From Desulfobacterium sp. (GTDB lineage: Bacteria > Desulfobacterota > Desulfobacteria > Desulfobacterales > Desulfobacteraceae), in NCBI GenBank assembly GCA_030145245.1, contig JAQYWC010000054.1, positions 1 to 64,000 of the forward strand: a stretch of 64,000 bases of DNA, read 5' to 3'. Below are positions 1 through 64,000 of this stretch, in pieces (the stretch's first letter is position 1; every line of letters begins with the position of its first letter). Made by a program: the position numbers and the translations under genes. The notes under the pieces were generated by a model, which worked only from the letters and a program-made list of their open reading frames with translations, was not told where the DNA came from and did no database searches.

Positions 1-226
1 CAACATCGTCTTATGCGATGTCACGAGGTTAAGTTGGTGTCAACATATTCTTTTCCATACTGCCCTTTTGTTCAAACCTTAGGCGGATGGATTCGTTATG
101 CACAACTTAAACTGCTGTCTTAAAACCTGGGTCCACTATAGAGGGAGCATTAGTTTTCAGTAGCGGACCGTAGGATGCCTCCAGTGCGTCATAGCCGTCC
201 GGGTTAGAAACTTGGTTTAAGTTATG

Positions 227-688
227 TTAATTATTGGGGTGGCATTCTGGTTGCCGGCACATCTTGCAATGATGTTTATACATCTCTGTTGTTACAAAAC
301 CAAAACGATCATACAAACGTTTTGCAGGACTACTTGTAATTACAAACAGGGATATTGGTATATGCAATTTTTCAGAGCGTATAATTATTTGGCGGATAAG
401 CGCTGCACCTAAACCCTGTTTTTGAAACTCAGGTAGAATTTGCATTTGATGGATATGCAGTTCATTAATTTTGGGAATTACCTTAATGACGCCAATTATT
501 TTCTTGTCGATCATAACGATCTGGGCATGATTTAATTCATCAGCCGCCTTTTCACGTTCTTCTGTGTCGTTCCAACCGTGGGTGTTTTTGAAAAATGGTT
601 TCATCGTTTTGAGCCGGAGTTGGAATATAAACTCAATGTCGTCATTAGTCGCGGGTCGTAAATTATAATTAATGGTTTCTTGCTTCAT
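227..688 (-). CDS. GNAT family N-acetyltransferase
   Basis: A 153-residue protein with the GNAT fold: an N-terminal RPATNDDIEFIFQLR strand-helix, then the acetyl-CoA binding segment QILPEFQKQGLGAALIRQI (the Q-x-x-G-x-G/A loop), and a C-terminal ending in AKRLYDRFGF, typical of the last helix and strand. It should acetylate a small molecule or protein amine in the cytoplasm; the substrate cannot be told. I place the start at the ATG at 688, because the longer frame would overlap the upstream DUF3795 gene and adds an unconserved leader. With this start the two genes are 19 bp apart on the same strand. The ribosome site is weak (AAAAGAT). The tail is Cys/His-rich (HHCKMCRQPECH), an unusual ending for this family. 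Confidence 0.85.
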   Translation of the reverse strand: MKQETINYNLRPATNDDIEFIFQLRLKTMKPFFKNTHGWNDTEEREKAADELNHAQIVMIDKKIIGVIKVIPKINELHIHQMQILPEFQKQGLGAALIRQIIIRSEKLHIPISLFVITSSPAKRLYDRFGFVTTEMYKHHCKMCRQPECHPNN

Positions 689-707
689 AATTGAATCTTT
701 TAATATA

Positions 708-1162
708 TTAAACGTACCTTGGATCATCTCTTGTTTCGTTATAATAAGTATCAATTCCTACGGCCCTGATCCTCTTATTTAACTTAACCCATCGATCTGA
801 CAGGTGCTCGTCAAACCCAGTTTGTTCGCAAGGGAACTCATCACATTCATAACAAAAATCCAAATCTTTATTTTGATGACAGGCTCGAACCCCGCAGGTT
901 TTAAAAAGTTTACATTGTTCATAACGGCAACCTTTACAATTTTCAGAAGCAAAATAATTCAGCATTTCTTTGAAATCAGGATATTTCTGAAAAATAGGAT
1001 CTCCTACAAGTGTTTCAAACCGTTTGGCATAGGTGTCGAAATTTCCTAACTTTTTTTTAATTGGATACTTAATTTTCGAATGTCTCCATCAATATGTCCA
1101 AAACATTTTTCGCAGCTTAAACCACAGGGACTTAACGCTTCAAGAATCTGTTTTTTTGTCAT
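708..1162 (-). pseudogene. DUF3795 cysteine-rich protein, frameshifted
   Basis: Two frames together make one DUF3795-type protein. The first begins at the ATG at 1162 with a good GAGG ribosome site. It carries the N-terminal motif CGLSCEKC and stops after about 38 codons, just past a run of eight A (minus strand; T8 at 1051-1058). One extra A in that run would read through in frame as LKKKLGNFDTYAKRFETL and join the second frame, which holds the remaining cysteines (ENCKGCRYEQCKLFKTCGVRAC and CYECDEFPC, with no large gaps). DUF3795 proteins are small Cys-rich probable metal-binding proteins of unknown role. The break is either a real homopolymer deletion, a sequencing error, or slippage during expression. 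The second half alone has an internal ATG but would lack the first CxxC. Confidence 0.7.
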
Positions 1163-1219
1163 AGTTGCCTCATGAAATAAAAATCTCAATTTTGTTAAAG
1201 TGTTATGTTTGATCTGCGA

Positions 1220-2140
1220 CTATTTCTCCATCTTACCGAAAGCTGCCAGTACTCTGAGCACGTCCAGAGTAATTTTTCCGCGCCATTCTCTTTCTGCTGA
1301 CTGCCAATCCTGGGGGTATGCTCCTGCCCAATTCCAGAATGGTTTCCACGATCCGTCTTCCTCCTGATTTTGGATTTCATAGTCCAGGTTCTTGTCTATC
1401 GCTTCAGCAATGAGGTGGTGGTACGGTGAATGGGGTGATTTGACCGCCCAGGTCGGTTTCAGGCAATACTCCCCCCACTTGGTATTGTCCGTTTCAATCG
1501 AAGCGGGGATCATTTGCACAAGTTTTTGTTTCAGAAGGGCAGACGCGTCCATTGGTAAATTGTTGCATTGGGAAAGAGACAGATAGCATAGAAGCGTGTC
1601 ACCGGAAACCTTGTCCTCTTCCGTTTCCATGTGTGCAAGAATACGAGTAAGCAGGTCCGTGCGGAAATCTTTGGAAGTCAGCTCATGATAATGAAAAAGA
1701 TACCCGCAGATATTTGCTCTCGGGTTTGCAAGAAAATTACCAAAAGTTTCCTCAAGTCTGTTGTTGTTCCACCAAGGAGCGTGGGGACTTGCTTCTGCAG
1801 TTTCGGGGATGATTCTCCAGACATGGTTGTCCCGATCATAAGTCCTCATAAGGAATTCGATTGCTTTTTTAATCATTGGTTCGCCACACGTGACGTTCAG
1901 ATCAGCAAAGAGTTCCAGGGCGAAAGAGGTACAAAGAGCAGAGCTTTCGGAGGATCTCAGATCCGGTTCCAGGGCATTCCCGAACCCGCCGTCTGGATTC
2001 TGGAACTTGACAAGCTCCTCCAGAATCCGGTTTTTTGGTCCACCATCAAACAGGTGGTGGACCATCGCTTTCTCTAACGGGCGTCCTTCGTTTCTGATGA
2101 ACGCAATTGCTCTTTTAAGGGAAGCACTTGATAGTTTCAT
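1220..2140 (-). CDS. Hypothetical protein with prenyltransferase/squalene-cyclase-like repeats
   Basis: A 306-residue soluble protein with no signal peptide. It contains QNPDGGFGNALEPDLRSSES near residue 50 and NQEEDGSWKPFWNW near the C-terminus. These QxxDGGF/DGSW-type motifs are the repeats of the alpha/alpha-barrel terpene-cyclase and prenyltransferase fold. No DxDD or DCTAE catalytic signature is visible, so enzymatic activity is not implied. The ATG at 2140 is preferred over the one at 2149, because the ribosome site AAAGGA lies directly against the latter. It lies downstream of the AraC-type gene on the same strand with about 30 bp between them and may be co-transcribed. Its function is unknown. 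Confidence 0.6.
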   Translation of the reverse strand: MKLSSASLKRAIAFIRNEGRPLEKAMVHHLFDGGPKNRILEELVKFQNPDGGFGNALEPDLRSSESSALCTSFALELFADLNVTCGEPMIKKAIEFLMRTYDRDNHVWRIIPETAEASPHAPWWNNNRLEETFGNFLANPRANICGYLFHYHELTSKDFRTDLLTRILAHMETEEDKVSGDTLLCYLSLSQCNNLPMDASALLKQKLVQMIPASIETDNTKWGEYCLKPTWAVKSPHSPYHHLIAEAIDKNLDYEIQNQEEDGSWKPFWNWAGAYPQDWQSAEREWRGKITLDVLRVLAAFGKMEK

Positions 2141-2171
2141 TATCGTCATTTCCTTTGTGCAGAAGATAGGG

Positions 2172-3194
2172 TCATCGGTTTGATTTTATCCGGGTGCGGA
2201 ATTGTCCCGGGCTTGAACCCACCCAGCGTTTAAAGGCCCGGCTAAACACGCTTTGCTCGGAGTAGCCCAGTAAGAAGGCGATTTCACTGATCGCTATATT
2301 GGTTTTTTCTAGGAAATAGACCGCCTGCTCCTTTCTGACGTGATCCAGCAGTTTCTGATAGGTGACCCCTTCATTTTTTAGCTGTTTTTGCAGGTTTCGT
2401 GGGCTGACCGCAAGTTTTCGGGCGATGGATTCGATGTCTGTTTTTTCTCCTTTCAGCCTGTTCATCATGATCCGGCTGACCTTATCGCTCCAGGGGCCAT
2501 AGGCATACAGTCGTTGCTGAAGTTTTTGTGCCAGTTGTTCCAGGGTTTCGAGAACCTCTTTATTTGAAAGCTGGAGGGGCAGATCCAGGTGTTTCGTATT
2601 GAATGTCAGTTTGTTTTCCGCTTGGTCAAAGAATAACGGCGCGTCGAATACCCGCTGGTGTTCGGATATGTCCCGGGGGCGTGGATGAACAAAATAGACC
2701 CCGTCAAATTTGATGGTTTTTTCGGAAACCCGATGCAGCACAGAGGTGTAGGCGGCCAGGATCCCTTCGAAAATTTGCCTGGACGGTTTGAAATCATTTG
2801 TATGAAAATGGATCGACAAGGTGGCAAGGTTGCTGTTGAATGAGAAAAGAGGCGTGGTGATATCGTTTAGTAAATTGAAATAGCGACAGAATTTTTCAAT
2901 GGCATCCTTTATGGTGGGTGCGTTGAGCATGAGGATAAACAAAATATGGCCCGGAAAGGCAAAGGCCTTTTCGCCCAGGTGCAGTCCGAGATCCGGGTCA
3001 GCGTTTTTATCCTCCAGGATTTTCCATAGCCTGACAAATTGATGGAACGGAATTCGGGCACCGTTTGTTCCCAGGACAGCCGGATCAAACCCGGCTTCTC
3101 CATAAACTTCGTTCGCATCAATGCCAAACTGGGGGGCGTGGTTCATGATAAAGTTCACATATTCCACTGACGCGCTGATACTGTTGTGTTCCAT
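2172..3194 (-). CDS. AraC family transcriptional regulator (Arabinose_bd/OruR type)
   Basis: About 340 residues. The N-terminal 190 residues match the Arabinose_bd-type sensor domain found in OruR/ArgR-like AraC regulators (FVRLWKILEDKNADPDLGLH and following). The C-terminal 100 residues carry the two helix-turn-helix motifs: ESIARKLAVSPRNLQKQL and ISEIAFLLGYSEQSVFSRAF, followed by KRWVGSSPGQFR. It should bind DNA as a ligand-responsive activator. The start at 3194 gives the domain directly; the frame remains open to 3269 but that region holds candidate operator repeats. It is transcribed divergently from the nitrilase-family gene at 3375, which makes that gene the likely target and its substrate or product the likely effector. 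Confidence 0.88.
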   Translation of the reverse strand: MEHNSISASVEYVNFIMNHAPQFGIDANEVYGEAGFDPAVLGTNGARIPFHQFVRLWKILEDKNADPDLGLHLGEKAFAFPGHILFILMLNAPTIKDAIEKFCRYFNLLNDITTPLFSFNSNLATLSIHFHTNDFKPSRQIFEGILAAYTSVLHRVSEKTIKFDGVYFVHPRPRDISEHQRVFDAPLFFDQAENKLTFNTKHLDLPLQLSNKEVLETLEQLAQKLQQRLYAYGPWSDKVSRIMMNRLKGEKTDIESIARKLAVSPRNLQKQLKNEGVTYQKLLDHVRKEQAVYFLEKTNIAISEIAFLLGYSEQSVFSRAFKRWVGSSPGQFRTRIKSNR

Positions 3195-3233
3195 GGTGTT
3201 TTTCCGCACGTTGCCCCGTTGAGACCTGTTCTG

Positions 3234-3349
3234 TTCGCATAATGTCAAAAAATATTCGCACTTTGCCAAGACAATTTTAAGTTAGACGATCTAAAATCCA
3301 TTGTCAACGGCTGGATATGTTCGCATTACCGGATTTATTAATTATCGCA
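3234..3349. promoter_or_regulatory. Candidate AraC-type operator: TTCGCA direct repeats
   Basis: The divergent region between the AraC-type gene and the amidohydrolase contains TTCGCA at 3234, 3255 and 3320, and a variant TATCGCA at 3343. The first two are exactly 21 bp apart in the same orientation, the two-helical-turn spacing typical of AraC-family half-sites. An imperfect inverted repeat (GACAAT at 3270 with ATTGTC at 3300) lies between the pairs. Binding by the neighbouring regulator is inferred. Confidence 0.45.
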
Positions 3350-3374
3350 TGAACACTTATTATGGAGGTATTTG

Positions 3375-4472
3375 ATGGGCCATTCTGAAAAAGTAAAACC
3401 CGGGTTGAGCTGTGACTCATACATCGCGGTTACCCTGCAGCCAAGGGTGTATGGTTGCCGGAACAAGGAAGATGTCAGAAGAAATATGGATAACCAGTTA
3501 CGCCTGATTGATGATGCCATGTATACCAGCTGGCTGATGGGCGGGGGACCGGTGAAACTGGTGACCTTGCCTGAAGGCTCAATCCAGGGCATGTGGGATG
3601 AAATGTCCCATATGGACCAGGCTGTTTATTGCAGCGATGTTGCCATAACAATTCCCGGTGAGGAAACCGACCGGCTGGCAGAGAAAGCAAAACAGTACAA
3701 TATTTATATCGCCGCGCAAGCAAAAATGATCGACCCCGACATCATGCCGGGCAGGTACTTTAATACCGGTTTTATTATCTCGCCTGAAGGGGAAATTATT
3801 CTTAAGCATACGAAAAATATCATCAGTCTCATTGAAGGGTCGACCAGCCCCTATGATATCTGGGATAGATGGGTTGAGAAAAAAGGGGATAATCTGGAGG
3901 CGTTCTATCCGGTCGTTAAAACAGATATTGGAAACCTGGCCATTGCCATATGTGCGGAAACCATTTTTCCTGAGACGTTCAGAGCGTTTTCCCTCATGGG
4001 GGCCGAGGTGATCGTGAAGATGACAATGGCGGAACCAATGATCATGACCGGGTGGTGGGAATATACAAATAGAACAAGAGCCGCTGATAATGTCTGTTAT
4101 ATCGTTGCCCCTAACTTTGGGCCGTACTATACCAATCCGGAAATCGGCGCGACATATTCCATCTGCGGCGGCAATTCCATGATTGTCGATTACAGGGGCG
4201 ACATCGTTACTAAAGCGGATCACGGAAACGAAGGATCCGTACCCGGTGAAATCTGTATCAAAAAACTTCGTAAATACCGGACGGAATCCCCCCAGGGGCT
4301 AATGTTAACCCAGATGCGATCCGGTCTGTGGAAACAAATTTATGAAAAATGGCCGGATTACCCCAAGAACCTGTATCTTGAGAAAACATACGATGATGCT
4401 GAATCCCGGAATGCGCTTCACAAGCAATTCGGGCAACTGGTTGCTTCCGGGATACATGAACCGCCAGAATAA
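3375..4472 (+). CDS. Nitrilase-superfamily carbon-nitrogen hydrolase
   Basis: A 365-residue cytoplasmic amidohydrolase. The catalytic Glu-Lys-Cys triad of the superfamily is visible: Glu67 in VTLPEGSIQ, Lys147 in GEIILKHTKN, and Cys193 in NLAIAICAETIFPE. The family hydrolyses nitriles or amides to acids and ammonia. The length is near that of aliphatic amidases and nitrilases (about 350), and the protein has an extended insert around the Lys site (SLIEGSTSPYDIWDRW). The ATG at 3375 follows GGAGG with a 7-nt gap; a TTG one codon earlier is less likely. It is divergent from the AraC regulator, suggesting substrate-inducible expression. It could be an amidase, nitrilase or N-carbamoyl hydrolase; the exact substrate is not decided by the sequence. 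Confidence 0.85.
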   Translation: MGHSEKVKPGLSCDSYIAVTLQPRVYGCRNKEDVRRNMDNQLRLIDDAMYTSWLMGGGPVKLVTLPEGSIQGMWDEMSHMDQAVYCSDVAITIPGEETDRLAEKAKQYNIYIAAQAKMIDPDIMPGRYFNTGFIISPEGEIILKHTKNIISLIEGSTSPYDIWDRWVEKKGDNLEAFYPVVKTDIGNLAIAICAETIFPETFRAFSLMGAEVIVKMTMAEPMIMTGWWEYTNRTRAADNVCYIVAPNFGPYYTNPEIGATYSICGGNSMIVDYRGDIVTKADHGNEGSVPGEICIKKLRKYRTESPQGLMLTQMRSGLWKQIYEKWPDYPKNLYLEKTYDDAESRNALHKQFGQLVASGIHEPPE

Positions 4473-4896
4473 CTATCCACCGGTCCATGTGTCAGGATCG
4501 TTGCCCGTGTGGGGGGACAGCTAACCCGGGGGAGGGACGATGGGATAAATAGGAAGCTGTGAAGACGCAGTTGTTCTCTGTTACGAACTCAGTACTTTGC
4601 TCGATATCTTTGACTTATATTAGGATCTAAGATTCGCGATAGGAGCGTTATTTTTTGCTTTGACACCGGGGTCGGACTAGTATATGTCTGGCCATTAAAA
4701 AAAAGCTGATAGTTGAAAATAATTGAAATGGTTAGTTGTTATCAATACGATGTTGTTGTGAAAAAAACCATGTAACAGGGATGTTGTTCCGTGCTCCTGA
4801 ATAGGGTGAGGAAAAACGTGTCCATTGCAATCATGCTGTTTTTTGCGGCCCCATCTCAACAAAACAATGGCAACGTTGTGCAATGGATCGAGAAAA
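4473..4896. other. Intergenic region upstream of the first MCP
   Basis: About 420 bp without a convincing gene. The frame of the chemotaxis protein is open back to 4825, but the segment before 4897 encodes no membrane signal and looks untranslated. I see no clear sigma-28 or sigma-54 promoter and no strong hairpin. Confidence 0.5.
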
Positions 4897-6840
4897 ATGA
4901 AGCTAAAAGTAAAATTCCTTTTCCCTGTTCTTGGTGGCATCCTGGCCGCTCTGCTGGCTATAACCACCCTGGGATATGTCAGTTCCAGAAATGCGCTGAA
5001 GGAGAGCGTTAACGTCCAACTTTCCACTTTTACCAACGCCACATCCGAGGTTCTTTCAAAGTTTATCCGGGATAACCGGAATCTGGTGTCCTACTGGGGA
5101 GGAAACCCCATTTACGGTGATTATGCTGCAGAGCAAAACCGGTTCCGCCTCAAAGAGATTGAGCAAAATTTCTCCCGAATTATCAAGACCTTCGGTCACC
5201 TGGAGAACATGCTTCTGGCCGATCTTGACGGCAATATCATCGCTTCGGCCATGGCGGTGGGGGCGGATGTGAATATCTCGGATCGCGAATACTTTAAAAA
5301 AGCGCTTACCGGGTCATTTGCCACCTCCCGGGTGATCAACAGCCGGATCACAGGTGACCCCATCTATGTGGAAGCGGTTCCCGTATACTGTAATAATACG
5401 CTTTCCGGGAGCCTGGTTGGGCTGATCAAAATCTCTGCCATTACCGACATGTTCATTGATAAAATCAAGGTGGGAGAAACGGGATATGCCTTTGTCATGG
5501 AAAAGGAGGGACCGGTCATCGCCTATCCGGACAAGAGCAAGATCATGAAGCTCAACGGAAACATGTTCGATTTCAGCAAGAAAATACTCGACCGGAAAAC
5601 CGGCCTGATGATTTATGATTTTAAGGGCGCAGAGAAGATATCTGTCTATAAGCAGGAGAAAGAGCTGGGGTGGATCACCGTTATTAATGCCCCCACGTCT
5701 GAAGTCTTCACTGCTGCCGTCACCCTTCGCAATCGTCTTATTCTTATCGCGGTTTTCACCATGGCGGTGATCGGGCTGATGGTGTACACACTCACCCAGG
5801 TCATGGTGGTCAAACGCATCCGGCATATCGCCGGTATCATGAAGGATATCTCTGAAGGTGAGGGGGACTTAACCATGCGGATCCGCAATCAGGCCAATGA
5901 TGAGATCGGGGAGCTGGTCCAATGGTTCAACACCTTTGTGGGCAAGCTTCAGGAGCTGATCAAGGAGATTGCCGCAAAAACCAATGATCTGGATAACGCG
6001 TCCAATAATCTGTCCGGCATCACCCGCCAGATGAACGACGCCTCCACCGGAATGAGTGATAAATCCCTCAGTGTCGCTTCTTCCGCAGGCGAACTCAACA
6101 ATCAGATGACAGGTGTCTCGGCAGCCATGAGCCAGTCCTCGGCCGGTACCGGCATGATTGCCTCTGCCACCGAAGAGATGACCGCCACCATCTCTGAAAT
6201 TGCCGATAACTCAGGGCGAGCCCGTGAAATCTCCACCCATGCCGCTTCAAAGGCGAACGGTGTGGCCAAACGGGTGGAGGAGTTGACTGGAGCGGCCCGG
6301 GGGATTGGCGTGGTCACGGAGACCATCTCAGAGATATCGGAGCAGACAAACCTACTGGCCCTGAACGCCACCATTGAGGCTGCCCGGGCCGGTGAAGCCG
6401 GCAAGGGGTTTGCCGTGGTGGCCGGTGAGATTAAGGAGCTGGCACGCCAGACCGCCGCGGCCACCCATGAGATCACCGAGCGAATCAGCGGAATCCAGAC
6501 CTCCACAGGAAGCGCCAGCACAGACATTGCCGAAATCGACAATATCATTTCCAATGTCAGCGAGATTGTCTCGGAGATCGCGGCATCGGTTCAGGAGCAG
6601 TCGGTCACCACACGGGAAATTGCCGACAACGTGGCCCAGACCTCCATGGGGATTGATGAGGTGTCACAGACCACCAGCAGGAGCAGCCTGGAGACCCAAA
6701 GCATCACCCTTGCCATGGAGGAGATGAAACAGAACGCCAACACCCTCACGGAGAACAGCGCCCAGGTTCAGTCCGACTCTGAACGTCTTTCCTGCCTGTC
6801 CGATGAGATCGCATCCCTGGTCGGTCGTTTCAAGGTATAA
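4897..6840 (+). CDS. Methyl-accepting chemotaxis protein with dCache-type sensor
   Basis: About 647 residues. A first membrane helix at residues 7-27 is followed by a roughly 270-residue periplasmic double-Cache-like sensor ([44 protein letters not shown]). A second membrane helix ([19 protein letters not shown]) leads into a HAMP domain ([20 protein letters not shown]) and a long signalling coiled coil. Its tip carries [19 protein letters not shown] and the preceding NLLALNAT, the CheA/CheW-contact hairpin. It senses a small periplasmic ligand and controls flagellar or twitching motility. The start at 4897 puts the membrane helix at the N-terminus; earlier ATGs give an unlikely leader. It shares architecture and hairpin with the MCP at 51895. 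No CWxxF-type CheR/CheB tether is present at the C-terminus (ends VGRFKV). Confidence 0.9.
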
Positions 6841-6868
6841 GTAGACAATATTGCCGGGAGCAGGTGGG

Positions 6869-6902
6869 GGGAGGGTTGAGGGGCTGAGCCCCCAACCCTC
6901 CC
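6869..6902. terminator. Bidirectional hairpin between mcp and the S1-domain gene
   Basis: GGGAGGGTTG at 6869-6878 pairs with CAACCCTCCC at 6893-6902, and GGGG/CCCC extends the stem inward past one bulged A. It sits 28 bp after the mcp stop and just beyond the stop of the converging S1-domain gene. No T-run follows on either strand, so it is a weak rho-independent terminator or an mRNA-end stabiliser. Confidence 0.5.
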
Positions 6903-6909
6903 TGTAATA

Positions 6910-8367
6910 TTACTTCTTCTTTTTCAGGGCTTCCATGAGAAGGCTTCCCATGTCTCCCATGGATTCTTTCTTGGGAGCGGCGAATTTTTTCCAGTCATCC
7001 GAGTCCTTGAGTTCCGGCGGTGCGAGGGAGATGCGGCGTTTGTCCTCGTCCGCAGACTCTACCATGACCGAGACCTTATCCCCTGGCTTGAGGGATTCAT
7101 AATCCGAGGTCTTGGCGGCCTTGGCCATGAGCGAGGCTGGCAAGAGGCCGGTGACTCCGGGCTCGAGGGTGAGGAATATGCCGAACTGCTCACGCTTCTC
7201 CATGGTGGTCTCAACAATGGTGCCGGGCTGGTATTTATCGGCGACGCCTGTCCAGGGATCGCCGTGGGCATCTTTGATGCTCAGGGAGATGCGCCGCTTC
7301 TGGATGTCGATATCCTTTACCACGACCTGGATCATCTCTCCCAGGGTGACCACGTCATCTGCCTTGACGATCCTCTTTATGTGGCTCATCTCGCTCAGGT
7401 GGACCAGGCCGTCCATTCCAGGGGCGATCTCAACAAAGGCGCCAAAGGGGGCGAGGCGTACCACCTTGCCGGTGATCTGATCGCCTGCGCTGAGGTCAGC
7501 TGCCTGGGAGTCCCAGGGATCCTCAGACTGGGCCTGCTTGATGGAGAGGGAGATCTTAGGCAGATCCGACCCCTCTTTGGCCTCTATCTTGAGCAGCTTG
7601 ACCGTAACGGTTTCGCCCTGTTTTACGGCTTCTTCGGGTTTCTCGACCCTGGACCAGCTGAGTTCCGAGATGTGGGCCATGCCTTCGACGCCGGGAACAA
7701 GCTCGATGAATGCACCATAGGGCATGAGCTTGGTGACGCTGCCCCTGAGGATATCACCCTCGGTCACATCCTTGAAGAATTCATCCTGTTTTTCCTTGTT
7801 CTCCATGTTCAACAGGTCCCGGCGGGAGACAACGATGTTGCGTCCGCCCTCTTCAAACCGGGTGATGATGAAGTTGAAGGTGTTGCCCACATACTCTTCG
7901 GTATCTTCCACATATTTGATATCAATCTGGCTCACCGGGCAGAAGGCCCGCTTGCCCATGACACTGACGCTGAACCCGCCCTTGATGGTACCCGAGACCT
8001 TTCCCTCCACCGGGGTGCGGCTGTATGAGGCCTCTTCGAGCATGGAATCGGTGCCGGCCCCGGACAGGGCCGTTGAGAGGGTGACCTCGCTTTCGTTCAT
8101 TGACACCACATAGAGGGTGAGCGCATCACCCACAGCATAGGGGAGCTCCCCGTTTTTATCGAGAAGCTCTGCCTTGTCTACAACCCCGTCGCTCTTTGAA
8201 CCCGTGCTGATGTATACGGCGTTCTGACCGATGGAGATGATTTTGCCTTCTATTTTGTCTCCCTGACGAATGTCGTGGTTGATCTCTGCGTCATAGGAGG
8301 CAAACATCTCTGCAAAGCTTTCTTCTTCCTGATTGTCAGATTCATTGTCTCCAAATTGGTCAGCCAT
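6910..8367 (-). CDS. S1 RNA-binding domain protein (ribosomal protein S1-like, five repeats)
   Basis: A 485-residue cytoplasmic protein made almost entirely of S1/OB repeats: about residues 33-105, 118-187, 204-275, 290-362 and 376-450. Repeats 3 and 4 carry the RNA-binding surface signature (YGAFIELVPGVEGMAHISE; FGAFVEIAPGMDGLVHLSE). Repeat 5 is similar (FGIFLTLEPGVTGLLPASL). Repeats 1 and 2 are divergent, as in true S1, where they bind the ribosome. Escherichia coli S1 has six repeats and 557 residues, so this is a shorter homologue. It could be the organism's S1 or a paralogue. The N-terminus is acidic and the C-terminus ends in a Lys tail. The ribosome site AGGAGA is good. Confidence 0.8.
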   Translation of the reverse strand: MADQFGDNESDNQEEESFAEMFASYDAEINHDIRQGDKIEGKIISIGQNAVYISTGSKSDGVVDKAELLDKNGELPYAVGDALTLYVVSMNESEVTLSTALSGAGTDSMLEEASYSRTPVEGKVSGTIKGGFSVSVMGKRAFCPVSQIDIKYVEDTEEYVGNTFNFIITRFEEGGRNIVVSRRDLLNMENKEKQDEFFKDVTEGDILRGSVTKLMPYGAFIELVPGVEGMAHISELSWSRVEKPEEAVKQGETVTVKLLKIEAKEGSDLPKISLSIKQAQSEDPWDSQAADLSAGDQITGKVVRLAPFGAFVEIAPGMDGLVHLSEMSHIKRIVKADDVVTLGEMIQVVVKDIDIQKRRISLSIKDAHGDPWTGVADKYQPGTIVETTMEKREQFGIFLTLEPGVTGLLPASLMAKAAKTSDYESLKPGDKVSVMVESADEDKRRISLAPPELKDSDDWKKFAAPKKESMGDMGSLLMEALKKKK

Positions 8368-8455
8368 TATTTTTCTCCTGAACAGATAGTTTTGGTTAAA
8401 GCTTTCCTACTATACAATCCCTGCCCGGGTGTAAAGTGAAAATAGCAATAAATTG

Positions 8456-9031
8456 TCATTTGACGGTTAAATTGTTTGGTTTAAAGTTCAACCTGGATTT
8501 TTCAATCCCTTGAACGGAAAAGGGAAAGTGGTTGTTCCTCCGGTCCTCTAAAAAATGACGCAGTGTCTCATGGATTACCGTAAAGGCAAGCTCGTCCCAG
8601 GGAATTTCCGCTTCTTTAAAAAGCCTCACCTCGCTGCTTTCCGGGGTGGGACCGAAATCCAGGGACTGAAGATTTGCCAGGAACATCATGTATATCTGGT
8701 TGACAAAGGTGATGTTGAACAGGCGATAGGGGGCGATGAGTTCCACCTTTGCCAGGGTTTCTTCCCTGGTCTCCCGCATGGCACCCGCTTCAACTGTTTC
8801 TCCGTTTTCAAGGTAGCCTGCGGGCAGGGTCCACAGGCCCCGGCAGGGTTCGATATCCCTCCGGCAGAGCAGGATCGACTCCTCCCAGAGGGGGATGCAC
8901 CCTACAACCATGGTCGGGTTCTGGTAGTAGACAAGACCGCAATTGCTGCACACGGCCCGGCTCCGGTTATCCCCGGGGGGGATGTGCTCTTCCACACCAC
9001 CCCCGCAGCTCTGGCAGAAGTTGATATCCAT
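8456..9031 (-). CDS. Nudix hydrolase with N-terminal zinc ribbon
   Basis: 191 residues. An N-terminal zinc ribbon (CQSCGGGVEE at residue 6, then CSNCGLVYYQNP at about 29) precedes a Nudix domain. The Nudix box starts at about residue 77 (GYLENGETVEAGAMRETREE) and has the REx2EE Mg-binding core. The usual Gly two residues after EE is replaced (EETLAKV), as in several zinc-ribbon Nudix proteins. The family hydrolyses nucleoside diphosphates linked to another group, such as NADH, ADP-ribose or FAD. Its ATG overlaps the stop codon of the upstream GAPDH gene by one base (TAATG), so translation is probably coupled. The link to GAPDH suggests a role around pyridine nucleotide housekeeping, which is inference. 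Confidence 0.85.
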   Translation of the reverse strand: MDINFCQSCGGGVEEHIPPGDNRSRAVCSNCGLVYYQNPTMVVGCIPLWEESILLCRRDIEPCRGLWTLPAGYLENGETVEAGAMRETREETLAKVELIAPYRLFNITFVNQIYMMFLANLQSLDFGPTPESSEVRLFKEAEIPWDELAFTVIHETLRHFLEDRRNNHFPFSVQGIEKSRLNFKPNNLTVK

Positions 9032-10278
9032 TAGAGTGTCTCGGCTATGGAAACAGTTCGGTCGCCCAGGGTGTTGACATAGCTTGCCATCTCGTTGTCA
9101 TACCACCCGTAGATGACGGCATTGGTGACAGGGACCCTGGCAATGGTGTTGTCCAGGGCTGCAAGAATGCCCGGGTCCAGTCCCTTGATCTGGCCAAGAT
9201 TGATGCTGATCTCAGCCGTGCGGGTGTGGGTCTCGTGGCCTTCGATGATGGTCGCGGCCCTGGGGGTGCCCACGATGTCGGCCGAGACATTCTGCTTGTC
9301 CGTGTAAACCAGGTAGCCGTCGTTCTTTTCAGCAGCCGTTTTTTTGTAGAGTCCGTTAATCAGTGCCCGGTTGATGGGGGACCCCTTGAGGTCTTCCTGG
9401 AGGTTCAATACCAGGATGATCAATGAGCCCGATGCCGTGGGGATGCGTACCGATTCAGCGATTAAGCCGATGGTGCCCATCTCCGGGATTACAAGCGCCA
9501 GGGCCCTTGCCGCACCCGTGGAGGTGAGGATGATGTTGTTCATGACGCTGCGGTTCTTCCTCAGGTCCTTTGCACCCTTCTTGGGCAGGCGGTCAAGGAC
9601 CTGCTGGGACCCGGTGGCCGCATGGACGGTGGCCATGGAGGCGGACAGGATCCGGTCCGAACCAAAGTAGTCCAGGAGCGGCTTGATCATGTGGGCCAGG
9701 CAGTTGGTGGTGCAGGATGCGTTGGAGATGAGCCTGTGGGTCCTGGGATCATAGGCCGTGTCGTTGATGCCCATGACCGTTGTGATGGCATCGTTGGGCA
9801 TGGCATCCCCTTCCCGTACCTTAAAGGGCGCGCTCACGATCACCTTTTCGGCCCCACACTCAAGATGGCCCCGGACCGAACCCTTTGCCGTGTCATGGGA
9901 GGCGTTGGGGTCCAGGAACTGGCCCGTGGTGTCCACCACCAGGCGTGCGTCGTGGTCCCGCCATCCGATCTCAAGGGGGTTGCGCTTCTCCCTGAGGACC
10001 GTTACCTTGGTGCCGTCGACCATCATGGTGCCTGCGGCCTCATTCAGGTCGCTGATCACAGGCGTTGCATTGTAACCGTGGAGAAAGGAGCTGAGGCTTC
10101 CGTAGGTTGTGTCCCTTTCCAGATAGTGGGCAACATCCTCAAGGGACCTTCCTGCCTCCCGGCCGATATTAACGATCAGCTCGTCAAAATACCCCCGGCC
10201 CACATGGTGCCACACCGTGAGTTTGCCGATCCGCCCGAGTCCGTTAATACCAAGCCGCATTGAATTCTCTTCACTCAT
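9031..10278 (-). CDS. gap: Glyceraldehyde-3-phosphate dehydrogenase, long form
   Basis: 415 residues, about 80 longer than common GapA. The Rossmann glycine motif GINGLGRIG is at residues 10-18, and the catalytic segment SNASCTTNCLA places the nucleophile at Cys189. The C-terminal signatures WYDNEMASYVN and the GAPDH substrate-binding block ATGSQQVLDRLP are present. It catalyses oxidative phosphorylation of glyceraldehyde-3-phosphate with NAD(P). The extra length lies mostly in the N-terminal half (an insert around residues 60-150 with DTTYGSLSSFLHGYN). AGGAGA precedes the ATG. It starts 12 bp after the stop of the PEP/pyruvate-binding protein gene and is followed by the overlapping Nudix gene, forming one operon. 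The pairing with a PEP-synthase-like protein suggests lower glycolysis or gluconeogenesis. Confidence 0.9.
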   Translation of the reverse strand: MSEENSMRLGINGLGRIGKLTVWHHVGRGYFDELIVNIGREAGRSLEDVAHYLERDTTYGSLSSFLHGYNATPVISDLNEAAGTMMVDGTKVTVLREKRNPLEIGWRDHDARLVVDTTGQFLDPNASHDTAKGSVRGHLECGAEKVIVSAPFKVREGDAMPNDAITTVMGINDTAYDPRTHRLISNASCTTNCLAHMIKPLLDYFGSDRILSASMATVHAATGSQQVLDRLPKKGAKDLRKNRSVMNNIILTSTGAARALALVIPEMGTIGLIAESVRIPTASGSLIILVLNLQEDLKGSPINRALINGLYKKTAAEKNDGYLVYTDKQNVSADIVGTPRAATIIEGHETHTRTAEISINLGQIKGLDPGILAALDNTIARVPVTNAVIYGWYDNEMASYVNTLGDRTVSIAETL

Positions 10279-10290
10279 CGTGTTGTTCTC

Positions 10291-13200
10291 CTATATCTCA
10301 TTGACTTTTAAATATCCTTTGTATACTAATCCTTCCCTGCCGTCCATGCTGATAAAGTCTCCGGACTTCATGAGGGTGTCTTCAAACTTGCACTGTCGCT
10401 TTTTCTCGTTGCTCATCAGGTTTTCGCACCCCACCACACAGGTCTTCTTTAAACTGTGGGCCACCACGGATGCGTGGGAGGTGACACCGCCCCTGGCCGT
10501 TAGGATGCCGTCGGCCGCATAGATCTCCCGGATGTCGTCGGCAACCGTGTCTCCCCGGATAAGGATCAGCTTGACATCCGGCTCCTGTTGCCGCCACTCT
10601 TTGATCTCTTCCAGGGTGAAGACGATCCTTCCGCTCATGGGGCCTCCCGAAACCCCGATACCCCTTCCTAAGTACTCCATGGAACTTAAGTCATCCATGT
10701 CAAAGGAGAGGATGATGTTTCTCTCCCTCACCGACATGTCCCGGGTCTGGAGCAGGAACAGGTCCTTGTAGTTGGGGCTTTCAAAGGTGAACTCCATCTC
10801 CTGGGGATCCCAATGGTTGTCGTAGATCAGCTCGTAGGCAATGGCCTTGAGGTTGTCGTAGAGGTCGGGAAACTCGGATTCCAGGCTGATGTCGCTGCCC
10901 CTTTGCTCGATATCCCGCTGCATCTCTGAAATGGGCAGGGTTCTGACAAGCCCGGATACAACATCCTCCCCCTGGTTGCCGATGGTGAAATCCCCCCACA
11001 GCCGGAGGGTGTCCCCGGGCAGCCTGGGGCTGTGGGTGAAAAATACGCCCGATCCGGACTTGCTGGAGGAGGCGTTACCGAACACCATGGTCTGGACCGT
11101 GACGGCCGTGCCCCAGTCGTCGGAGATCCCCATGATTTTTCGGTAGGCCCTGGCCTGGGGGGAGTCCCAGGAGGTGAACACCTTGTCGATGGCAAGGTAG
11201 AGCTGGTCGATGGGATCCTCGATGATCTCTATGCCGGAATCGAGCACCCGGTTTTTGTAGGTGATGGAGAGCAGCTTCATCTGATCCCCGGTGAATTCCC
11301 GTTTCAGGGATACCCCGTATTTCTTCTTGAACTTGTACATGATCGAGTCAAAGCCGTTCCGGTTGAGGCCAAAGGACATGCCGTAGCCCTGGATAAACCT
11401 CCGGTAGCAGTCCCAGGCAAACCAGGTGTTGCCAGATAATTCGGCGATGCTCCCGGCAATGGTCTCGTTGATGCCCACGTTCATGTATGATTCGAGCATT
11501 CCGGGCTGGGAGATGGAGGAACCGCTCCTCACCGAAATGAGCAAGGGGTTTTTCGGGTTTCCAAAGGCCTTGCCCGTTATTTTTTCAAGGATGGCAAGGT
11601 TGGCGTCCACCTGTTTCCGGAAGTTGGCCCTTGCCGGTTCGTAGGTGTTGATCAGCTCCTGGCACCGGAACGCTTCCGTGGTGATGATGAATCCCGGCGG
11701 TATGGGAAACCCCATTTTTTTGAGCTCCACCAGGTTGAGGCCCTTGTTGCCAAGATGGATGATGTGGTGGGTGTCCCGCTTTTCTCCGCTGATTTTGGTG
11801 ATGGCGTTGTTGGGATCGTAGTTGAACAGCTTGCTGAGCATGGTTTCAGACAGCTTTTCGCTCTGGCGGAACAAGGTGTTCATGATCCTGTTGAGAAAGA
11901 CGTCCAGCTGCTGGAGACCGAGGGAGGTGACGATTTTGTCCCGGAAAAAAAGCTCAGCCACCCGGTGGGCAAATTTTTTCCGGTCCATCTCCTCTTCTTT
12001 GGGAAGGAATTTCTCCAGGATCTGATCTCCCGGCACCTTTGCCATGATCTGAAGAATGTTCCTGCCGTGGATGTTGTGGAAGTTGTCATCGATGATGTTT
12101 TTAACGGCCCTGGAGAATCCCTTGAAGATGTCGATGTACTGGGTAAATGAAAACTCACGGGCTTCGATGGAGTGGGTCAGGAGTTCCAGCTGCATCTTCA
12201 TCTTGTTGGAGGAGATGCCGTCTACGCTCAGGGCCATGTTAAACAGCTCCAGGATCTCGAGGATATGGGAAAAGGTGACATTGGTGATGAGGCTCAGGTC
12301 AATGCCGTTGATCAGCTCCTCGAACAGCACATTGACGATGGCCTCGATGCGGAGGGTGAGCCCCAGGGCGTCAAACCGTGTCTCGTTGTAGCTGCCGTAG
12401 ACCGAGGGGATGTCCACGGCAATGTGCCGTTTGTGGTACATGTTCTCCCGGATCTCAAAGGTGGCATCCGAGAGGATCAGGGCTTTCAGGTCATCCAGGT
12501 AGTCGAGGAGGCCGGCCAGCTTTCTCTTGATTTTTGTTTCAGCAAGGGCCTGCCTGATCCGGTCGGTATCGGGCAGGTCCTCGGAGTTGAGCTGGCCAAG
12601 GTAGGAGTCCAGTTCGATGTTGTGGAAGTTGTATTTCTGGTTGAGCAGGCGATAGAACTCCAGGGTGAGATGGGCCCTGTCCCTGTCAAGGTCTGAAACG
12701 TCTGTGACGGCATCGATTCTGGCTGCAATCAGGGCCTCATCCTGGGTCAACAGGTCCTGGGGAAGGCGAATGCCGTCTTTTGAAAGGCTTGAAAAGATCG
12801 TTCCCATGCCACGGCTGTAGAGTCCGTGCTCCTCGACCTCGTCATAGATCAGGGGCGGGACAAAGGGTTTCAGGCCGGTCTTGTCTGAGGTCTCCCAGAA
12901 GAGCATGACCTGTTCGATGAAGCTCACCACCCGGCTGCTGCTCTCCACATGGCTCTGTTTGCGCAAAAAATGGATCAGGGTGTCCTTTCTCAGGCACGCT
13001 TCATCCAGCTGGGTTGAGATATCCCTGAGTTTTCCTTCGGCCCCGATGTCGTTGAAAAACGCCGGCAACAGCCTTGCCAGCTGTTTGATCAGGTTGTAGA
13101 CCGGGGCAATGTTCTTGCCCAGGAAAGCTGTGATATCCCGGGGGAAGAGGTCTGTGTCCTTGATGAATACCCCGCCGCAGGAGAGGAAGATGATCAGGGC

Positions 13201-14469
13201 CGACAACAGCCTTGCCGACATCTTGGGCTTCTGGCCGATCAGTTCGAGCCAGATGCGGATGTTCTGGATATGGGCGTTGTTGCTGATCACCTGCCAGTCG
13301 TCCCCCATGCCCTTGATGGTGGGGGAGTGGAACCCCAGGTCGACCACCTGGTCGATGAAGTAGTTGATCACCTCAACCTCGTGGGTCCGGTAGACCGCCT
13401 CCCCGGTTTTGAGCACACAGTTGAGCACGGTCTGGGGGAACCTGCCGTCCAGGGCCCTGAGCACCCCGAATGTCTTGTCGATGATGGTGAGGTTGTTCCG
13501 GTAATCCTCGTGGCCGATGAGCCAGGTCAGGGCCCGGTTGATGTCCCGCAGGGCATCCTTGTGAACCATGGCAAGGCCCGGAGTGTTCATGATGTAGAAC
13601 AGGAACATCACTTCCAGGCGGCGACAGGAGATCTTGTCGGGCATGCTCTGGCAGATTTTCTGGGGCGTCTCCCTGAAGAGCTTGACAAAATCCTTGTACC
13701 CGGGAAGGGTGATGAGCTGTTTTGTCAGCGCCATGGACGTCACGGGTTCCTGTTTGATCATGGTTTGAAGCTTATCCTGCCAAAGGGCGATCCTTGGGTG
13801 GGAGGTCTCCTTGATGAGATTCGCCGCAAGGTGGTCGTCGTCGCTGAGGCTTGCCTCTTTTTCTATCCAGGAGAGGGGATCTTCCAGCCCCAGCCAGTAG
13901 GAGAACGACTGGTCATAGAACCGGATGAGAAACCGGTTGATGGTTTCATGGTCCTGGTGCCCGTCTGCCCCGACCTTCATGAACAGGGCCGCAAGTTTGT
14001 TCGGCTGGAAATAGCTTGTGACAAAAAAATGGAACCCTGCATCCCCATGTTCGAGGATCTCCTGGGTGACGGCCTGGCACACCGGTAGAAATCTTGGAAT
14101 CTCAGTGGTTGCATCGGTGAGCACGTGCTGCAAAAAGAGCAGCAGGTTTTCCGCAGCATCCTCCTTTATCTCAGGGGTGTCTGCCTTGTCAACGGCACTC
14201 AAAAAGATGTCGGCAAAGATCCGGACGGCCTCGGGCCCTTCCGGGTGGGGGCGCAACAGGTGAAAGTAGCCAAGGGAGAAACTCCTTGCCTCCTTTACAA
14301 TGAAATTCCAGTTTTTGTACGGGTGGGACAGCTCCTTTAAGAATATGTTCAGCCTCTTCAGGAGGCCGTAGTAGTCCGCCATGATCTCCTGGAGCAGCGA
14401 GTATCTCTCCTCAATGGTTACATCAACATGATAATCGGCCAGGTTAACCTCTAGGGCTCGTGACGCCAT
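10291..14469 (-). CDS. Giant PEP/pyruvate-binding domain protein
   Basis: About 1392 residues. The first roughly 870 residues are helical and resemble no family I can name. After that comes a PPDK_N/PEP-synthase ATP-grasp-like domain (GNKGLNLVELKKMGFPIPPG; SVRSGSSISQPGMLESYMNV; SGSGVFFTHSP). The C-terminus is a PEP-utilising phosphohistidine domain with TARGGVTSHASVVAHSL, placing the phosphorylated His near residue 1332. The C-terminal PEP/pyruvate TIM barrel of true PPDK or PEP synthase is absent, so the reaction is uncertain: phosphotransfer from ATP to His and on to an unknown acceptor. The start at 14469 follows AAAGGGA. It heads an operon with gap and a Nudix gene, 12 bp from gap. Confidence 0.75.
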   Translation of the reverse strand: MASRALEVNLADYHVDVTIEERYSLLQEIMADYYGLLKRLNIFLKELSHPYKNWNFIVKEARSFSLGYFHLLRPHPEGPEAVRIFADIFLSAVDKADTPEIKEDAAENLLLFLQHVLTDATTEIPRFLPVCQAVTQEILEHGDAGFHFFVTSYFQPNKLAALFMKVGADGHQDHETINRFLIRFYDQSFSYWLGLEDPLSWIEKEASLSDDDHLAANLIKETSHPRIALWQDKLQTMIKQEPVTSMALTKQLITLPGYKDFVKLFRETPQKICQSMPDKISCRRLEVMFLFYIMNTPGLAMVHKDALRDINRALTWLIGHEDYRNNLTIIDKTFGVLRALDGRFPQTVLNCVLKTGEAVYRTHEVEVINYFIDQVVDLGFHSPTIKGMGDDWQVISNNAHIQNIRIWLELIGQKPKMSARLLSALIIFLSCGGVFIKDTDLFPRDITAFLGKNIAPVYNLIKQLARLLPAFFNDIGAEGKLRDISTQLDEACLRKDTLIHFLRKQSHVESSSRVVSFIEQVMLFWETSDKTGLKPFVPPLIYDEVEEHGLYSRGMGTIFSSLSKDGIRLPQDLLTQDEALIAARIDAVTDVSDLDRDRAHLTLEFYRLLNQKYNFHNIELDSYLGQLNSEDLPDTDRIRQALAETKIKRKLAGLLDYLDDLKALILSDATFEIRENMYHKRHIAVDIPSVYGSYNETRFDALGLTLRIEAIVNVLFEELINGIDLSLITNVTFSHILEILELFNMALSVDGISSNKMKMQLELLTHSIEAREFSFTQYIDIFKGFSRAVKNIIDDNFHNIHGRNILQIMAKVPGDQILEKFLPKEEEMDRKKFAHRVAELFFRDKIVTSLGLQQLDVFLNRIMNTLFRQSEKLSETMLSKLFNYDPNNAITKISGEKRDTHHIIHLGNKGLNLVELKKMGFPIPPGFIITTEAFRCQELINTYEPARANFRKQVDANLAILEKITGKAFGNPKNPLLISVRSGSSISQPGMLESYMNVGINETIAGSIAELSGNTWFAWDCYRRFIQGYGMSFGLNRNGFDSIMYKFKKKYGVSLKREFTGDQMKLLSITYKNRVLDSGIEIIEDPIDQLYLAIDKVFTSWDSPQARAYRKIMGISDDWGTAVTVQTMVFGNASSSKSGSGVFFTHSPRLPGDTLRLWGDFTIGNQGEDVVSGLVRTLPISEMQRDIEQRGSDISLESEFPDLYDNLKAIAYELIYDNHWDPQEMEFTFESPNYKDLFLLQTRDMSVRERNIILSFDMDDLSSMEYLGRGIGVSGGPMSGRIVFTLEEIKEWRQQEPDVKLILIRGDTVADDIREIYAADGILTARGGVTSHASVVAHSLKKTCVVGCENLMSNEKKRQCKFEDTLMKSGDFISMDGREGLVYKGYLKVNEI

Positions 14470-14999
14470 ACTTGAATCCCTTTTGCAGCAATTGTAAAAA
14501 AAAAACCTATTTTTTTGTTCTTTCCACACAGTGTATTAGTAAAAAACAGCAGAAACAAGCAAGGATTATTTACGGATAATATCCCTGTTGACGCTCAAAA
14601 TCAAACATTTCTTTATCGCATAATCTTCGTTGACAGATCCGCCTGGCAGTGGGGCCGGATGGGGGTGCAACCAGATGGGGGTATTGAAAATAACAGAGCT
14701 GGTGGGAAAACGGGATTTTTCGGGGTCAGGCCAGGGATCTTCGCTCGCTTACGGGTCGGTTGCCCACCGGGCTGAGCCTTCGGAGTAATCCGCTTCTCCG
14801 TTTCAGCCCGGTTCTACATTCAGGTATCCTCGGGGCCGCCACCCAATACCTTCTGTCCTTGACTATTCGTCGGCCGCCATTGTCCCTTAAAAAGCCGAAA
14901 ATGCTTTTTGGTTTCATTTGCCCACCCCTTTAACCTTTGTTGAAATTGCCCGCTCCATATATGGTAAGTCTGAAAAACCGGGTTGCCAAGTAGGGCCGG
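14470..14999. other. Long intergenic region with structured segment
   Basis: About 530 bp between the PEP-binding protein promoter side and the end of the Ni-SOD gene. No open frame here looks coding. The stretch 14720-14870 is G+C-rich with strong inverted repeats (listed separately) and could encode a structured RNA or be a decayed element. Confidence 0.5.
14767..14811. ncRNA. Candidate structured RNA: nested hairpin
   Basis: CCGGGCTGA at 14767-14775 pairs perfectly with TCAGCCCGG at 14803-14811. Inside it CGGAG (14781) pairs with CTCCG (14796). Additional short complementary segments flank it (GGTCGGTTGCC before, GGGGCCGCC after). It is not placed as a terminator for either neighbour, being about 200 bp from both genes. 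The RNA class and the strand are unknown. Confidence 0.3.
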
Positions 15000-15443
15000 C
15001 TATTTCAAAAAGTAGAGTGCCTTGAATTCATTGACCTGGGCCTTCAGCTGTTTCACATGGCCGGGCTCGGTGGTCTGTTTGCACTTCATGGCTGAGATCA
15101 GCATCTGGTGGAGCAGCTTCAGTTTATTTTCATAATCATGCATGCCCGGTTTTATCCGCTGGGTCATGTAGTACTGGGTGACGATTTTCTGGATCTCGTC
15201 GCTATGGAACTCCTTGGTCATGATCCAGCGGACCAGCTGGTTCGGGTTTGCAGGTTTAGTCCCTTCGATTTTCGTGATCTGGTCCATGGCTTTTTCAATG
15301 GTGGTGATGTGCTCTTCGATCATCCCGATCCGCATCTGGTCGTTGTAAATCCCGCAGGGGATTTCGCAGTGGGCGTGGGCGTTGAGGGCGGCCACGGCGA
15401 CGAGCAGGCCGGCTGTTATGAGAGTAAGTGCTTGTTTCTTCAT
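15000..15443 (-). CDS. sodN: Nickel superoxide dismutase with Sec signal peptide
   Basis: 147 residues. Residues 1-24 form a classic signal peptide (KK, a hydrophobic core, ending NAHA). Immediately after the predicted AHA cleavage site the mature protein would begin HCEIPCGIY. This is the nickel hook HCxxPCxxY of Ni-SOD: His1, Cys2 and Cys6 bind nickel. The mature length (123) fits the roughly 117-residue enzyme, and the rest is a four-helix bundle. It converts superoxide to hydrogen peroxide and oxygen. In Streptomyces and cyanobacteria a propeptide is removed by a dedicated peptidase. Here signal peptidase itself would expose His1, placing the enzyme in the periplasm. No SodX-like peptidase gene is adjacent. 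A strong AGGAGG site precedes the ATG. Confidence 0.92.
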   Translation of the reverse strand: MKKQALTLITAGLLVAVAALNAHAHCEIPCGIYNDQMRIGMIEEHITTIEKAMDQITKIEGTKPANPNQLVRWIMTKEFHSDEIQKIVTQYYMTQRIKPGMHDYENKLKLLHQMLISAMKCKQTTEPGHVKQLKAQVNEFKALYFLK

Positions 15444-15577
15444 TGGATCCTCCTGTGAATACGGTTAATGATCTGTCAAGGCTGGGCGATGACCAACAGG
15501 GTATCTCCCGTTTGTGATGATTTGTATCCGTAAAATTAGGTGGTATCAAAAAAGGTGCTCGTGGTCCGGTGAATCGT

Positions 15578-15609
15578 CAAGGTCTGATAAGGGGGGTGAA
15601 TAGACCTTG
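15578..15609 (-). terminator. Inverted repeat after the acyl-CoA dehydrogenase homologue
   Basis: CAAGGTCT at 15578-15585 and AGACCTTG at 15602-15609 form an 8-bp stem around a 16-base loop. It lies about 70 bp past the stop of the minus-strand gene ending at 15678 and upstream of sodN. It may separate the two transcripts. No T-run is evident. Confidence 0.4.
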
Positions 15610-15677
15610 GTTCTTAAAATAATTATCAAAGATTGTTTGAAATTTCAACAACAAACAGATGGGGGATCCGTTCATAC

Positions 15678-16715
15678 CTATCCGGGAAAGAGGCGCAACA
15701 GGGCGTTGAGGTCGTTGTCAAACATGTCAGGTTCCAGGGACGGGGGAAGCTCCTTGCCTTTGGTGAGCTGTCCCACATGCTCCTGGAACTTTCTGGCGCA
15801 TTTGCAAAACTCCCTGGCCGTCGAAAGGGGACTTTCGATCCCCTTATGGGCAAGCAGGGACCCTTGGTGGGCCATTGACTGCATGGTGTCAAGGTCAATG
15901 CCAGGGGTAATGCCTTTTAAGCTTGCAGCAAGGGTGTTTGCCCGGTGTTGAATTCCCCCGGACAGGATCACGGGTCCCAGGGCCTGTTCCAGCCGTCTGA
16001 AGGGAATCACCATGGTTTCGTAGGCCCGGTCAGCCTCGCCTGTGATGGCTGTTGCATCGGTTCTGCACCCTTTGAGGGTCAGGTTGTTGTGGGGGCAGGG
16101 GCGGAGCATGGGAAGCGCCATTGGTTCTCCCGGCACAAGGCCCGGGGTGTCCCTGGGAACGATAAATGCGGAAAACAGGTTGCGGTTATCCCTTTTCCCT
16201 GTCACGGCAATGACGACAAAGAGGTCTGCCAGGGGACCGTTGGTGATAAAGCTCTTTTCTCCGTCAATGATAAACCCGTTGTCCTCCTGTCGTGCACGGG
16301 TCTTGAGGTGTTTGGGATGGGCGCCTGTGCCCGGTTCGGACACGGCCACCGAGGCGGTGATGCTGCCTTGGGCAAGGCCCGGGAGATAAGCGTTCCTGAG
16401 GTCATTGTTCCCATGGGTCAGTATGAAGTGGTGGGCCACAAGGTTGTGGATCAGAAAAGAGAGGGCAAATCCCATGGTCGCGCCGCCAATCACAAGGGCT
16501 TCCGTTGCCTGGGCCAGGCTGGTGAGCCCGAGCCCGAGCCCCCCGTGCTTTTCAGGGATCAGGATTCCCATGAGGTTTTTCTGGCCCAGGTCCTGCCACA
16601 GGTCAAGGGGGAATGCCTGGGTTGCACCGGTTTTCTCGGTGCCGGCCTGGTCCCGGGTTAGGGCCATGATTTTTTCCTGCAACGGTTTGAAGTCGCTCTT
16701 CTGCTCAGGTGTCAT
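15678..16715 (-). CDS. Acyl-CoA dehydrogenase-like flavoprotein
   Basis: 345 residues, slightly shorter than the usual 380. The N-terminal helical region is followed by the FAD/substrate motif SVAVSEPGTGAHPKHLKTRA and IDGEKSFITNGPLADLF, typical of the middle beta-domain of acyl-CoA dehydrogenases. The C-terminal helical domain is divergent and truncated (ends DNDLNALLRLFPG). I do not see the usual C-terminal signatures or a clear catalytic Glu, so it may be an atypical or non-dehydrogenase member. The start MTPEQ at 16715 has GGAG five bases upstream. The same ribosome site and start codons are duplicated 76 bp upstream. It lies downstream of the MoxR/VWA pair, 101 bp away. Confidence 0.7.
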   Translation of the reverse strand: MTPEQKSDFKPLQEKIMALTRDQAGTEKTGATQAFPLDLWQDLGQKNLMGILIPEKHGGLGLGLTSLAQATEALVIGGATMGFALSFLIHNLVAHHFILTHGNNDLRNAYLPGLAQGSITASVAVSEPGTGAHPKHLKTRARQEDNGFIIDGEKSFITNGPLADLFVVIAVTGKRDNRNLFSAFIVPRDTPGLVPGEPMALPMLRPCPHNNLTLKGCRTDATAITGEADRAYETMVIPFRRLEQALGPVILSGGIQHRANTLAASLKGITPGIDLDTMQSMAHQGSLLAHKGIESPLSTAREFCKCARKFQEHVGQLTKGKELPPSLEPDMFDNDLNALLRLFPG

Positions 16716-16800
16716 GGGATCTCCCCATGGCACAAGCTCCAGCCAAAGGCCGGTTCGATAGTGCGGACAAATATAAATACTCAGGTGTCATGGGATCTCC
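16704..16800 (-). repeat. Duplicated ribosome site and start of the acyl-CoA dehydrogenase homologue
   Basis: The 21-base segment at 16704-16724 is repeated exactly at 16780-16800, with similarity continuing about 16 bases further. Read on the minus strand each copy is GGAGATCCC followed by ATGACACCTGAG (Met-Thr-Pro-Glu). The upstream copy therefore opens a 28-codon reading frame that ends (TGA) just inside the start of the downstream gene. This could be a chance tandem duplication or a leader peptide coupled to translation. Confidence 0.6.
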
Positions 16801-16816
16801 TCATTGCATACGCTCC

Positions 16817-18184
16817 TTATAGTACAAGCTCCTCGATGAACTCGGTGAGATGGTTGAGGTTCATGCAGGTGCGGACCTCGTGGCAGTGGGTCTTGTAGCT
16901 TGCGATCTCGCTGTCTCCGGTGGTCCAGGTGTTGATCTGTTCCGGGGTTAGCCAGATGATCCTGCGGCAGTGTTCCCGCATCTCACCCAGTATGGTTGCC
17001 TGGGGATTGAGGTAGTTGGAACGGCCGTCCCCCAGGATGATGAGGGTGGTCTTCTGGTTGAGGACGTTCATGTGATCGTGCTTGAACTGCTGGAAGCTGT
17101 TTCCGTAGTCCGTGGGGGCGTTGCGGTTGATGGTGTCGTCTCCCAGGGCCTTTTCAATGGCATCGTTGATATCCAGATCCTGGAACAGGCCGGTGATATC
17201 CACAAGGTCTGCCACAAAGACAAAGCTTTTTACCCGGGCAAAGCATTCCTGGAGGGAGTAGAGCAGGGTGAGCATGAACCTTGCCCCGGACCAGACCGAG
17301 CCTGAGACATCGCAGAGGGCGACGATGCTGCTCTTCCTCGGCGGTTTGTTCTTAAATGCGATATTCAGGGGGACGCCCTGGAATTTTCCTGAGTTGCGAA
17401 GGGTCTTCTTGATGTCGATCACCCCCCGGTTCTTGACGGCAAAGCGCCTTCCAACCTGGTCCTTGAGCTTTTTCACCAGCCGTTCAATCACGGCTCTCAT
17501 CTCAATAACCTCAAGGGGGGTCAGGTTTGAAAACGGTTTGTCTTTGAGCTGGTTTTTTTCGTTGGTGGCCCGGGGCTTCTCTTTGAGCGCGTCGTTGTGC
17601 TCCCGGGGTTCCTCCGTGGCCAGGGCAAAGGCGCGGTCCAGCCTTTCTCTAAAGTGTTCCCTGAGGGCGCCGGCATTGTCCGGTTCCCCATGGTCTCCCT
17701 GGTCTAACAGGGCCATGATTTTGGACTTGATGGAGTTGATCTGGAGCATCACCCCGAGCTTGCTCGAGAGCTGTCCCATGTTGGATTTAAAGATCTTCTG
17801 GGGACGCTCCTCCATGGTGTGTAGGGCATGGATCTGGTCGATGAAGGCCAGGGGGTCGTTGTCAAGGAAATCCACCAACGCCTGTTCCATGGGATCGTCG
17901 GAAAGGGTTTTACGAAGGCCCTGGGTAATTCTGTCGATTCCAGGGGAAAGGGCGTCGTCACTGTCCGTCCGGATGCCGTGGAAAAAGAGGTCAAACAGAT
18001 AGTCGAACCGGCTCTGGTCCCTGCGGCTCTTGGCAAAGTTAGCCCGGACTGCGAGCTTGAACTCACGGGGATCAAGGGGATCCACAAGTGCCAGGTGGCG
18101 GGCGGTGTCCAGCACCTCGCTGGTGGAAACCCTGAGGTCAAAGGCCCTGCAGCAGGCGGCAAATCCGGTCAGGATCTTCAGCAT
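16817..18184 (-). CDS. VWA domain protein, CoxE-like
   Basis: 455 residues. The N-terminal half is helical and charged. The C-terminal half is a von Willebrand A domain with the MIDAS metal site: DVSGSVWSG near residue 295, a later TDYGNSFQ, and ILGDGRSNY. CoxE-type VWA proteins work with MoxR AAA ATPases to activate or insert cofactors into enzymes, such as Mo-hydroxylases or methanol dehydrogenase. It starts 3 bp after the stop of the MoxR gene, so the two are co-translated. The client is not obvious; the acyl-CoA dehydrogenase homologue downstream is one possibility, as inference. Confidence 0.85.
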   Translation of the reverse strand: MLKILTGFAACCRAFDLRVSTSEVLDTARHLALVDPLDPREFKLAVRANFAKSRRDQSRFDYLFDLFFHGIRTDSDDALSPGIDRITQGLRKTLSDDPMEQALVDFLDNDPLAFIDQIHALHTMEERPQKIFKSNMGQLSSKLGVMLQINSIKSKIMALLDQGDHGEPDNAGALREHFRERLDRAFALATEEPREHNDALKEKPRATNEKNQLKDKPFSNLTPLEVIEMRAVIERLVKKLKDQVGRRFAVKNRGVIDIKKTLRNSGKFQGVPLNIAFKNKPPRKSSIVALCDVSGSVWSGARFMLTLLYSLQECFARVKSFVFVADLVDITGLFQDLDINDAIEKALGDDTINRNAPTDYGNSFQQFKHDHMNVLNQKTTLIILGDGRSNYLNPQATILGEMREHCRRIIWLTPEQINTWTTGDSEIASYKTHCHEVRTCMNLNHLTEFIEELVL

Positions 18185-18187
18185 GGC

Positions 18188-19096
18188 TTACCCCACGATC
18201 CCGGCCAGGGTCTGTTTGGCCACCTTGGTGTCCTGGTGGTACTTGAGCACCACGTTGAGGGTTTCCTCCACTGTTTCGCAGGTGAGTTGCTTTGTGTTGA
18301 GGGCGAGAAGCGCCCTTGCCCAGTCAATGGATTCCGAGATGCAGGGCTTTTTCTTGATCTCAAGCTCCCTGATCCGGGTGATAGCCTGGATCATCTGTTG
18401 GAGAAGCCCCTCTTCGATCATGGGAAGTTTCAGCCGGACGATCTCCATCTCCCGCTCCGGGGAGGGGTAGTCGATATAAAGATGGATGCACCGCCGCTTG
18501 AGTGCGTCGCTCATGTCCCGGTAGTTGTTGGAGGTGAGAAAGACAACCGGGATGGTCACGGGTTTCCGGGTGCCGATCTCCGGGATGGTGACCTGGAAAT
18601 CGCTCAGGAGCTCGAGAAGAAACGCCTCAAATTCCGGGTCGGACTTGTCCACCTCGTCGATGAGGAGCACCACCGGGTCCGGGGAGAGGATCGCCTGGAG
18701 CAGGGGCCGGGGCTGGATGAACCGGTCGGAGAAAAAGGCGTCTTCCTGGCTTGCGATCTTATCCACGGCCTCGGACAGGGAGGCGGCATCGTCGATCACC
18801 GTGTTGATCCGCTCCTTGACCATCTGGGTGTAGAGGAGCTGCTTGGCATATTCCCACTCGTAGAGCGCCTTGGACTCGTCAAGCCCTTCGTAGCACTGGA
18901 GGCGGATCACCCGCCGTTCAAGGCAGGTGGCAACGGCCTTGGCAAGCTCGGTCTTTCCCACCCCCGCCGGTCCTTCGATGAGGATCGGTTTTTCCGTTGC
19001 AAGGGCAATGTAGACCACCGTGGCGATCTCCTTTGAGGCGATGTAGTCTGCCTGCTCCAGCCGTTTCTGCACATCGTCAACACTTTGAAAATCCAT
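18188..19096 (-). CDS. MoxR-family AAA+ ATPase
   Basis: 302 residues. Walker A is GPAGVGKTELAKA at about residue 45. Walker B is VVLLIDEVDKSD at about 112. Sensor 1 is VVFLTSNNYRDMSDALKRRC, with the arginine-finger region of MoxR proteins following. MoxR ATPases act as chaperones with VWA partners. I chose the ATG at 19096 (MDFQSVDDV), which follows AAAGGGG; the frame upstream overlaps the threonine aldolase stop and is unlikely to be translated. It lies 28 bp after ltaE and 3 bp before the VWA gene, so these three may share a transcript. Confidence 0.9.
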   Translation of the reverse strand: MDFQSVDDVQKRLEQADYIASKEIATVVYIALATEKPILIEGPAGVGKTELAKAVATCLERRVIRLQCYEGLDESKALYEWEYAKQLLYTQMVKERINTVIDDAASLSEAVDKIASQEDAFFSDRFIQPRPLLQAILSPDPVVLLIDEVDKSDPEFEAFLLELLSDFQVTIPEIGTRKPVTIPVVFLTSNNYRDMSDALKRRCIHLYIDYPSPEREMEIVRLKLPMIEEGLLQQMIQAITRIRELEIKKKPCISESIDWARALLALNTKQLTCETVEETLNVVLKYHQDTKVAKQTLAGIVG

Positions 19097-19124
19097 TGCA
19101 GCGCGTCCCCTTTGTTCTTTTACT

Positions 19125-20129
19125 CTATTTGTAATACTCCTTGAATGCGGCGATAACAGTGGCAATATCCCCGGCGGATACGTCGAGATGGGTCACCAGG
19201 CGAAGGTCGTCGCCCTTGTCCATGATAATCCCCCTCTGCTCCATGAAGCCTGCAAGTGACCCGGCCCGGCTTTTTACCCGTACAAAGACCATGTTGGTCT
19301 GGACTGAACCCGGAGTGATCTCAAGCGCATTGATCCCGGCAAGGCCCTTTTCCAGCCGTGCGGCATTTTCGTGATCCTGGTCAAGCCTTTGGATGTTGTT
19401 TTCCAGGGCATAGATGCCTGCAGCGGCAAGGATGCCGGCCTGGCGCATGCCGCCCCCGAGCATCTTCCGCCATCTTCTTGCCTCCCCTATAAGGGATTTG
19501 TCGGCGCAGAGCACCGAGCCCACGGGTGCGCCCAGGCCCTTGGAGAGGCAGACGGATACCGAGTCAAAGTGGGTGGCAATCTCTTTGGTTGTTGTGCCGA
19601 GTTTGACCGCGGCATTGAAGATACGGGCACCGTCCAGGTGGAGCTTCAATCCTTTTTTTCGGGCAAAATCCTGTGCCGACCTGAGATAGGCCATGGGCAG
19701 GATCTTGCCGCCCTGGGTGTTCTCAAGGCATAAAAGCCGGGTCCTGGCAAAATGGAAATCATCCGGCTTGATGAACTCTTCCACCCTGGCAAGATCCAGG
19801 GTACCGTCCGGTTCAAGTTCCAGGGGCTGGGGCTGGATGCTGCCAAGAACGGCTGCACCGCCGGCCTCATACCGGTAGGTGTGGGCTTGCTGGCCCACGA
19901 TATATTCGTCGCCCCTGGCGCAGTGGCTCATCAACGCCAAGAGGTTGGACTGGGTGCCGGAGGAGCAGAACAGGGCCGCCTCCATACCCGTCATATCGGC
20001 TGCAAGGGCCTCCAGGCGGTTGATGGTGGGGTCTTCCCCATAGACATCATCCCCCACCTCTGCATTATTCATGGCGGCCCTCATCCCTGAACAGGGTTTG
20101 GTTACCGTATCGCTTCTAAGATCGATCAT
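19125..20129 (-). CDS. ltaE: Low-specificity L-threonine aldolase
   Basis: 334 residues beginning MIDLRSDTVTKPC, the standard N-terminus of the family. The PLP-binding lysine lies in SVSVCLSKGLGAPVGSV at about residue 200, and HLDGARIFNAA carries the conserved Asp that contacts the cofactor ring. The enzyme cleaves L-threonine or L-allo-threonine to glycine and acetaldehyde in the cytoplasm. The ATG at 20129 follows AAGGA; the open frame further upstream encodes an unlikely leader. The gene follows proline dehydrogenase on the same strand with a 146-bp gap, giving a small amino-acid catabolism cluster. Confidence 0.93.
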   Translation of the reverse strand: MIDLRSDTVTKPCSGMRAAMNNAEVGDDVYGEDPTINRLEALAADMTGMEAALFCSSGTQSNLLALMSHCARGDEYIVGQQAHTYRYEAGGAAVLGSIQPQPLELEPDGTLDLARVEEFIKPDDFHFARTRLLCLENTQGGKILPMAYLRSAQDFARKKGLKLHLDGARIFNAAVKLGTTTKEIATHFDSVSVCLSKGLGAPVGSVLCADKSLIGEARRWRKMLGGGMRQAGILAAAGIYALENNIQRLDQDHENAARLEKGLAGINALEITPGSVQTNMVFVRVKSRAGSLAGFMEQRGIIMDKGDDLRLVTHLDVSAGDIATVIAAFKEYYK

Positions 20130-20275
20130 TACTGTTCCTTCCAAGTGAATCGTTACCCTTTTCGCCCATGGCGCAAAAGTCACCATACAAGATAGCAGGG
20201 GCGAACACAAGGTTGAAAACAGGGGAGAGGAAACCATGAACTCAATGGCGGCCTGGCGGCCTGTCACAGATGTAC

Positions 20276-21187
20276 TTATCCTTTCATGAACAGGGACTTG
20301 ACGATGTGGGTCACCATGGTGGGATTCTCCTTGAGCCGCCGGGTGGAGTAGCCGAACCACTGGTCGCCAAAGGGGACGTAGACCCTCATGTCGTACCCTT
20401 TATCAAGGATGGACTGCCTCAGCTTTGGTGTCACCCCATAGAGCATCTGGAATTCCACCATGCTCTTGGGCACCCTGTATTGTTCTATGAGTTCAAAGGC
20501 TTTGGTGATAAGGCAGGCGTCATGGGTTGCAATGCCGGCATAGATCTTGTTTTTGAACATGAATTCAAGATCTTCGAGATAGTGGGCGTTGATAACATGG
20601 TATCGCTGAAAGGCGATACCGGCCGGCTCCGTGTAGATGCCTTTGCACAGGCGGAAATTGAGGGGACTCTCTTTTGTGTGGAGGTCCATGAGATTGTTCA
20701 GGTCCCTGAGGGTCCGTTTGAGATAGGCCTGGACCACCAGGCCCACATGGTTTGGAAATTCCGCTTTCAGCCTCCGGAACAGCTCTATCTCCATGGAGGT
20801 GCAGGCTGAATCCTCCATGTCGATGCGGATGAAGGTGTTGCACTCAACCGCCTTGTTTACGATCTCCCAGAGGTGACGGTAGCATCCCTCCTTGTCAAGG
20901 AGAAGGCCGAACATGGTGGGTTTGAGGGAGAGGTTGCCGTTGATGTCCGATCCTTCCATGGCCTGGATGAGCTCTATATAGGCCCGGGTGTTTTGCCTTG
21001 CCTCATCCATGGTGAAAATGAATTCACCGAGGATGTCCAGGGTTACTTTCATGCCCTGATCGTTTAACTCGTTTGATACCCGAAGGGCATCTTCCACATC
21101 AATGCCGGCAATGTACCGCTTTGAAAAGATCCATACAAGTTCCTGGGGAAAGAAGGGGATGAGTTGTGCCATCATGGTGTTTAACAT
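20276..21187 (-). CDS. Proline dehydrogenase, monofunctional
   Basis: 303 residues, the size of stand-alone bacterial proline dehydrogenases. The barrel carries the FAD and proline-site motifs: the C-terminal WFGYSTRRLKENP is the diagnostic substrate-carboxylate Arg pair. Other conserved blocks are FIRIDMEDS, LCKGIYTEP and IATHDACL. It oxidises L-proline to pyrroline-5-carboxylate, passing electrons through FAD to quinone. No P5C dehydrogenase gene is adjacent. AAAGGA precedes the ATG. The sensor kinase gene follows upstream at 21250 on the same strand. Confidence 0.93.
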   Translation of the reverse strand: MLNTMMAQLIPFFPQELVWIFSKRYIAGIDVEDALRVSNELNDQGMKVTLDILGEFIFTMDEARQNTRAYIELIQAMEGSDINGNLSLKPTMFGLLLDKEGCYRHLWEIVNKAVECNTFIRIDMEDSACTSMEIELFRRLKAEFPNHVGLVVQAYLKRTLRDLNNLMDLHTKESPLNFRLCKGIYTEPAGIAFQRYHVINAHYLEDLEFMFKNKIYAGIATHDACLITKAFELIEQYRVPKSMVEFQMLYGVTPKLRQSILDKGYDMRVYVPFGDQWFGYSTRRLKENPTMVTHIVKSLFMKG

Positions 21188-21249
21188 GGAAATTATCCTT
21201 TCTTAATCGGTTATTCACAGCGGATTTTGTCCCTGATCTGATACAAGTT

Positions 21250-23583
21250 CTACCTTTTTTGTTGAGTAGAGTTCTTTTGGTCCTCCCCTTTTTTTTGAAC
21301 TGGGAGTTTTATAATAAATTTTGTACCTTTTCCCAGGGTTGATTCAACTTCCATTGTTCCGCCATGGTCATCAACTATAATAAAGTAGGAAACCGAAAGA
21401 CCAAGGCCCGTACCCTTGTCAACGCTTTTTGTCGTGAAAAAAGGTTCAAAAACCCGTTTTCGTGTACCAGGGTCCATTCCCGGGCCATTATCCTCTATCT
21501 CAATGCAGACCATCTGTTGTACTTTTTGAAGGCGGAGGATTAATTCAGGATCTTTATCTTCCCGTTTCTCCAGACCCATGGATTCTGATGCATTCTTTAT
21601 TAAATTAAACAGAACCTGCTGTATCTTACTTGCCTCACAATAGATTTTTGGGATATCCGGATTGTATTCCCGGATTATTTTGATTTGCTTAAAATCATAT
21701 TTTTTCTTGAGGCTGTAATCATTTTGTGCAAGCTCAATGGTCTTGTCAATCAGTTCATATAAATTATGTTCGCTTCTGACAGAATCACTTTTCCTTGCAA
21801 AACTCAGCATGTTCTCAATAACTTTTGCTGCACGGCTGCCGGCTTGATGGATATTCTCAAGTTGCTTTAATATATCTCGTTTTTCCATGAACTCTTTTAT
21901 GACAGCCATTGAAATGCCTAATTCTTTTGCGACGTTGTCATTGGCAGGCAAATCCTTTGTCAGCCGATTGTGAATCACCTGTGCATTTTGCATCATTCCA
22001 GCCAATGGATTGTTGATTTCGTGGGCCATCCCGGCGGCCAGTCCCCCTATGGACAGCATCTTTTCAGACTGGATCATCATCTCTTGTGTCCTTTTGAGGT
22101 CAGTAATATCGTTTACCAGTGAAGCCACACCTGTCACGTTACCATCAACATCTTTTAATATAGTGTTGTACCAGTCACACTGGATCCTTTTCCCGGTTTT
22201 CGTAATGTTTTCATTGATATTCCGTTCGCCTCCCCGGCTGGATAATATTCCCTGGAAAACTTCGTTAACCATTTCCTTTAGGTCTTCAGGAAGAATCAGT
22301 TCTGTAACATGCTTTCCAATCGCTTCCTCCCTGGTAAAACCGAAGATGGCTTCTGCTGCAGGATTCCATTCAATCGCTTTGAATCCCATATCCCATAAGA
22401 TTGCTCCCACCGGCGTGTTCAGAAGGTGAATCGAAAGTCGTTGTTCACTCTCCCGCAGCGCCTCCTCAGCACGGGTTCGCCGTAATATATTCAGAAGCAG
22501 AGCCGCAATCGTCATAACAAGTGCCATGATCAGAATAGTAAGGGTTATGATCTCTTTTTTGTATTCCTGGAAGACAGAAGACGGTTTGTTTATCACGACA
22601 CTCCCAAGGGGAAGTGAGGCTTCAGTCACGCCGAACCGTTTCAATTGCAGGTAATCAAAAATAATCCGGTTTGCGCCCTTTTTCAGTACAGGGATGTGGT
22701 CCGGGTCCTCACCGTTCAGAACGCGTCTGCCGATTTCCGCCATGGTTTTACCCTGGTAGTAACCGCTGATTACTTTCCCGCCCACAACGCCTTTGCCCAT
22801 ATTAAATTCAAGCAGGCAATAAACAGGGACATGGCTGGCCCCTGCGATCATTTCACCAACTTTTTCGTAGGTAAAGAATCTTCCGTCCTTGTCCGCATAA
22901 TAAACACCCAGAAGAACGATGGTATTCTTATTTAGGTTTGCTATTGTTGCCTGAAGCTCATCCATTGCAAAATCTTTTGAATAGGTGATCCTGACCTTTT
23001 CTTTCATGTCGCTTAAAGCGCTATCTATATCTTTTTGCCAGGCGCGACCTGTTTCAAGATAGTCATTTATGATGAATATTTCCTGGGTCCCGGGGTGGAG
23101 CTTAAGTGCCATCTCAACAGTTTTTCGAGCTGAAAACAGTTCAGCAACACCTGTGAATTTGTCTGATTCTTTTATCTGTTCATCTTTAAAATTATTCACC
23201 CCGCAAAACACCACCGGAACACCGGGAAAGAGTTCATTCCGATTTTTAAGAAGAAAATCAAACGCATTATTATCAGATGAGAGAATAAGAGAGAACTTGC
23301 TTTTATTATATTTTTGTTTCAGATAATTTTTGTACAGATCAAAATATTCAGGCGAATGAAACCGCTTGGAATCCATATTGGCAATATTGAGGATAATATT
23401 GTTATTATCGGGATCAAGAATATCTTCAACAGCGGTTGTAATATCTTTTACCCAGGTCATCCGCTGGCCATATGAATTCAACAAAAGCACATGGTCAGGC
23501 CGGAGTGATTCTTCGGCTTGGACCACGGGGGGGATTGAAAACATAAACAATAAATTCAGGACGAGAATAATACTGATACGCAT
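21250..23583 (-). CDS. Membrane sensor histidine kinase with ABC-substrate-binding-like sensor
   Basis: 777 residues. A signal peptide (residues 1-23, ending VQA) precedes a roughly 300-residue periplasmic domain of the ABC_sub_bind type (HVLLLNSYGQRMTWVKDI; LILSSDNNAFDFLLKNR; FPGVPVVFCGVNNF). A membrane helix follows (LTILIMALVMTIAALLLNIL), then a PAS domain (LLNTPVGAILWDMGFKAIEW), a HisKA domain with the phosphorylated His in GGLAAGMAHEINNPLAGM, and a HATPase domain (DNGPGMDPGTRKRVFEPFF; GTGLGLSVSYFI). It should sense a periplasmic solute and phosphorylate a response regulator, but no regulator gene is adjacent, so it is an orphan kinase. The ATG at 23583 is preceded by AGAAGAGA. Confidence 0.92.
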   Translation of the reverse strand: MRISIILVLNLLFMFSIPPVVQAEESLRPDHVLLLNSYGQRMTWVKDITTAVEDILDPDNNNIILNIANMDSKRFHSPEYFDLYKNYLKQKYNKSKFSLILSSDNNAFDFLLKNRNELFPGVPVVFCGVNNFKDEQIKESDKFTGVAELFSARKTVEMALKLHPGTQEIFIINDYLETGRAWQKDIDSALSDMKEKVRITYSKDFAMDELQATIANLNKNTIVLLGVYYADKDGRFFTYEKVGEMIAGASHVPVYCLLEFNMGKGVVGGKVISGYYQGKTMAEIGRRVLNGEDPDHIPVLKKGANRIIFDYLQLKRFGVTEASLPLGSVVINKPSSVFQEYKKEIITLTILIMALVMTIAALLLNILRRTRAEEALRESEQRLSIHLLNTPVGAILWDMGFKAIEWNPAAEAIFGFTREEAIGKHVTELILPEDLKEMVNEVFQGILSSRGGERNINENITKTGKRIQCDWYNTILKDVDGNVTGVASLVNDITDLKRTQEMMIQSEKMLSIGGLAAGMAHEINNPLAGMMQNAQVIHNRLTKDLPANDNVAKELGISMAVIKEFMEKRDILKQLENIHQAGSRAAKVIENMLSFARKSDSVRSEHNLYELIDKTIELAQNDYSLKKKYDFKQIKIIREYNPDIPKIYCEASKIQQVLFNLIKNASESMGLEKREDKDPELILRLQKVQQMVCIEIEDNGPGMDPGTRKRVFEPFFTTKSVDKGTGLGLSVSYFIIVDDHGGTMEVESTLGKGTKFIIKLPVQKKGEDQKNSTQQKR

Positions 23584-23706
23584 ATGTTGTCTCTTCTCTA
23601 TGGAAAAGTGTGCAAAGTTTAATCATGGTATCACGGAGTCGGTTGGTTGATAAAGGGGCAAAGAAAAAAAACGGTTGCGGATTCAGCACCTGATCTGACA
23701 GACGTC

Positions 23707-23934
23707 TTACCTTTGGGGGCAGGCTGTTTTGCCGGCCGTAACAATGAAGGAGAGGAGTCCGAAGCTAATGGGAGTTCTGTTCTGGTGAAGCCCGATGGAA
23801 AGGTACTGTGGGGTGCCGTGGTTTAAAATGCCCACATGGGCCACGGCCAGAAAGTTGGGCTTTCCGTTGACGGTTGATCCCACCAGGGTGGTGGGCATGG
23901 GATAGAATGCATTGACCGGACCAAGTTTTTTCAT
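23707..23934 (-). pseudogene. Truncated flavin reductase-like fragment
   Basis: 75 residues starting with a strong AGGAGG site. The first 50 residues (LGPVNAFYPMPTTLVGSTV and GKPNFLAVAHVGILNHGTP) match the N-terminus of flavin-reductase-domain (FMN-binding split barrel) proteins, which are about 190 residues. After GLH the sequence diverges and stops, so two thirds of the domain is missing. It is probably the remnant of a deleted gene. It belongs to a different subfamily from the intact flavin-reductase-like gene at 32765. Confidence 0.65.
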
Positions 23935-24286
23935 TGGTTTCCTCCTGAAGTATTAAATTCCCTGAGCCAATTAAATATTTTGATCTAATTTGATACTTGC
24001 CCCATCAATCAAAGCCGTGAGATCATCACTTTTTTTCATAACACCTCACTTTTTGTTTATACATACAAATTGCGCTATCCGGTTTGATTGTCAAGTGGGA
24101 CTCAACTTTCCTTTCCAGAATATTGATGAAAAAAACGAGTGGGTGTCGATATATTGTGCTTGCATTTTTGTGTGAATACTATATAAAGTGTCGCCTTCCA
24201 GGAAAACGCGATGGCTTTCCCTGGGGGAAAAACAGATTTAGAGTGATCTAACTGGGATTAAATCGAATAAAACAGGATTTTAAAAT
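23935..24286. other. Intergenic region holding the nrdJ promoter
   Basis: About 350 A+T-rich bases between the truncated flavin reductase and nrdJ. It contains the two NrdR boxes listed separately and, just after them, an imperfect hairpin (CCAGGAAAA with TTTCCCTGG near 24200-24225). No cobalamin-riboswitch B12 box is seen. Confidence 0.6.
24144..24191 (+). promoter_or_regulatory. Tandem NrdR boxes upstream of nrdJ
   Basis: TGTCGATATATTGTGC at 24144-24159 and ATACTATATAAAGTGT at 24176-24191 resemble the NrdR-box consensus (ACACTATATATTGTGT; 11 and 13 of 16 matches by eye). They are 32 bp apart, the three-turn spacing typical of paired NrdR boxes. They lie 96-143 bp before the nrdJ start. Repression by NrdR with dATP/ATP is the established mode; its use here is inferred. 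Confidence 0.7.
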
Positions 24287-26527
24287 ATGACAATAGCTAC
24301 AGAAACCACCGACCCTATTCTTTGTTTAACAGAAAACTCCCGGACCGTGCTTGAACGCCGGTATCTGAAAAAAGACAGGTCCGGCCGGGTGTGTGAATCT
24401 CCGGAGCAGATGTTCAAAAGGGTGGCGGACCATATTGCCCAGGCCGAGAAAAATTATGATAGCGAAACGGATATAAAGACAATGGCGGACCGGTTTTACC
24501 GTTTGATGGCGGAATTCAGGTTTTTGCCCAATTCTCCCACCCTGATGAATGCGGGACGGGAGCTGGGCCAGCTGGCGGCTTGCTTTGTTTTGCCGGTTGA
24601 GGACAGCATCGACGGTATTTTTGAATCTGTCAAAAATGCCGCCGTTATTCATAAATCCGGTGGGGGAACCGGTTTTTCATTTTCCCGGCTTCGCCCGGAG
24701 AACAGTAAGGTGGGATCCACCGGCGGCATTGCCTCGGGCCCGGTTTCGTTCATGCAGATTTTTAACACGGCCACGGAGCAGGTAAAGCAGGGCGGCACCA
24801 GGCGGGGGGCCAACATGGCCATTCTCCGGGTGGATCATCCCGATATCATGGCCTTCATCAAATGCAAGAACGATAAGCGGGAACTGAATAATTTCAACAT
24901 CTCCGTGGGGGTGACAGACCGGTTCATGGCGGCAGCTTCAGAAGGGGCAGAGTATGACCTGATCGATCCCCGGACCCAAAAAACCGCTTCCCGGCTGAAT
25001 GCCGGGGCGGTCTATAACGAGCTGGTGAAACAGGCCTGGACCACCGGGGATCCCGGTATTGTGTTCCTGGATGAGATCAACCGGTATAACACCACCCCGG
25101 GCCTGGGCGAGATGGAGTCCACAAATCCCTGCGGCGAGCAGCCCCTTCTGCCCATGGAGGCCTGTAATCTGGGGTCCATTAACCTGACAAAGTTTGTGAC
25201 GGAAAAGAAAGGCACCCCCGTCATTGATTATGACCGGTTGAAGGAGACCATCCACCTTGCGGTCCGGTTCCTGGATAACACCATTGACATGTCAAGGTAC
25301 CCTCTCAAGGAGATTGAGCAGATGGTCAGGGGGAATCGAAAGATCGGTCTTGGCATCATGGGGTTTGCGGACATGCTCTTCATGCTGAATATCCCCTATG
25401 ATTCAGATGATGCCATGGCGGTTGGTGGAGAGGTGATGTCATTCCTTCAGCAGGAGTCCCATGCCGCCTCCTGCGGGCTGGCAGAGGAGAGGGGCGTCTT
25501 TCCCAATTTTGAGCATAGCGTGTTCAAGGAGCGGAAAGGGTGCCGGATGCGGAATGCCACCACCACCACCATCGCCCCAACCGGAACCCTGAGCATTATC
25601 GCCGGATGCTCCAGCGGAATTGAGCCGGCGTTTGCCCTCAGTTTTGTCCGGACTGTCATGGACAACGACAGGCTTCTTGAGGTGAATCCCGTGTTTGAGA
25701 AGGCGGCCCGGAGCCAGGGCTTTTACAGTGATGAGCTGATGGCTGAGATTGCCGAAAACGGGACGGTCCGGGGTAATTCCCGGATTCCCCTTGAATTGGG
25801 AAAAGTGTATGTCACGGCCCATGACATTCAGCCCGAGGCCCATATCCGAATGCAGGCGGCGTTCCAGAGACACACGGACAATGCGGTCTCAAAAACGGTC
25901 AATCTTCCCCATGGGGCCACGGAAGAAGATGTCAGGTTTATCTATGACCTGGCGTTCAGGCTCAAATGCAAGGGGGTGACCATTTACCGGGACGGCAGCA
26001 AGGACAACCAGGTGCTTTCCGTTTCCGGCACAGCGCATAAGCCGGATGATAATGATTTCCTCAGTGCGGGGAAAGCCCGGCCCAATCTCCTCGAAGGGTT
26101 TACCGAAATGATCAAGACCGGCATGGGAAATCTTTATGTGTCGGTGTCCGAGTACAACAACCGTCCCTTTGAGCTTTTCGCAATCATTGGAAAGTGCGGG
26201 AAATCCACCACGGCCAAGACGGAAGCCATCGGCCGGCTGATCTCCCTTGCTTTCAGGTCGGGCATCAACGTGGAGGAGGTGATCAATCAGCTCAAGGGTA
26301 TCAGCGGAGAGCATGCGGTGTTCCAGGAAGGCGGCCTGATTCTCTCCATTCCCGATGCCATTGCCAAGGTGCTTGAGAAACGGTATATCGTTAACGGCAC
26401 TCGACCGAAGGTGAAAACGTCTGCCGGGCAGCTCAAGGCGGACCTGTGCCCCGAATGCGGGCAGGCCATTGCCTATGAGGAAGGCTGCATGAAGTGCCAT
26501 GGCTGCGGCTATACTAAATGCGGTTGA
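24287..26527 (+). CDS. nrdJ: Adenosylcobalamin-dependent (class II) ribonucleotide reductase
   Basis: 746 residues. Typical class II blocks are FLPNSPTLMNAGRELGQLAA (first redox Cys follows in LAACFVLP), IHKSGGGTGFSFSRLRP, KQGGTRRGANMAIL and the active-site loop STNPCGEQPLLPMEACNLGS with the thiyl-radical Cys. TTTTIAPTGTLSIIAGCSSG binds substrate phosphate. A TSCPD-type domain follows at about residues 595-700. The C-terminus is a Cys-rich tail (LCPECGQ, GCMKCHGCGYTKCG) with the redox-active and zinc-type cysteines. It reduces ribonucleotides to deoxyribonucleotides using B12 and works with or without oxygen. The ribosome site is AGGA. It stands alone, behind two NrdR boxes. Confidence 0.96.
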   Translation: MTIATETTDPILCLTENSRTVLERRYLKKDRSGRVCESPEQMFKRVADHIAQAEKNYDSETDIKTMADRFYRLMAEFRFLPNSPTLMNAGRELGQLAACFVLPVEDSIDGIFESVKNAAVIHKSGGGTGFSFSRLRPENSKVGSTGGIASGPVSFMQIFNTATEQVKQGGTRRGANMAILRVDHPDIMAFIKCKNDKRELNNFNISVGVTDRFMAAASEGAEYDLIDPRTQKTASRLNAGAVYNELVKQAWTTGDPGIVFLDEINRYNTTPGLGEMESTNPCGEQPLLPMEACNLGSINLTKFVTEKKGTPVIDYDRLKETIHLAVRFLDNTIDMSRYPLKEIEQMVRGNRKIGLGIMGFADMLFMLNIPYDSDDAMAVGGEVMSFLQQESHAASCGLAEERGVFPNFEHSVFKERKGCRMRNATTTTIAPTGTLSIIAGCSSGIEPAFALSFVRTVMDNDRLLEVNPVFEKAARSQGFYSDELMAEIAENGTVRGNSRIPLELGKVYVTAHDIQPEAHIRMQAAFQRHTDNAVSKTVNLPHGATEEDVRFIYDLAFRLKCKGVTIYRDGSKDNQVLSVSGTAHKPDDNDFLSAGKARPNLLEGFTEMIKTGMGNLYVSVSEYNNRPFELFAIIGKCGKSTTAKTEAIGRLISLAFRSGINVEEVINQLKGISGEHAVFQEGGLILSIPDAIAKVLEKRYIVNGTRPKVKTSAGQLKADLCPECGQAIAYEEGCMKCHGCGYTKCG

Positions 26528-26533
26528 TTTTTT

Positions 26534-26560
26534 GGGGGGATCCATCATACCGATCCCCCC
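26534..26560. terminator. Hairpin between nrdJ and the LUD-domain gene
   Basis: GGGGGGATC at 26534-26542 pairs with GATCCCCCC at 26552-26560. It lies 7 bp after the nrdJ stop and 8 bp past the end of the converging LUD gene. A T-run precedes it on the plus strand rather than following it, so efficient intrinsic termination is uncertain. Confidence 0.5.
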
Positions 26561-26567
26561 CGCTTTG

Positions 26568-27221
26568 CTACAATCCCAGGTCCCGGCGGATCAGGATCAC
26601 CTTGACCCGTTTAGGGGGAAAGGATTTTTCCGTGATGGTCCAGGTGTTGCAAATACGGGCCGGGCTGTTGCAGTTCATGCATCGGCCTGTCTTTGTGCAG
26701 GGGGTCTTCATGTCGAGGCGCATGGCATTGACAGGCGCTGCATACTCCCTGATGCGGTCCATGGCTGAATCAAGGTCCGGTACGAGCTTGTTCTGTCCCA
26801 TGAGAACAACCACCTCCCGGGGGCCGAAGGTGAGGGCGCCGACCCGGTTGCCGATCATGTCGAGGTTGACCAGCTGGCCTTTTTCCGTGACCGCATTGGT
26901 TCCGGTAAAGTAGAGCTCGGCGGTCATGGCTGCCTTGACCCGTTCCGCCTTCTCCTCTTTGGAGATTCCCGGCTCGTTTTTGTCGATGACGGTGGGGCCG
27001 TCAAGGGTTTTGATGGCCGCCTCGATGCCGCTGTCAATGAAGGTCATGGACCCTCCCCAGGCGATGGTTTTGGGAGTGGACCGGGGAATGATCTCGTTGA
27101 TCACGATCTCTTTTGCCTGGATGGCGGTATCGGCAATCCATACCTCGAAATTGTTGGCCTCAAGGGCTGTTTTCAGCTCATCGAGTCGCAGGGCGTGAAA
27201 ATGTTCCACTGGATTTTTCAT
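26568..27221 (-). CDS. LUD-domain protein (LutC/YkgG-like)
   Basis: 217 residues of the lactate-utilisation LUD (DUF162) family: TIAWGGSMTFIDSGI, the central FTGTNAVTEKGQLVNLD and NRVGALTFGPREVVVLMGQN. The C-terminus carries CTKTGRCMNCNSPARICN, a four-Cys motif seen in the stand-alone subfamily and probably metal-binding. LutC-type proteins belong to lactate oxidation complexes, but no lutA or lutB is adjacent, so the role is unknown. AAGGATC precedes the ATG. It converges on nrdJ and diverges from the cyclodeaminase-family gene. Confidence 0.85.
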   Translation of the reverse strand: MKNPVEHFHALRLDELKTALEANNFEVWIADTAIQAKEIVINEIIPRSTPKTIAWGGSMTFIDSGIEAAIKTLDGPTVIDKNEPGISKEEKAERVKAAMTAELYFTGTNAVTEKGQLVNLDMIGNRVGALTFGPREVVVLMGQNKLVPDLDSAMDRIREYAAPVNAMRLDMKTPCTKTGRCMNCNSPARICNTWTITEKSFPPKRVKVILIRRDLGL

Positions 27222-27497
27222 GATTGATCCTTTTCTATAAAGTTACGTCTGGTTCAGAATGCTGATTGAATCAAAGGAAGACAAAATGTCATCAATTATG
27301 GTGTATGTCAATATTTTGTACCATTCATTTTATTTTCCGGCGTATCCCTTTTGGAACGGGGTTGACCCGGGGAATTGCTGATAACGGCGAAATTACACCT
27401 TGATTAAAACCGGGGGCAGCGATATAAATATCTTAAGTCTCCCTTCAAAATTTGAATCACATCGTCAATCATCAACAGGATCATGAAGGAGGGTTCC

Positions 27498-28070
27498 ATG
27501 GAATTTCTGAAGGATCTGAGAGGGAAAAACCCTGTTCCTGCAGGCGGGTCTGCATCGGCCTATACGTGCTGCCTTGGCATCAATCTCATGCTCAAGGCCC
27601 TTCGGTTCGAGATGGTTCAAAAACAGAAAGATGCGGAACTTGAGAGCAGCTTCCTTGGCTTCAGACGATCCATTGAACGCCTTGAACGCGATTTCTCAGA
27701 TTTTGTATGCCAGGACGGCGCGGCCTATGCCTCCTATTCCAAGTTTGTTAAAATCGGCGATTCCACGCTTGAAAACGAGAGCCTCGGCAACATCCTCACC
27801 ATCAGCATGGACATGGTTGCACGGGCCATGGAGGTGTTTGACTGGGCCGGGCGGCTCAACTCCGTTCTGTCCGACAGTTTTAAGCCGCACCTGCTGGTGT
27901 CGGCCGAGCTTGTGAACGGGGCGACCCGGGCCACCCTCCATGTCTGTCGAAGCAATGTGATGCAGATCAGCGATGAATTGAAACGCAAGATATATCTGGA
28001 TAAGATCGCCATGGTGCAGGAAGAGGCCGCGTTCAGATATGCAAAGGCGCTCTCCCTGCTCACGGATTAA
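27498..28070 (+). CDS. Cyclodeaminase/cyclohydrolase family protein (FTCD C-terminal type)
   Basis: 190 residues, all alpha-helical. The family motif GKNPVPAGGSASAYTCCLGI is at residues 9-28, and the rest matches the formimidoyl-THF cyclodeaminase/methenyl-THF cyclohydrolase (FchA) fold. It would act on one-carbon units bound to tetrahydrofolate; which of the two reactions is undecided. The start at 27498 is chosen because AAGGAGG lies 7 bases before it; an ATG at 27483 sits upstream of that site. It converges on the FMN-dependent oxidase-like gene and overlaps its end by 4 bp. Confidence 0.8.
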   Translation: MEFLKDLRGKNPVPAGGSASAYTCCLGINLMLKALRFEMVQKQKDAELESSFLGFRRSIERLERDFSDFVCQDGAAYASYSKFVKIGDSTLENESLGNILTISMDMVARAMEVFDWAGRLNSVLSDSFKPHLLVSAELVNGATRATLHVCRSNVMQISDELKRKIYLDKIAMVQEEAAFRYAKALSLLTD

Positions 28071-29074
28071 GCCAGGATGGACGGGCTTGCCCCTTTGATG
28101 GTGGCGGTTCCCGTCAACACCATGCTCTGTTTGAGTTCTCCCTGGATGGTGTCGATGAAGGTTTCAACGCCCTGCTGGAGTCCGCCCACACAGGCGATGG
28201 AAAACGGGCGGCCGATCATTACGGCATCGGCGCCAAGGGCGATAAGCTTCAGCACATCGCCGCCGGTTCTGACGCCGCCGTCCACGAGGATGGCGATTTT
28301 TCCCTTGACCTTTTCAACGATGCCGGGCAGCACCTGGGCTGCGCCCGGGGTGTGATCAAACACCCGTCCGCCATGGTTGGAGACCACAATGGCATCTGCA
28401 CCGGCTTCAACGGCCAACAGGGCCTCGTCCGGTGTCATCACCCCTTTGAGGATGAATTTCATGGGGGTGGATTTGATGATTTTTTTGAGGGTGTCGAGGT
28501 TCTTGGGGGTTACCGGGCGTCCCATCTTCCGAAGGGTGATGAGCCCTGCGGCATCGATATCCATTCCCACGATCCCTGCCCCTGTCTGTTCCGCTTTTTC
28601 AAGCTTGTCAAACAGCTCCTTATCTTCCCAGGGTTTGATAAAGGGGATGGCTTTTCCCTTCACCGACCGGATCGCCTCAAATCCCGATTCATGGATCATG
28701 TCAGGCACCCCGTCTCCGGTGCATCCGAGGATGCCCTTTGCTTCACACCCCTTGGCCACGGCCGTTATGTACTCCTGCTCTGAGATGCCGCCGCCCATGT
28801 TAAAACTGACCCCGCCGATGGGGGCGGCAAGAACGGGCAGGGCAAGGTCCATGCCGAGGAAGGTGGTGGATGTGTCAGGCTCTGACACGTCGTGGATGAG
28901 CCGCATGTTGAAGCGCAAGCTGTCCAGGGCTTCCAGGTTGGCCTTGAACGACCCGCCGGTGCCAAGCCCGCCCATTCCCGGAACCTCCCCGGCACAGGCC
29001 CTGCCGTCGCACCTGGGGCAGACCCGGCAGAATCCCTTCATCAGTTTCCTGGCATTGTCATGTATGGTTTTCAT
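28067..29074 (-). CDS. Alpha-hydroxy-acid oxidase-like FMN protein
   Basis: 335 residues with the FMN-dependent TIM barrel of the lactate/glycolate oxidase family. The catalytic His and substrate Arg lie in IVVSNHGGRVFDHTPG at about residue 232. LVDGGVRTGGDVLKLIALGA binds the FMN phosphate and KFILKGVMTPDEA carries the active-site Lys. The N-terminus has a Cys cluster (CRVCPRCDGRACAG) not found in classic lactate oxidases, which suggests a metal site or Fe-S cluster. Together with GIVGMDIDAAGLITL it fits the anaerobe-specific subfamily. It would oxidise a 2-hydroxy acid with an unknown acceptor. AAAGGATA precedes the ATG. Confidence 0.87.
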   Translation of the reverse strand: MKTIHDNARKLMKGFCRVCPRCDGRACAGEVPGMGGLGTGGSFKANLEALDSLRFNMRLIHDVSEPDTSTTFLGMDLALPVLAAPIGGVSFNMGGGISEQEYITAVAKGCEAKGILGCTGDGVPDMIHESGFEAIRSVKGKAIPFIKPWEDKELFDKLEKAEQTGAGIVGMDIDAAGLITLRKMGRPVTPKNLDTLKKIIKSTPMKFILKGVMTPDEALLAVEAGADAIVVSNHGGRVFDHTPGAAQVLPGIVEKVKGKIAILVDGGVRTGGDVLKLIALGADAVMIGRPFSIACVGGLQQGVETFIDTIQGELKQSMVLTGTATIKGASPSILA

Positions 29075-29466
29075 CTGAATATCCTTTGGTTGAGGGTTAA
29101 TTCTTTAATGTCTGGTTTTAGCTCCATTGGGCCTGGGGGTCAACGGTTTTCGGCAAGGCCTGCCTGTTTTACAGGACGGGCTTGATTTTGAAAAAACATG
29201 GGAATAGATAGTATAACCGTGTGAGAATTTTATTAGGAATCGGTCAGGGTTGGGTGATGGGAGAAAAAGTAATTATTCTGTTGACACCCTGGGATTCGTA
29301 TAATAGAAGATTTAAGAAAAAGACATCTTGAAGATGTCGGAAAAAGAGCGACCGCAGGTAGTAAAAAAATATAGAGAACCCAAAGCCATGAAGGCCTTAG
29401 ACTGACAGTCTATGGTCCTTTGTGGCTTTTTTTGTTTCTAACCGTTTAACCCTAAAGGATTCAGGA
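29075..29466. other. Intergenic region with leader of the TonB/FmdE operon
   Basis: About 390 bp between two divergently oriented genes. It holds an imperfect hairpin at 29154-29184, a good -10 box and the long leader with terminator listed next. No small coding gene is evident. Confidence 0.6.
29299..29433 (+). promoter_or_regulatory. Leader with intrinsic terminator before the first TonB receptor
   Basis: TATAAT at 29299 is a perfect -10 box, and a TTGACA 12 bp upstream is too close to be its normal partner. The predicted leader contains a hairpin GACATCTTGAAGATGTC at 29322-29338 and then a terminator. There AAAGCCATGAAGG (29382-29394) pairs completely, with two wobble pairs, with CCTTTGTGGCTTT (29417-29429), closing an inner AGACT/AGTCT stem, and ends in seven T (29427-29433). 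The receptor start lies 33 bp beyond. This arrangement suggests attenuation or a riboswitch; no known class was recognised. A stand-alone small RNA of about 120 nt is the alternative. Confidence 0.6.
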
Positions 29467-31596
29467 ATGAGACATAGGATTATCAGCGGTACATTAGGAT
29501 TGCTGGGAGCTTGGGTGGTAATTGTCGGCATGGATGGCCCAAGCTTTGCGGCGGAAATTAAAGTCAACCGGATCGATGATGTGGTGGTCCGGGCGGAATC
29601 GGAACAGCCGGCCATGGACGACCTGGTTCCGGCGGATGATATCTCACGGCCGGGTGTTTCCGACACGGTGCTCGATGCCATGCGAAACCTGCCCGGGGTT
29701 CAGTTTAAGCGAACCGCGGTATCAGGCAGCGAGAACGGAAAGCTTCGCATCCGGGGATTTGACGAGACCCGGCTTCGGATCATGAAGAACGGGGTTCCGG
29801 TTCACAGGGACGGCTCCTATGGCATCGGGCCTGTTGACTGGAGTACCCTGCCGGCGGAGGCCGTGGAAAGCATCGAGATTTATCGGGGTGCCGGACCGGC
29901 CAAATTCGGCAATGCCCTGGGCGGTGTGGTCAATATCGTCACCAAAAAGCCGGGGGATACCCCCGGGATGTCAATCTCCTCCATGTATGGAAGCATGGAC
30001 ACCTCCATGAACAGCATCACCCACTCGGGTAAAGCCGGGGCTGTGGGCTGGATTCTCTCCGGCGGACGGTATGATACCGACGGGTATCTCAGGAACAATT
30101 TTGTTGAGCAGCACCGGGCGTCCGGGGAGATCAGTGTAAAGATGCCCTTTGGGACCGAGCTTGGGGCCGGCTTCGCCTGGAGCGACCAGGAGACGGGCAT
30201 GCCGGTGATGAACGGGCCGGGAACGCCCCATTATAAACCCGGTGATCCGGATGCGGACGGCCGGGAGCTTGGGGGGCCGGGCATCTCCTACCGCCTCAAG
30301 GACGGGTTCAGCGCCTGGGGTGAAAAGAGCTTTGCCGAGGATGAGAACCTCTCCTTCAACACCTGGATCGCCAAGGCGTTTGACAAGGGCAGTGCCCGGC
30401 TTGATTTCAGGACCTGGCGCCAGGACAAGCGGGAAGTCTATTACGATGCCGAAGATCCGGGCAAAAAGATCTATGAGCGGGAAACCGATGCTGAGCCGGA
30501 CAACTGGTCGCTGAACCTTGCCATTGAGAAAGAGATCAGCAGCCACAGGATCGAAGCCGGAGCCGAGAGCCGCAGCCACGGCTGGGGGGACCAGACCGTC
30601 ACCTATATTGATGAGAGCTATTTCAACGGTTCCATCAACTCCCCGTTTTTTGCCTTTCTCCGGGAGGGGTTCAAGGGCCAGCCCAATAACATGAAGTACC
30701 ATGCCCTCTATCTCCAGGATCACTGGCAGATCAACCCGGCCCTGGATCTTGAATTCGGTGTCCGGCAGGAGTGGTTCAAGGCGGACAGCATCGACCCCGA
30801 TGCCTTTGGATTCACCTGGAGCACCCCGGAGAGCAAGCTTGACGAATCCAACCTCGCCCCCCGGTTGCGGCTGGGATACAGGCCCTGGGCCGATGGTGTC
30901 TTTCACCTTGCTTTTAATGTGGCCCACCGTTATCCCACTTCGCCGGAATATTTCTGGTGGTACCTGAACAACGGCACGGGATTCTTCAACACCGGGTTCA
31001 ATCCGGAAAAGGCGCTCCAGTATGAGTTCTCCTACGAGCATACGGTGTCGGATGTGGCAAAACTCATGGTCCGCTCCTACTACTACGAGGTGGATGATTA
31101 TATCGCCTCAAACTTTGTGGCCGGCACCGGGAGTGTATTTTACAACATCGACCAGGTGACCCTCAAGGGGGCTGAGATCGGCATTTCCGTGAACCTGCCC
31201 TGGAATTTATCCACCTTTGCAAATGTGACCTGCCAGCGGGGGGAGAAGGAGGGGGATCCCTGGGACAGCAACGACGTGCTTGAGGGCCAGATCCCGGATT
31301 TCCCGGAGACCATGGCCAATTGGGGACTTGATTTCAAGCTGGACGACCTTGTTTCGGCCCATCTGACCGTCAACTACGTGGGTGACCGGGAACACTTTAA
31401 CGGTGCAAACCTGAAGCGCCTTGGCTCCTATACCCTTGTGAACTGTTCGGCTGAGTGGAAGGTGTGGCAGAAAAACAGTTCCAGCCTGAAGCTCAAGCTT
31501 GCCGCAGAAAACATCTTTGACCGGGAGTACGAAGAGGAGGCCGGCTATCCCATGCCCGGTGCCACCCTCATCGCCGGCATGGCCCTGGCCTTCTAA
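29467..31596 (+). CDS. TonB-dependent outer-membrane receptor 1
   Basis: About 709 residues with a signal peptide ending FAA at about residue 27. The plug domain has NLPGVQFKRTAVSGSENGK, then LRIRGFDETRLRIMKNGVPV and VESIEIYRGAGPAKFGNALG followed by GGVVNIVTKKPG, all diagnostic. The rest is a beta-barrel of alternating strands ending in a terminal aromatic (AGMALAF). It would import a ligand across the outer membrane using TonB energy. The TonB-box region may be RIDDVVVRAE just after the signal. The ATG at 29467 follows AAAGGATTCAGGA. It is the first gene of the TonB/FmdE cluster; FmdE-1 follows 26 bp later. No TonB, ExbB/D or ABC transporter gene is present nearby, and the ligand is unknown. 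Confidence 0.93.
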   Translation: MRHRIISGTLGLLGAWVVIVGMDGPSFAAEIKVNRIDDVVVRAESEQPAMDDLVPADDISRPGVSDTVLDAMRNLPGVQFKRTAVSGSENGKLRIRGFDETRLRIMKNGVPVHRDGSYGIGPVDWSTLPAEAVESIEIYRGAGPAKFGNALGGVVNIVTKKPGDTPGMSISSMYGSMDTSMNSITHSGKAGAVGWILSGGRYDTDGYLRNNFVEQHRASGEISVKMPFGTELGAGFAWSDQETGMPVMNGPGTPHYKPGDPDADGRELGGPGISYRLKDGFSAWGEKSFAEDENLSFNTWIAKAFDKGSARLDFRTWRQDKREVYYDAEDPGKKIYERETDAEPDNWSLNLAIEKEISSHRIEAGAESRSHGWGDQTVTYIDESYFNGSINSPFFAFLREGFKGQPNNMKYHALYLQDHWQINPALDLEFGVRQEWFKADSIDPDAFGFTWSTPESKLDESNLAPRLRLGYRPWADGVFHLAFNVAHRYPTSPEYFWWYLNNGTGFFNTGFNPEKALQYEFSYEHTVSDVAKLMVRSYYYEVDDYIASNFVAGTGSVFYNIDQVTLKGAEIGISVNLPWNLSTFANVTCQRGEKEGDPWDSNDVLEGQIPDFPETMANWGLDFKLDDLVSAHLTVNYVGDREHFNGANLKRLGSYTLVNCSAEWKVWQKNSSSLKLKLAAENIFDREYEEEAGYPMPGATLIAGMALAF

Positions 31597-31622
31597 TGAT
31601 CTGTTCCCCTTGGGAGAGGAAA

Positions 31623-32696
31623 ATGAAAAAAATAAGATTCGCGTTCATGGGTGTATGCCTGGTGCTGTTGACGGTTGGCTCTTCGGGCCTGGCCTTCGGC
31701 AAAGGGGTTGTCGGGTTTGGACAGGAGGCGGTTGCAAGGGCGCTTGAAATTCTTGAGGTTGCGCCGGGCATTGACGGGCTCGCCCTCATCACCAATGCAG
31801 GGTATGCCCTTTACAACGGCCAGTCCAGCCGCAGGATTCTGGACATTGCCCATGACAGGGCCGGGGTGAGCCTTGGCAGGAACACCCTGCTCCAGGTTCA
31901 TTCAAGCGATGATGCCACCCTGTTTATGGCCTTTTTGCACAAGCGGAACAAGACCGATATCCAGGCCACGGTGGTGAAAGCCCATGGCAACTCTGTTGCG
32001 GCCACGGATCCTGTGAATCTGTATGTGGGCAAGGGCCAGTCGTTCAAAGGGTTTGAAACCCTGTGGGGAAAACAGGCCTTCTCCATTGTCACCCTTGCCA
32101 ATGGCTGGGCCCAGGGCATTCCCGGGGATCTGCTCCAGGGGGCCCTGTTCCATGATCATTTTTGCTGCGGTGTGGCCACGGGATATTTTACGGCACGGTA
32201 TATCAAGGAGAGGGTGCCCCTTTCAGAAGGTGCCGCATATACCTATGTGGGCATTCCGGCATGGTGCCAGGACGATTATATCATGCACCATCTTAACCTG
32301 ACCCCGGGAAAGGGCGGTTATTATGCCATGAAATATCCCTGGGACCGGCCCTGGAAAACAGGCGGCAAGGCCTACTCCTCCCTTGGGGGCGTCATCATCG
32401 CATTTGACCGGGCCGCCAACAGGGGAGAGGCAAGGGTGCTGGCTTTTGACTGGCACTTTGACGAGTTCATGGCCGCTTGCGGTCTTTCCCCGCAACCACT
32501 GGACTGGAAAAACAGTCCCTGGCTCCATGTCCTGTACAACCGGTTTCTGCTGGAACACAGGGATCATCCTGAAAAATTTGTCTCTGTCCTTGGGGTGAAA
32601 CAGTTGAAAAACCGGGAGGCGTACATGGAACTTGTGGGCGCGGGGGAAAACCCCCTGGAGGCGATACTAGGCCGGGACCCGGATTGGAGGCCGTAA
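31623..32696 (+). CDS. Exported FmdE-domain protein 1
   Basis: 357 residues with a signal peptide (KK, hydrophobic, ending LAFG at about residue 26). The second half holds the FmdE domain: FHDHFCCGVATGYFTARYI is the Cys/His metal site (consensus HxHxCPG), with the usual Pro replaced by Cys. GIPAWCQDDYIMHHLNLTPG carries the downstream conserved Cys. FmdE was first described in the operon of molybdenum formylmethanofuran dehydrogenase, but most bacterial members have no known function. The N-terminal half (ALITNAGYALYNGQ) is shared with FmdE-2 at 33453, as is the C-terminal AGxNPL motif. The start at 31623 follows GAGAGGAAA. The protein should be periplasmic. Confidence 0.82.
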   Translation: MKKIRFAFMGVCLVLLTVGSSGLAFGKGVVGFGQEAVARALEILEVAPGIDGLALITNAGYALYNGQSSRRILDIAHDRAGVSLGRNTLLQVHSSDDATLFMAFLHKRNKTDIQATVVKAHGNSVAATDPVNLYVGKGQSFKGFETLWGKQAFSIVTLANGWAQGIPGDLLQGALFHDHFCCGVATGYFTARYIKERVPLSEGAAYTYVGIPAWCQDDYIMHHLNLTPGKGGYYAMKYPWDRPWKTGGKAYSSLGGVIIAFDRAANRGEARVLAFDWHFDEFMAACGLSPQPLDWKNSPWLHVLYNRFLLEHRDHPEKFVSVLGVKQLKNREAYMELVGAGENPLEAILGRDPDWRP

Positions 32697-32764
32697 CCAT
32701 TCTTATAACGGAAGCTTAAAACCTTGGGGTGCTTTTTACGCCCCACAATATAAGGAGAATTATT

Positions 32765-33373
32765 ATGATACTCAAACCCTTTATGAGGGAGGGGGTCATG
32801 CCCCTTCCCGTGACATTTATCTCAACCGTGAGCAAAAGCGGCGTTCGAAACATCGCCCCCTATTCGTGCATCATGCCGGTGTTGAGACCCTTGGATCTCA
32901 TCACCTTTGCCAGTGCCGAAAAACGGGACACCCTTGTCAACATCAGGGAGACCGGGGAGTTTGTCATCAACCTTGCCGGGTCGGCCATGGAGAAGAGCGT
33001 CATTCCCACGGCAAGAATGACCGGCCCTGAGGTGGACGAGTTTGAGGTGGCAGGCCTTGAAGAAAAACCGTCCGCCACCATCAAGGCGCCCGGGATTCTG
33101 GGATGCTATGCCTGGATGGAGTGCTCCCTTGTGAACGAGTACAAGGAGGATAACTACAGTCTTGTGGTGGGAAAGGTGCTTCGCCTGGAGGTGAGTGACG
33201 ACGCCATTGACGAGTCGTATCACCTTGATGTGGACAAAGCCGCTCCCCTGATGATGACCGGAAGCAAGAAGGGGATGCACTTTTGCACGGTCAAAGAGAC
33301 CCAGGGGTTTGAACCCTTTGCCGCCATGTTTCCCACCGGAGTCGATCCCATCTCCAAGACCTCGAAAAGCTGA
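32765..33373 (+). CDS. Flavin reductase-like FMN-binding protein
   Basis: 202 residues with the FMN-binding split-barrel fold: MPLPVTFISTVSKSGVRNIA near the N-terminus, then APYSCIMPV, FASAEKRDTLVNIRETGEFV and INLAG, the typical flavin-reductase-like order. No signal peptide, so it is cytoplasmic, unlike the two exported proteins that flank it. It could reduce flavin or a metal complex with NAD(P)H, or simply bind FMN. AAGGAG precedes the ATG at 32765. It is 68 bp downstream of FmdE-1 and 79 bp upstream of FmdE-2, inside the TonB/FmdE cluster. Confidence 0.85.
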   Translation: MILKPFMREGVMPLPVTFISTVSKSGVRNIAPYSCIMPVLRPLDLITFASAEKRDTLVNIRETGEFVINLAGSAMEKSVIPTARMTGPEVDEFEVAGLEEKPSATIKAPGILGCYAWMECSLVNEYKEDNYSLVVGKVLRLEVSDDAIDESYHLDVDKAAPLMMTGSKKGMHFCTVKETQGFEPFAAMFPTGVDPISKTSKS

Positions 33374-33452
33374 TACCTGGATGATGAAAGGGGGGGCTGC
33401 GGGATTGGGTGCCCCCAATTTTTTTAACAGCAGATAAAGGAGTTTTATACAG

Positions 33453-34460
33453 ATGAAGCCAATGTTCAAATACGTGGTTGCAATGATCGTTCTTACCCTT
33501 GTTTTAATAAGCCCGGCCGGTGCCGATGATTCCGGGTTTAACCGGATGATTGCCCAGGCCATGGCAGATATTTCAACGGCGAAGGGCAGCACCGATCTTC
33601 TATGCCTGACCAATGCGCCCTATGTGAGGAGCAATGGGCAGCCGGGGATCGATTATCTGAAACCCATCCAGGAGCTGACCGGCTGTTCCGTGGGCAACCA
33701 GAACCTGCTTTTTTTCCAGCGTCCCCAGTTTTATCCCCTCAGCATTACCCTTTTCCGGGGGAGCACCGGGGATGCCGTGGTCATGACCATGAAAAATAAG
33801 GTTTTTGTAACGGAGCGGCTCGAACTTTCCCAGTCAAACCTTTCCAGCAAAGCGTTCTGGAAGGGGACAGACGGGTTGGCCTGTAAGCCTGATTTCTTTA
33901 CCATTGCCTCCATTGCAGGCTCCTGGGCCCTTGGCGCACCCTATGACTACCTCAAGTGTGCAGAGCTTCACAACCACCTCTGCCCCGGGGTGAGCTCGGG
34001 GTATCTGATCTCTAAAATGATCCTGGATAAATATTCCTTAAAACAGGGGGAGAGATACACCATGATCTCCTCTCCCATCTGGTGCAAGGAGGATGCGTTC
34101 CAGGTGCTCCTGGACCTGACCCCGGGCAAGAGGGGGATGATCGTGAAGAAGCTCACCCAGGAGCAGAAAGAGAGAATATCTGTTGAGAATCCGGCCGGTA
34201 TGCTTTTGATCACGGACAAGAAAACAGGGGCAGGCAAAGGCGTTGCCTTTTCCTTTGATTTTGACAGGATGAGAGAGCTTGCGCCAAAGGAGAGTCCCAA
34301 GGTCGCCCTTGTTTTTGCCCTTGTGGACTACCTTGACGAACCCCAGCGGTTTGTGACCGTTGCCAAAGAGTTTGAGGTCAGTAAAAAAATGGCCCAGGAG
34401 ATGATCACCGCAGGTTCCAATCCCTATGATGTGGCAGGTCTTACCACCCCCCAGAACTAA
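33453..34460 (+). CDS. Exported FmdE-domain protein 2
   Basis: 335 residues with a signal peptide (hydrophobic residues 7-22, ending PAGA). The FmdE metal site is canonical: ELHNHLCPGVSSGYLISKMI, followed by SSPIWCKEDAFQVLLDLTPG. The N-terminal half (LLCLTNAPYVRSNGQPG; TGCSVGNQNLLFFQRPQF) is recognisably homologous to that of FmdE-1, so the pair are paralogues of one architecture: an exported N-terminal module, then FmdE. The C-terminus ends with AGSNPYDVAGL, like AGENPLEAILG in FmdE-1. AAGGAG precedes the start. It is followed 21 bp later by the second TonB receptor. Metal binding in the periplasm is likely; substrate unknown. Confidence 0.85.
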   Translation: MKPMFKYVVAMIVLTLVLISPAGADDSGFNRMIAQAMADISTAKGSTDLLCLTNAPYVRSNGQPGIDYLKPIQELTGCSVGNQNLLFFQRPQFYPLSITLFRGSTGDAVVMTMKNKVFVTERLELSQSNLSSKAFWKGTDGLACKPDFFTIASIAGSWALGAPYDYLKCAELHNHLCPGVSSGYLISKMILDKYSLKQGERYTMISSPIWCKEDAFQVLLDLTPGKRGMIVKKLTQEQKERISVENPAGMLLITDKKTGAGKGVAFSFDFDRMRELAPKESPKVALVFALVDYLDEPQRFVTVAKEFEVSKKMAQEMITAGSNPYDVAGLTTPQN

Positions 34461-34481
34461 GCAGATGGAAGAAAAGAAAAT

Positions 34482-36659
34482 ATGATTGAGAATCAAATGA
34501 TGCGAAAACAGAGATGTGAAACCATGGGAACCGGTTCTTTTGATATGGCAAGGATTCTTTGTGTGACAGCGCTGGTGATTTGTGCGTGGGCAACAGACAC
34601 CTTTGCCAGTGAATCCTTTTCCCTGGATGATGTTGTGATCACCGCCAGCCGGGTGCCTGAAAAAAGGGATGCCGTTGCTGCAAAAATAGAGATCATAACC
34701 CGGCAGGATATTGAAAACATGGCCGGGGCAACCCTGGATACCGTTCTCAGGGACGTTGCCGGTGTGACCTCAAACCGCACCAGCACAAGCCAGATGCGAA
34801 CCGTGGTCGGCATGCGGGGCCTTGGAAGCTTTGAGCAGGGGAGAACCCTGGTGCTGATGGATGGCATCCCCATCAACAAGACAGACTCCGGGGGAGTGAA
34901 CTGGAACAGCATCAACCCGGATACGGTGGAACGGATCGAGGTGTTCAAGGGGCCGGGCTCTTCCGTGTATGGAAGCAACGCCATGGGCGGTGTGATCAAT
35001 ATTATTTCAAGACGGCCAACCGCCCCCTTTTCCGGGGCCGTATCAACAGAGGTCGGCTCCCATGGCACCTGGGGCGGCCGGTTCAATGTGGCCGCCAGGA
35101 AAGATCCGGACAGGGGATTTAACTTCGGTCTTGCCGGGATGTACCGGGAAACCGACGGGTGGGAAGCGGCGTCAGACCATACCAGGAAAAAAAAGAACGA
35201 TGACGGGTATGAGATCATGCCCCTGTATCTGGATGAGTGGTCCATCTCTCCCCAGATGGGTTATGACTTTAATGAATTGAACCATCTGAAGCTGGATTGT
35301 TCCTATTATTATGATGAGAGGGGGGAAGGAGTCAAAGGGGATGACCGCGACGATGGGGAGTACCGTCACTTTAAGAACCGGCGGGCCAATCTCACCTACA
35401 GCGGTGGTCTTGCGGATCAAAAATGGGAGACGCGACTCTACTACCAGCTGGAGGAGTATTACAAGCTATATGACCGCATTGGAAAAACCGATACCGATGT
35501 GGACTCCGATCGCAGTGATATGGGACTTATCCTCCACTATTCCTCTCCCTTTCTTGCCCAGTGGAACAGGGTTGGGATCGGTGCGGACATCAAGCAGGGT
35601 GGGGTGGATGCCCAGGATCTGGATAAGGACGGAGGATTTATAAAGAACAGCGGGGATATGCGGTTTTATGCCCTTTACCTGGATGACAGGCTTTCGCTTC
35701 TGGATGAAAGGCTGACGGTTTCCCTGGGGCTCAGGTATGACTATATTGAAACCTTTGACTGCGAGACATCAACCCATCCGGGGCATCTGTTTTCCGGTTA
35801 TGTTGACGGCAATCCCATCAAGGATGACAACTGGGATGCTTTGAGTCCGAGAATCTCAGGCAAGTATCTTTTCAGCGATCATTTCAATGCCTATGGCTCA
35901 TACTCCAGGGGGTTTCGTGCCCCTGAGCTTGATGATCTGTGCAGGACTGGCTGGCAGTATGTCGGGCCCAAGATTGCTAATCCCGATCTGAAACCTGAAA
36001 CCATCGACACCTTTGAGCTGGGTGCAAGCTATACGCCTGTGAAGGGGCTGACCCTGTCCGGTTCCGCTTTTTACTCCCTTGGAAAGGATTTTCTCTACTA
36101 TGTGGATACGGGCATTCCCGTTGGAACCCGTGGTTACTGGGCAACCAAGACCTATAAGATCAAGCAGAACGTGGGGGAGGTTGAGATCCATGGCATTGAG
36201 CTCACCGCCCAGTACAGCCTGACAGAGAAGATCCGGTTCAAGGCCGATTATACCTATGCGGACACAGAGATAAAAGAGTATGAAAAACCCGATTTCGCCG
36301 GGGCAACGGACCTGACCGGAAAAGAGCTGCGGTCTTCTCCTGCCCAGATAGTCAACCTGTCGGCCGTGTGGGAGAACAGGATCATCAATTCAAAGCTCAG
36401 CATCCGGTGGAAAGACGAGCAGTACCTGGATGATGTGAACAGTGGAAATGAAGCTGCGGACAGCTATGCTACCGCTGATATCAAATTCTGGAAATCGTTT
36501 GGCAATGGTTTCACTGCCTCGTTATCCGTGGAGAACATTTTCGATGATGAGCATACCGAGACCTCCCAGGGTACGGAACTTGTCGATGGGGTTCCCTATG
36601 GTCTGGAAAGCTATAATCCGGGACGGGTGTTTACGGCAATACTGAAGTACCGATTCTAA
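34482..36659 (+). CDS. TonB-dependent outer-membrane receptor 2
   Basis: 725 residues. A signal peptide lies within residues 22-43 (MARILCVTALVICAWA), so the true start could be the ATG at 34545, but only the ATG at 34482 has a plausible ribosome site (GGAAG). The likely TonB box is SLDDVVITASR, followed by a plug with DVAGVTSNRTSTSQ, GRTLVLMDGIPINKTDSG and PDTVERIEVFKGPGSSVYG. Then GSNAMGGVINIISRRP leads into a 22-strand type barrel ending in Phe (TAILKYRF). It is of the BtuB/FepA general type and unlike receptor 1 in detail. It is the last gene of the cluster, followed by a strong terminator. Confidence 0.93.
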   Translation: MIENQMMRKQRCETMGTGSFDMARILCVTALVICAWATDTFASESFSLDDVVITASRVPEKRDAVAAKIEIITRQDIENMAGATLDTVLRDVAGVTSNRTSTSQMRTVVGMRGLGSFEQGRTLVLMDGIPINKTDSGGVNWNSINPDTVERIEVFKGPGSSVYGSNAMGGVINIISRRPTAPFSGAVSTEVGSHGTWGGRFNVAARKDPDRGFNFGLAGMYRETDGWEAASDHTRKKKNDDGYEIMPLYLDEWSISPQMGYDFNELNHLKLDCSYYYDERGEGVKGDDRDDGEYRHFKNRRANLTYSGGLADQKWETRLYYQLEEYYKLYDRIGKTDTDVDSDRSDMGLILHYSSPFLAQWNRVGIGADIKQGGVDAQDLDKDGGFIKNSGDMRFYALYLDDRLSLLDERLTVSLGLRYDYIETFDCETSTHPGHLFSGYVDGNPIKDDNWDALSPRISGKYLFSDHFNAYGSYSRGFRAPELDDLCRTGWQYVGPKIANPDLKPETIDTFELGASYTPVKGLTLSGSAFYSLGKDFLYYVDTGIPVGTRGYWATKTYKIKQNVGEVEIHGIELTAQYSLTEKIRFKADYTYADTEIKEYEKPDFAGATDLTGKELRSSPAQIVNLSAVWENRIINSKLSIRWKDEQYLDDVNSGNEAADSYATADIKFWKSFGNGFTASLSVENIFDDEHTETSQGTELVDGVPYGLESYNPGRVFTAILKYRF

Positions 36660-36664
36660 TCCTG

Positions 36665-36695
36665 AACCGGGGGGGGAGATTCCTCCCCGGTTTTT
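36665..36695 (+). terminator. Rho-independent terminator of the TonB/FmdE cluster
   Basis: AACCGGGG at 36665-36672 pairs with CCCCGGTT at 36685-36692, a G+C-rich stem with further G/C pairs inside, followed by a T-run to 36695. It lies 5 bp after the second receptor gene. Confidence 0.85.
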
Positions 36696-37152
36696 GCTGC
36701 TTTTTGCCAGGTTTGATTGTTTTCGAGGGTGTTACATATCAGGATGATAGGGCGTGGGGGGCCCATGATCTCCTCGATACCCTGGTCAATACCCTGTTGC
36801 ACCGGCAGCAGGAGCAGTCTGAAATCGGATACGCCCATATGTGATGGGGATAAACAGTGAACCCATTTACAATACGGTGTTGTGGCGCTTTACCGGCTCC
36901 TCTGTATAGTCATTTCTTGACTTCATCGTTTTTTTCGATTAAAAAGCTAGAATTGTATAACGATTGTCGGTTCAAGTTTAAATTAATCAAATGACCGATC
37001 TGGGCCTTTACCGGGCTAAGGAAAACGGCAGAAACAGGGTTGAAATTATTTTTAGTGATATTGTCAGTTAAACCGTCAAATAAATGCTTTGAAAATTTCT
37101 GTGAATGAGTCTGTCTTGAACTGAGTTTATTTTTTCAAAAAAGGGGTCTGTT
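36696..37152. other. Intergenic region before the nucleosidase
   Basis: About 450 bp. A 60-codon frame on the minus strand runs into the terminator and has no ribosome site, so I do not call it. The 200 bp before 37153 are A+T-rich and presumably hold the nucleosidase promoter. No riboswitch was recognised. Confidence 0.5.
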
Positions 37153-37881
37153 GTGAAACCCGTGAAGAGTATTTTGATCATGATCGCCATGCGAGCCGAG
37201 GCCCGTGAATTCATCCAGGCATTGGGCCTGAAACAAGAGGAACATGTCTTTGATGAAAAATTGCCCATGAGGGCGTATTCAGGAACCGTGGATCGCCTGA
37301 GCGTCGTGGTGGTATTAAACGGGGTGGATAAGCGGTTTGATGTGGATGATGTGGCCACCCAGCCTGCCGTCCTTGCAACCTATATTGGCGTCCAGAAATT
37401 TAATCCCGATCTGATCATCAATGCCGGCACAGCCGGTGGATTTAAAAGGGCGGATTATGAAATAGGGGATGCCGTTGTCAGTTGTGACAGCGTGAAATTC
37501 CATGATCGCAGGATCCCTTTAAAAGGGTTTGACGCCTATGGTATCGGATCATACCCCTGCATTGATATGCCGGATCTAATCGAAGAACTCTCCCTGAAAC
37601 AAGGCATTATCTCCACGGGAAACTCCCTGGACTGTACCAGGACTGATCTGGAAATGATAGAGAAAAACGGGGCGGAGATCAAGGAGATGGAGGCTGCCGG
37701 AATCGCCTGGGTCGCCTGGATTCTGGAAAAGCCGTTCATGGCAGTAAAGACCATTTCTGATTTTATTGATTCCCATGAACCCTCAGAGGAGCAATTCGTT
37801 AGAAACCTGTCAAAAGCCACAGGGAATTTAAGCAATACCCTGGTTAAAATAGTGGATTACCTCAATGTGCAGGGAAAATAA
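37153..37881 (+). CDS. 5'-methylthioadenosine nucleosidase, plant-type
   Basis: 242 residues of the PNP_UDP_1 phosphorylase/nucleosidase fold. It starts with GTG behind AAAAGGGG. The sequence IAMRAEAREFIQALGL, DLIINAGTAGGFKRADYEIGD, KFHDRRIPLKGFDAYGIG and STGNSLDCTRTD follows, block by block, the plant MTN1/MTN2 5'-methylthioadenosine nucleosidases rather than the usual bacterial MtnN. The active-site EMEAAG and the SDFID aspartate motif are present. It would cleave methylthioadenosine (and perhaps S-adenosylhomocysteine) to adenine and the sugar. It precedes GMP reductase by 250 bp, giving a purine-salvage pair. Confidence 0.85.
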   Translation: MKPVKSILIMIAMRAEAREFIQALGLKQEEHVFDEKLPMRAYSGTVDRLSVVVVLNGVDKRFDVDDVATQPAVLATYIGVQKFNPDLIINAGTAGGFKRADYEIGDAVVSCDSVKFHDRRIPLKGFDAYGIGSYPCIDMPDLIEELSLKQGIISTGNSLDCTRTDLEMIEKNGAEIKEMEAAGIAWVAWILEKPFMAVKTISDFIDSHEPSEEQFVRNLSKATGNLSNTLVKIVDYLNVQGK

Positions 37882-38133
37882 AGCAGAACCCTCACTTGTA
37901 CCGCAGTAGATCCAAATTCCCGGGCCATGGACTATATCGCTCCGGCGCACAGGTGAGGAGGGCCGCCATGCGGTCCGAATCCTTGTGCATTGTTGTCTCT
38001 CTTGTGTTTTCATTGCTTGACCTTCAAGGGATCATAATTACGTTGGAATATAAGGCCGCTCGCTCTTTCTCTCAACAATTGAGAAGGCCGAAGACAGATT
38101 CAGGCATTTAATTTTAATGAGTATGGAGGCGTT

Positions 38134-39153
38134 ATGACAGATGCGATTACATACGATGATGTTCTTCTTATTCCTTCCTATAACCATTATGAATCACGCA
38201 AGGTGGTTGATATCTCGGCCCGTGATAAAACAGGCAAGATTTCTCTGGAAATCCCCATAATGACTTCCAATATGGATACGATCACAGAAGATGAGATGGC
38301 GAACTTCATCGGTGAAAAAGGGGGGGTAGGTGTTCTACATCGGTTCATGACCATTGAAGAAAACCTCCGGATATTTAATGGGTGCACGCACAGGACCTTT
38401 GTCTCAGTCGGGTGCGCAACAGAGGATTTGGAAAGAGCTCAGGCTTTAAAGGATGCAGGTGCTGATCTGTTTTGTGTTGATGTCGCCCACGGACACGCTA
38501 AATACGTCGGTCGAACCCTAAGAGAAATTCGTCGTATCGTTGGTAAGGGAGCATGCCTGATGGCCGGCAATGTCGCAACATATGCAGGGGCTGACTATTT
38601 GGCCTCCTGTGGGGCGGATCTCATTAAAGTCGGAATCGGGGGAGGATCTGTATGTACGACAAGGATAAAAACCGGGTTTGGCGTACCGAATCTGACAGCA
38701 ATTAAAGAGTGTGCCCGCGTGGACAGGTCCATCATTGCCGACGGGGGCATTCGAACCCCTGGCGATATTGTTAAAGCCCTAGCCTTTGGTGCCGACTTCG
38801 TGATGATCGGCAGCATCCTGGCCGGCACGGGTCCCACGCCTGGAAAGGTCAGGACTAAAAAACAAGAAGACGGAAAAGAAGTGAAAGTTAAGGCTTATCG
38901 AGGCATGGCGAGCAGTGAGGTGCAGGAAGAACATTACGGCGGAATGGCTGAATGGAAGACTGCAGAGGGCATTTCGGTGGATGTGCCTTACAACCCCATT
39001 GAAAACGAAATTATGTCAGATATCATCGGGGGATTAAGATCCGGGCTGACCTATGGAGGCGCCTCCACGATTAAAGAACTCCAGCGAAAACTGAATTATG
39101 TTCGAATTACTGCAGCCTCGGGACTGGAAAGCTTACCCCACAGAAACGTCTGA
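38134..39153 (+). CDS. guaC: GMP reductase (IMPDH/GMPR family)
   Basis: 339 residues, a single TIM barrel with no CBS insert, as in GMP reductase rather than the 490-residue IMP dehydrogenase. Early FDDV-type motif TYDDVLLIPSYN, nucleotide-site ADGGIRTPGDIVKALAFGA, and catalytic loop KVGIGGGSVCTTRIKTGFG with Cys174. YRGMASSEVQEE is the mobile-flap region. It would convert GMP to IMP and ammonia with NADPH. GGAGG is 5 bases before the ATG. Its last 21 bp overlap the converging metallopeptidase gene. An IMP dehydrogenase without CBS domains cannot be fully excluded. Confidence 0.85.
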   Translation: MTDAITYDDVLLIPSYNHYESRKVVDISARDKTGKISLEIPIMTSNMDTITEDEMANFIGEKGGVGVLHRFMTIEENLRIFNGCTHRTFVSVGCATEDLERAQALKDAGADLFCVDVAHGHAKYVGRTLREIRRIVGKGACLMAGNVATYAGADYLASCGADLIKVGIGGGSVCTTRIKTGFGVPNLTAIKECARVDRSIIADGGIRTPGDIVKALAFGADFVMIGSILAGTGPTPGKVRTKKQEDGKEVKVKAYRGMASSEVQEEHYGGMAEWKTAEGISVDVPYNPIENEIMSDIIGGLRSGLTYGGASTIKELQRKLNYVRITAASGLESLPHRNV

Positions 39154-39975
39154 TTTCATTTTCTGAGGTCTTTTCGGCCATTTTTTAGTCTTTACGTCAA
39201 ATTCGAATTTTTGGAATATCTCCCATAATTCAAGGGGGTAGATCTGTTTGAAAAGTTCTTTTTCAGAGTCCGGTTCAACGATATACTGATTTATAAATTC
39301 GAGGAACAGGTTCAAGCCATAATGGGTGACCAGATAATCAATAAAATATTTATACTCGGCGTATTCGAAAAGATACCTGATTTCTTTTGGAATCTGTTGT
39401 ATCGCTTCATTGTTCTGAAGGAAATTTAAAAAATATCCCTCATGAACTGCTAACCTGAGGAATTCTTCTCCTTGATAGTAGTGATGGGGATTGCCATAAA
39501 AAACAGCAAGGCCTTCCCTGATCCACCTTTTAATCTTAAATGTTTTCAAAAAGGTTGTGTTTTGGAAAATAAGTGCATGGGATAATTCATGTTTTAAAAA
39601 ACTTTGAATATCTCGGTTTGTGTCTTTAATCGTTGGATTGATATAAATAATTGTACCTGTAGCCATGGTGCAAAGTGGTGATCTTTGAGTTGAAAATCGT
39701 TTGTATTGTGATTTTGTAGCACAAATTATGACAGTGACCTTTTTTTTGAATCCCAACCGATGAAAAATTTCAGTTTCGTTCATTAAATGATCAATTGATC
39801 TGTAATCATCCGGAAGCAACATCTCTTTTGGATATAGTATTGATGCATTGTTATAAATGATTTTAGTGAATCCAAATTTTATGGGCGATAATGGAAAAAG
39901 AATACCCCATATCAATGAATAGATTACAAGCATCATCACTGAGAAAAACAGAGCAATAAATCCTTTTTTTATCAT
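39133..39975 (-). CDS. Membrane-anchored gluzincin-like metallopeptidase (peptidase_MA type)
   Basis: 280 residues from the ATG at 39975, which has AGGAC upstream; the frame stays open to 40050. An N-terminal membrane helix (FIALFFSVMMLVIYSLIW) anchors it. The zinc motif HELSHAL (HExxH) lies at about residue 145, followed about 25 residues later by WIREGLAVFYG with the third ligand Glu, as in peptidase_MA/gluzincin proteins. The substrate is unknown. The gene and its neighbour at 40096 are clearly more A+T-rich than the surrounding genes. The 3' end overlaps guaC by 21 bp. Confidence 0.75.
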   Translation of the reverse strand: MIKKGFIALFFSVMMLVIYSLIWGILFPLSPIKFGFTKIIYNNASILYPKEMLLPDDYRSIDHLMNETEIFHRLGFKKKVTVIICATKSQYKRFSTQRSPLCTMATGTIIYINPTIKDTNRDIQSFLKHELSHALIFQNTTFLKTFKIKRWIREGLAVFYGNPHHYYQGEEFLRLAVHEGYFLNFLQNNEAIQQIPKEIRYLFEYAEYKYFIDYLVTHYGLNLFLEFINQYIVEPDSEKELFKQIYPLELWEIFQKFEFDVKTKKWPKRPQKMKSDVSVG

Positions 39976-40095
39976 ATCAAATGTCCTGTATCCGGTTTGA
40001 ATCGAATCCGCTATATTTGAATCCATGTTGACGATGGTTATCGTTAGCACAAGTATTAGCCGGAAACAAGGAAGGAATAGGGCGGGGTGCGATCC

Positions 40096-40866
40096 TTAAT
40101 TGTGATGGGGGGTGTAATTCTTTGAATCTTTGATGTGTTTTTCGATCCATCCCTCTTCCTTCATCTCTTTCAGGACAGCTGATAGCTTTGATGCAAGAAC
40201 TTTATGCTTTATATGCAGGAATGTATGGATGGTTTGTTCTTCCATCACCCCGGCAATATGTATGTTTGAATTTTTAAACTCGCTGGTTTCCAGGGCCTCC
40301 AGCACCGTCCTTTCAACTTCTATGAAAATATCGGTTCTCCCTGCGGCAAGCTTTTTAATCCCCTGGGACCAATGGGAGATCCGGGACAGGTTGTTTTTGT
40401 TTACTACTTTGATCAGGTTTTTGGTGGTTATATAAGTACCTCGTGTATATTCCACTTTATAATCAGTCCCTGTCAGACTTTTCCAACCTTTCAATTTTAT
40501 CTGCGGATCAGTGCTGAACGCGGAAATTTTTACTGAAAAAACGGGTTCTTCCACTCTGATCAGATTCGGATGTCCTTCATTGTAATTGTATACCCTGCCA
40601 ATTTCACCATCAAGCTGCTCATTGTCAGCCATTAAACTTGCTCGTTTTGCAGGGAGATATCTGTACACAAAGGTTTTGCCCATTCTTTTAAACGCTTCAG
40701 TATAGATTAGTTTAAAGGCCTTTCCATCCGCAGAACTCTCCTTTCTTGCAGAACCCAGAACTATTTTATCGTCCATTGAACCAGATTCCGCATTCGTCTG
40801 GTTCAATGGCATAATAAAGGAGTTAATACAAATAATGATAATATATAGAAGTGTTTTTCTATTCAT
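40096..40866 (-). CDS. Periplasmic solute-binding-like protein
   Basis: 256 residues with a signal peptide (hydrophobic residues 6-22, ending TNA). The remainder resembles the SBP_bac_3-type two-lobe fold: EAFKRMGKTFVYRYLPAKRA, DGEIGRVYNYNEGHPNLIRV, then IEVERTVLEAL and EEGWIEKHI at the end. Such lone binding-protein-like proteins often act as sensors or have lost their transporter; no permease gene is nearby. It begins 20 bp after the AcuI-like gene on the same strand. Its base composition is more A+T-rich than AcuI, suggesting a different origin. Confidence 0.7.
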   Translation of the reverse strand: MNRKTLLYIIIICINSFIMPLNQTNAESGSMDDKIVLGSARKESSADGKAFKLIYTEAFKRMGKTFVYRYLPAKRASLMADNEQLDGEIGRVYNYNEGHPNLIRVEEPVFSVKISAFSTDPQIKLKGWKSLTGTDYKVEYTRGTYITTKNLIKVVNKNNLSRISHWSQGIKKLAAGRTDIFIEVERTVLEALETSEFKNSNIHIAGVMEEQTIHTFLHIKHKVLASKLSAVLKEMKEEGWIEKHIKDSKNYTPHHN

Positions 40867-40886
40867 CTGACGGTTCCAAAGTACGG

Positions 40887-41888
40887 TTATGATTCGTCGA
40901 GGTTGACCACGACCCTGCCTTGCTGCCCACCCCTCAGGATGCGGCTGATCTCAGCATCGAGCCCTTCAAGGGAGACCTCCCTGTATAGGTCCCGGAGTTG
41001 ATCGCATCTCCACTCGTTGGCAAGCCGGTTCCAGATGGCGCATCTCCGGTCCATGGGGCAGTTCTGGGAGTCTATTCCCACAAGCGTTACCCCCCTGAGG
41101 ATAAAGGGAAACACGTTGATGGGAAGATCGGGAGAGGCCACATTGCCGCAGCAGGTGACAACCCCCCAGGGGCGTGTGGATTTGATGGCTGTTGCCAGCA
41201 TCTCGCCTCCCACCGTATCAATCACTCCAGCCCATTGGCCCTTGAGCACGGGTTTGCCCGTGGTGTCGGTTGCTTCTTCCCTGGTGATGGTGCGGCTTGC
41301 CCCAAGATTCTTGAGAAAGTCGGCGGCCTTTGTCTTTCCGGTGACGGCAACCACTTTAAAGCCAAGCTTGGCAAGGATGGCGACACTGAGGCTGCCCACG
41401 CCTCCGGTTGAACCGGTCACCAGGATCTCTCCCTGGTCCGGTGTCAGGGCCTCGACTATGGCTGACACGGACATCCCTGCCGTAAACCCTGCTGTGCCGA
41501 AAATCATGCTCTCCTTGGGTGACAGGGCCGACGGCAGTCTGACGGCCCATTGGGATGGCACCCTTATATACTGTCCAAATCCTCCGGAGGTGTTCATGCC
41601 AAGGTCGTAGCTTGTGACGATCACCTTGTCTCCCTTGTTAAACGCTTTGGTGTCGCTCTGTTCCACAACGCCTGCGGCATCGATTCCAGGGGTGTGGGGG
41701 TAGTTCCGTGTCACCCCCTGGTTGCCGCTGGCCGAGAGGGCGTCCTTGTAGTTGAGGGAGGAATGGCTCACCCGGATGAGGAGATCGCCCTTGGGAAGAT
41801 CGCTGAGGTCTCTTTTCTTGATGGTCCGTGTAAAGGCGTTGGGGGATGACTCTTCGATCACAAGGGCTTTGAATTCTGTCTGGTTCAT
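40887..41888 (-). CDS. acuI: YhdH/AcuI-family NADPH-dependent enoyl reductase (acrylyl-CoA reductase-like)
   Basis: 333 residues of the zinc-free medium-chain dehydrogenase/reductase family. Start: FKALVIEE; cofactor loop VTGSTGGVGSLSVAILAKLG (residues ~152-171). YPHTPGIDAAGVV and the C-terminal LRGVTLVGIDSQNCPM are YhdH/YhfP signatures. AcuI reduces acryloyl-CoA to propionyl-CoA, relevant to DMSP or 3-hydroxypropionate metabolism; related quinone oxidoreductases exist, so substrate is inferred. A strong AAGGAG ribosome site. It lies upstream of the solute-binding protein gene. Confidence 0.85.
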   Translation of the reverse strand: MNQTEFKALVIEESSPNAFTRTIKKRDLSDLPKGDLLIRVSHSSLNYKDALSASGNQGVTRNYPHTPGIDAAGVVEQSDTKAFNKGDKVIVTSYDLGMNTSGGFGQYIRVPSQWAVRLPSALSPKESMIFGTAGFTAGMSVSAIVEALTPDQGEILVTGSTGGVGSLSVAILAKLGFKVVAVTGKTKAADFLKNLGASRTITREEATDTTGKPVLKGQWAGVIDTVGGEMLATAIKSTRPWGVVTCCGNVASPDLPINVFPFILRGVTLVGIDSQNCPMDRRCAIWNRLANEWRCDQLRDLYREVSLEGLDAEISRILRGGQQGRVVVNLDES

Positions 41889-42202
41889 GGACTGGTCTCC
41901 TTGGTTGAGGAATCTTTTTTTGATGGCGTAAAAGACTGCCGTGGAAAGAATCGGTACTTTCGCATGGAAAGCCCTGCCGGCAACAGTCGAAATTATGGGG
42001 TAAATATATCAGAAAGGGCTGGGCCTGGATAATGTTTTTTTACAGGAACCGCATCCATGTGGAGGGGGGCCATGGTCGTTCGGGTCACCCGCAGGCTAAA
42101 AGATACCCCAGGGTTCCATGGGATGGTTTTGTGGCGGTTGCATTTGTTTTTGAAATATGTTTTATTGTGATAATAAAATTTTATCACAAAAGGAGAGTTA
42201 TT
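41889..42202. other. Divergent promoter region between acuI-like and regulator genes
   Basis: About 310 bp. The regulator's reading frame stays open through it, but an earlier start would add an unlikely Arg/His-rich leader. It holds the perfect inverted repeat at 42165-42189 described next; nothing else stood out. Confidence 0.5.
42165..42189. promoter_or_regulatory. Inverted repeat operator before the YheO/DauR-like gene
   Basis: TTGTGATAA at 42165-42173 and TTATCACAA at 42181-42189 are a perfect 9-bp inverted repeat around 7 bases. It abuts the regulator's AGGAGAG ribosome site. The same GTGATAA half-site recurs after the gene at 42893, so autoregulation is likely. Confidence 0.6.
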
Positions 42203-42880
42203 TTGTCACAGGTTGTCCCGTCTACAGATTTAACAATCGATCACTATGTTCCGCTGGTTGAATTTCTTGGTACGTTTCTGGGTGAAAAATGTGAGGTCGT
42301 GCTCCATGATGTGTCCTCCCATGAGCGTTCCGTTGTGGCCATCGCAAACGGTCATATCTCCGGACGGAAAAAGGGCGCGCCCCTGACGGATCTGGCCCTT
42401 CAGTTTTATAAGAACCGGGAGCATGAAAACAAGGATTGGGTCATGGGGTACACCACCCGCTCGGCAGAGGGGTATTCTTTGAATTCCGCCACTTATTTCA
42501 TTCGCAGCGGGGCAGGGGAGATGATGGGTATGCTCTGCTTGAATCTTGATCTTTCAGCGCTTTTGACGGCCCGGGATTCATTGGACAGTGTTTTGAAAAC
42601 CCTGGGGTCATCCTTTGCCCAGCCAAAGGGGAAACCGGCCTTGACGGAGAATTTCCCTTTGTCCATTGAGGACCTTACGGAAAACATGATTTGCCAGGTG
42701 ATTCAGGAAACGGAGGTTTCTCCGGAACGGATGACGCCGGCTGAAAAGCAGGAGGTTGTGACCACCCTGAATACCCGGGGGGCCTTTTTGCTGAAGGGAA
42801 CTGTACGGGTGGTGGCTGAGAAGCTTGTTTCGTCCGAAGCGACTGTTTACAGGTATTTGCAGAAGTCCAATCGAAAGTAG
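42203..42880 (+). CDS. YheO/DauR-type regulator (PAS_6 plus HTH_22)
   Basis: 225 residues from a TTG start at 42203, which has AGGAGAG 5 bases upstream; no ATG fits near the conserved N-terminus. The N-terminal domain (HYVPLVEFLGTFLGEKCEVV, VLHDVSSHERSVVAIANG, GYSLNSATYFI) is the YheO-like PAS. The C-terminus carries the helix-turn-helix (AEKQEVVTTLNTRGAFLLKG, then VVAEKLVSSEATVYRYLQ). DauR, the characterised member, represses D-arginine catabolism. Here the adjacent operon is ridA, symporter and cyuA, so it probably senses cysteine, serine or a related amino acid. That is inference from position. Confidence 0.85.
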   Translation: MSQVVPSTDLTIDHYVPLVEFLGTFLGEKCEVVLHDVSSHERSVVAIANGHISGRKKGAPLTDLALQFYKNREHENKDWVMGYTTRSAEGYSLNSATYFIRSGAGEMMGMLCLNLDLSALLTARDSLDSVLKTLGSSFAQPKGKPALTENFPLSIEDLTENMICQVIQETEVSPERMTPAEKQEVVTTLNTRGAFLLKGTVRVVAEKLVSSEATVYRYLQKSNRK

Positions 42881-42893
42881 TTATTTATTGTCG

Positions 42894-42927
42894 TGATAAA
42901 AAAGTATTATAATGATAAAAAAGTATT
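42894..42927 (+). repeat. Direct repeats in the ridA promoter
   Basis: TGATAAAAAAGTATT occurs at 42894-42908 and 42913-42927, 19 bp apart. The first is preceded by CG, giving the GTGATAA seen in the upstream operator. A separate 15-bp palindrome TATCCTGTCAGGATA lies at 42953-42967. These are the candidate binding sites controlling the ridA operon. Confidence 0.55.
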
Positions 42928-43018
42928 GCTTTTGTCCTGGGGGTGAGATAGGTATCCTGTCAGGATAAACAAGATCGGTATCATCAACGGTCGCAGTAGA
43001 TAACTTTTTTATGTGAGT

Positions 43019-43399
43019 ATGACAATGATAAATACAATTACAAGCACAGAGGCGCCTGACGCAGTTGGACCCTATTCACACGCCATGGAAGCAAATGGTA
43101 TGATTTTCACATCCGGCCAGTTGCCCATTGACCCTGCCACCGGAGAGATGCCGGAAACCGCTGCCGCCCAGGCAGAGATCTCCCTGATGAATGTCAAGAG
43201 GGTCCTGGAAGCCGGTGGATCCGACATGTCCAAGATTCTGAAGACCACGGTATTTCTGAAAAACATCGAAGATTTTGATGCCGTAAATAAAGTATATGCC
43301 ACCTTTTTTGACAACTCCTTCCCTGCGCGAAGCTGTGTAGAAGTTGCCCGTCTTCCCAAGAATGCATTGGTGGAGATCGAGGTGATCGCTGTCAGATGA
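43019..43399 (+). CDS. ridA: RidA family reactive intermediate deaminase
   Basis: 126 residues, normal for RidA. The sequence contains VGPYSHAMEANGMIFTSGQL, the residues forming the trimer interface, and FPARSCVEVARLPKNALVEI with the catalytic Arg that binds the carboxylate. RidA hydrolyses 2-aminoacrylate and related imines to keto acids and ammonia. In this operon it can remove the 2-aminoacrylate released when CyuA acts on cysteine or serine. The start is uncertain among ATGs at 43019 and 43025 and GTG at 43013; no clear ribosome site is present. Confidence 0.93.
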   Translation: MTMINTITSTEAPDAVGPYSHAMEANGMIFTSGQLPIDPATGEMPETAAAQAEISLMNVKRVLEAGGSDMSKILKTTVFLKNIEDFDAVNKVYATFFDNSFPARSCVEVARLPKNALVEIEVIAVR

Positions 43400-43500
43400 T
43401 TCTTCCGGGGATCAATTTATCTTAATGTGAGTTTGTCAGCATTCAATAAATAGGGATGGCCGGGGCATTCTGCGTCCGGCCTCTGAAGCAGGAGGATGGT

Positions 43501-44712
43501 ATGGCTAAAAAAAGTACATTGGGCGAATTTGGGCTTATTCTTCAACTGGTCGGCGGGATTGTCGCAGGTGCTGTGATCGGGCTTATGGCAAATGACGCCG
43601 TCATGCAGGTGATTGTTTCAATCAAGTATGTTCTCGGTCAGTTGATCTTTTACTGTGTTCCACTGGTTATCATCGCATTTATTGCACCGGCCATTACCCG
43701 GCTGGGCCAAAATGCGAGTAAGATGCTTGCAGCGGGGGTCGGCTTTGCCTATCTGTCCGCGGCAGGAGCTGCAACCATGGCTGCTGTTGCAGGCTATTTG
43801 ATCATTCCGCATATGTCCATTCAAACCCATGTGGCCGGGCTGCACGAATTACCGGAAGCTGTTTTTCAGTTGAATATCCCCCCGATCATGTCCGTAATGA
43901 CGGCCCTGGTTACAGCCATTATTGCCGGTATCTCCATTATCTGGACCAGGGCGGAACGGTTTGAGGGGCTTTTTGACGAACTTGAAAAGATCATGATGCA
44001 GGTGGTGGAGCGTATCATCATCCCCATGCTTCCCTTTTTTATTGCCACCACCTTTGCAGGCCTTGCCTATGAAGGCAGCCTGACCAAGCAGCTCCCAATT
44101 TTTCTCCAGGTGATCGTGATCGTCCTTGCGGGGCATTTCATCTGGCTGACCCTGCTTTATACCATTGCCGGTGTCATCTCCAAAAAGAACCCCCTTGAGG
44201 TGTTCAGGCACTATGCCCCGGCCTACCTGACTGCCGTTGGCACCATGTCCAGTGCGGCCACCCTTCCTGTTTCACTTGAGTGCGCAGCAAAGTCAAAGGT
44301 GCTCAGCAAAGAGACCGTTGAGTTCATGGTCCCCCTGGGAGCCACCATCCACCTGTGCGGTTCCGTTCTTACCGAGACATTCTTTGCCATGACCATCTCC
44401 ATGATGCTTTACGGAACACTTCCCTCCTTTGGCACCATGGCTCTTTTTATCCTTCTTTTCGGCATCTTTGCCATCGGAGCACCCGGTGTTCCCGGTGGAA
44501 CGGTCATGGCCTCCCTGGGAATCGTTGTGGGTGTCCTCCATTTTGATCCGGCCGGTGTTGCCCTGTTACTGGCGGTTTTCGCACTCCAGGACAGCTTTGG
44601 TACTGCCTGTAACGTCACAGGCGACGGTGCCCTGGCCCTGATGCTCGAAGGCCTGTTTAATCGAAAGTCAGCATCCGCAGAGGCTACTGATCAGTGTCTG
44701 GATACGCTTTAA
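43501..44712 (+). CDS. Dicarboxylate/amino acid:cation symporter (DAACS family)
   Basis: About 403 residues with eight or more membrane segments and two re-entrant hairpins. Signature blocks: GTMSSAATLPVSLECAA (hairpin 1 serine-rich loop), VPLGATIHLCGSVLTETFF (TM7 NMDGT-like position) and FGIFAIGAPGVPGGTVMASL (hairpin 2). It would bring in an amino acid or dicarboxylate with Na+ or H+. The usual glutamate-type NMDGT motif is changed to GATIHLCG, so the substrate is probably neutral, such as serine, threonine or cysteine, consistent with the downstream cyuA. The start at 43501 follows AGGAGG. It is the second gene of the operon. Confidence 0.88.
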   Translation: MAKKSTLGEFGLILQLVGGIVAGAVIGLMANDAVMQVIVSIKYVLGQLIFYCVPLVIIAFIAPAITRLGQNASKMLAAGVGFAYLSAAGAATMAAVAGYLIIPHMSIQTHVAGLHELPEAVFQLNIPPIMSVMTALVTAIIAGISIIWTRAERFEGLFDELEKIMMQVVERIIIPMLPFFIATTFAGLAYEGSLTKQLPIFLQVIVIVLAGHFIWLTLLYTIAGVISKKNPLEVFRHYAPAYLTAVGTMSSAATLPVSLECAAKSKVLSKETVEFMVPLGATIHLCGSVLTETFFAMTISMMLYGTLPSFGTMALFILLFGIFAIGAPGVPGGTVMASLGIVVGVLHFDPAGVALLLAVFALQDSFGTACNVTGDGALALMLEGLFNRKSASAEATDQCLDTL

Positions 44713-44757
44713 AAGAGACCGTGTATCGCGTCTCCTTATCTATAAGGAACAACAGTT

Positions 44758-46035
44758 ATGCATAAAACAGAGTGGTTGGAATATATCAATCTGATCAATC
44801 GGGAAGTCGTACCCGCCCTTGGGTGTACGGAACCTGTTACGGTTGCCCTGGCTGCTGCCCGGGCAGCTGAGGCCCTTGGGAAAACGCCGGAAGGCGTGAC
44901 CGCAAGGGTGAGCAGTAACCTTTTGAAGAACGGAATGGGGGTTGCCGTGCCGGGCACGGGTATGGCCGGGCTTCCCATTGCCGCTGCCGTGGGCGCCATT
45001 TGCGGAAAATCAGAGCTGGGCCTTGAAGTGCTGCGGGACTTAACCGGGGAGGCCGTGGAGCAAGGGAAGAAGATGATCAATCTCGGCCAGGTCTCGGTCG
45101 AGCTTGCAAATACCGAGGAGCTGCTTTATACGGACGTGATGGTTTCCGCAGGGGATGATTCCGCCCGATGCATCATTGCCCAGGAACACAATGCCATCGT
45201 GTGTGTGGAGCGAAATGGCGAAGAGGTGTTCAGCGTGCCCTGGCCCCATGACATCGAGACGGAAGAGGCGTGGAACCTGACGGTGGAATCGATCTACGAT
45301 TTTGCAATGAATGCCCCGCTTGAATCTATCCGCTTTATCCTGGAAGCCGCACGGCTCAACGATAGTGTAGCCCAGGCTGGGCTTGACGGTGATTATGGCT
45401 TAAAGGTGGGCCGGTCCATCTACGAAGATATCAAAAGCGGTTTTCGCTCCGACGATATGGCGTTGTTTGCGACCCGGCTGACAGCCGCAGCCTCGGATGC
45501 ACGGATGGACGGCATCATGAAGCCGGTGATGAGTAATTCCGGAAGCGGGAACCAGGGGATTACCGCAACCATGCCGGTGGTGGCCTATGCCCGCTGGTTG
45601 AAAAAGGATGATGAAGACCTGGCCCGGGCCCTGATCATGAGTCATCTGACATCGATCCACCTGAAACATTATCTTGGCCGCCTCTCCGCTCTCTGCGGCG
45701 CCATTCTGGCGGCCACAGGCGCCAGCTGCGGGATCGTGACTCTTTTGGGCGGCGGGCTGGAGGAGATCGAGTACGCCATCAAAAATATGATCGGAAGCAT
45801 CACCGGCATGATCTGCGACGGGGCAAAATCTTCATGCGCCTTGAAAGTCGCCGCAGCTGTTGAAGTCGCCATCAATTCAGCTTACCTTGCCATGAGAAAG
45901 AATGGTGTCCCCGGACGGGAAGGCATTCTGGACTGCAATCTTGAAACTGCAATTAAAAACCTGGGTGACCTTGGTTCCTTCGGCATGGTCGGAACCGATA
46001 AGGTGATTCTGGACATCATGATCGCCAAACAGTAG
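44758..46035 (+). CDS. cyuA: L-cysteine desulfidase family protein (CyuA/UPF0597)
   Basis: 425 residues. Conserved Cys23 is in PALGCTEPVTVALA. Additional cysteines lie in GASCGIVTLLGGG and MICDGAKSSCALKVA, the likely ligands of the labile 4Fe-4S cluster. SGSGNQGITATMPV is the glycine-rich loop of the serine dehydratase alpha fold. The family converts cysteine to pyruvate, ammonia and sulfide under anaerobic conditions; some members act on serine. AAGGAAC precedes the ATG. It ends the regulator-ridA-symporter-cyuA unit and is followed by a strong terminator. Confidence 0.88.
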   Translation: MHKTEWLEYINLINREVVPALGCTEPVTVALAAARAAEALGKTPEGVTARVSSNLLKNGMGVAVPGTGMAGLPIAAAVGAICGKSELGLEVLRDLTGEAVEQGKKMINLGQVSVELANTEELLYTDVMVSAGDDSARCIIAQEHNAIVCVERNGEEVFSVPWPHDIETEEAWNLTVESIYDFAMNAPLESIRFILEAARLNDSVAQAGLDGDYGLKVGRSIYEDIKSGFRSDDMALFATRLTAAASDARMDGIMKPVMSNSGSGNQGITATMPVVAYARWLKKDDEDLARALIMSHLTSIHLKHYLGRLSALCGAILAATGASCGIVTLLGGGLEEIEYAIKNMIGSITGMICDGAKSSCALKVAAAVEVAINSAYLAMRKNGVPGREGILDCNLETAIKNLGDLGSFGMVGTDKVILDIMIAKQ

Positions 46036-46079
46036 TTTCCCTCCATAATATCCCCATAAGTCCAACCCCATGGATGAGC

Positions 46080-46115
46080 GATGCCACCGCAACATGTTGC
46101 GGTGGCATCGTTTTT
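46080..46115 (+). terminator. Perfect palindrome terminator after cyuA
   Basis: The 30 bases at 46080-46109 form a perfect palindrome (arm GATGCCACCGCAACA, centre ACATGT), followed by a T5 run (46111-46115). It ends the cyuA operon and, on the other strand, faces the mttB gene end. Its CAACATGTTG core recurs in the hairpin at 53936. Confidence 0.85.
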
Positions 46116-46144
46116 CCAGGGGCGGAACTCAACCTGGGATTATC

Positions 46145-47599
46145 CTAAGGGATCATCTCCCCCCGGTTAATCCTCTCAATCACCGTATCATTGATATCCG
46201 GGAAGTAGAGTTTTTTCCGTGCGGCACTGTTGACCAGTTCTTCCCACTTGATAAATGCATCCACATTGCGGAGGGTATGCTCCGCATTTTTCGGGCCGCC
46301 TTTTTCTCCAATTTCGCGGATACCTTCCATTGCCTCGGTGTCGGTGGGCAAATAGAGGGGAATGACGCCAATGTCTTTAGGCGCTTCCTTGAACAGGGTC
46401 AGATTTTTACGCTCCCGCTGGCAATCTTCCTCAAATTTTTCCAGACTGAAAAAATTGAGGCTGCCCATGGCACCCATGGCATGCCGGATAATATGGACAC
46501 CATATTTTCGAAGGCTGTTTCGACTCAACTCGGATTCGAATACCGACTCGTTATTCAAGGCGGAGATGCTGGTGCTGCCGCCGGACTGGGCCGAGGGGAG
46601 TTTGGTGATCCAGTTGTTGAGCCGCGCCATGGCCGCATTGATCAGCGGTTGATGGGGAGAGCTGTAGGAAAGATCCCCTCCGGCTTCCGTAACACCCGGA
46701 ATACCGCCATGCATGCAGAAAACGCCGGGATTGACGGTCTGGGCCATGACGATCATGAACAATACCTGGGCATGAATCTGGGTCAGCAGCGCTTCCGGGC
46801 TTCCCGGTCCTGAAGATCCGGCAATGGTCAAATCCAGCAGCAACAGGTTAGCGCCGCTCCGGGCACTTCTCAGAAAGGGGCTCACCATGGTACCCATCGG
46901 TGCCAGTGACGTGATCAGACTGGTGCCATCCACCCAGTCATCCTTGCCGACCAGAAATTTCATCTCATCATCGGTGAATCCTTTGGTTGCCGTCATCTTA
47001 AATCCGGAGTAGGCCTGCTCCATGATCTGGGCCCGCTCAAATGCAGTAATGCTTTTATCCGTCTCCACCGGCAGACTGAAAATGCCTACGACATCCTGAT
47101 TCTCCCCCACACAACGAGCAATCTTTTCAAACTCCTTCCGGTTGGCCTGGCGGAGCTCGTCATCGAACATGCGTTTCAAAAAAGGGGGTGTCGCTCCCGT
47201 ACCAAACGTATTTTTTCCAGGATCTCCAGCCCAGGTTCTGGGACATTTCTCAAGACAGGCATCAATATAGGATTCTTTCACAGGAATGAAAATAGCGGTC
47301 TCATTCTCAAAATCAATGGCATCCGCCTCCATCAGGATCTCCATCAGATCCGGGCTTTCGGAAATGTTCATACCGATTTCCGAAAGCACCTTTTTCGCAT
47401 TGGCATGAATTCGCTCATAGGTCTCTTTTTCATTGATCAGATCCGCCATATCCGCCAGCCTGGACTGGGCCTTATTCGCAACGTCCCCTGCCGCCCCATG
47501 GCGGGTCAAATCCTCATAAATGGCTTTCGCCGCTTTAAAATTAAACTCATCTTCCTGCTTCAAAGCCTGTTCAAGTGTTCCCATGGCATTGTCACCCAT
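46145..47599 (-). CDS. MttB-family trimethylamine:corrinoid methyltransferase homologue, no pyrrolysine
   Basis: 484 residues. The middle and C-terminal parts match the MttB TIM-barrel family: VLSEIGMNISESPDLMEILM, AIDFENETAIFIPVKESYID, GSSGPGSPEALLTQIHAQVL and VFCMHGGIPGVTEAGG. No in-frame amber codon occurs, so this is a non-pyrrolysine member such as the MtgB glycine-betaine, MtcB or MtpB types, which demethylate quaternary amines for a corrinoid protein. The N-terminal 65 residues (LEQALKQEDEFNFKAAKAIY) are an extra charged helical extension. No corrinoid protein or RamA gene is adjacent. AAGGGG precedes the ATG. A sigma-54 promoter candidate lies 60-76 bp upstream. Confidence 0.85.
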   Translation of the reverse strand: MGDNAMGTLEQALKQEDEFNFKAAKAIYEDLTRHGAAGDVANKAQSRLADMADLINEKETYERIHANAKKVLSEIGMNISESPDLMEILMEADAIDFENETAIFIPVKESYIDACLEKCPRTWAGDPGKNTFGTGATPPFLKRMFDDELRQANRKEFEKIARCVGENQDVVGIFSLPVETDKSITAFERAQIMEQAYSGFKMTATKGFTDDEMKFLVGKDDWVDGTSLITSLAPMGTMVSPFLRSARSGANLLLLDLTIAGSSGPGSPEALLTQIHAQVLFMIVMAQTVNPGVFCMHGGIPGVTEAGGDLSYSSPHQPLINAAMARLNNWITKLPSAQSGGSTSISALNNESVFESELSRNSLRKYGVHIIRHAMGAMGSLNFFSLEKFEEDCQRERKNLTLFKEAPKDIGVIPLYLPTDTEAMEGIREIGEKGGPKNAEHTLRNVDAFIKWEELVNSAARKKLYFPDINDTVIERINRGEMIP

Positions 47600-47658
47600 T
47601 ATTTTTCCCCTTTTTCCACATATTGTATGTTTTGTTCCATGATCTCATCTAAAAGTAA

Positions 47659-47675
47659 AACAAGTTATGTGCCAA
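47659..47675 (-). promoter_or_regulatory. Sigma-54 (-24/-12) promoter of mttB homologue
   Basis: Read on the minus strand, TTGGCACATAACTTGTT contains TGGCAC, five bases, then TTGT. This matches the sigma-54 consensus TGGCAC-N5-TTGC with one mismatch. It lies 60-76 bp before the mttB start, so transcription would begin at about 47648. Confidence 0.7.
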
Positions 47676-47856
47676 AGCACACACGGCCAAACTTCCCGAC
47701 TGTAATTTTTATTACCCTCTGGTCTGAAAGTCCCACCGTTCCAGGCTATTATCCTTTTTAGGAAATGTTTAATAGAAGCTAAATAAAAGTTATTTTATAA
47801 TTCGCGACCATCATTTGAAGAAAAAACTTCAATTAACCGACAATTATTTTTCTATA

Positions 47857-47900
47857 GAAAAATTTTTTGCACTGTTTCGGTCTGTACGAAAAATTTTTTG
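47857..47900. repeat. 13-bp direct repeats in the mttB/lipoprotein interval
   Basis: GAAAAATTTTTTG occurs at 47857-47869 and again at 47888-47900, 31 bp apart (three helical turns). They lie about 185-230 bp upstream of the sigma-54 element for mttB and before the lipoprotein gene. They could be enhancer sites for a sigma-54 activator. Confidence 0.45.
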
Positions 47901-48064
47901 ACATAAAACCATTTCAGATTTTTAATCCGATATTCTTGCTATCTTTTTGAGTATGTTGTATCTGGAATAAGGTCTTTGGTAGAAACCCAACACGACATGT
48001 TTTTCAGAAAAAGTACACTACAGAATCAGCAGCAAGTTGAAATATCTATCATTAAAACAATGAA

Positions 48065-49987
48065 ATGAATATGGCATTTAAACTCCGGAAAATGATATTC
48101 AGCTTTCTCTTCTTTTTTGTTCTCTCTTTTTTGTTGCCCGGTTGTACGCTGATGCAGGTTAGAGAAGATGCTAAAATATTAAAAACATCAATAGCTTTAG
48201 TAGGTACCGTTTCAAGTACACTTTCTTTCGACGAAATGCCGGTCGTTGTCGCCGCCTATTCTAAAAAGGATAGCAAGAGAACAATCGTTCATTATGCGAT
48301 GTTACATGAACCCGGACCTTATGAATTAATGGTTCCCGTGGGGGTTCACAACATTGTTGCGTTTGGTGATAAGAATAAAAATTTGCTTTATGACAAAGGG
48401 GAACCTGCAGGACAGATTCTCTCGGCAGAACAAGTTTCTGCGCCTGCCGGAGGCGTGGCTGGGAATTTGAATATTCACCTGTCAGAACACAATCATCCCA
48501 AAGTAGACTTCCCGGTTGGGTACCAGATCCAGCCCAAAGCGCACAAAAAATTCCATAGCACATGCCCGGGCGCAATAGCAAAAGTGGATGACTATTTGTT
48601 CTCGGAGGAATATGGAAAAAAAGGATTTTGGGCCGGTTTGGAGTTTTTTAAGGAAATTGGCGGCAATGTTTATTTTCTTGAAGCATACGATCCGGCAAAA
48701 ATTCCTATCCTTTTTGTCCACGGCGCTGCAGGGTCTCCACAAAATTGGCGAACATTTTTTGAAGGTATCGACCGTGACAGATATCAACCGTGGATTTATT
48801 ATTATCCGTCAGGCTCATCCCTTGATTCGATGTCCCATTTGCTGCTATGGAAAATGCAAAATTTGCAGGCCAAGTATAAATTCAATCAACTGTGCATTAC
48901 GGCCCACAGCATGGGGGGGCTTGTTGTTCGGTCTTTTTTGGTAAAATATGGCCCATTATTCCCCTCAATTGCCTGTTTTATCTCAATTTCAACGCCATGG
49001 GGCGGGGAGGAGCTTGCGGAAACGGGTGTGAAATACTCCCCTGCCGTCGTTCCGGCTTGGAGAAATATGCAACCGGGAAGCGAATTTATCAAATCGATAT
49101 ATGATAAAAAGATGCCACCCGCAGTGGATCATTACCTGTTCTTTGGACACAAGGGCAATCGAAATATACTGCGGCCCAATAACGACAAGGTGGTCACTTT
49201 GGCAAGTCAGCTTGATCCGCGCGCACAAAGGGGTGCCAAAATGATTTATGGCTATAATGAAGACCATGTCAGTATCCTTTCAAGCCAACAGGTCCTGTCT
49301 CAATTTAACACCATACTTGCCGACAGATATCAAAAAGCAAAGGCGACGGATAAAATATCGGGCAACCGATTGCGAGTCGATTTTACGTTTGATTTTCCAA
49401 AAGAACTGCCCAGGCCCATGCCCGCACTATATCTTCGACCAGCCGATGAAAAAGGGACTGAGACCTGGCTGTATATCAGCCCTGACGATACAGGACGAGA
49501 ATACGGCCCATTTCCATCAGGGGATTATGAGGTGAGTTTGTTCGCCCCTGCATTCGCACCGGAGCCTTTCAGCAGATCCATCCGCATTGAAGCGGGCGCG
49601 GTTCCCAGGGCCACATTTGTTTTAAAACCTGTAGGTTTCCTTCGCGGATATGTTGTCAAACATGGACAACGCGATATTCAACTCGGTGAATCGCCACAAC
49701 CGGATTCTGAAATTGAGATACAATCCATAACATTAAGCGGAGGAGAGGTCCATCGTACCCTGATTCCTCTGCAAAAAGAGGACAACGATTCAGAACATTA
49801 CTTGTCGGCAACGGATTTCTCGTCCAAAGGGACTTTTTTCTTTTTTGGACTGCCGGGCGGGACATACGAACTGACCATAATCGCAAAAGGGTATGAAACA
49901 TATTCCGGGATTTACACCGTGATACCAGGGCAATACCAAAATACAATACGCATTGAGCTTGAGGAGAAAATCGTTGATTCTTCATAA
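48065..49987 (+). CDS. Lipoprotein with alpha/beta-hydrolase (lipase-like) domain
   Basis: 640 residues. A signal peptide ends in the lipobox LLPGC (Cys27), so it is a lipoprotein. An N-terminal beta domain (residues 40-140) precedes an alpha/beta hydrolase: oxyanion-region FVHGAAGSPQNW (217-228), nucleophile elbow TAHSMGGLVVRS with Ser282, Asp374 in PNNDKVVTLAS and His401 in NEDHVSILSS as the triad. The C-terminal 220 residues look like two carboxypeptidase-regulatory-like beta sandwiches (GPFPSGDYEVSLFAP and FGLPGGTYELTIIAKG). It is probably an esterase or lipase at the cell envelope. The start is weakly supported; there is no good ribosome site. It diverges from mttB. Confidence 0.85.
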   Translation: MNMAFKLRKMIFSFLFFFVLSFLLPGCTLMQVREDAKILKTSIALVGTVSSTLSFDEMPVVVAAYSKKDSKRTIVHYAMLHEPGPYELMVPVGVHNIVAFGDKNKNLLYDKGEPAGQILSAEQVSAPAGGVAGNLNIHLSEHNHPKVDFPVGYQIQPKAHKKFHSTCPGAIAKVDDYLFSEEYGKKGFWAGLEFFKEIGGNVYFLEAYDPAKIPILFVHGAAGSPQNWRTFFEGIDRDRYQPWIYYYPSGSSLDSMSHLLLWKMQNLQAKYKFNQLCITAHSMGGLVVRSFLVKYGPLFPSIACFISISTPWGGEELAETGVKYSPAVVPAWRNMQPGSEFIKSIYDKKMPPAVDHYLFFGHKGNRNILRPNNDKVVTLASQLDPRAQRGAKMIYGYNEDHVSILSSQQVLSQFNTILADRYQKAKATDKISGNRLRVDFTFDFPKELPRPMPALYLRPADEKGTETWLYISPDDTGREYGPFPSGDYEVSLFAPAFAPEPFSRSIRIEAGAVPRATFVLKPVGFLRGYVVKHGQRDIQLGESPQPDSEIEIQSITLSGGEVHRTLIPLQKEDNDSEHYLSATDFSSKGTFFFFGLPGGTYELTIIAKGYETYSGIYTVIPGQYQNTIRIELEEKIVDSS

Positions 49988-50044
49988 TGGCATCGCTTCA
50001 AAAATCATGATGGATGCAAATAGCTCATGGCCAACCAAACAGTT

Positions 50045-50091
50045 AACCGGACCTGAAAAAGCTCCTTTTTACTCCGCTTTTCAGGCCGGTT
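50045..50091 (+). terminator. Hairpin after the lipoprotein gene
   Basis: AACCGGACCTGAAAA pairs with TTTTCAGGCCGGTT with one bulged base, giving a 14-bp stem. It lies 57 bp beyond the stop. No T-run follows, so it may be a rho-dependent stop or an mRNA stabiliser. Confidence 0.5.
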
Positions 50092-50650
50092 ACTTCGTCG
50101 TTAAACAGGTACATAGAAACTAATTTTCAACATGCGTTTTTAGACATTAATAAATTGAATGTGGGGGGCTTTCGGCTTTCCCTGGCTCATGGGATGGATT
50201 CTCTCCACTAAACTTTGATTTGTATTAGGTGATTTCAATGTGTTTGCATACAACATATCGTGTCGTATACGTGAAAATCATAAAATAAATCAAGTTTACT
50301 TATTTACAATAATAAATAAGATTGCTAATGTACTATAACTGTTAAGGTTTTTCTGCCTTCAAAATTCGCAACTTCGAATAAAAGACATCTTATAGCTATG
50401 TTTAACAAATATAGCCTTAGTTGATCTGCTCTCCTTTTTCCCGTTAATTCATCTCTCGTTCTCGATGCCTACAGAGACTTGTGATTGGAGTGTTTAATTT
50501 TCAGTCATTTATCGTAAAAACAACTGCAGCATTTGAATTTAAGGCTATTTCCATGGAGAGAATACTTCAATGCTATGGACATCGCTCTCAATAGAGAAAC
50601 TCACTTTCAGGTTGAGAGCAGATCCTAGTCCATGATTATATTTTCAAGTT

Positions 50651-50728
50651 AAAGCCAAACCTGTAGCGATGCAGAGACGGAGAGCCACGGATCTCATGGG
50701 GAGGCAATCTGCCTACCGATATAACCGA
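50651..50728 (+). promoter_or_regulatory. c-di-GMP-I (GEMM)-like riboswitch before the PEP-CTERM gene
   Basis: The leader follows the GEMM-I order: AAAGCCAAACC, then a hairpin CTGTAGCGATGCAG capped by the GNRA tetraloop GCGA, then GAGACGGAGAGCCACGG (family: GACGCAAAGCCACGG), then a second hairpin AGGCA-ATC-TGCCT and ACCGATATAACCG. It deviates at several conserved positions (GGAG for GCAA). The gene's AAAGGAGGAG site begins a few bases beyond, so control would be at translation. The call is by eye; a covariance search was not run. Confidence 0.65.
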
Positions 50729-50747
50729 AGATAAAGGAGGAGTATTT

Positions 50748-51329
50748 ATGAAGAAACTAATTGGAATTTTAATGTTTGTCGCTTTATTCTTAACACCAAT
50801 TGTAAATGCAACAGTAATTGATTTTGACGGCTATAGTAGTGGCAACATTATTTCTGGTATCGACCTTGGTGGTGTCACTCTCTCATCGAGTCCTGGCGAT
50901 GATATAAGAATATTCTCAAACAATGAGATGGGTGCATCATACAACTCGCCCTTTAATTCAGCATCATCTTCTATTGGACAGAATCCCATGATAGGCGTTT
51001 TTAGTTATGAGGTAGATTATATAAGCCTATGGGCCGGAGATTCGGGCGGTGATCAAGACTCATGGGAACTTGAGGCTTTCGACAATATTGGAGGATCACT
51101 TGGTGTAGTGACTCAAGGATTATGGGACGGCGATCCTTACACCCAATTGTCAATAGCAATTGCAGGGATATGGAGTTTTGAGGCTCGTTGGACTGGACCA
51201 CTCGTTGGTATCTCATACGATGACCTGGAATTTTCTGATCGTGCTGTACCCGAACCAGCCACAATGGTTCTCTTGGGGCTTGGTATCTTAGGTCTTGCTG
51301 GAGTAAGCAGAAAACGACTTAAGAAATAA
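50748..51329 (+). CDS. PEP-CTERM sorting-domain protein
   Basis: 193 residues with a signal peptide (MKKLIGILMFVALFLTPI, ending VNA) and a C-terminal PEP-CTERM signal: VPEPATMVLLGLGILGLAG followed by basic RKRLKK. The middle is a beta-rich extracellular domain (DFDGYSSGNIISGIDLGGVT; AGDSGGDQDSWELEAFDNIG) resembling DUF-type secreted beta-sandwich proteins. PEP-CTERM proteins are processed by exosortase and usually end up in the envelope or exopolysaccharide matrix. No exosortase gene is in the window. AAAGGAGGAG precedes the ATG. A GEMM-I-like riboswitch lies directly upstream, linking the gene to biofilm-type c-di-GMP control. Confidence 0.9.
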   Translation: MKKLIGILMFVALFLTPIVNATVIDFDGYSSGNIISGIDLGGVTLSSSPGDDIRIFSNNEMGASYNSPFNSASSSIGQNPMIGVFSYEVDYISLWAGDSGGDQDSWELEAFDNIGGSLGVVTQGLWDGDPYTQLSIAIAGIWSFEARWTGPLVGISYDDLEFSDRAVPEPATMVLLGLGILGLAGVSRKRLKK

Positions 51330-51345
51330 CCCATTCCACAAATCC

Positions 51346-51386
51346 AACCACAAGGCAGGGCAGCAAAGGCTCTGCCTTGTGTGGTT
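51346..51386 (+). terminator. Hairpin after the PEP-CTERM gene
   Basis: AACCACAAGGCAG at 51346 pairs with CTGCCTTGTGTGGTT ending at 51386, with a two-base bulge. It lies 16 bp past the stop. No T-run follows. Confidence 0.55.
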
Positions 51387-51399
51387 GAGATACTACATA

Positions 51400-51792
51400 T
51401 GGTATATGGGGGGCATTTTATCTCCTGAAGCATGCCATGTCCATGGCGATGGTTTGCCTGTTTCCAGCAATAGTAATTTCCCGACACAACCATGCAGTGG
51501 TAGACCACCTGGTCTGCATTGAATCGCTTGGCAATGCTGTCAATGACGCCATTGATAAGCTCTCCCGTATCTTCGGATCTGCAAATCTGGATAAAAGTTC
51601 CCAGGAACAGGTTCACATCGCCATGGTGTTTTTCAGCCGTGCAATGAGATGGTACTTTTCCCCATTCACCAGGGTATCATCTTCCCACCGTTTAATTTCC
51701 CGGTTGGCATTGAACAGGTTTATGAGGTCTGATTCCACTTCACTTGGGGAGGAGGAGATGGCCTTGATTTGCAGATGAATTTCGATTTGCTG
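51400..51792 (-). pseudogene. Possible gene remnant opposite the second MCP
   Basis: On the minus strand two open frames abut at ATGTGA (51611-51616). The upstream one has no start codon and reads through RNNVQQIEIHLQIKAISS, DLINLFNANREIKRW and NGEKYHLIARLKN before stopping. The downstream one reads FLGTFIQICRSEDTGELI and AKRFNADQVVYHCMVV. The protein-like composition suggests a decayed coding region, but I do not recognise the family. The rest of 51330-51894 holds only the PEP-CTERM terminator and the promoter side of the MCP. Confidence 0.3.
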
Positions 51793-51894
51793 AACATTGT
51801 TCCTGATTTGTGCTATAAGCAGTGTATTTTGCTATTTTTATAGACCTGTAGAGGTCTTGATATGATTAAGTATTAATTCGAGGAAAATGGAAGA

Positions 51895-53901
51895 ATGAAG
51901 TTTACCTTAAAGACAAAGATGATACTGGCATTCATGTCGGTAGTGGCAATCTCCATTGCTGTAATCTGTACTCTCACCGGTATCAGACTCAGCCGCAACT
52001 CCCTTGAAACCTTCATGCAAAACTCCACGCAACAGCTTACCCAGATTGATGAAGCCATGGGTATCTTTATCAACGAGGCAAAGATGAATGCAGTGATGGT
52101 TTCTAAAAATCCCCTGTTGTCCGAAAACGATAACAGCATCACAACCTATGGGCAGACTACCCGGACTACAGCCATGACCCCCCTGGCAAAGGGCGGTAGT
52201 GAAGCCGAGATATTTGAATTTTTCAGGCTGGTACATGAGGCCCATCCTGCATATGCTTCTGCCTTTTTCGGAACAGAGTATGGCGGATATCTGCAGTATC
52301 CCGCGTCTGACAGAAAGCCCGGTTACAATCCAACCGAGCGGGGGTGGTATAAGCTTGGTTTGACAGACCCGGATAAGGTGGCCCTTTCAGATGCATACAA
52401 GGCCAGCAACGGAGAGATCTCTATCTGTCTGCTGAAAGCGGTCAGGGGAACCGGGTATGAGGTGCTCGGTGTTGCCGGTATTGATATCAAACTGGATGGG
52501 TTGGCGGAGATGGTATCAAGGATGAAGCTCGGCAGGAGCGGATATTTGATCCTTGCCGACGGCAACAACAGGATCATGGTCAATCCCAATAACCCCGGGG
52601 AGAGCTTCAAGAAGATGACGGACAGCGGCATGGAAGCCTATGAAAAGATTGTCAAAGTCTCTTCGGGTCATGTAAACCAGGTATTTAAAGGCGTCCGGTA
52701 CGATGTGAACGTATATACCTCACCTGAGCTTGGCTGGAAACTCATCGGGGTGATCGAGCATGGAGAGATTATGGAGAATGCCTACGCCATGATCTGGAAC
52801 CTGGTATTGATTGGCGGGATTCTCTTTGTTTTCTCGGCTGTCATGGCCTTTTTCTTTGCAGGTTCCATCATCAAGCCCATAAACAGGGTCATTGACGGTC
52901 TAAAGGATATTGCCCAGGGGGAAGGGGATCTGACCATGCGCCTTGAGGTGACCGGTAAGGATGAGATCGGTGAACTGTCGAGCTGGTTTAACCTTTTCAT
53001 TGAGAAGATCCATGACATTCTCAAAGATGTGGCATTCAAATCCAATATCGTCGGCAATGCTTCTGTGGAGCTTTTAAGTATCTCACAGGAGATGTCATCC
53101 GCAGCCGATGTGACATCTGGCAAGGCCGATGACGTTGCCAGGGCCATGGACGAGACAGGTGGAAACATCACCTCCACCGCCGCTGCCATGGATCAGGCAT
53201 CGGCAAATATATCCATGGTTGCCGCAGCCACCGAGGAGATGACCTCCACCATAAATGAGATTGGCCGGAATTCTGAGAAATCAAGGACGATCTCGGAAAA
53301 AGCGGTTGCCAGTGCCAGGGGGGCCTCGGAAAAGATGGGCCGGCTTGAAGCGGCAGCCAAAGATATCGGCAAAGTCACAGAGACCATCACCGATATATCT
53401 GAACAGACCAATCTTCTGGCGTTGAACGCCACCATAGAGGCTGCAAGGGCGGGTGAGGCCGGAAAGGGCTTTGCCGTTGTCGCAGGAGAGATCAAGGAGC
53501 TTTCAAGGCTGACGGCCGAAGCCACCAATGAGATCCGTGATAAAATAACAGGGGTTCAGACCGTAGCCGATGAAGCAATTTTTGAAATCGGGGATGTCTC
53601 CAACATCATCAATGATGTGAACGAGATAACCCTTACCATCGCAACCGCAATTGAGGAGCAGACAGCTGCCACCTCTGAGATCGCAGGCAATGTCTCCCAG
53701 GCGTCGGAGGGGCTTTCCAGTGTAAATGAAAACATGGCCCAGGTTTCTGCTGTAACAGGGGAAATCACAGCCGATGTTGCCGATGTTAACGCCTCTTCCC
53801 ATGAGATCTCCCAGAGCAGCGGCCAGGTGAATTCCAGTGCTGACAACCTTTCTCTGCTGGGGAAAGAGCTTGCTCAACTGGTTGGGAAATTTAAGCTCTA
53901 A
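51895..53901 (+). CDS. Methyl-accepting chemotaxis protein with Cache sensor
   Basis: 668 residues. A membrane helix at residues 7-27 is followed by a periplasmic dCache-like region ([60 protein letters not shown]). A second helix ([20 protein letters not shown]), HAMP ([20 protein letters not shown]) and a signalling domain follow, with [19 protein letters not shown] and [20 protein letters not shown]. The NPTERGWY block is typical of amino-acid-binding Cache domains of the PctA kind. Close in length and tip to the MCP at 4897 but with a different sensor. It has GGAAGA immediately upstream of the ATG. Confidence 0.92.
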
Positions 53902-53935
53902 GCTATAGTTCAGACCGGCTGAACCATCCATTCAA

Positions 53936-53972
53936 CACGATTCCACCCCCAACATGTTGGGGTGGAATCGTG
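53936..53972 (+). terminator. Palindromic hairpin after the second MCP
   Basis: CACGATTCCACCCCC and GGGGTGGAATCGTG flank AACATGTT, with one bulged C. It lies 34 bp after the MCP stop. It shares the CCACC..CAACATGTTG..GGTGG core with the terminator at 46080 but lacks a T-run. Confidence 0.6.
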
Positions 53973-54381
53973 TCTGCAAAATGTTTGTCTGCATCGTTGA
54001 CCCCACATCCCTGCCAACTCGAGTTTCCACCATCTGCTTCTCCATTATTAAAAGCCTTGATTTTAAAGGGTTTTATCCCATTTCTGTCCCTGGCACGTCA
54101 GGCGGATCTCAAGGAGAATGCCGTTGGAAAATATGGAAACCTGTTCTGAACGGCTGCGCCGGGCCGAGGCCAAACAACTTTTTTCCGCCTGACCCATAAA
54201 ATAGCTGCTGCCCTTTCTCCTTTAAAGATCAACAACAAAGGGTGCTCAATTTTGGGCTGGTATGTTATAAGTAAGGTTACATTTTCTCTGTTTCGCAAAC
54301 CAGGCCCGTCCCGTTTACATGTCGTCATCGGGACAGAGCAATGATTCCTCGTCAAAACCCAATTAAAATTCGGAGGGGAAG
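53973..54381. other. Intergenic region with inverted-repeat element before the efflux operon
   Basis: About 410 bp. It holds the 97-bp element flanked by GTCAGGCGGA/TCCGCCTGAC (54097-54193) and a short hairpin GTCCCG/CGGGAC at 54308-54334. No clear metal-responsive operator was seen upstream of the TolC-like gene. Confidence 0.5.
54097..54193. repeat. 97-bp element bounded by perfect 10-bp inverted repeats
   Basis: GTCAGGCGGA (54097-54106) and TCCGCCTGAC (54184-54193) are exact inverted repeats 77 bp apart. Inside, CCGTT/AACGG and GGC/GCC stems are possible, so the transcript could fold as a branched RNA. A small MITE is the alternative, though no target-site duplication is visible at its ends. 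Confidence 0.4.
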
Positions 54382-57096
54382 ATGAGAAAACCCATGGTAT
54401 TCCTTTTGGCTGCAGTGCTTTTCGCAGGTTGTTTCCTTGTTGGGCAAGGAGTGACCCGGGCGGAGGTTGCTGAAACCAACGCTGTGGAGGAACGGCTGGC
54501 CCGGGAGGTTGACCTCACCGACCTTTTAACCCTTGCAGGGACCCGGAACCCTTTGATCCGGAGCGCCCGCAGCCAATGGGATGCCGCAAGGGAGAACTAC
54601 AGGGTGAAGAGCGGCTATCCCGACCCCATGATCAATGTCACCTATTTCCCGGAACCCATTGAGACCCGCCTGGGCCCCCAGGACTGGAACCTCACGATCT
54701 CCCAGCCGATCCCCTTTCCCGGAAAGCTTGGCAAAGCAGGTGATGTGGAGGCCATGGGGGCGAAGATCGCAGGGCTGAACCTGGATCTTACCGTTCGCAA
54801 AATAAATGCAGATCTTGCCGCAGGATTCCATGAACTCCTCTACGTTCAGCAGGCCAGGGAGGTGGCCCAACAGAGCGCACGCCTTCTGGATGAGTTGAGA
54901 AAGATCGGCGAAACCGCCCATGGAAGGGACCGGGTTACCCTGGTGGATGTGGTCAGGGCCCAGTCCCAGGTCGGTCAGATCCGGTACGATATTTTGCTCC
55001 TCGACGAACTTGAGCAGCGGGAGAAGAGCCGGATCAACGGGCTTTTGGACCGCCATCCCGCTGCCCCCCTGGGAAGCGCCTCAACAATGGGGGTCCGTCG
55101 GACAGCCCTTCCCCTGGACGAGATATATACCCTTGCAGAAGAACGCAGCGAAACCATCCGCATGGCCAGGCTTTCGGTGGAAAAGGCCGGTATCGGGAGT
55201 GAAATTGCCCGGCTCGGCAATCTCCCGGACTTCAAGGTGGGACTCTTTTATGCCGGTATCGGTGATCCCGATGTGGCCTCGCCCCCGGCCGATGCAGGGG
55301 ACGATGCCTTGGGGATTCAGTTCGGCATGACCATTCCCCTCTGGACCGGCAAGAACCGCGGCCGCATCGCCCGGGCAAGGGCCATGGAGGAGAAAGCAAA
55401 GGCCGTGGAGTCTGCCCGGATCAATTCGGTTCATAGCGAAATCAGCACCCTCTGGTTCAAGCTCAAGAATTCCGAGCGGCTCATCACCCTGTACCGGGAG
55501 GACCTGATTCCCCAGGCCATGGGGTCCCTTGTCACCGCAGAGACCTGGTTCCGGGAGGGGGAGGGCAGCTTTTCCGACTTTGTGGAGACCCAGAACACGG
55601 TTTATAACTTCCGGCTCTCCCTGGCCCGGGCAGGTGCGGACCACGGCAAGACCCTGGCTCGGTTGGAGCAGGTCGTGGGTGCCTCTCTTTCCGCCGGAAC
55701 CAAGGCGAACCCCCGGGATGCAAGGATGTCCGGCCTGGAAGAAAGCAAGGCTTTTGAGGCTGCAAAGCAACAGATCCTGGAGGTCCGGACCGGCTGGGAA
55801 AAAATCGCCGAAAAAGGCGAAGGGTTTATCTCCATCGCCCCTTCCAGGATCGCCTCCCTAAAGCCTGCGGCAGGAGATGACCGGTTTGCCCTGTCCCTGT
55901 TGAAGAAGGGAACTATGCTGGAAACCCTTGAGATCCTCACCCTGCTCAGGAACCCGTCCATCCGCGCGGCCAAAAAGGATCTTCTGGGGGCGGTGCAGAC
56001 CTTGACCCAGGTGGTGAACCTTGACGAGATTCTCCGGCAGTACGCCGCATTCACCGAAGGGCTTGCCCTGACCGTGGGGCCGATGAAGGGAAGTTCTCCA
56101 CCGGGTAGTAAATTTCCCTTTCCCGGCGTGACCGCCCTCAAGGGGAGGGTGGCTGAAGAGACGGTGCGCCAGGCAGCCGAGAAACTTTCCATGGCCCGCA
56201 GGGATGCTGTCACAGCTGTCAGGAAAATATACTGGAACCTTTTGTTCACGGCAGAGGCGTGGCAGATCACCTCAGAAACCCTGGGGCTGTTCAACGATCT
56301 TCTTTCCGTGGCCGATACCCGGTACCGGTCGGGAAAGACAAGCTTCCAGGATGTGAACAAGATCATCATCCAGACCCGGCTTTTGAATGAAGAGCTGATA
56401 ACCCTCAAGGAAAAGGAGCGGAACCTCCAGGCCGGGCTCCTTGCCCTCCTTTTTCTGCCCCCGGATACCCCGGTGGCATCCTTTGGCGGCAAGGTGCCGT
56501 CAACAGTGCTTCCGGATCTTGACTCCCTTTATTCCCGGGCCATGGACCACCGGCAGGAGATACGGCTTCTTTCTGCCAAACAGGCAAAGGTTGCGGGAAT
56601 GCTGGAGATGGCCGAGACCATGATTCTTCCCCCCTTTACCATGAACCTCTCGTCCTACAGTGATAAAGCCGTGGTCCAGGCCGGCAGCGCAGCCGTGATG
56701 CCGGCCTTTCCCCAGAGCCCTAAACTAACGCCAAAACCGTGGTTCGGAACAAACGATGCCTGGCTGGCCCAGACCCGGCAGAAACTTTCGGCCCTTGGTG
56801 CGGAGCATGACGCAGCTGTTGCCATGACCAGGCGCCAGGTCCGGGTGGCATGGTTTGAACTGGACCGGGCCATTCGGGAGGAGGCGCTCTACCGGGAGAG
56901 CATTGTGGGACTTTCCAGGTCTACCCTGGACGTCTCCACCCGGGGGTATGAGGCGGGCAAGGTCTCCTTTGCAGACGTGATCCAGTCCTATGCCGGCTGG
57001 CTCAATGCCCGGATCTCACTTGCAAGGAAAAAAAGCGATATCGGTGTTGCCCGTGCAGGGCTGGATGCTGCAGTGGGTAAGGCCTCAGGCAGGTGA
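54382..57096 (+). CDS. Double-length TolC-like outer membrane factor
   Basis: 904 residues, twice the size of CusC/TolC. It has an N-terminal signal peptide (hydrophobic 6-24, VTRAEV). Residues about 45-440 form a TolC-like unit (AARENYRVKSGYPDPMINVT; ISQPIPFPGKLG; FGMTIPLWTGKNRGRIARAR; ETQNTVYNFRLSLARAGADH). After a linker (about 445-500), a second unit of about 400 residues repeats the pattern (AAEKLSMARRDAVTAVRKIY; DTRYRSGKTSFQDVNKIIIQ; STRGYEAGKVSFADVIQSYA, then GWLNARISLARKKSDIG). Each normal protomer already has two repeats, so this is a fused dimer, and the trimer arrangement is unclear. It leads a CusABC-type operon; GGAGGGG precedes the ATG. Frame is open throughout, so fusion is not a sequencing artefact in any obvious way. 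Confidence 0.85.
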   Translation: MRKPMVFLLAAVLFAGCFLVGQGVTRAEVAETNAVEERLAREVDLTDLLTLAGTRNPLIRSARSQWDAARENYRVKSGYPDPMINVTYFPEPIETRLGPQDWNLTISQPIPFPGKLGKAGDVEAMGAKIAGLNLDLTVRKINADLAAGFHELLYVQQAREVAQQSARLLDELRKIGETAHGRDRVTLVDVVRAQSQVGQIRYDILLLDELEQREKSRINGLLDRHPAAPLGSASTMGVRRTALPLDEIYTLAEERSETIRMARLSVEKAGIGSEIARLGNLPDFKVGLFYAGIGDPDVASPPADAGDDALGIQFGMTIPLWTGKNRGRIARARAMEEKAKAVESARINSVHSEISTLWFKLKNSERLITLYREDLIPQAMGSLVTAETWFREGEGSFSDFVETQNTVYNFRLSLARAGADHGKTLARLEQVVGASLSAGTKANPRDARMSGLEESKAFEAAKQQILEVRTGWEKIAEKGEGFISIAPSRIASLKPAAGDDRFALSLLKKGTMLETLEILTLLRNPSIRAAKKDLLGAVQTLTQVVNLDEILRQYAAFTEGLALTVGPMKGSSPPGSKFPFPGVTALKGRVAEETVRQAAEKLSMARRDAVTAVRKIYWNLLFTAEAWQITSETLGLFNDLLSVADTRYRSGKTSFQDVNKIIIQTRLLNEELITLKEKERNLQAGLLALLFLPPDTPVASFGGKVPSTVLPDLDSLYSRAMDHRQEIRLLSAKQAKVAGMLEMAETMILPPFTMNLSSYSDKAVVQAGSAAVMPAFPQSPKLTPKPWFGTNDAWLAQTRQKLSALGAEHDAAVAMTRRQVRVAWFELDRAIREEALYRESIVGLSRSTLDVSTRGYEAGKVSFADVIQSYAGWLNARISLARKKSDIGVARAGLDAAVGKASGR

Positions 57097-57136
57097 ACAT
57101 CAAATAACACCGGACAAAATTTAAAGGGCAAGGGAA

Positions 57137-58582
57137 ATGGATAAAAAAAACAGTCTCAAACCCATCATCATAACAGCCCTGGTCACCATCCTGGTCACGG
57201 CAGGAGCGGGCATGATCTGGTTCAAGCTCATGGGGTATCACGCCCCCCATCTCATCACCGTTCCGTCTTCCGGCAGCGGGGGGGCGGCCGAGACGAAACA
57301 GCTCTACACCTGCGGCATGCACCCATGGATCATCACCGAAGAGCCGGGGCTCTGCCCCATCTGCAACATGGAGCTGACCCCCAAGCGGGATGTTGACCAG
57401 GCCCCTTCGGGTGATCCCGGAGAGCGGAAGATCATATACTGGCGGGCACCAATGGATCCCACCGAGATATATGAGGCCCCCGGCAAAAGCAGGATGGGAA
57501 TGGATCTTGTGCCCGTTTACGAGGATGAACTTGTGGGCGGGGTGGATATCAAGGTGGACCCGGTGACCGTGCAGAACATGGGGGTCCGCACCACCCGGGT
57601 TGAGGAAACCCCCCTTGTGCACACCATCCGCACCTACGGCCATATCACCTATGACGAAACCTCACTGGTCAAGGTGAGTCCCAAGGTGGCCGGCTGGTAC
57701 GACAAGCTCCATGTCAACTTTACCGGGGACGTGGTGGAAAAGGGCCAGCCCCTTTACGATATCTATTCGCCGGATCTCCTGGCCGCCCAGGAGGAGTATC
57801 TGTCGGCCCTGGGCAGTCCTTCCCGGAGCATGCTTGAATCGGCAAGGAGCAGGCTCTCCTTTTTTGACCTTGCAGACACGGAGATCCTTGGGATCAAGAA
57901 TGCCGGAAGGGTGAAACGCACCCTGACCATCCGTTCCCCGGCAGGGGGCGTTGTGATCGAAAAAAATGCGGTGAAAGGCGGATTTGTCAAGGCCGGCACC
58001 ACGGCCTACACCATTGTCGATCTTTCCAGGGTGTGGGTGGAGGCCCATATCTACGAGTATGAAATGGAGATGATCGAAAAGGGGCTTGATGCCGAAATGA
58101 CCCTTCCCTATCATCCGGGAAAGGTGTGCAAGGGCAAGGTCACCTTTGTCTATCCTTACATGGAACGGGGCACCCGGGATCTGGTTATCCGTCTGGAGTT
58201 TGACAACCCGGATCTTACCCTGAAGCCGGACATGTTTGCCGAGGTGTTCATCAGGACAAGGGGAAAAGGACCGGGGCTGACCATCCCCTCTGAGTCGGTG
58301 ATCCGCTCCGGAACCCGCAACATCGTTTTTGTGGCCAGGGGAGGGGGACGGTTCTCCCCCAGGGAAACGACTTTGGGCATCCCCGTTGACGGGGGCAGGG
58401 TCCATGTGATCACAGGCCTAGCCCCGGGGGAGACCATTGTCACCTCGGGCCAGTTCCTTCTTGATTCCGAGTCCAGGCTCAAGGAGGCGGTCCGTAAGAT
58501 GATGGAACCGGACCGTCCTTCTCCTGAAGAGGAAAAAGAGGTTGAAGATGACTTCTTTGGGGATATGGAGAACGAATCATGA
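57137..58582 (+). CDS. cusB: CusB-like periplasmic adaptor with metal-binding motifs
   Basis: 481 residues. An N-terminal membrane segment (IIITALVTILVTAGAGMIWF) is followed by two heavy-metal-binding modules: YTCGMHPWIITEEPGLCPIC at about residue 55 and a second IIYWRAPMDPTEIYEAPGKS with RMGMDLVP. The membrane-fusion core follows: barrel-sandwich/lipoyl halves (SPKVAGWYDKLHVNFTGDVV; IRSPAGGVVIEKNAVKGGFV) and an alpha-hairpin. It links the CusA pump to the outer membrane channel and may hand over Cu(I)/Ag(I). It lies 40 bp after the TolC-like gene and overlaps cusA by 4 bp (ATGA). Confidence 0.9.
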   Translation: MDKKNSLKPIIITALVTILVTAGAGMIWFKLMGYHAPHLITVPSSGSGGAAETKQLYTCGMHPWIITEEPGLCPICNMELTPKRDVDQAPSGDPGERKIIYWRAPMDPTEIYEAPGKSRMGMDLVPVYEDELVGGVDIKVDPVTVQNMGVRTTRVEETPLVHTIRTYGHITYDETSLVKVSPKVAGWYDKLHVNFTGDVVEKGQPLYDIYSPDLLAAQEEYLSALGSPSRSMLESARSRLSFFDLADTEILGIKNAGRVKRTLTIRSPAGGVVIEKNAVKGGFVKAGTTAYTIVDLSRVWVEAHIYEYEMEMIEKGLDAEMTLPYHPGKVCKGKVTFVYPYMERGTRDLVIRLEFDNPDLTLKPDMFAEVFIRTRGKGPGLTIPSESVIRSGTRNIVFVARGGGRFSPRETTLGIPVDGGRVHVITGLAPGETIVTSGQFLLDSESRLKEAVRKMMEPDRPSPEEEKEVEDDFFGDMENES

Positions 58583-61500
58583 TCAATAAAATCATCAGCT
58601 GGTCCATAAACAACCGGTTCATGGTGATCCTTGCCACACTCTTTGTTATCATGGGGGGCATTGTCGCCATGGTGAACATGCCCGTGGATGCCATTCCCGA
58701 TCTTTCCGATGTGCAGGTGATCATCTACACCGAGTATGCGGGCCAGGCCCCCCAGGTGGTGGAGGAGCAGGTTACCTATCCTTTGACCACGGCCATGCTC
58801 AGCGTACCCTTTGCCAAGGTGGTGAGGGGATATTCCTTCTTCGGGTTCTCCTTTGTCTACATCATCTTTGAAGACGGCACCGATCTGTACTGGGCAAGAT
58901 CCAGGGTGCTGGAATACCTTAATTTCGTTGCCGGACGGCTTCCTTCCGGGGTCACGCCGAGCCTGGGTCCCGATGCCACAGGCGTTGGCTGGGTGTATGA
59001 GTACGTGCTCAAGGACACCACCGGGGAATACGACCTTTCCCAGCTCAGGAGCTTCCAGGACTGGTATCTCAGGTATGAGCTCACCGCCGTGCCCGGTGTG
59101 TCCGAGGTGGCCGGCATCGGCGGGTTTGTCAAGCAGTACCAGGTGGAGGTGGATCCCAACAAGCTTCTGGCCTATGAGCTCTCCATCCGGAAGATCCGCC
59201 AGGCGATCCTGCGCTCCAACAACGATGTGGGCGGCAAGCTCGTGGAGATGGGGGAGACCGAGTTCATGGTGCGGGGCCTGGGATATATCTCCTCCATGGC
59301 GGATATCGGCAACATTGCCGTGGGCGTGGACAAAAAGGGCACCCCCATTCTGCTCAAGACCATCGCCAACATCCAGGTGGGCCCGGAGCTGAGAAGGGGA
59401 ATCCTGGACTGGAACGGAGAGTCCGAGGTGGTGGGGGGGATCGTTGTGATGCGCTACGGCGAGAACGCCCTGGAGGTGATCCGCCGGGTGAAGCAGCGCC
59501 TGAAGGAGCTTGAAAAAGGGCTTCCCGAGGGCGTGGTGGTGGAGAGCGGCTACGACCGGTCCGGTCTGATACTCCGGGCCGTGAACACCTTGAAGACAAA
59601 GCTCATGGAGGAGCTCACGGTGGTGGCCCTGATTTGCCTTATTTTCCTGCTCCACTTCCGCTCGGCATTCGTGGCCCTGTTCACCCTGCCGGTGGGGATT
59701 CTCATATCGTTTCTTATCATGTACGCCATGGGCATCAATGCCAATATCATGAGTTTGGGCGGCATTGCCATTGCCATCGGTGTGATGGTGGACGCATCGG
59801 TTGTCATGGTGGAAAACGCCCACAAGCACCTGGAACGGGACCGGGGCAAAAAATCCCACATGGAGATCATCACCATCGCATCCCAGGAGGTGGGGCCGGC
59901 CCTGTTCTACAGCCTTTTGATCATCACCATATCGTTCTTTCCCGTCTTTACATTGAGCGAGCAGTCGGGAAGGCTGTTCAAGCCCCTTGCCTACACCAAG
60001 ACATTTGCCATGGCCGCCTCCTCGGTTTTAGCTATTACCATCATCCCTGTGCTCATGACCTTTTTTATCCGGGAAACCCCCATTGAGCCCACCCTGCCCA
60101 AACGGAGAAAAGCAAAAATCTGGATCACATGGGTGGGATCGCCGCCGGTTCTGGTTATACTTGCAGGGATACTGGGCGTTGATCTGCCGGACTGGAGCCT
60201 GGTGGTCGCCCTGATTCTTTCGGTGTTCATCTTTTTCTGCCTGGTCCCCCAGAAGATCATGCCCGAGGAGAAGAATCCCCTGAGCCGTTTTTTCATCCTC
60301 ATCTACCGGCCCCTGATCGGTCTGGTGTTGGAGTGGAGAAAGACCATGGTGCTGGTCGCCATTCTCATTGTGGCCGTCACCTGGTACCCCTTTTCACGGC
60401 TTGGCAGCGAGTTCATGCCGCCCCTGAACGAGGGGGATCTCCTCTACATGCCCACCACCCTTCCGGGCATCTCCATCACCAAGGCAAAGGAGCTGCTCCA
60501 GCAGACCGACAAGATTATCCAGCGATTTCCCGAGGTGCACCACACCCTGGGCAAGATCGGCCGGGCCGATACCCCCACGGATCCGGCCCCCCTCTCCATG
60601 ATCGAAACCACCATCATGCTCAGGCCCGAGACGGAGCATGAGATGATTTCAGTGGACCGTTTTTTCTCCGCCTGGCCGGGATGGCTCAAGGAGCCGCTCA
60701 CCTGGGTTTTGCCCGAGGAGAAAAAGGGAAAGATCATCCATGAATGGCGGAAAAGACCAGTGGAACGATTCTTTTCCACATGGCCCGGTTTTCTGAAGAA
60801 ACCCTTTTCCCTGGTTTTCCCCCTGGAGCGCTATATGACCATTTCCGAGCTCACGGACGAGCTTGACCGGGCGATCCAGTTCCCGGGACTCACCAACGCA
60901 TGGACCATGCCCATCCGGACCCGTATCGACATGCTCTCCACCGGCATCAAGACCCCGGTGGGCATTAAGCTCATGGGCCCGGATATTGCTGTTCTCACCG
61001 AAATCGGTGAGACGGTTGAGGCCGTGGTCCGGGATATCCCCGGCACCCTGTCGGCCTTTGCCGAACGGGTCACCGGCGGGAACTACCTGGATTTCTCCAT
61101 CCGCAGGGATCATATCGCAAGATACGGGCTGACCGTGGGAGACGTTCAGGATGTGATCATGACGGCCATCGGCGGGATGAACATCACCTATACCGTGGAG
61201 GGCCTGGAACGCTACCCGGTGAATCTTCGCTACAGCCGGGAGCTCAGGGACGATATCGAGCAGCTCAAAAGGGTGCTCGTGCCGGCCCCCACGGGCGCCC
61301 AGGTGCCCCTGGCCCAGCTGGCGGACATCTCCATCCACAAGGGCCCGGCCGGCATCAAGAGCGAAAACGCGAGACGTACCGCCTGGATCTACGTGGATAT
61401 CCGGGGGGTGGACGTGGGGACCTACGTAAAAAGGGCCATGGAGGTGGTGAACCGTGAAGTGGATATTCCCCCGGGGTATTCCATGGTCTGGTCGGGCCAG

Positions 61501-62061
61501 TTCGAATATATGGAAAGGGCAAGAAAGACCCTGAACATCATCATTCCGGCCACCCTTGTGGTTATCTTTATCCTCCTCTACATCCATTTCAACAGCATCA
61601 TCGAGGCGGTTATCGTCATGGCAAGCCTGCCGTTTGCCCTGGTGGGAGGCATCTGGCTCCTCTATTTCCTCGGCTACAACCTCTCGGTTGCCGTGATGGT
61701 CGGCTTTATCGCCCTTGCCGGGCTTGCCGCGGAAACCGGGGTGGTGATGCTGGTTTACCTGGACGGGGTGTTTGAAAGAAGGATGCAAAAGGGTGAGATG
61801 ACAACGACCCGGGATCTGGATGCGGCCATCATCGAAGGGGCCGTGGACAGGGTGCGGCCCAAGATCATGACTGTTGCCACCACCCTGATCGGTCTTCTTC
61901 CGGTCATGTGGGGCCATGAGGCCGGTTCACAGGTGATGAAGCGGATCGCCGCCCCCATGGTCGGGGGACTTGTCTCCTCCACCATCCTCACCCTGGTGAT
62001 CATCCCGGCCGTATACCGGATCTGGAAAAGGTGGGAAATGGGCCGCCTTTCGGATCCCTGA
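58579..62061 (+). CDS. cusA: CusA/CzcA-family heavy-metal RND pump with extra insertions
   Basis: 1160 residues; normal family members are about 1045. Twelve membrane segments; VDAIPDLSDVQVIIYTEYAG at the N-terminus and the proton-relay Asp in AIGVMVDASVVMVENAHKHL (TM4) are typical. LSTGIKTPVGIKLMGPD and PFALVGGIWLLYFLGYNLSV closely follow CusA. Two additions are visible: an extra two-helix stretch around residues 505-565 (ITWVGSPPVLVILAGILGVD), and a 36-residue tandem duplication at residues 692-727 and 728-755 (VDRFFSAWPGWLKEPL / VERFFSTWPGFLKKPF). Met residues in the pore domain suggest Cu/Ag, but a CzcA-like Zn/Co/Cd role remains possible. It exports metal from periplasm and cytoplasm. 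Confidence 0.92.
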   Translation: MINKIISWSINNRFMVILATLFVIMGGIVAMVNMPVDAIPDLSDVQVIIYTEYAGQAPQVVEEQVTYPLTTAMLSVPFAKVVRGYSFFGFSFVYIIFEDGTDLYWARSRVLEYLNFVAGRLPSGVTPSLGPDATGVGWVYEYVLKDTTGEYDLSQLRSFQDWYLRYELTAVPGVSEVAGIGGFVKQYQVEVDPNKLLAYELSIRKIRQAILRSNNDVGGKLVEMGETEFMVRGLGYISSMADIGNIAVGVDKKGTPILLKTIANIQVGPELRRGILDWNGESEVVGGIVVMRYGENALEVIRRVKQRLKELEKGLPEGVVVESGYDRSGLILRAVNTLKTKLMEELTVVALICLIFLLHFRSAFVALFTLPVGILISFLIMYAMGINANIMSLGGIAIAIGVMVDASVVMVENAHKHLERDRGKKSHMEIITIASQEVGPALFYSLLIITISFFPVFTLSEQSGRLFKPLAYTKTFAMAASSVLAITIIPVLMTFFIRETPIEPTLPKRRKAKIWITWVGSPPVLVILAGILGVDLPDWSLVVALILSVFIFFCLVPQKIMPEEKNPLSRFFILIYRPLIGLVLEWRKTMVLVAILIVAVTWYPFSRLGSEFMPPLNEGDLLYMPTTLPGISITKAKELLQQTDKIIQRFPEVHHTLGKIGRADTPTDPAPLSMIETTIMLRPETEHEMISVDRFFSAWPGWLKEPLTWVLPEEKKGKIIHEWRKRPVERFFSTWPGFLKKPFSLVFPLERYMTISELTDELDRAIQFPGLTNAWTMPIRTRIDMLSTGIKTPVGIKLMGPDIAVLTEIGETVEAVVRDIPGTLSAFAERVTGGNYLDFSIRRDHIARYGLTVGDVQDVIMTAIGGMNITYTVEGLERYPVNLRYSRELRDDIEQLKRVLVPAPTGAQVPLAQLADISIHKGPAGIKSENARRTAWIYVDIRGVDVGTYVKRAMEVVNREVDIPPGYSMVWSGQFEYMERARKTLNIIIPATLVVIFILLYIHFNSIIEAVIVMASLPFALVGGIWLLYFLGYNLSVAVMVGFIALAGLAAETGVVMLVYLDGVFERRMQKGEMTTTRDLDAAIIEGAVDRVRPKIMTVATTLIGLLPVMWGHEAGSQVMKRIAAPMVGGLVSSTILTLVIIPAVYRIWKRWEMGRLSDP

Positions 62062-62104
62062 TATTGTTTAATGCATCATCAACCCATAATAAGGAGCACC
62101 CACC

Positions 62105-62623
62105 ATGAAAAAGCATATTGCACAGATCATTATTGTCCTGCTGGTACTTGCCGTTGCCCCAGCTCTCCCCGCCATGGACCACAGCAAGATGGGCCATGAT
62201 ATGGTCAAGGAAGGGGAGAAAGCCGTCCAGGACACCATGGATCACAGCAAGATGGGCCATGATATGCCTGGAAACGTGGAAGGCGGCAAGAACTGGATCC
62301 GCCAAGCCCATGTCAAGGGCCATCACTTTGCCTATGAACTCATCGATATGAGGGAGAAGGTGAAGGGGATGCCGGGAATGAAAAACACCCACCACCTCAT
62401 GGTCTTTATCAAGGATGCCCAGGGGAATACTATTGGAAAGGCAAAGGTGGGCTACCTGATCAAGGGGCCCGGCGATATGAGCCAGAAGGTCATGTGCATG
62501 GGCATGGGCGGCGGTTTTGGGTCCGATGTTAATTTTGGAAAATCCGGCACCTACCTGATCAAGACCAAGGTGGTTGCCGGTAAAACAAAACTGATGGATT
62601 CCTTTGAGTATCAGGTGGAATAG
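62105..62623 (+). CDS. Periplasmic Met/His-rich protein with tandem MDHSKMGHDM motifs
   Basis: 172 residues. A signal peptide (ending LPA, residue 23) would leave a mature protein that begins directly with MDHSKMGHDM (24-33), repeated exactly at 45-54. These Met/His/Asp motifs are typical of periplasmic Cu(I)/Ag(I) binding. The remaining 120 residues form a beta-rich domain (YLIKGPGDMSQKVMCMGMGG; TYLIKTKVVAGKTKLMDSFE) that looks like a small sandwich. It may act as a metal sponge or shuttle like CusF, but it is unrelated in sequence. AAGGAG precedes the ATG. It lies 43 bp after cusA and is probably in the same operon. Confidence 0.85.
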   Translation: MKKHIAQIIIVLLVLAVAPALPAMDHSKMGHDMVKEGEKAVQDTMDHSKMGHDMPGNVEGGKNWIRQAHVKGHHFAYELIDMREKVKGMPGMKNTHHLMVFIKDAQGNTIGKAKVGYLIKGPGDMSQKVMCMGMGGGFGSDVNFGKSGTYLIKTKVVAGKTKLMDSFEYQVE

Positions 62624-62711
62624 TCAATACACTGGCCGTTGGTAAAAGAACTTTGGTTAAAAGATATCCGATGCAGGGGGGCTGACTCCCTGCGTCAGGA
62701 AGGAGGCGGAA

Positions 62712-63014
62712 ATGAAGTTCGTATCGTTGTTTTTGATCGTTATGCTGTTTATCATTCAGGCGCCGGGAACAGGTCTGGGCAAATCCTCCCAACAAAATAA
62801 ATCATGCGAAGCACTGGCTCAAGAATACCGGATTTTGCTCGATGAAAAACGGGGGTTTGAAACCAACAAGAGTTACCAAAAACGGAAAATTAAAAGGAAA
62901 TACAAACACCGGCCCTACATTAAAGAACTCATTGAAAAAGAGAAGAAATTAGACGCTCAATTGGAAGCCATTAAAATCAGGCTCGATTTATGTGGGGATT
63001 CGTATTCTCCATAA
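62712..63014 (+). CDS. Small secreted hypothetical protein
   Basis: 100 residues with a signal peptide (FVSLFLIVMLFIIQAP, cleaved near GLGKS). The mature part is basic and helical with two cysteines (SCEALAQEY, LDLCGDSYSP) that could form a disulfide. I do not recognise the family. GGAGGCGG precedes the ATG. It lies about 90 bp after the Met/His-rich gene; membership of the efflux operon is possible but unproven. Confidence 0.6.
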   Translation: MKFVSLFLIVMLFIIQAPGTGLGKSSQQNKSCEALAQEYRILLDEKRGFETNKSYQKRKIKRKYKHRPYIKELIEKEKKLDAQLEAIKIRLDLCGDSYSP

Positions 63015-63151
63015 AATAAGCCGTAAACAGATACCTGAAATCGAGTTTAGCCAGGAGCCTGCCGGATCATCAGGAAGTCTCCCGTTTATCTTGTTTTTTC
63101 CTTTCCCTAGCATTAGTCCCCCATATCCGCTATCCTCATAAGAAAATAACG

Positions 63152-63183
63152 TTGACCTTCCCCTTGAGGAGAAGGTTTATAAG
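63152..63183 (+). promoter_or_regulatory. MerR/CueR-type promoter 1 before the MATE gene
   Basis: TTGACC at 63152 and TTATAAG from 63177 are a -35/-10 pair with a 19-20 bp spacer, the over-long spacing required by MerR-family activators. The spacer centres on the perfect inverted repeat ACCTTC...GAAGGT (63155-63176), closely resembling the CueR site of Escherichia coli copA (ACCTTCC...GGAAGGT). The MATE start is about 95 bp downstream. Confidence 0.7.
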
Positions 63184-63194
63184 ATCTGATGCCG

Positions 63195-63229
63195 TTGACT
63201 TTCCCCTAAGTGGTAAGGTCGGCTGTAAA
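63195..63229 (+). promoter_or_regulatory. MerR-type promoter 2, degenerate copy
   Basis: TTGACT at 63195 and the imperfect dyad GACTTTCCC...GGTAAGGTC repeat the pattern of the first site 43 bp further on. The -10 is less clear (GGCTGT or TGTAAA at 63221-63229). Confidence 0.5.
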
Positions 63230-63274
63230 ACCTAATTGGACGCAAAACTGGAAGAAGTACAAGAAGGGGTTTTT

Positions 63275-64000
63275 GTGAAAGAAAAGAACATCGTAAATCA
63301 ATTCAGCAGATATGTAATACCATCCATGCTGTCAATGGTCCTTGTTGGAATGTACAGCATCGTGGATGGATACTTTTTATGTCAGGCCATGGGTGACGAT
63401 GGGTTGACTGCAATTAATCTGGCGTGGCCATTACTGGCTTTAATGACAGCTGTTGGTACGGGAATCGGGACCGGTGGCTCAATTATAATGTCAATCAGAA
63501 GCGGTGGTGGTGATGAAGCAGGTTCTTTAAGAGCTAAATCTGCAAGCGTACTTCTTCTGCTGATGGTGTCAATTATACTCATGCCTGTTTATTTTCTCCT
63601 GATTGATGATGTTCTTCCTCTCCTGGGCGCAGAGGGCAATATTTACGAGTATGGATATAATTACATGCTTGTGATCACCTTTGGAACTCTTTTTCAGGTG
63701 ATGGGCGCAGGACTTGTTCCTGTCATTAAGAATATAGGTAAGCCGGTATATTCCATGATAATCATGACCATAGGTATGGTTACGAATATCATACTTGATG
63801 CGTTTTTTATGTTTGGACTGAAAATGGGGCTGGAAGGTATTGCTTTTGCGACCTGTATTGCACAAGCCATCGTTGCAGCAATGGCCATTGTTCCCATCGT
63901 AAAATCAAAACTCAGCCCCAGATGGTATTCCTTTGAAAGGAAAACAATCCTAGAGATAATTCAAATAGGGATTTCGCCGTTTGGATTGACCATTGCTCCT
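63275..64000 (+). CDS. MATE family efflux transporter, 3' truncated by window end
   Basis: 242 codons from a GTG start behind AAGAAGGGG, open to the end of the window. It begins KEKNIVNQFSRYVIPSMLSM and has repeated membrane helices (MLSMVLVGMYSIVDGYFLCQ; AINLAWPLLALMTAVGTGIG; ILMPVYFLLIDDVLPLLGAE), the MepA/DinF-like MATE pattern with the GIGTGGSIIMSIRSG loop. MATE proteins export cationic drugs or metabolites with Na+ or H+. The MerR-type promoter just upstream suggests induction by a metal or drug. The remaining part of about 210 residues lies outside the window. Confidence 0.85.
   Translation, partial: MKEKNIVNQFSRYVIPSMLSMVLVGMYSIVDGYFLCQAMGDDGLTAINLAWPLLALMTAVGTGIGTGGSIIMSIRSGGGDEAGSLRAKSASVLLLLMVSIILMPVYFLLIDDVLPLLGAEGNIYEYGYNYMLVITFGTLFQVMGAGLVPVIKNIGKPVYSMIIMTIGMVTNIILDAFFMFGLKMGLEGIAFATCIAQAIVAAMAIVPIVKSKLSPRWYSFERKTILEIIQIGISPFGLTIAP

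Follow-up and report, generated by a model that had tools for sequence, protein, structure and literature searches.

The cassette at 29467–36659 of the window (the whole 64,000-nucleotide stretch of Desulfobacterium sp. DNA that was analysed) is probably the outer-membrane and periplasmic arm of an uptake system for a nickel (or cobalt) complex. We put the probability of this reading, in which a leader RNA would control a metal-uptake regulon that includes the cassette as one of its operons, at about 0.6. It brings together the gene content of the cassette, the association of exported FmdE with TonB-dependent receptors in relatives, and the structure and targets of the leader.

Gene content and layout of the cassette

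All five genes named by the first-pass annotation are present on the + strand in the order given there: TonB-dependent receptor 1 (29467–31596), exported FmdE-A (31623–32696), a flavin reductase-like FMN protein (32765–33373), exported FmdE-B (33453–34460) and TonB-dependent receptor 2 (34482–36659). The gaps are short, as claimed, at 26, 68, 79 and 21 bases with starts at 31623 for FmdE-A and 32765 for the reductase; points three bases further upstream give 23, 65, 79 and 21, for an overall spacing of about 20–80 bases. The terminator that the annotation had placed after the cassette corresponds to a GC-rich terminator-like hairpin at 36669–36688 (+ strand, consensus scan). Among the 8 proteins scanned at 27.5–37.9 kb we found no fmd/fwd catalytic genes, so this is not a formylmethanofuran dehydrogenase operon.

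Pfam matched Plug and TonB beta-barrel domains in both receptors (69 and 121 bits in receptor 1, 90 and 171 bits in receptor 2), identifying both as TonB-dependent receptors in agreement with the annotation. The best solved chains for receptor 1 were YncD and the PQQ transporter, with CntO not among the matches listed; for receptor 2, PhuR and the colicin I receptor ranked first, and CntO came only after FoxA. The best models for both were selenoprotein-type, heme, siderophore and cobalamin receptors, every score falling below its cut-off. A selenoprotein-type identity for receptor 1 was rejected, as the NCBIfam matches were far below cut-off and the reading frame has no internal stop. The middle gene is FMN-binding and reductase-like as described, matching Flavin_Reduct (PF01613) at 84.2 bits with 1eje as best solved chain; its product is predicted to be cytoplasmic, and 8 of 50 FmdE loci have a flavin reductase nearby.

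Exported FmdE proteins and their partners

Both cassette FmdEs, scoring 31.1 and 71.8 bits, exceed the PF02663 gathering score of 22.9 and carry the metal motifs previously noted, HDHFCCG in FmdE-A and HNHLCPG in FmdE-B. The earlier view that they are duplicates needs correction, since with only 25% identity the duplication is old at best, and FmdE-A is missing at the corresponding place in a sister genome (L006). H173, H175, C177 and C211 (FmdE-B numbering) were invariant in 15 aligned long proteins, both cassette FmdEs included, and the full ligand pattern of HxHxC plus a downstream Cys occurred in 52 of 63 long FmdEs (11 were without it; the count omits duplicates L006, L007, L008 and L011). 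By alignment, the FmdE-B ligands correspond to residues of 2GLZ that carry mixed Zn/Ni according to PMC2954224. Signal-peptide-like N-termini were present in 59 of the 63 long FmdEs and absent from 4, consistent with the proposed export of these proteins and their orthologues; the rule was crude and home-made and also marks 3 of 7 short FmdEs, and is therefore weak evidence for export.

Based on profile comparison, the N-terminal half of the long proteins is probably a decayed second FmdE domain: aligned with 9 short FmdEs it reached an hhalign score of 57.9, compared with a maximum of 18.4 in 60 column shuffles. On the isolated half, Pfam gave 16.4 bits for FmdE-B, below cut-off, and no FmdE match for FmdE-A, and the N half did not align significantly with the C half (hhalign probability 2.7%). 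Structure prediction, which the annotation had recommended for this module, gave an FmdE-B model with a pLDDT of 90.7, but Foldseek with the N-terminal half alone returned no FmdE among its matches; neither Foldseek nor the N-versus-C comparison thus supports the domain assignment. Separately, a candidate selenocysteine site at an in-frame TGA of the G068 FmdE was rejected because the frame beyond the TGA does not continue as FmdE, and we take this gene for a truncated or mis-assembled copy.

A TonB receptor was found within 5 kb of an exported FmdE in 32 of 50 loci, where 2.0 (sd 1.4) were expected, which bears out the suspected co-occurrence. In 6 further loci, the receptor sits farther upstream on the same strand in the same operon, together with ExbB/ExbD/TonB-type genes and a NikA/Opp-type ABC importer; the remaining 12 had no receptor within the stretch examined. 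As a unit, the cassette was only partly recovered in relatives: its exact five-gene order was met nowhere else among the loci examined, the sister genome lacks FmdE-A and no receptor was found in those 12 loci, but L081 has a similar receptor-FmdE-FmdE-receptor set. The statement that no inner-membrane transporter is present applies to the cassette itself, but not to the locus of exported FmdE in some relatives, which carries NikA/Opp-type, BtuCDF-type or ZnuABC-type importers, nor to the genome as a whole, where contig C21 holds a BtuF-FecCD-ATPase-short FmdE operon with a weak leader match (E 0.0055). ZnuA-like proteins in the FmdE loci L070/L071, and SufBC-like genes downstream of FmdE in some operons, would suit zinc or iron.

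These proteins share the FmdE core, the HxHxC + Cys ligands and metal-transporter neighbours with cytoplasmic FmdE (2GLZ, 3D00), and most PF02663 genes are already reported to adjoin metal-ion transporter genes (Axelrod et al. 2010, PMC2954224). In contrast to those cytoplasmic proteins, the cassette FmdEs are exported, have an extra FmdE-like N-terminal half and have TonB receptors as partners, and a Pfam scan did not find the zinc-finger domain in them. Our literature searches found nothing linking FmdE with TonB, in keeping with the earlier remark that FmdE is not described as a receptor partner. In cable bacteria, an operon in which a TonB receptor gene immediately precedes a Nik/Opp/Dpp-type ABC importer has likewise been proposed for nickel (PMC11247825); the text of that paper contains 0 occurrences of FmdE or formylmethanofuran, and its section 18 does not mention a leader RNA.

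A structured leader RNA ahead of metal-uptake genes

The cassette is preceded by a structured, covarying RNA (model R1, 29322–29433, + strand) that matches no Rfam 15 family; the literature compared comprised passages of PMC545781 and PMC2667541. The segment at 29310–29435, already described as a terminator-bearing leader, folds with a z of −4.31 (0 of 200 shuffles were equally stable), and its covariation score of 0.468 exceeded both the 0.193 of shuffles and the values obtained on sliding, which reached no more than 0.133. It consists of a P1 hairpin with a GA-containing loop (29322–29338), whose stem sequence varies while pairing is preserved, and an intrinsic terminator (29382–29433) whose 5' arm can alternatively form a small hairpin, GCC-ATGAA-GGC (P2). 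By eye, a TTGACA −35-like box lies ahead of the leader at 29281–29286 (+ strand) and also in 4 other leader copies of the same genus that were compared. Two of the 13 pattern sites were excluded from the R1 model, L160 for its lack of P1 and L166 for a weak P1; a CobN-like gene was seen by eye beside L160.

Neither the window nor any of 20 leader loci reached the gathering score of an Rfam 15 model, the NiCo and cobalamin riboswitches included; relaxing the cut-off added just FuFi-1 and two miRNA models, each scoring far under its gathering score. In this the leader differs from the NiCo riboswitch (RF02683), an RNA linked to nickel/cobalt genes that controls efflux. In ANTAR antitermination leaders, which work with an ANTAR protein, two hexaloop hairpins follow an A1/G4 rule and the second overlaps the terminator. 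The leader resembles them in its pair of small hairpins and in the overlap of the second with the terminator, but its loops do not appear to fit that rule and its linker is longer.

R1 matched 192 of 389 sampled genomes of the class at E 0.01 and 141 at 0.001, compared with 6 of ~191 genomes outside the class at E 0.001; the E-values are approximate, and terminator conservation can raise the counts. Two short matches, in G306 and G244, were discarded because they lie within long open reading frames. The leader recurs before many metal-uptake genes of the class as a probable shared regulatory RNA: about 40 of the 54 genes immediately downstream come from families with a link to metal uptake (Peripla_BP_2 13, DUF4198 11, Plug 10, FecCD 4, DUF3450 1, FmdE 1), versus about 6 of 56 upstream genes among the 25 of 93 families listed (Peripla_BP_2 2, ABC-3 2, TonB barrel 1, SBP_bac_5 1). 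Its targets include nickel/cobalt ECF operons, with CbiM, NikL and CbiQ above NCBIfam cut-offs in L224 and CbiM and NikL in L210; as the CbiM and CbiQ models are labelled cobalt, nickel and cobalt are indistinguishable here. A match directly precedes exported FmdE in L048, L073, L076, L081 and L099. Overall, 16 of the 50 FmdE loci have a match (E ≤0.01) within the stretch examined, not always before FmdE, 4 more have one in upstream extensions and 30 show none.

NikR (PF08753) was found in 9 of the 389 class genomes and not in the genome under study. NikR, a DNA-binding repressor, controls the nikKMLQO nickel transporters in delta-proteobacteria (Rodionov et al. 2004, PMC545781), whereas here an RNA leader precedes such operons. 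Boxes for Fur, NikR, Zur, DtxR and MntR upstream of 123 receptor and FmdE genes showed no clear excess over one shuffle each in a search with consensus strings (delta NikR and Fur forms are given in PMC545781), and a de novo palindrome search of the same regions yielded nothing common to more than 3 loci.

Proposed pathway and alternative explanations

Nickel is required for hydrogenases and CO dehydrogenase. In the pathway that we infer, the two receptors would use TonB energy to move one or two metal complexes across the outer membrane, and the exported FmdEs would handle the metal in the periplasm, either binding the complex or stripping and holding the metal. Each FmdE probably consists of two fused FmdE folds, with the HxHxC + Cys site retained in the C-terminal one alone, and may hand the metal to ABC or ECF importers of the inner membrane whose genes lie elsewhere in the genome and, in some relatives, next to FmdE; the flavin reductase would probably act on the imported complex in the cytoplasm. 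With plentiful metal the leader would terminate transcription, and with scarce metal P1 and P2 would be favoured, P2 consuming the 5' arm of the terminator and allowing read-through. A more far-reaching version is tentative and, in our estimate, has the odds somewhat against it: the leader would be a new Ni/Co-responsive RNA switch replacing NikR class-wide, and the exported tandem FmdE a new kind of periplasmic protein that carries nickel complexes, or strips them of their metal, on the way from TonB receptors to ABC/ECF importers. Across many genomes, the regulon that the leader defines by sequence points to candidates for nickel receptors, importers and periplasmic carriers; the findings bear on FmdE function and on nickel-supply control in NikR-less members of the class, and the RNA, should it sense the metal itself, would represent a new class of small riboswitches acting on uptake.

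The first-pass annotation had proposed capture of tungstate, molybdate, iron or nickel across the outer membrane; capture of a metal is well supported, with most evidence for nickel (or cobalt). It is unlikely that the cassette is instead a siderophore/heme uptake operon with an iron-responsive leader, in which FmdE would assist with iron or zinc in the periplasm and the flavin reductase would reduce ferric iron. Such an operon would fit the likeness of receptor 2 to PhuR, the colicin I receptor and the TonB-hemin model, the SufBC-like genes, and leader targets that resemble siderophore importers (Peripla_BP_2, FecCD) or, in one case, an LbtU siderophore porin; however, the same leader precedes NikL/CbiM/CbiQ operons, and Fur-like boxes (12 within 6 mismatches versus 6 in one shuffle of the 123 regions) were not in clear excess. 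Import of cobalamin or another corrinoid is improbable. Sub-threshold BtuB-type scores for both receptors, the BtuCDF-type importers and the CobN-like gene beside L160 point that way, but NikL is among the target families and cobalamin riboswitch control was not supported: the 18 loci scanned yielded a single such riboswitch, which lies in L087, 3 kb from the FmdE and TonB genes of that locus and on the other strand.

We also consider it very unlikely that the leader is just an intrinsic terminator or repeated element without regulation. It does end in a strong terminator, which could inflate the roughly scored R1 matches, and 3 matches are antisense to a stronger one, but P1 lies outside the terminator with two-sided changes at all 6 of its pairs, and the leader is selective in its targets and rare outside the class. 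Molybdate or tungstate handling is scarcely credible, as only the name of the family and its tie to fmd operons speak for it, nothing was found for either metal (no Mo or W transporter family is among those listed in the scans), and only 13 of 208 PF02663 genes adjoin fmd genes (Axelrod et al., PMC2954224).

A structured leader RNA and its regulon

The unexpected outcome of this analysis was the leader RNA in front of the cassette (29467-36659, forward strand), together with the regulon that this leader marks. The first-pass annotation had placed a leader here, and the sequence at 29310-29435 folds far more stably than its shuffles. Using blast, we identified a second copy in the same genome, on contig C24 (72% identity across 85 bases), which precedes a 591-residue ORF and then ExbB-, ExbD- and TonB-like ORFs (names assigned by eye). 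A pattern derived from the genus copies recovered 13 sites in 9 of the 389 sampled genomes of the class, compared with 0 hits for the reversed pattern, and the genes downstream included TonB receptors, ExbBD-TonB operons, BtuF-like genes with FecCD and DUF4198/NikL-like genes (again by eye).

Upstream of the terminator (29382-29433) lies a hairpin, P1 (29322-29338), with a GA/GAA loop and widely differing stem sequences. Based on 500 mononucleotide shuffles per site, P1 was significant (p < 0.05) at 11 of the 13 sites, missing this level at L160 (p = 0.23) and L166 (p = 0.11). The L160 site, which lacks the P1 hairpin, precedes genes that by eye resemble BtuF/FecCD and CobN. At L166, a tandem pair of leader-like hairpin/terminator units (4354-4481) lies ahead of a TonB receptor-like ORF. 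The covariation score, which ignores kinship of rows, was taken from 84 aligned matches; this alignment was fitted to the covariance model R1 itself and includes three probably spurious rows (L208, L210 and L217, antisense overlaps of stronger hits). The score was 0.468, compared to 0.193 for shuffles and no more than 0.133 when slid; all six P1 pairs showed two-sided changes. The bases flanking the CC-NNGAA-GG motif were always complementary in the 80 of 84 rows where it was readable (G-C 60, G-U 8, A-U 12, A-C 0). The terminator's 5' arm is therefore itself able to fold into a small P1-like hairpin, P2. As predicted from sequence, P2 and the terminator are mutually exclusive, which is the layout of an antitermination switch.

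We built R1 from 11 of the 13 pattern sites and, with E-values that are rough, found matches in 192 of the 389 class genomes at E ≤ 0.01 and in 141 at E ≤ 0.001 (counted from the match listing). In a phylum sample of 198 genomes, nine matched at E ≤ 0.001: three of the seven genomes listed from the same order, and six labelled 'same phylum', out of about 191 because the listing left out most genomes without a match. Seven copies occur in the genome under study: the cassette leader, one before ExbBD-TonB-like genes (C24), a weak one before DUF4198/NikL-like genes (C4), two just upstream of same-strand Plug matches (C75 and C15), one with a same-strand Peripla_BP_2 match ~3 kb downstream (C71) and one on C14 (3752-3881, E = 1.7e-4). 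The C15 stretch also contains a second, divergent match aimed at a Peripla_BP_2 match, and a weaker match on C21 (E = 0.0055) precedes a BtuF-FecCD-ATPase-short FmdE operon.

To describe the regulon, we took the 60 next-ranked R1 hits not fetched before (G283:C64 down to G044:C65), of which 54 had a called downstream gene and the other 6 all lay near contig ends. Among the families listed (25 of 35), first downstream genes matched Peripla_BP_2 (n = 13), DUF4198 (n = 11), Plug (n = 10), FecCD (n = 4), methyltransferases (n = 3), DUF3450 (n = 1) and FmdE (n = 1); a few of these genes are doubtful short ORFs, as at L202, where the real, ExbBD-TonB-like operon lies behind. Excluding methyltransferases, and provided that no protein counts twice, 40 of the 54 fall in metal-uptake-linked families. 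The function of DUF4198 is not known according to Pfam, and we counted it as metal-linked because several of its operons extend into CbiM-, NikL- and CbiQ-like genes (by eye). The nearest upstream genes, used as a control (n = 56; 25 of 93 families listed), yielded Peripla_BP_2 (n = 2), ABC-3 (n = 2), TonB barrel (n = 1) and SBP_bac_5 (n = 1). Another first gene is an LbtU siderophore porin (L197, NCBIfam), and one target matched the selenoprotein-type receptor model NF049945 (E = 3.7e-257); Sec-type TonB receptors may thus belong to the regulon.

Exported FmdE proteins and their partners

The five-gene cassette stands as first described, with one order, one direction, short gaps and firm Pfam assignments. 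In the sister genome, receptor 1, reductase, FmdE-B and receptor 2 are conserved in order at 89-90% DNA identity (the assembly under study is 6.42 Mb), and FmdE-A is missing between receptor 1 and the reductase. In its place (L006, 9151-9257), the sister genome has a brief region of repeated ATGGGGTCAGGC-type copies that may be a scar.

FmdE matches were found in 153 of the 389 class genomes, many of them short; the relatives of the window proteins are a long form of ~320-450 residues, which also occurs in Methanospirillum, in Methanothrix/Methanosaeta and in one record each from Clostridiales and Bacillota. From 55 stretches fetched around the better matches plus the window (n = 56), we dropped six without a called FmdE of ≥250 residues (L052, L054, L064, L066, L103 and L107), leaving 50 loci, with four genomes supplying two each. 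Co-occurrence with TonB receptors was well above expectation: 32 of the 50 loci had a receptor within 5 kb of FmdE, compared to 2.0 expected (s.d. 1.4) from each genome's receptor density, or from the mean density for genomes without a measured value. Six of the remaining 18 (G127, G212, G100, G124, G209 and G213) had a same-strand receptor upstream in wider stretches, in the order DUF3450, ExbB-like, ExbB, ExbD, TonB, TPR protein, TonB receptor, methyltransferase, SBP5, permeases, ATPase and FmdE, with certain members uncalled in certain genomes; in G209, SBP5 is split by a 617-residue ORF, transposase-like by eye. In the other 12, we found no TonB receptor in the fetched DNA. Other partners within 5 kb were ABC ATPases (20 loci), ExbBD/TonB (9), flavin reductase (8), SBP5 (7), sugar-epimerase-like proteins (6), TrmO (5), ZnuAB-like proteins (3) and FecCD/SBP2 (3). 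One SBP5 scored best against the NikA model, under its cut-off. Exported FmdE proteins are recurrent. In G207, a 745-residue ORF (L067, 6673-8910) has two in-frame FmdE matches and represents a naturally occurring fusion of two exported FmdE proteins. In several operons (L057, 5105-6803, and its relatives), exported FmdE is followed by genes for an ABC ATPase and for a SufBD-core protein, hinting at an Fe-S link.

Searching 74 sources, mostly FmdE loci, with R1 gave 27 matches at E ≤ 0.01. At this level, 16 of the 50 loci had a match in the fetched stretch and 4 more in upstream extensions; none was found there in the other 30. Five matches lay ≤70 bases from an exported FmdE start (L048, L073, L076, L081 and L099), the rest before receptors, ExbB, DUF3450 and a few other genes (L065), and the Clostridiales record had one weak match.

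The FmdE-B AlphaFold2 model is confident (pLDDT 90.7), and its sole PDB matches at E ≤ 0.001 were two chains of an FmdE, 2GLZ. Residues H173, H175, C177 and C211, invariant across 15 aligned long FmdEs, align with His15, His17, Cys19 and Cys55 of 2GLZ, which hold a mixed Zn/Ni ion (PMC2954224). The N-terminal half lacks this motif. Its hhalign profile matched nine short FmdEs (score 57.9, E = 7e-9; ≤18.4 for 60 column-shuffled controls) across the region reading TGCTxGKGN in FmdE; Pfam gave 16.4 bits for FmdE-B, under the cut-off, and nothing for FmdE-A. Two results speak against a second FmdE domain: hhalign found no match between the halves (probability 2.7%), and Foldseek found no FmdE for the N half when this was modelled in isolation (pLDDT 93.6). 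The long form is therefore likely, and no more than likely, a fused pseudo-dimer with one metal site.

Candidate metals and a possible mechanism

The broad idea of metal capture or handling stands, and the metal can be narrowed. NikR, which controls nikKMLQO in other delta-proteobacteria (PMC545781), was found in 9 of 389 class genomes and not in the genome under study. The leader precedes NikL/CbiM operons in NikR-less genomes, which suggests nickel, alone or together with cobalt. Two of the DUF4198 operons were checked against NCBIfam: above its cut-offs, L224 encodes CbiM and CbiQ as well as NikL ('nickel/cobalt ECF transporter subunit'), while L210 encodes CbiM and NikL. A study of cable bacteria likewise describes, as a nickel candidate, a TonB receptor located directly upstream of a Nik/Opp/Dpp importer (PMC11247825). 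The main rival is iron, given the siderophore-like appearance of the receptors and FecCD importers and the SufBC-like genes downstream of FmdE in some operons.

With nickel or cobalt as the preferred metal, we infer that a metal complex would dock on the receptor and be driven by TonB into the periplasm, where the HxHxC/Cys site of FmdE would take up the metal or the complex. It would then move inward through an ABC or ECF importer, and the flavin reductase would act on it in the cytoplasm. The leader would serve as the switch, with cassette genes on when its terminator is prevented, and so small a two-hairpin RNA could just as well partner a protein as a metal.

Two further leaders were observed. 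The second match of G155 (L097, 9837-9937) precedes an ORF of 385 residues and another with a CbiM-like beginning. In the sister genome, a leader (L142, G187:C182:183500-189000) precedes a 742-residue TonB receptor-like ORF, and the ORF after that resembles, by eye, the beginning of a non-ribosomal peptide synthetase; this may be a metallophore locus.
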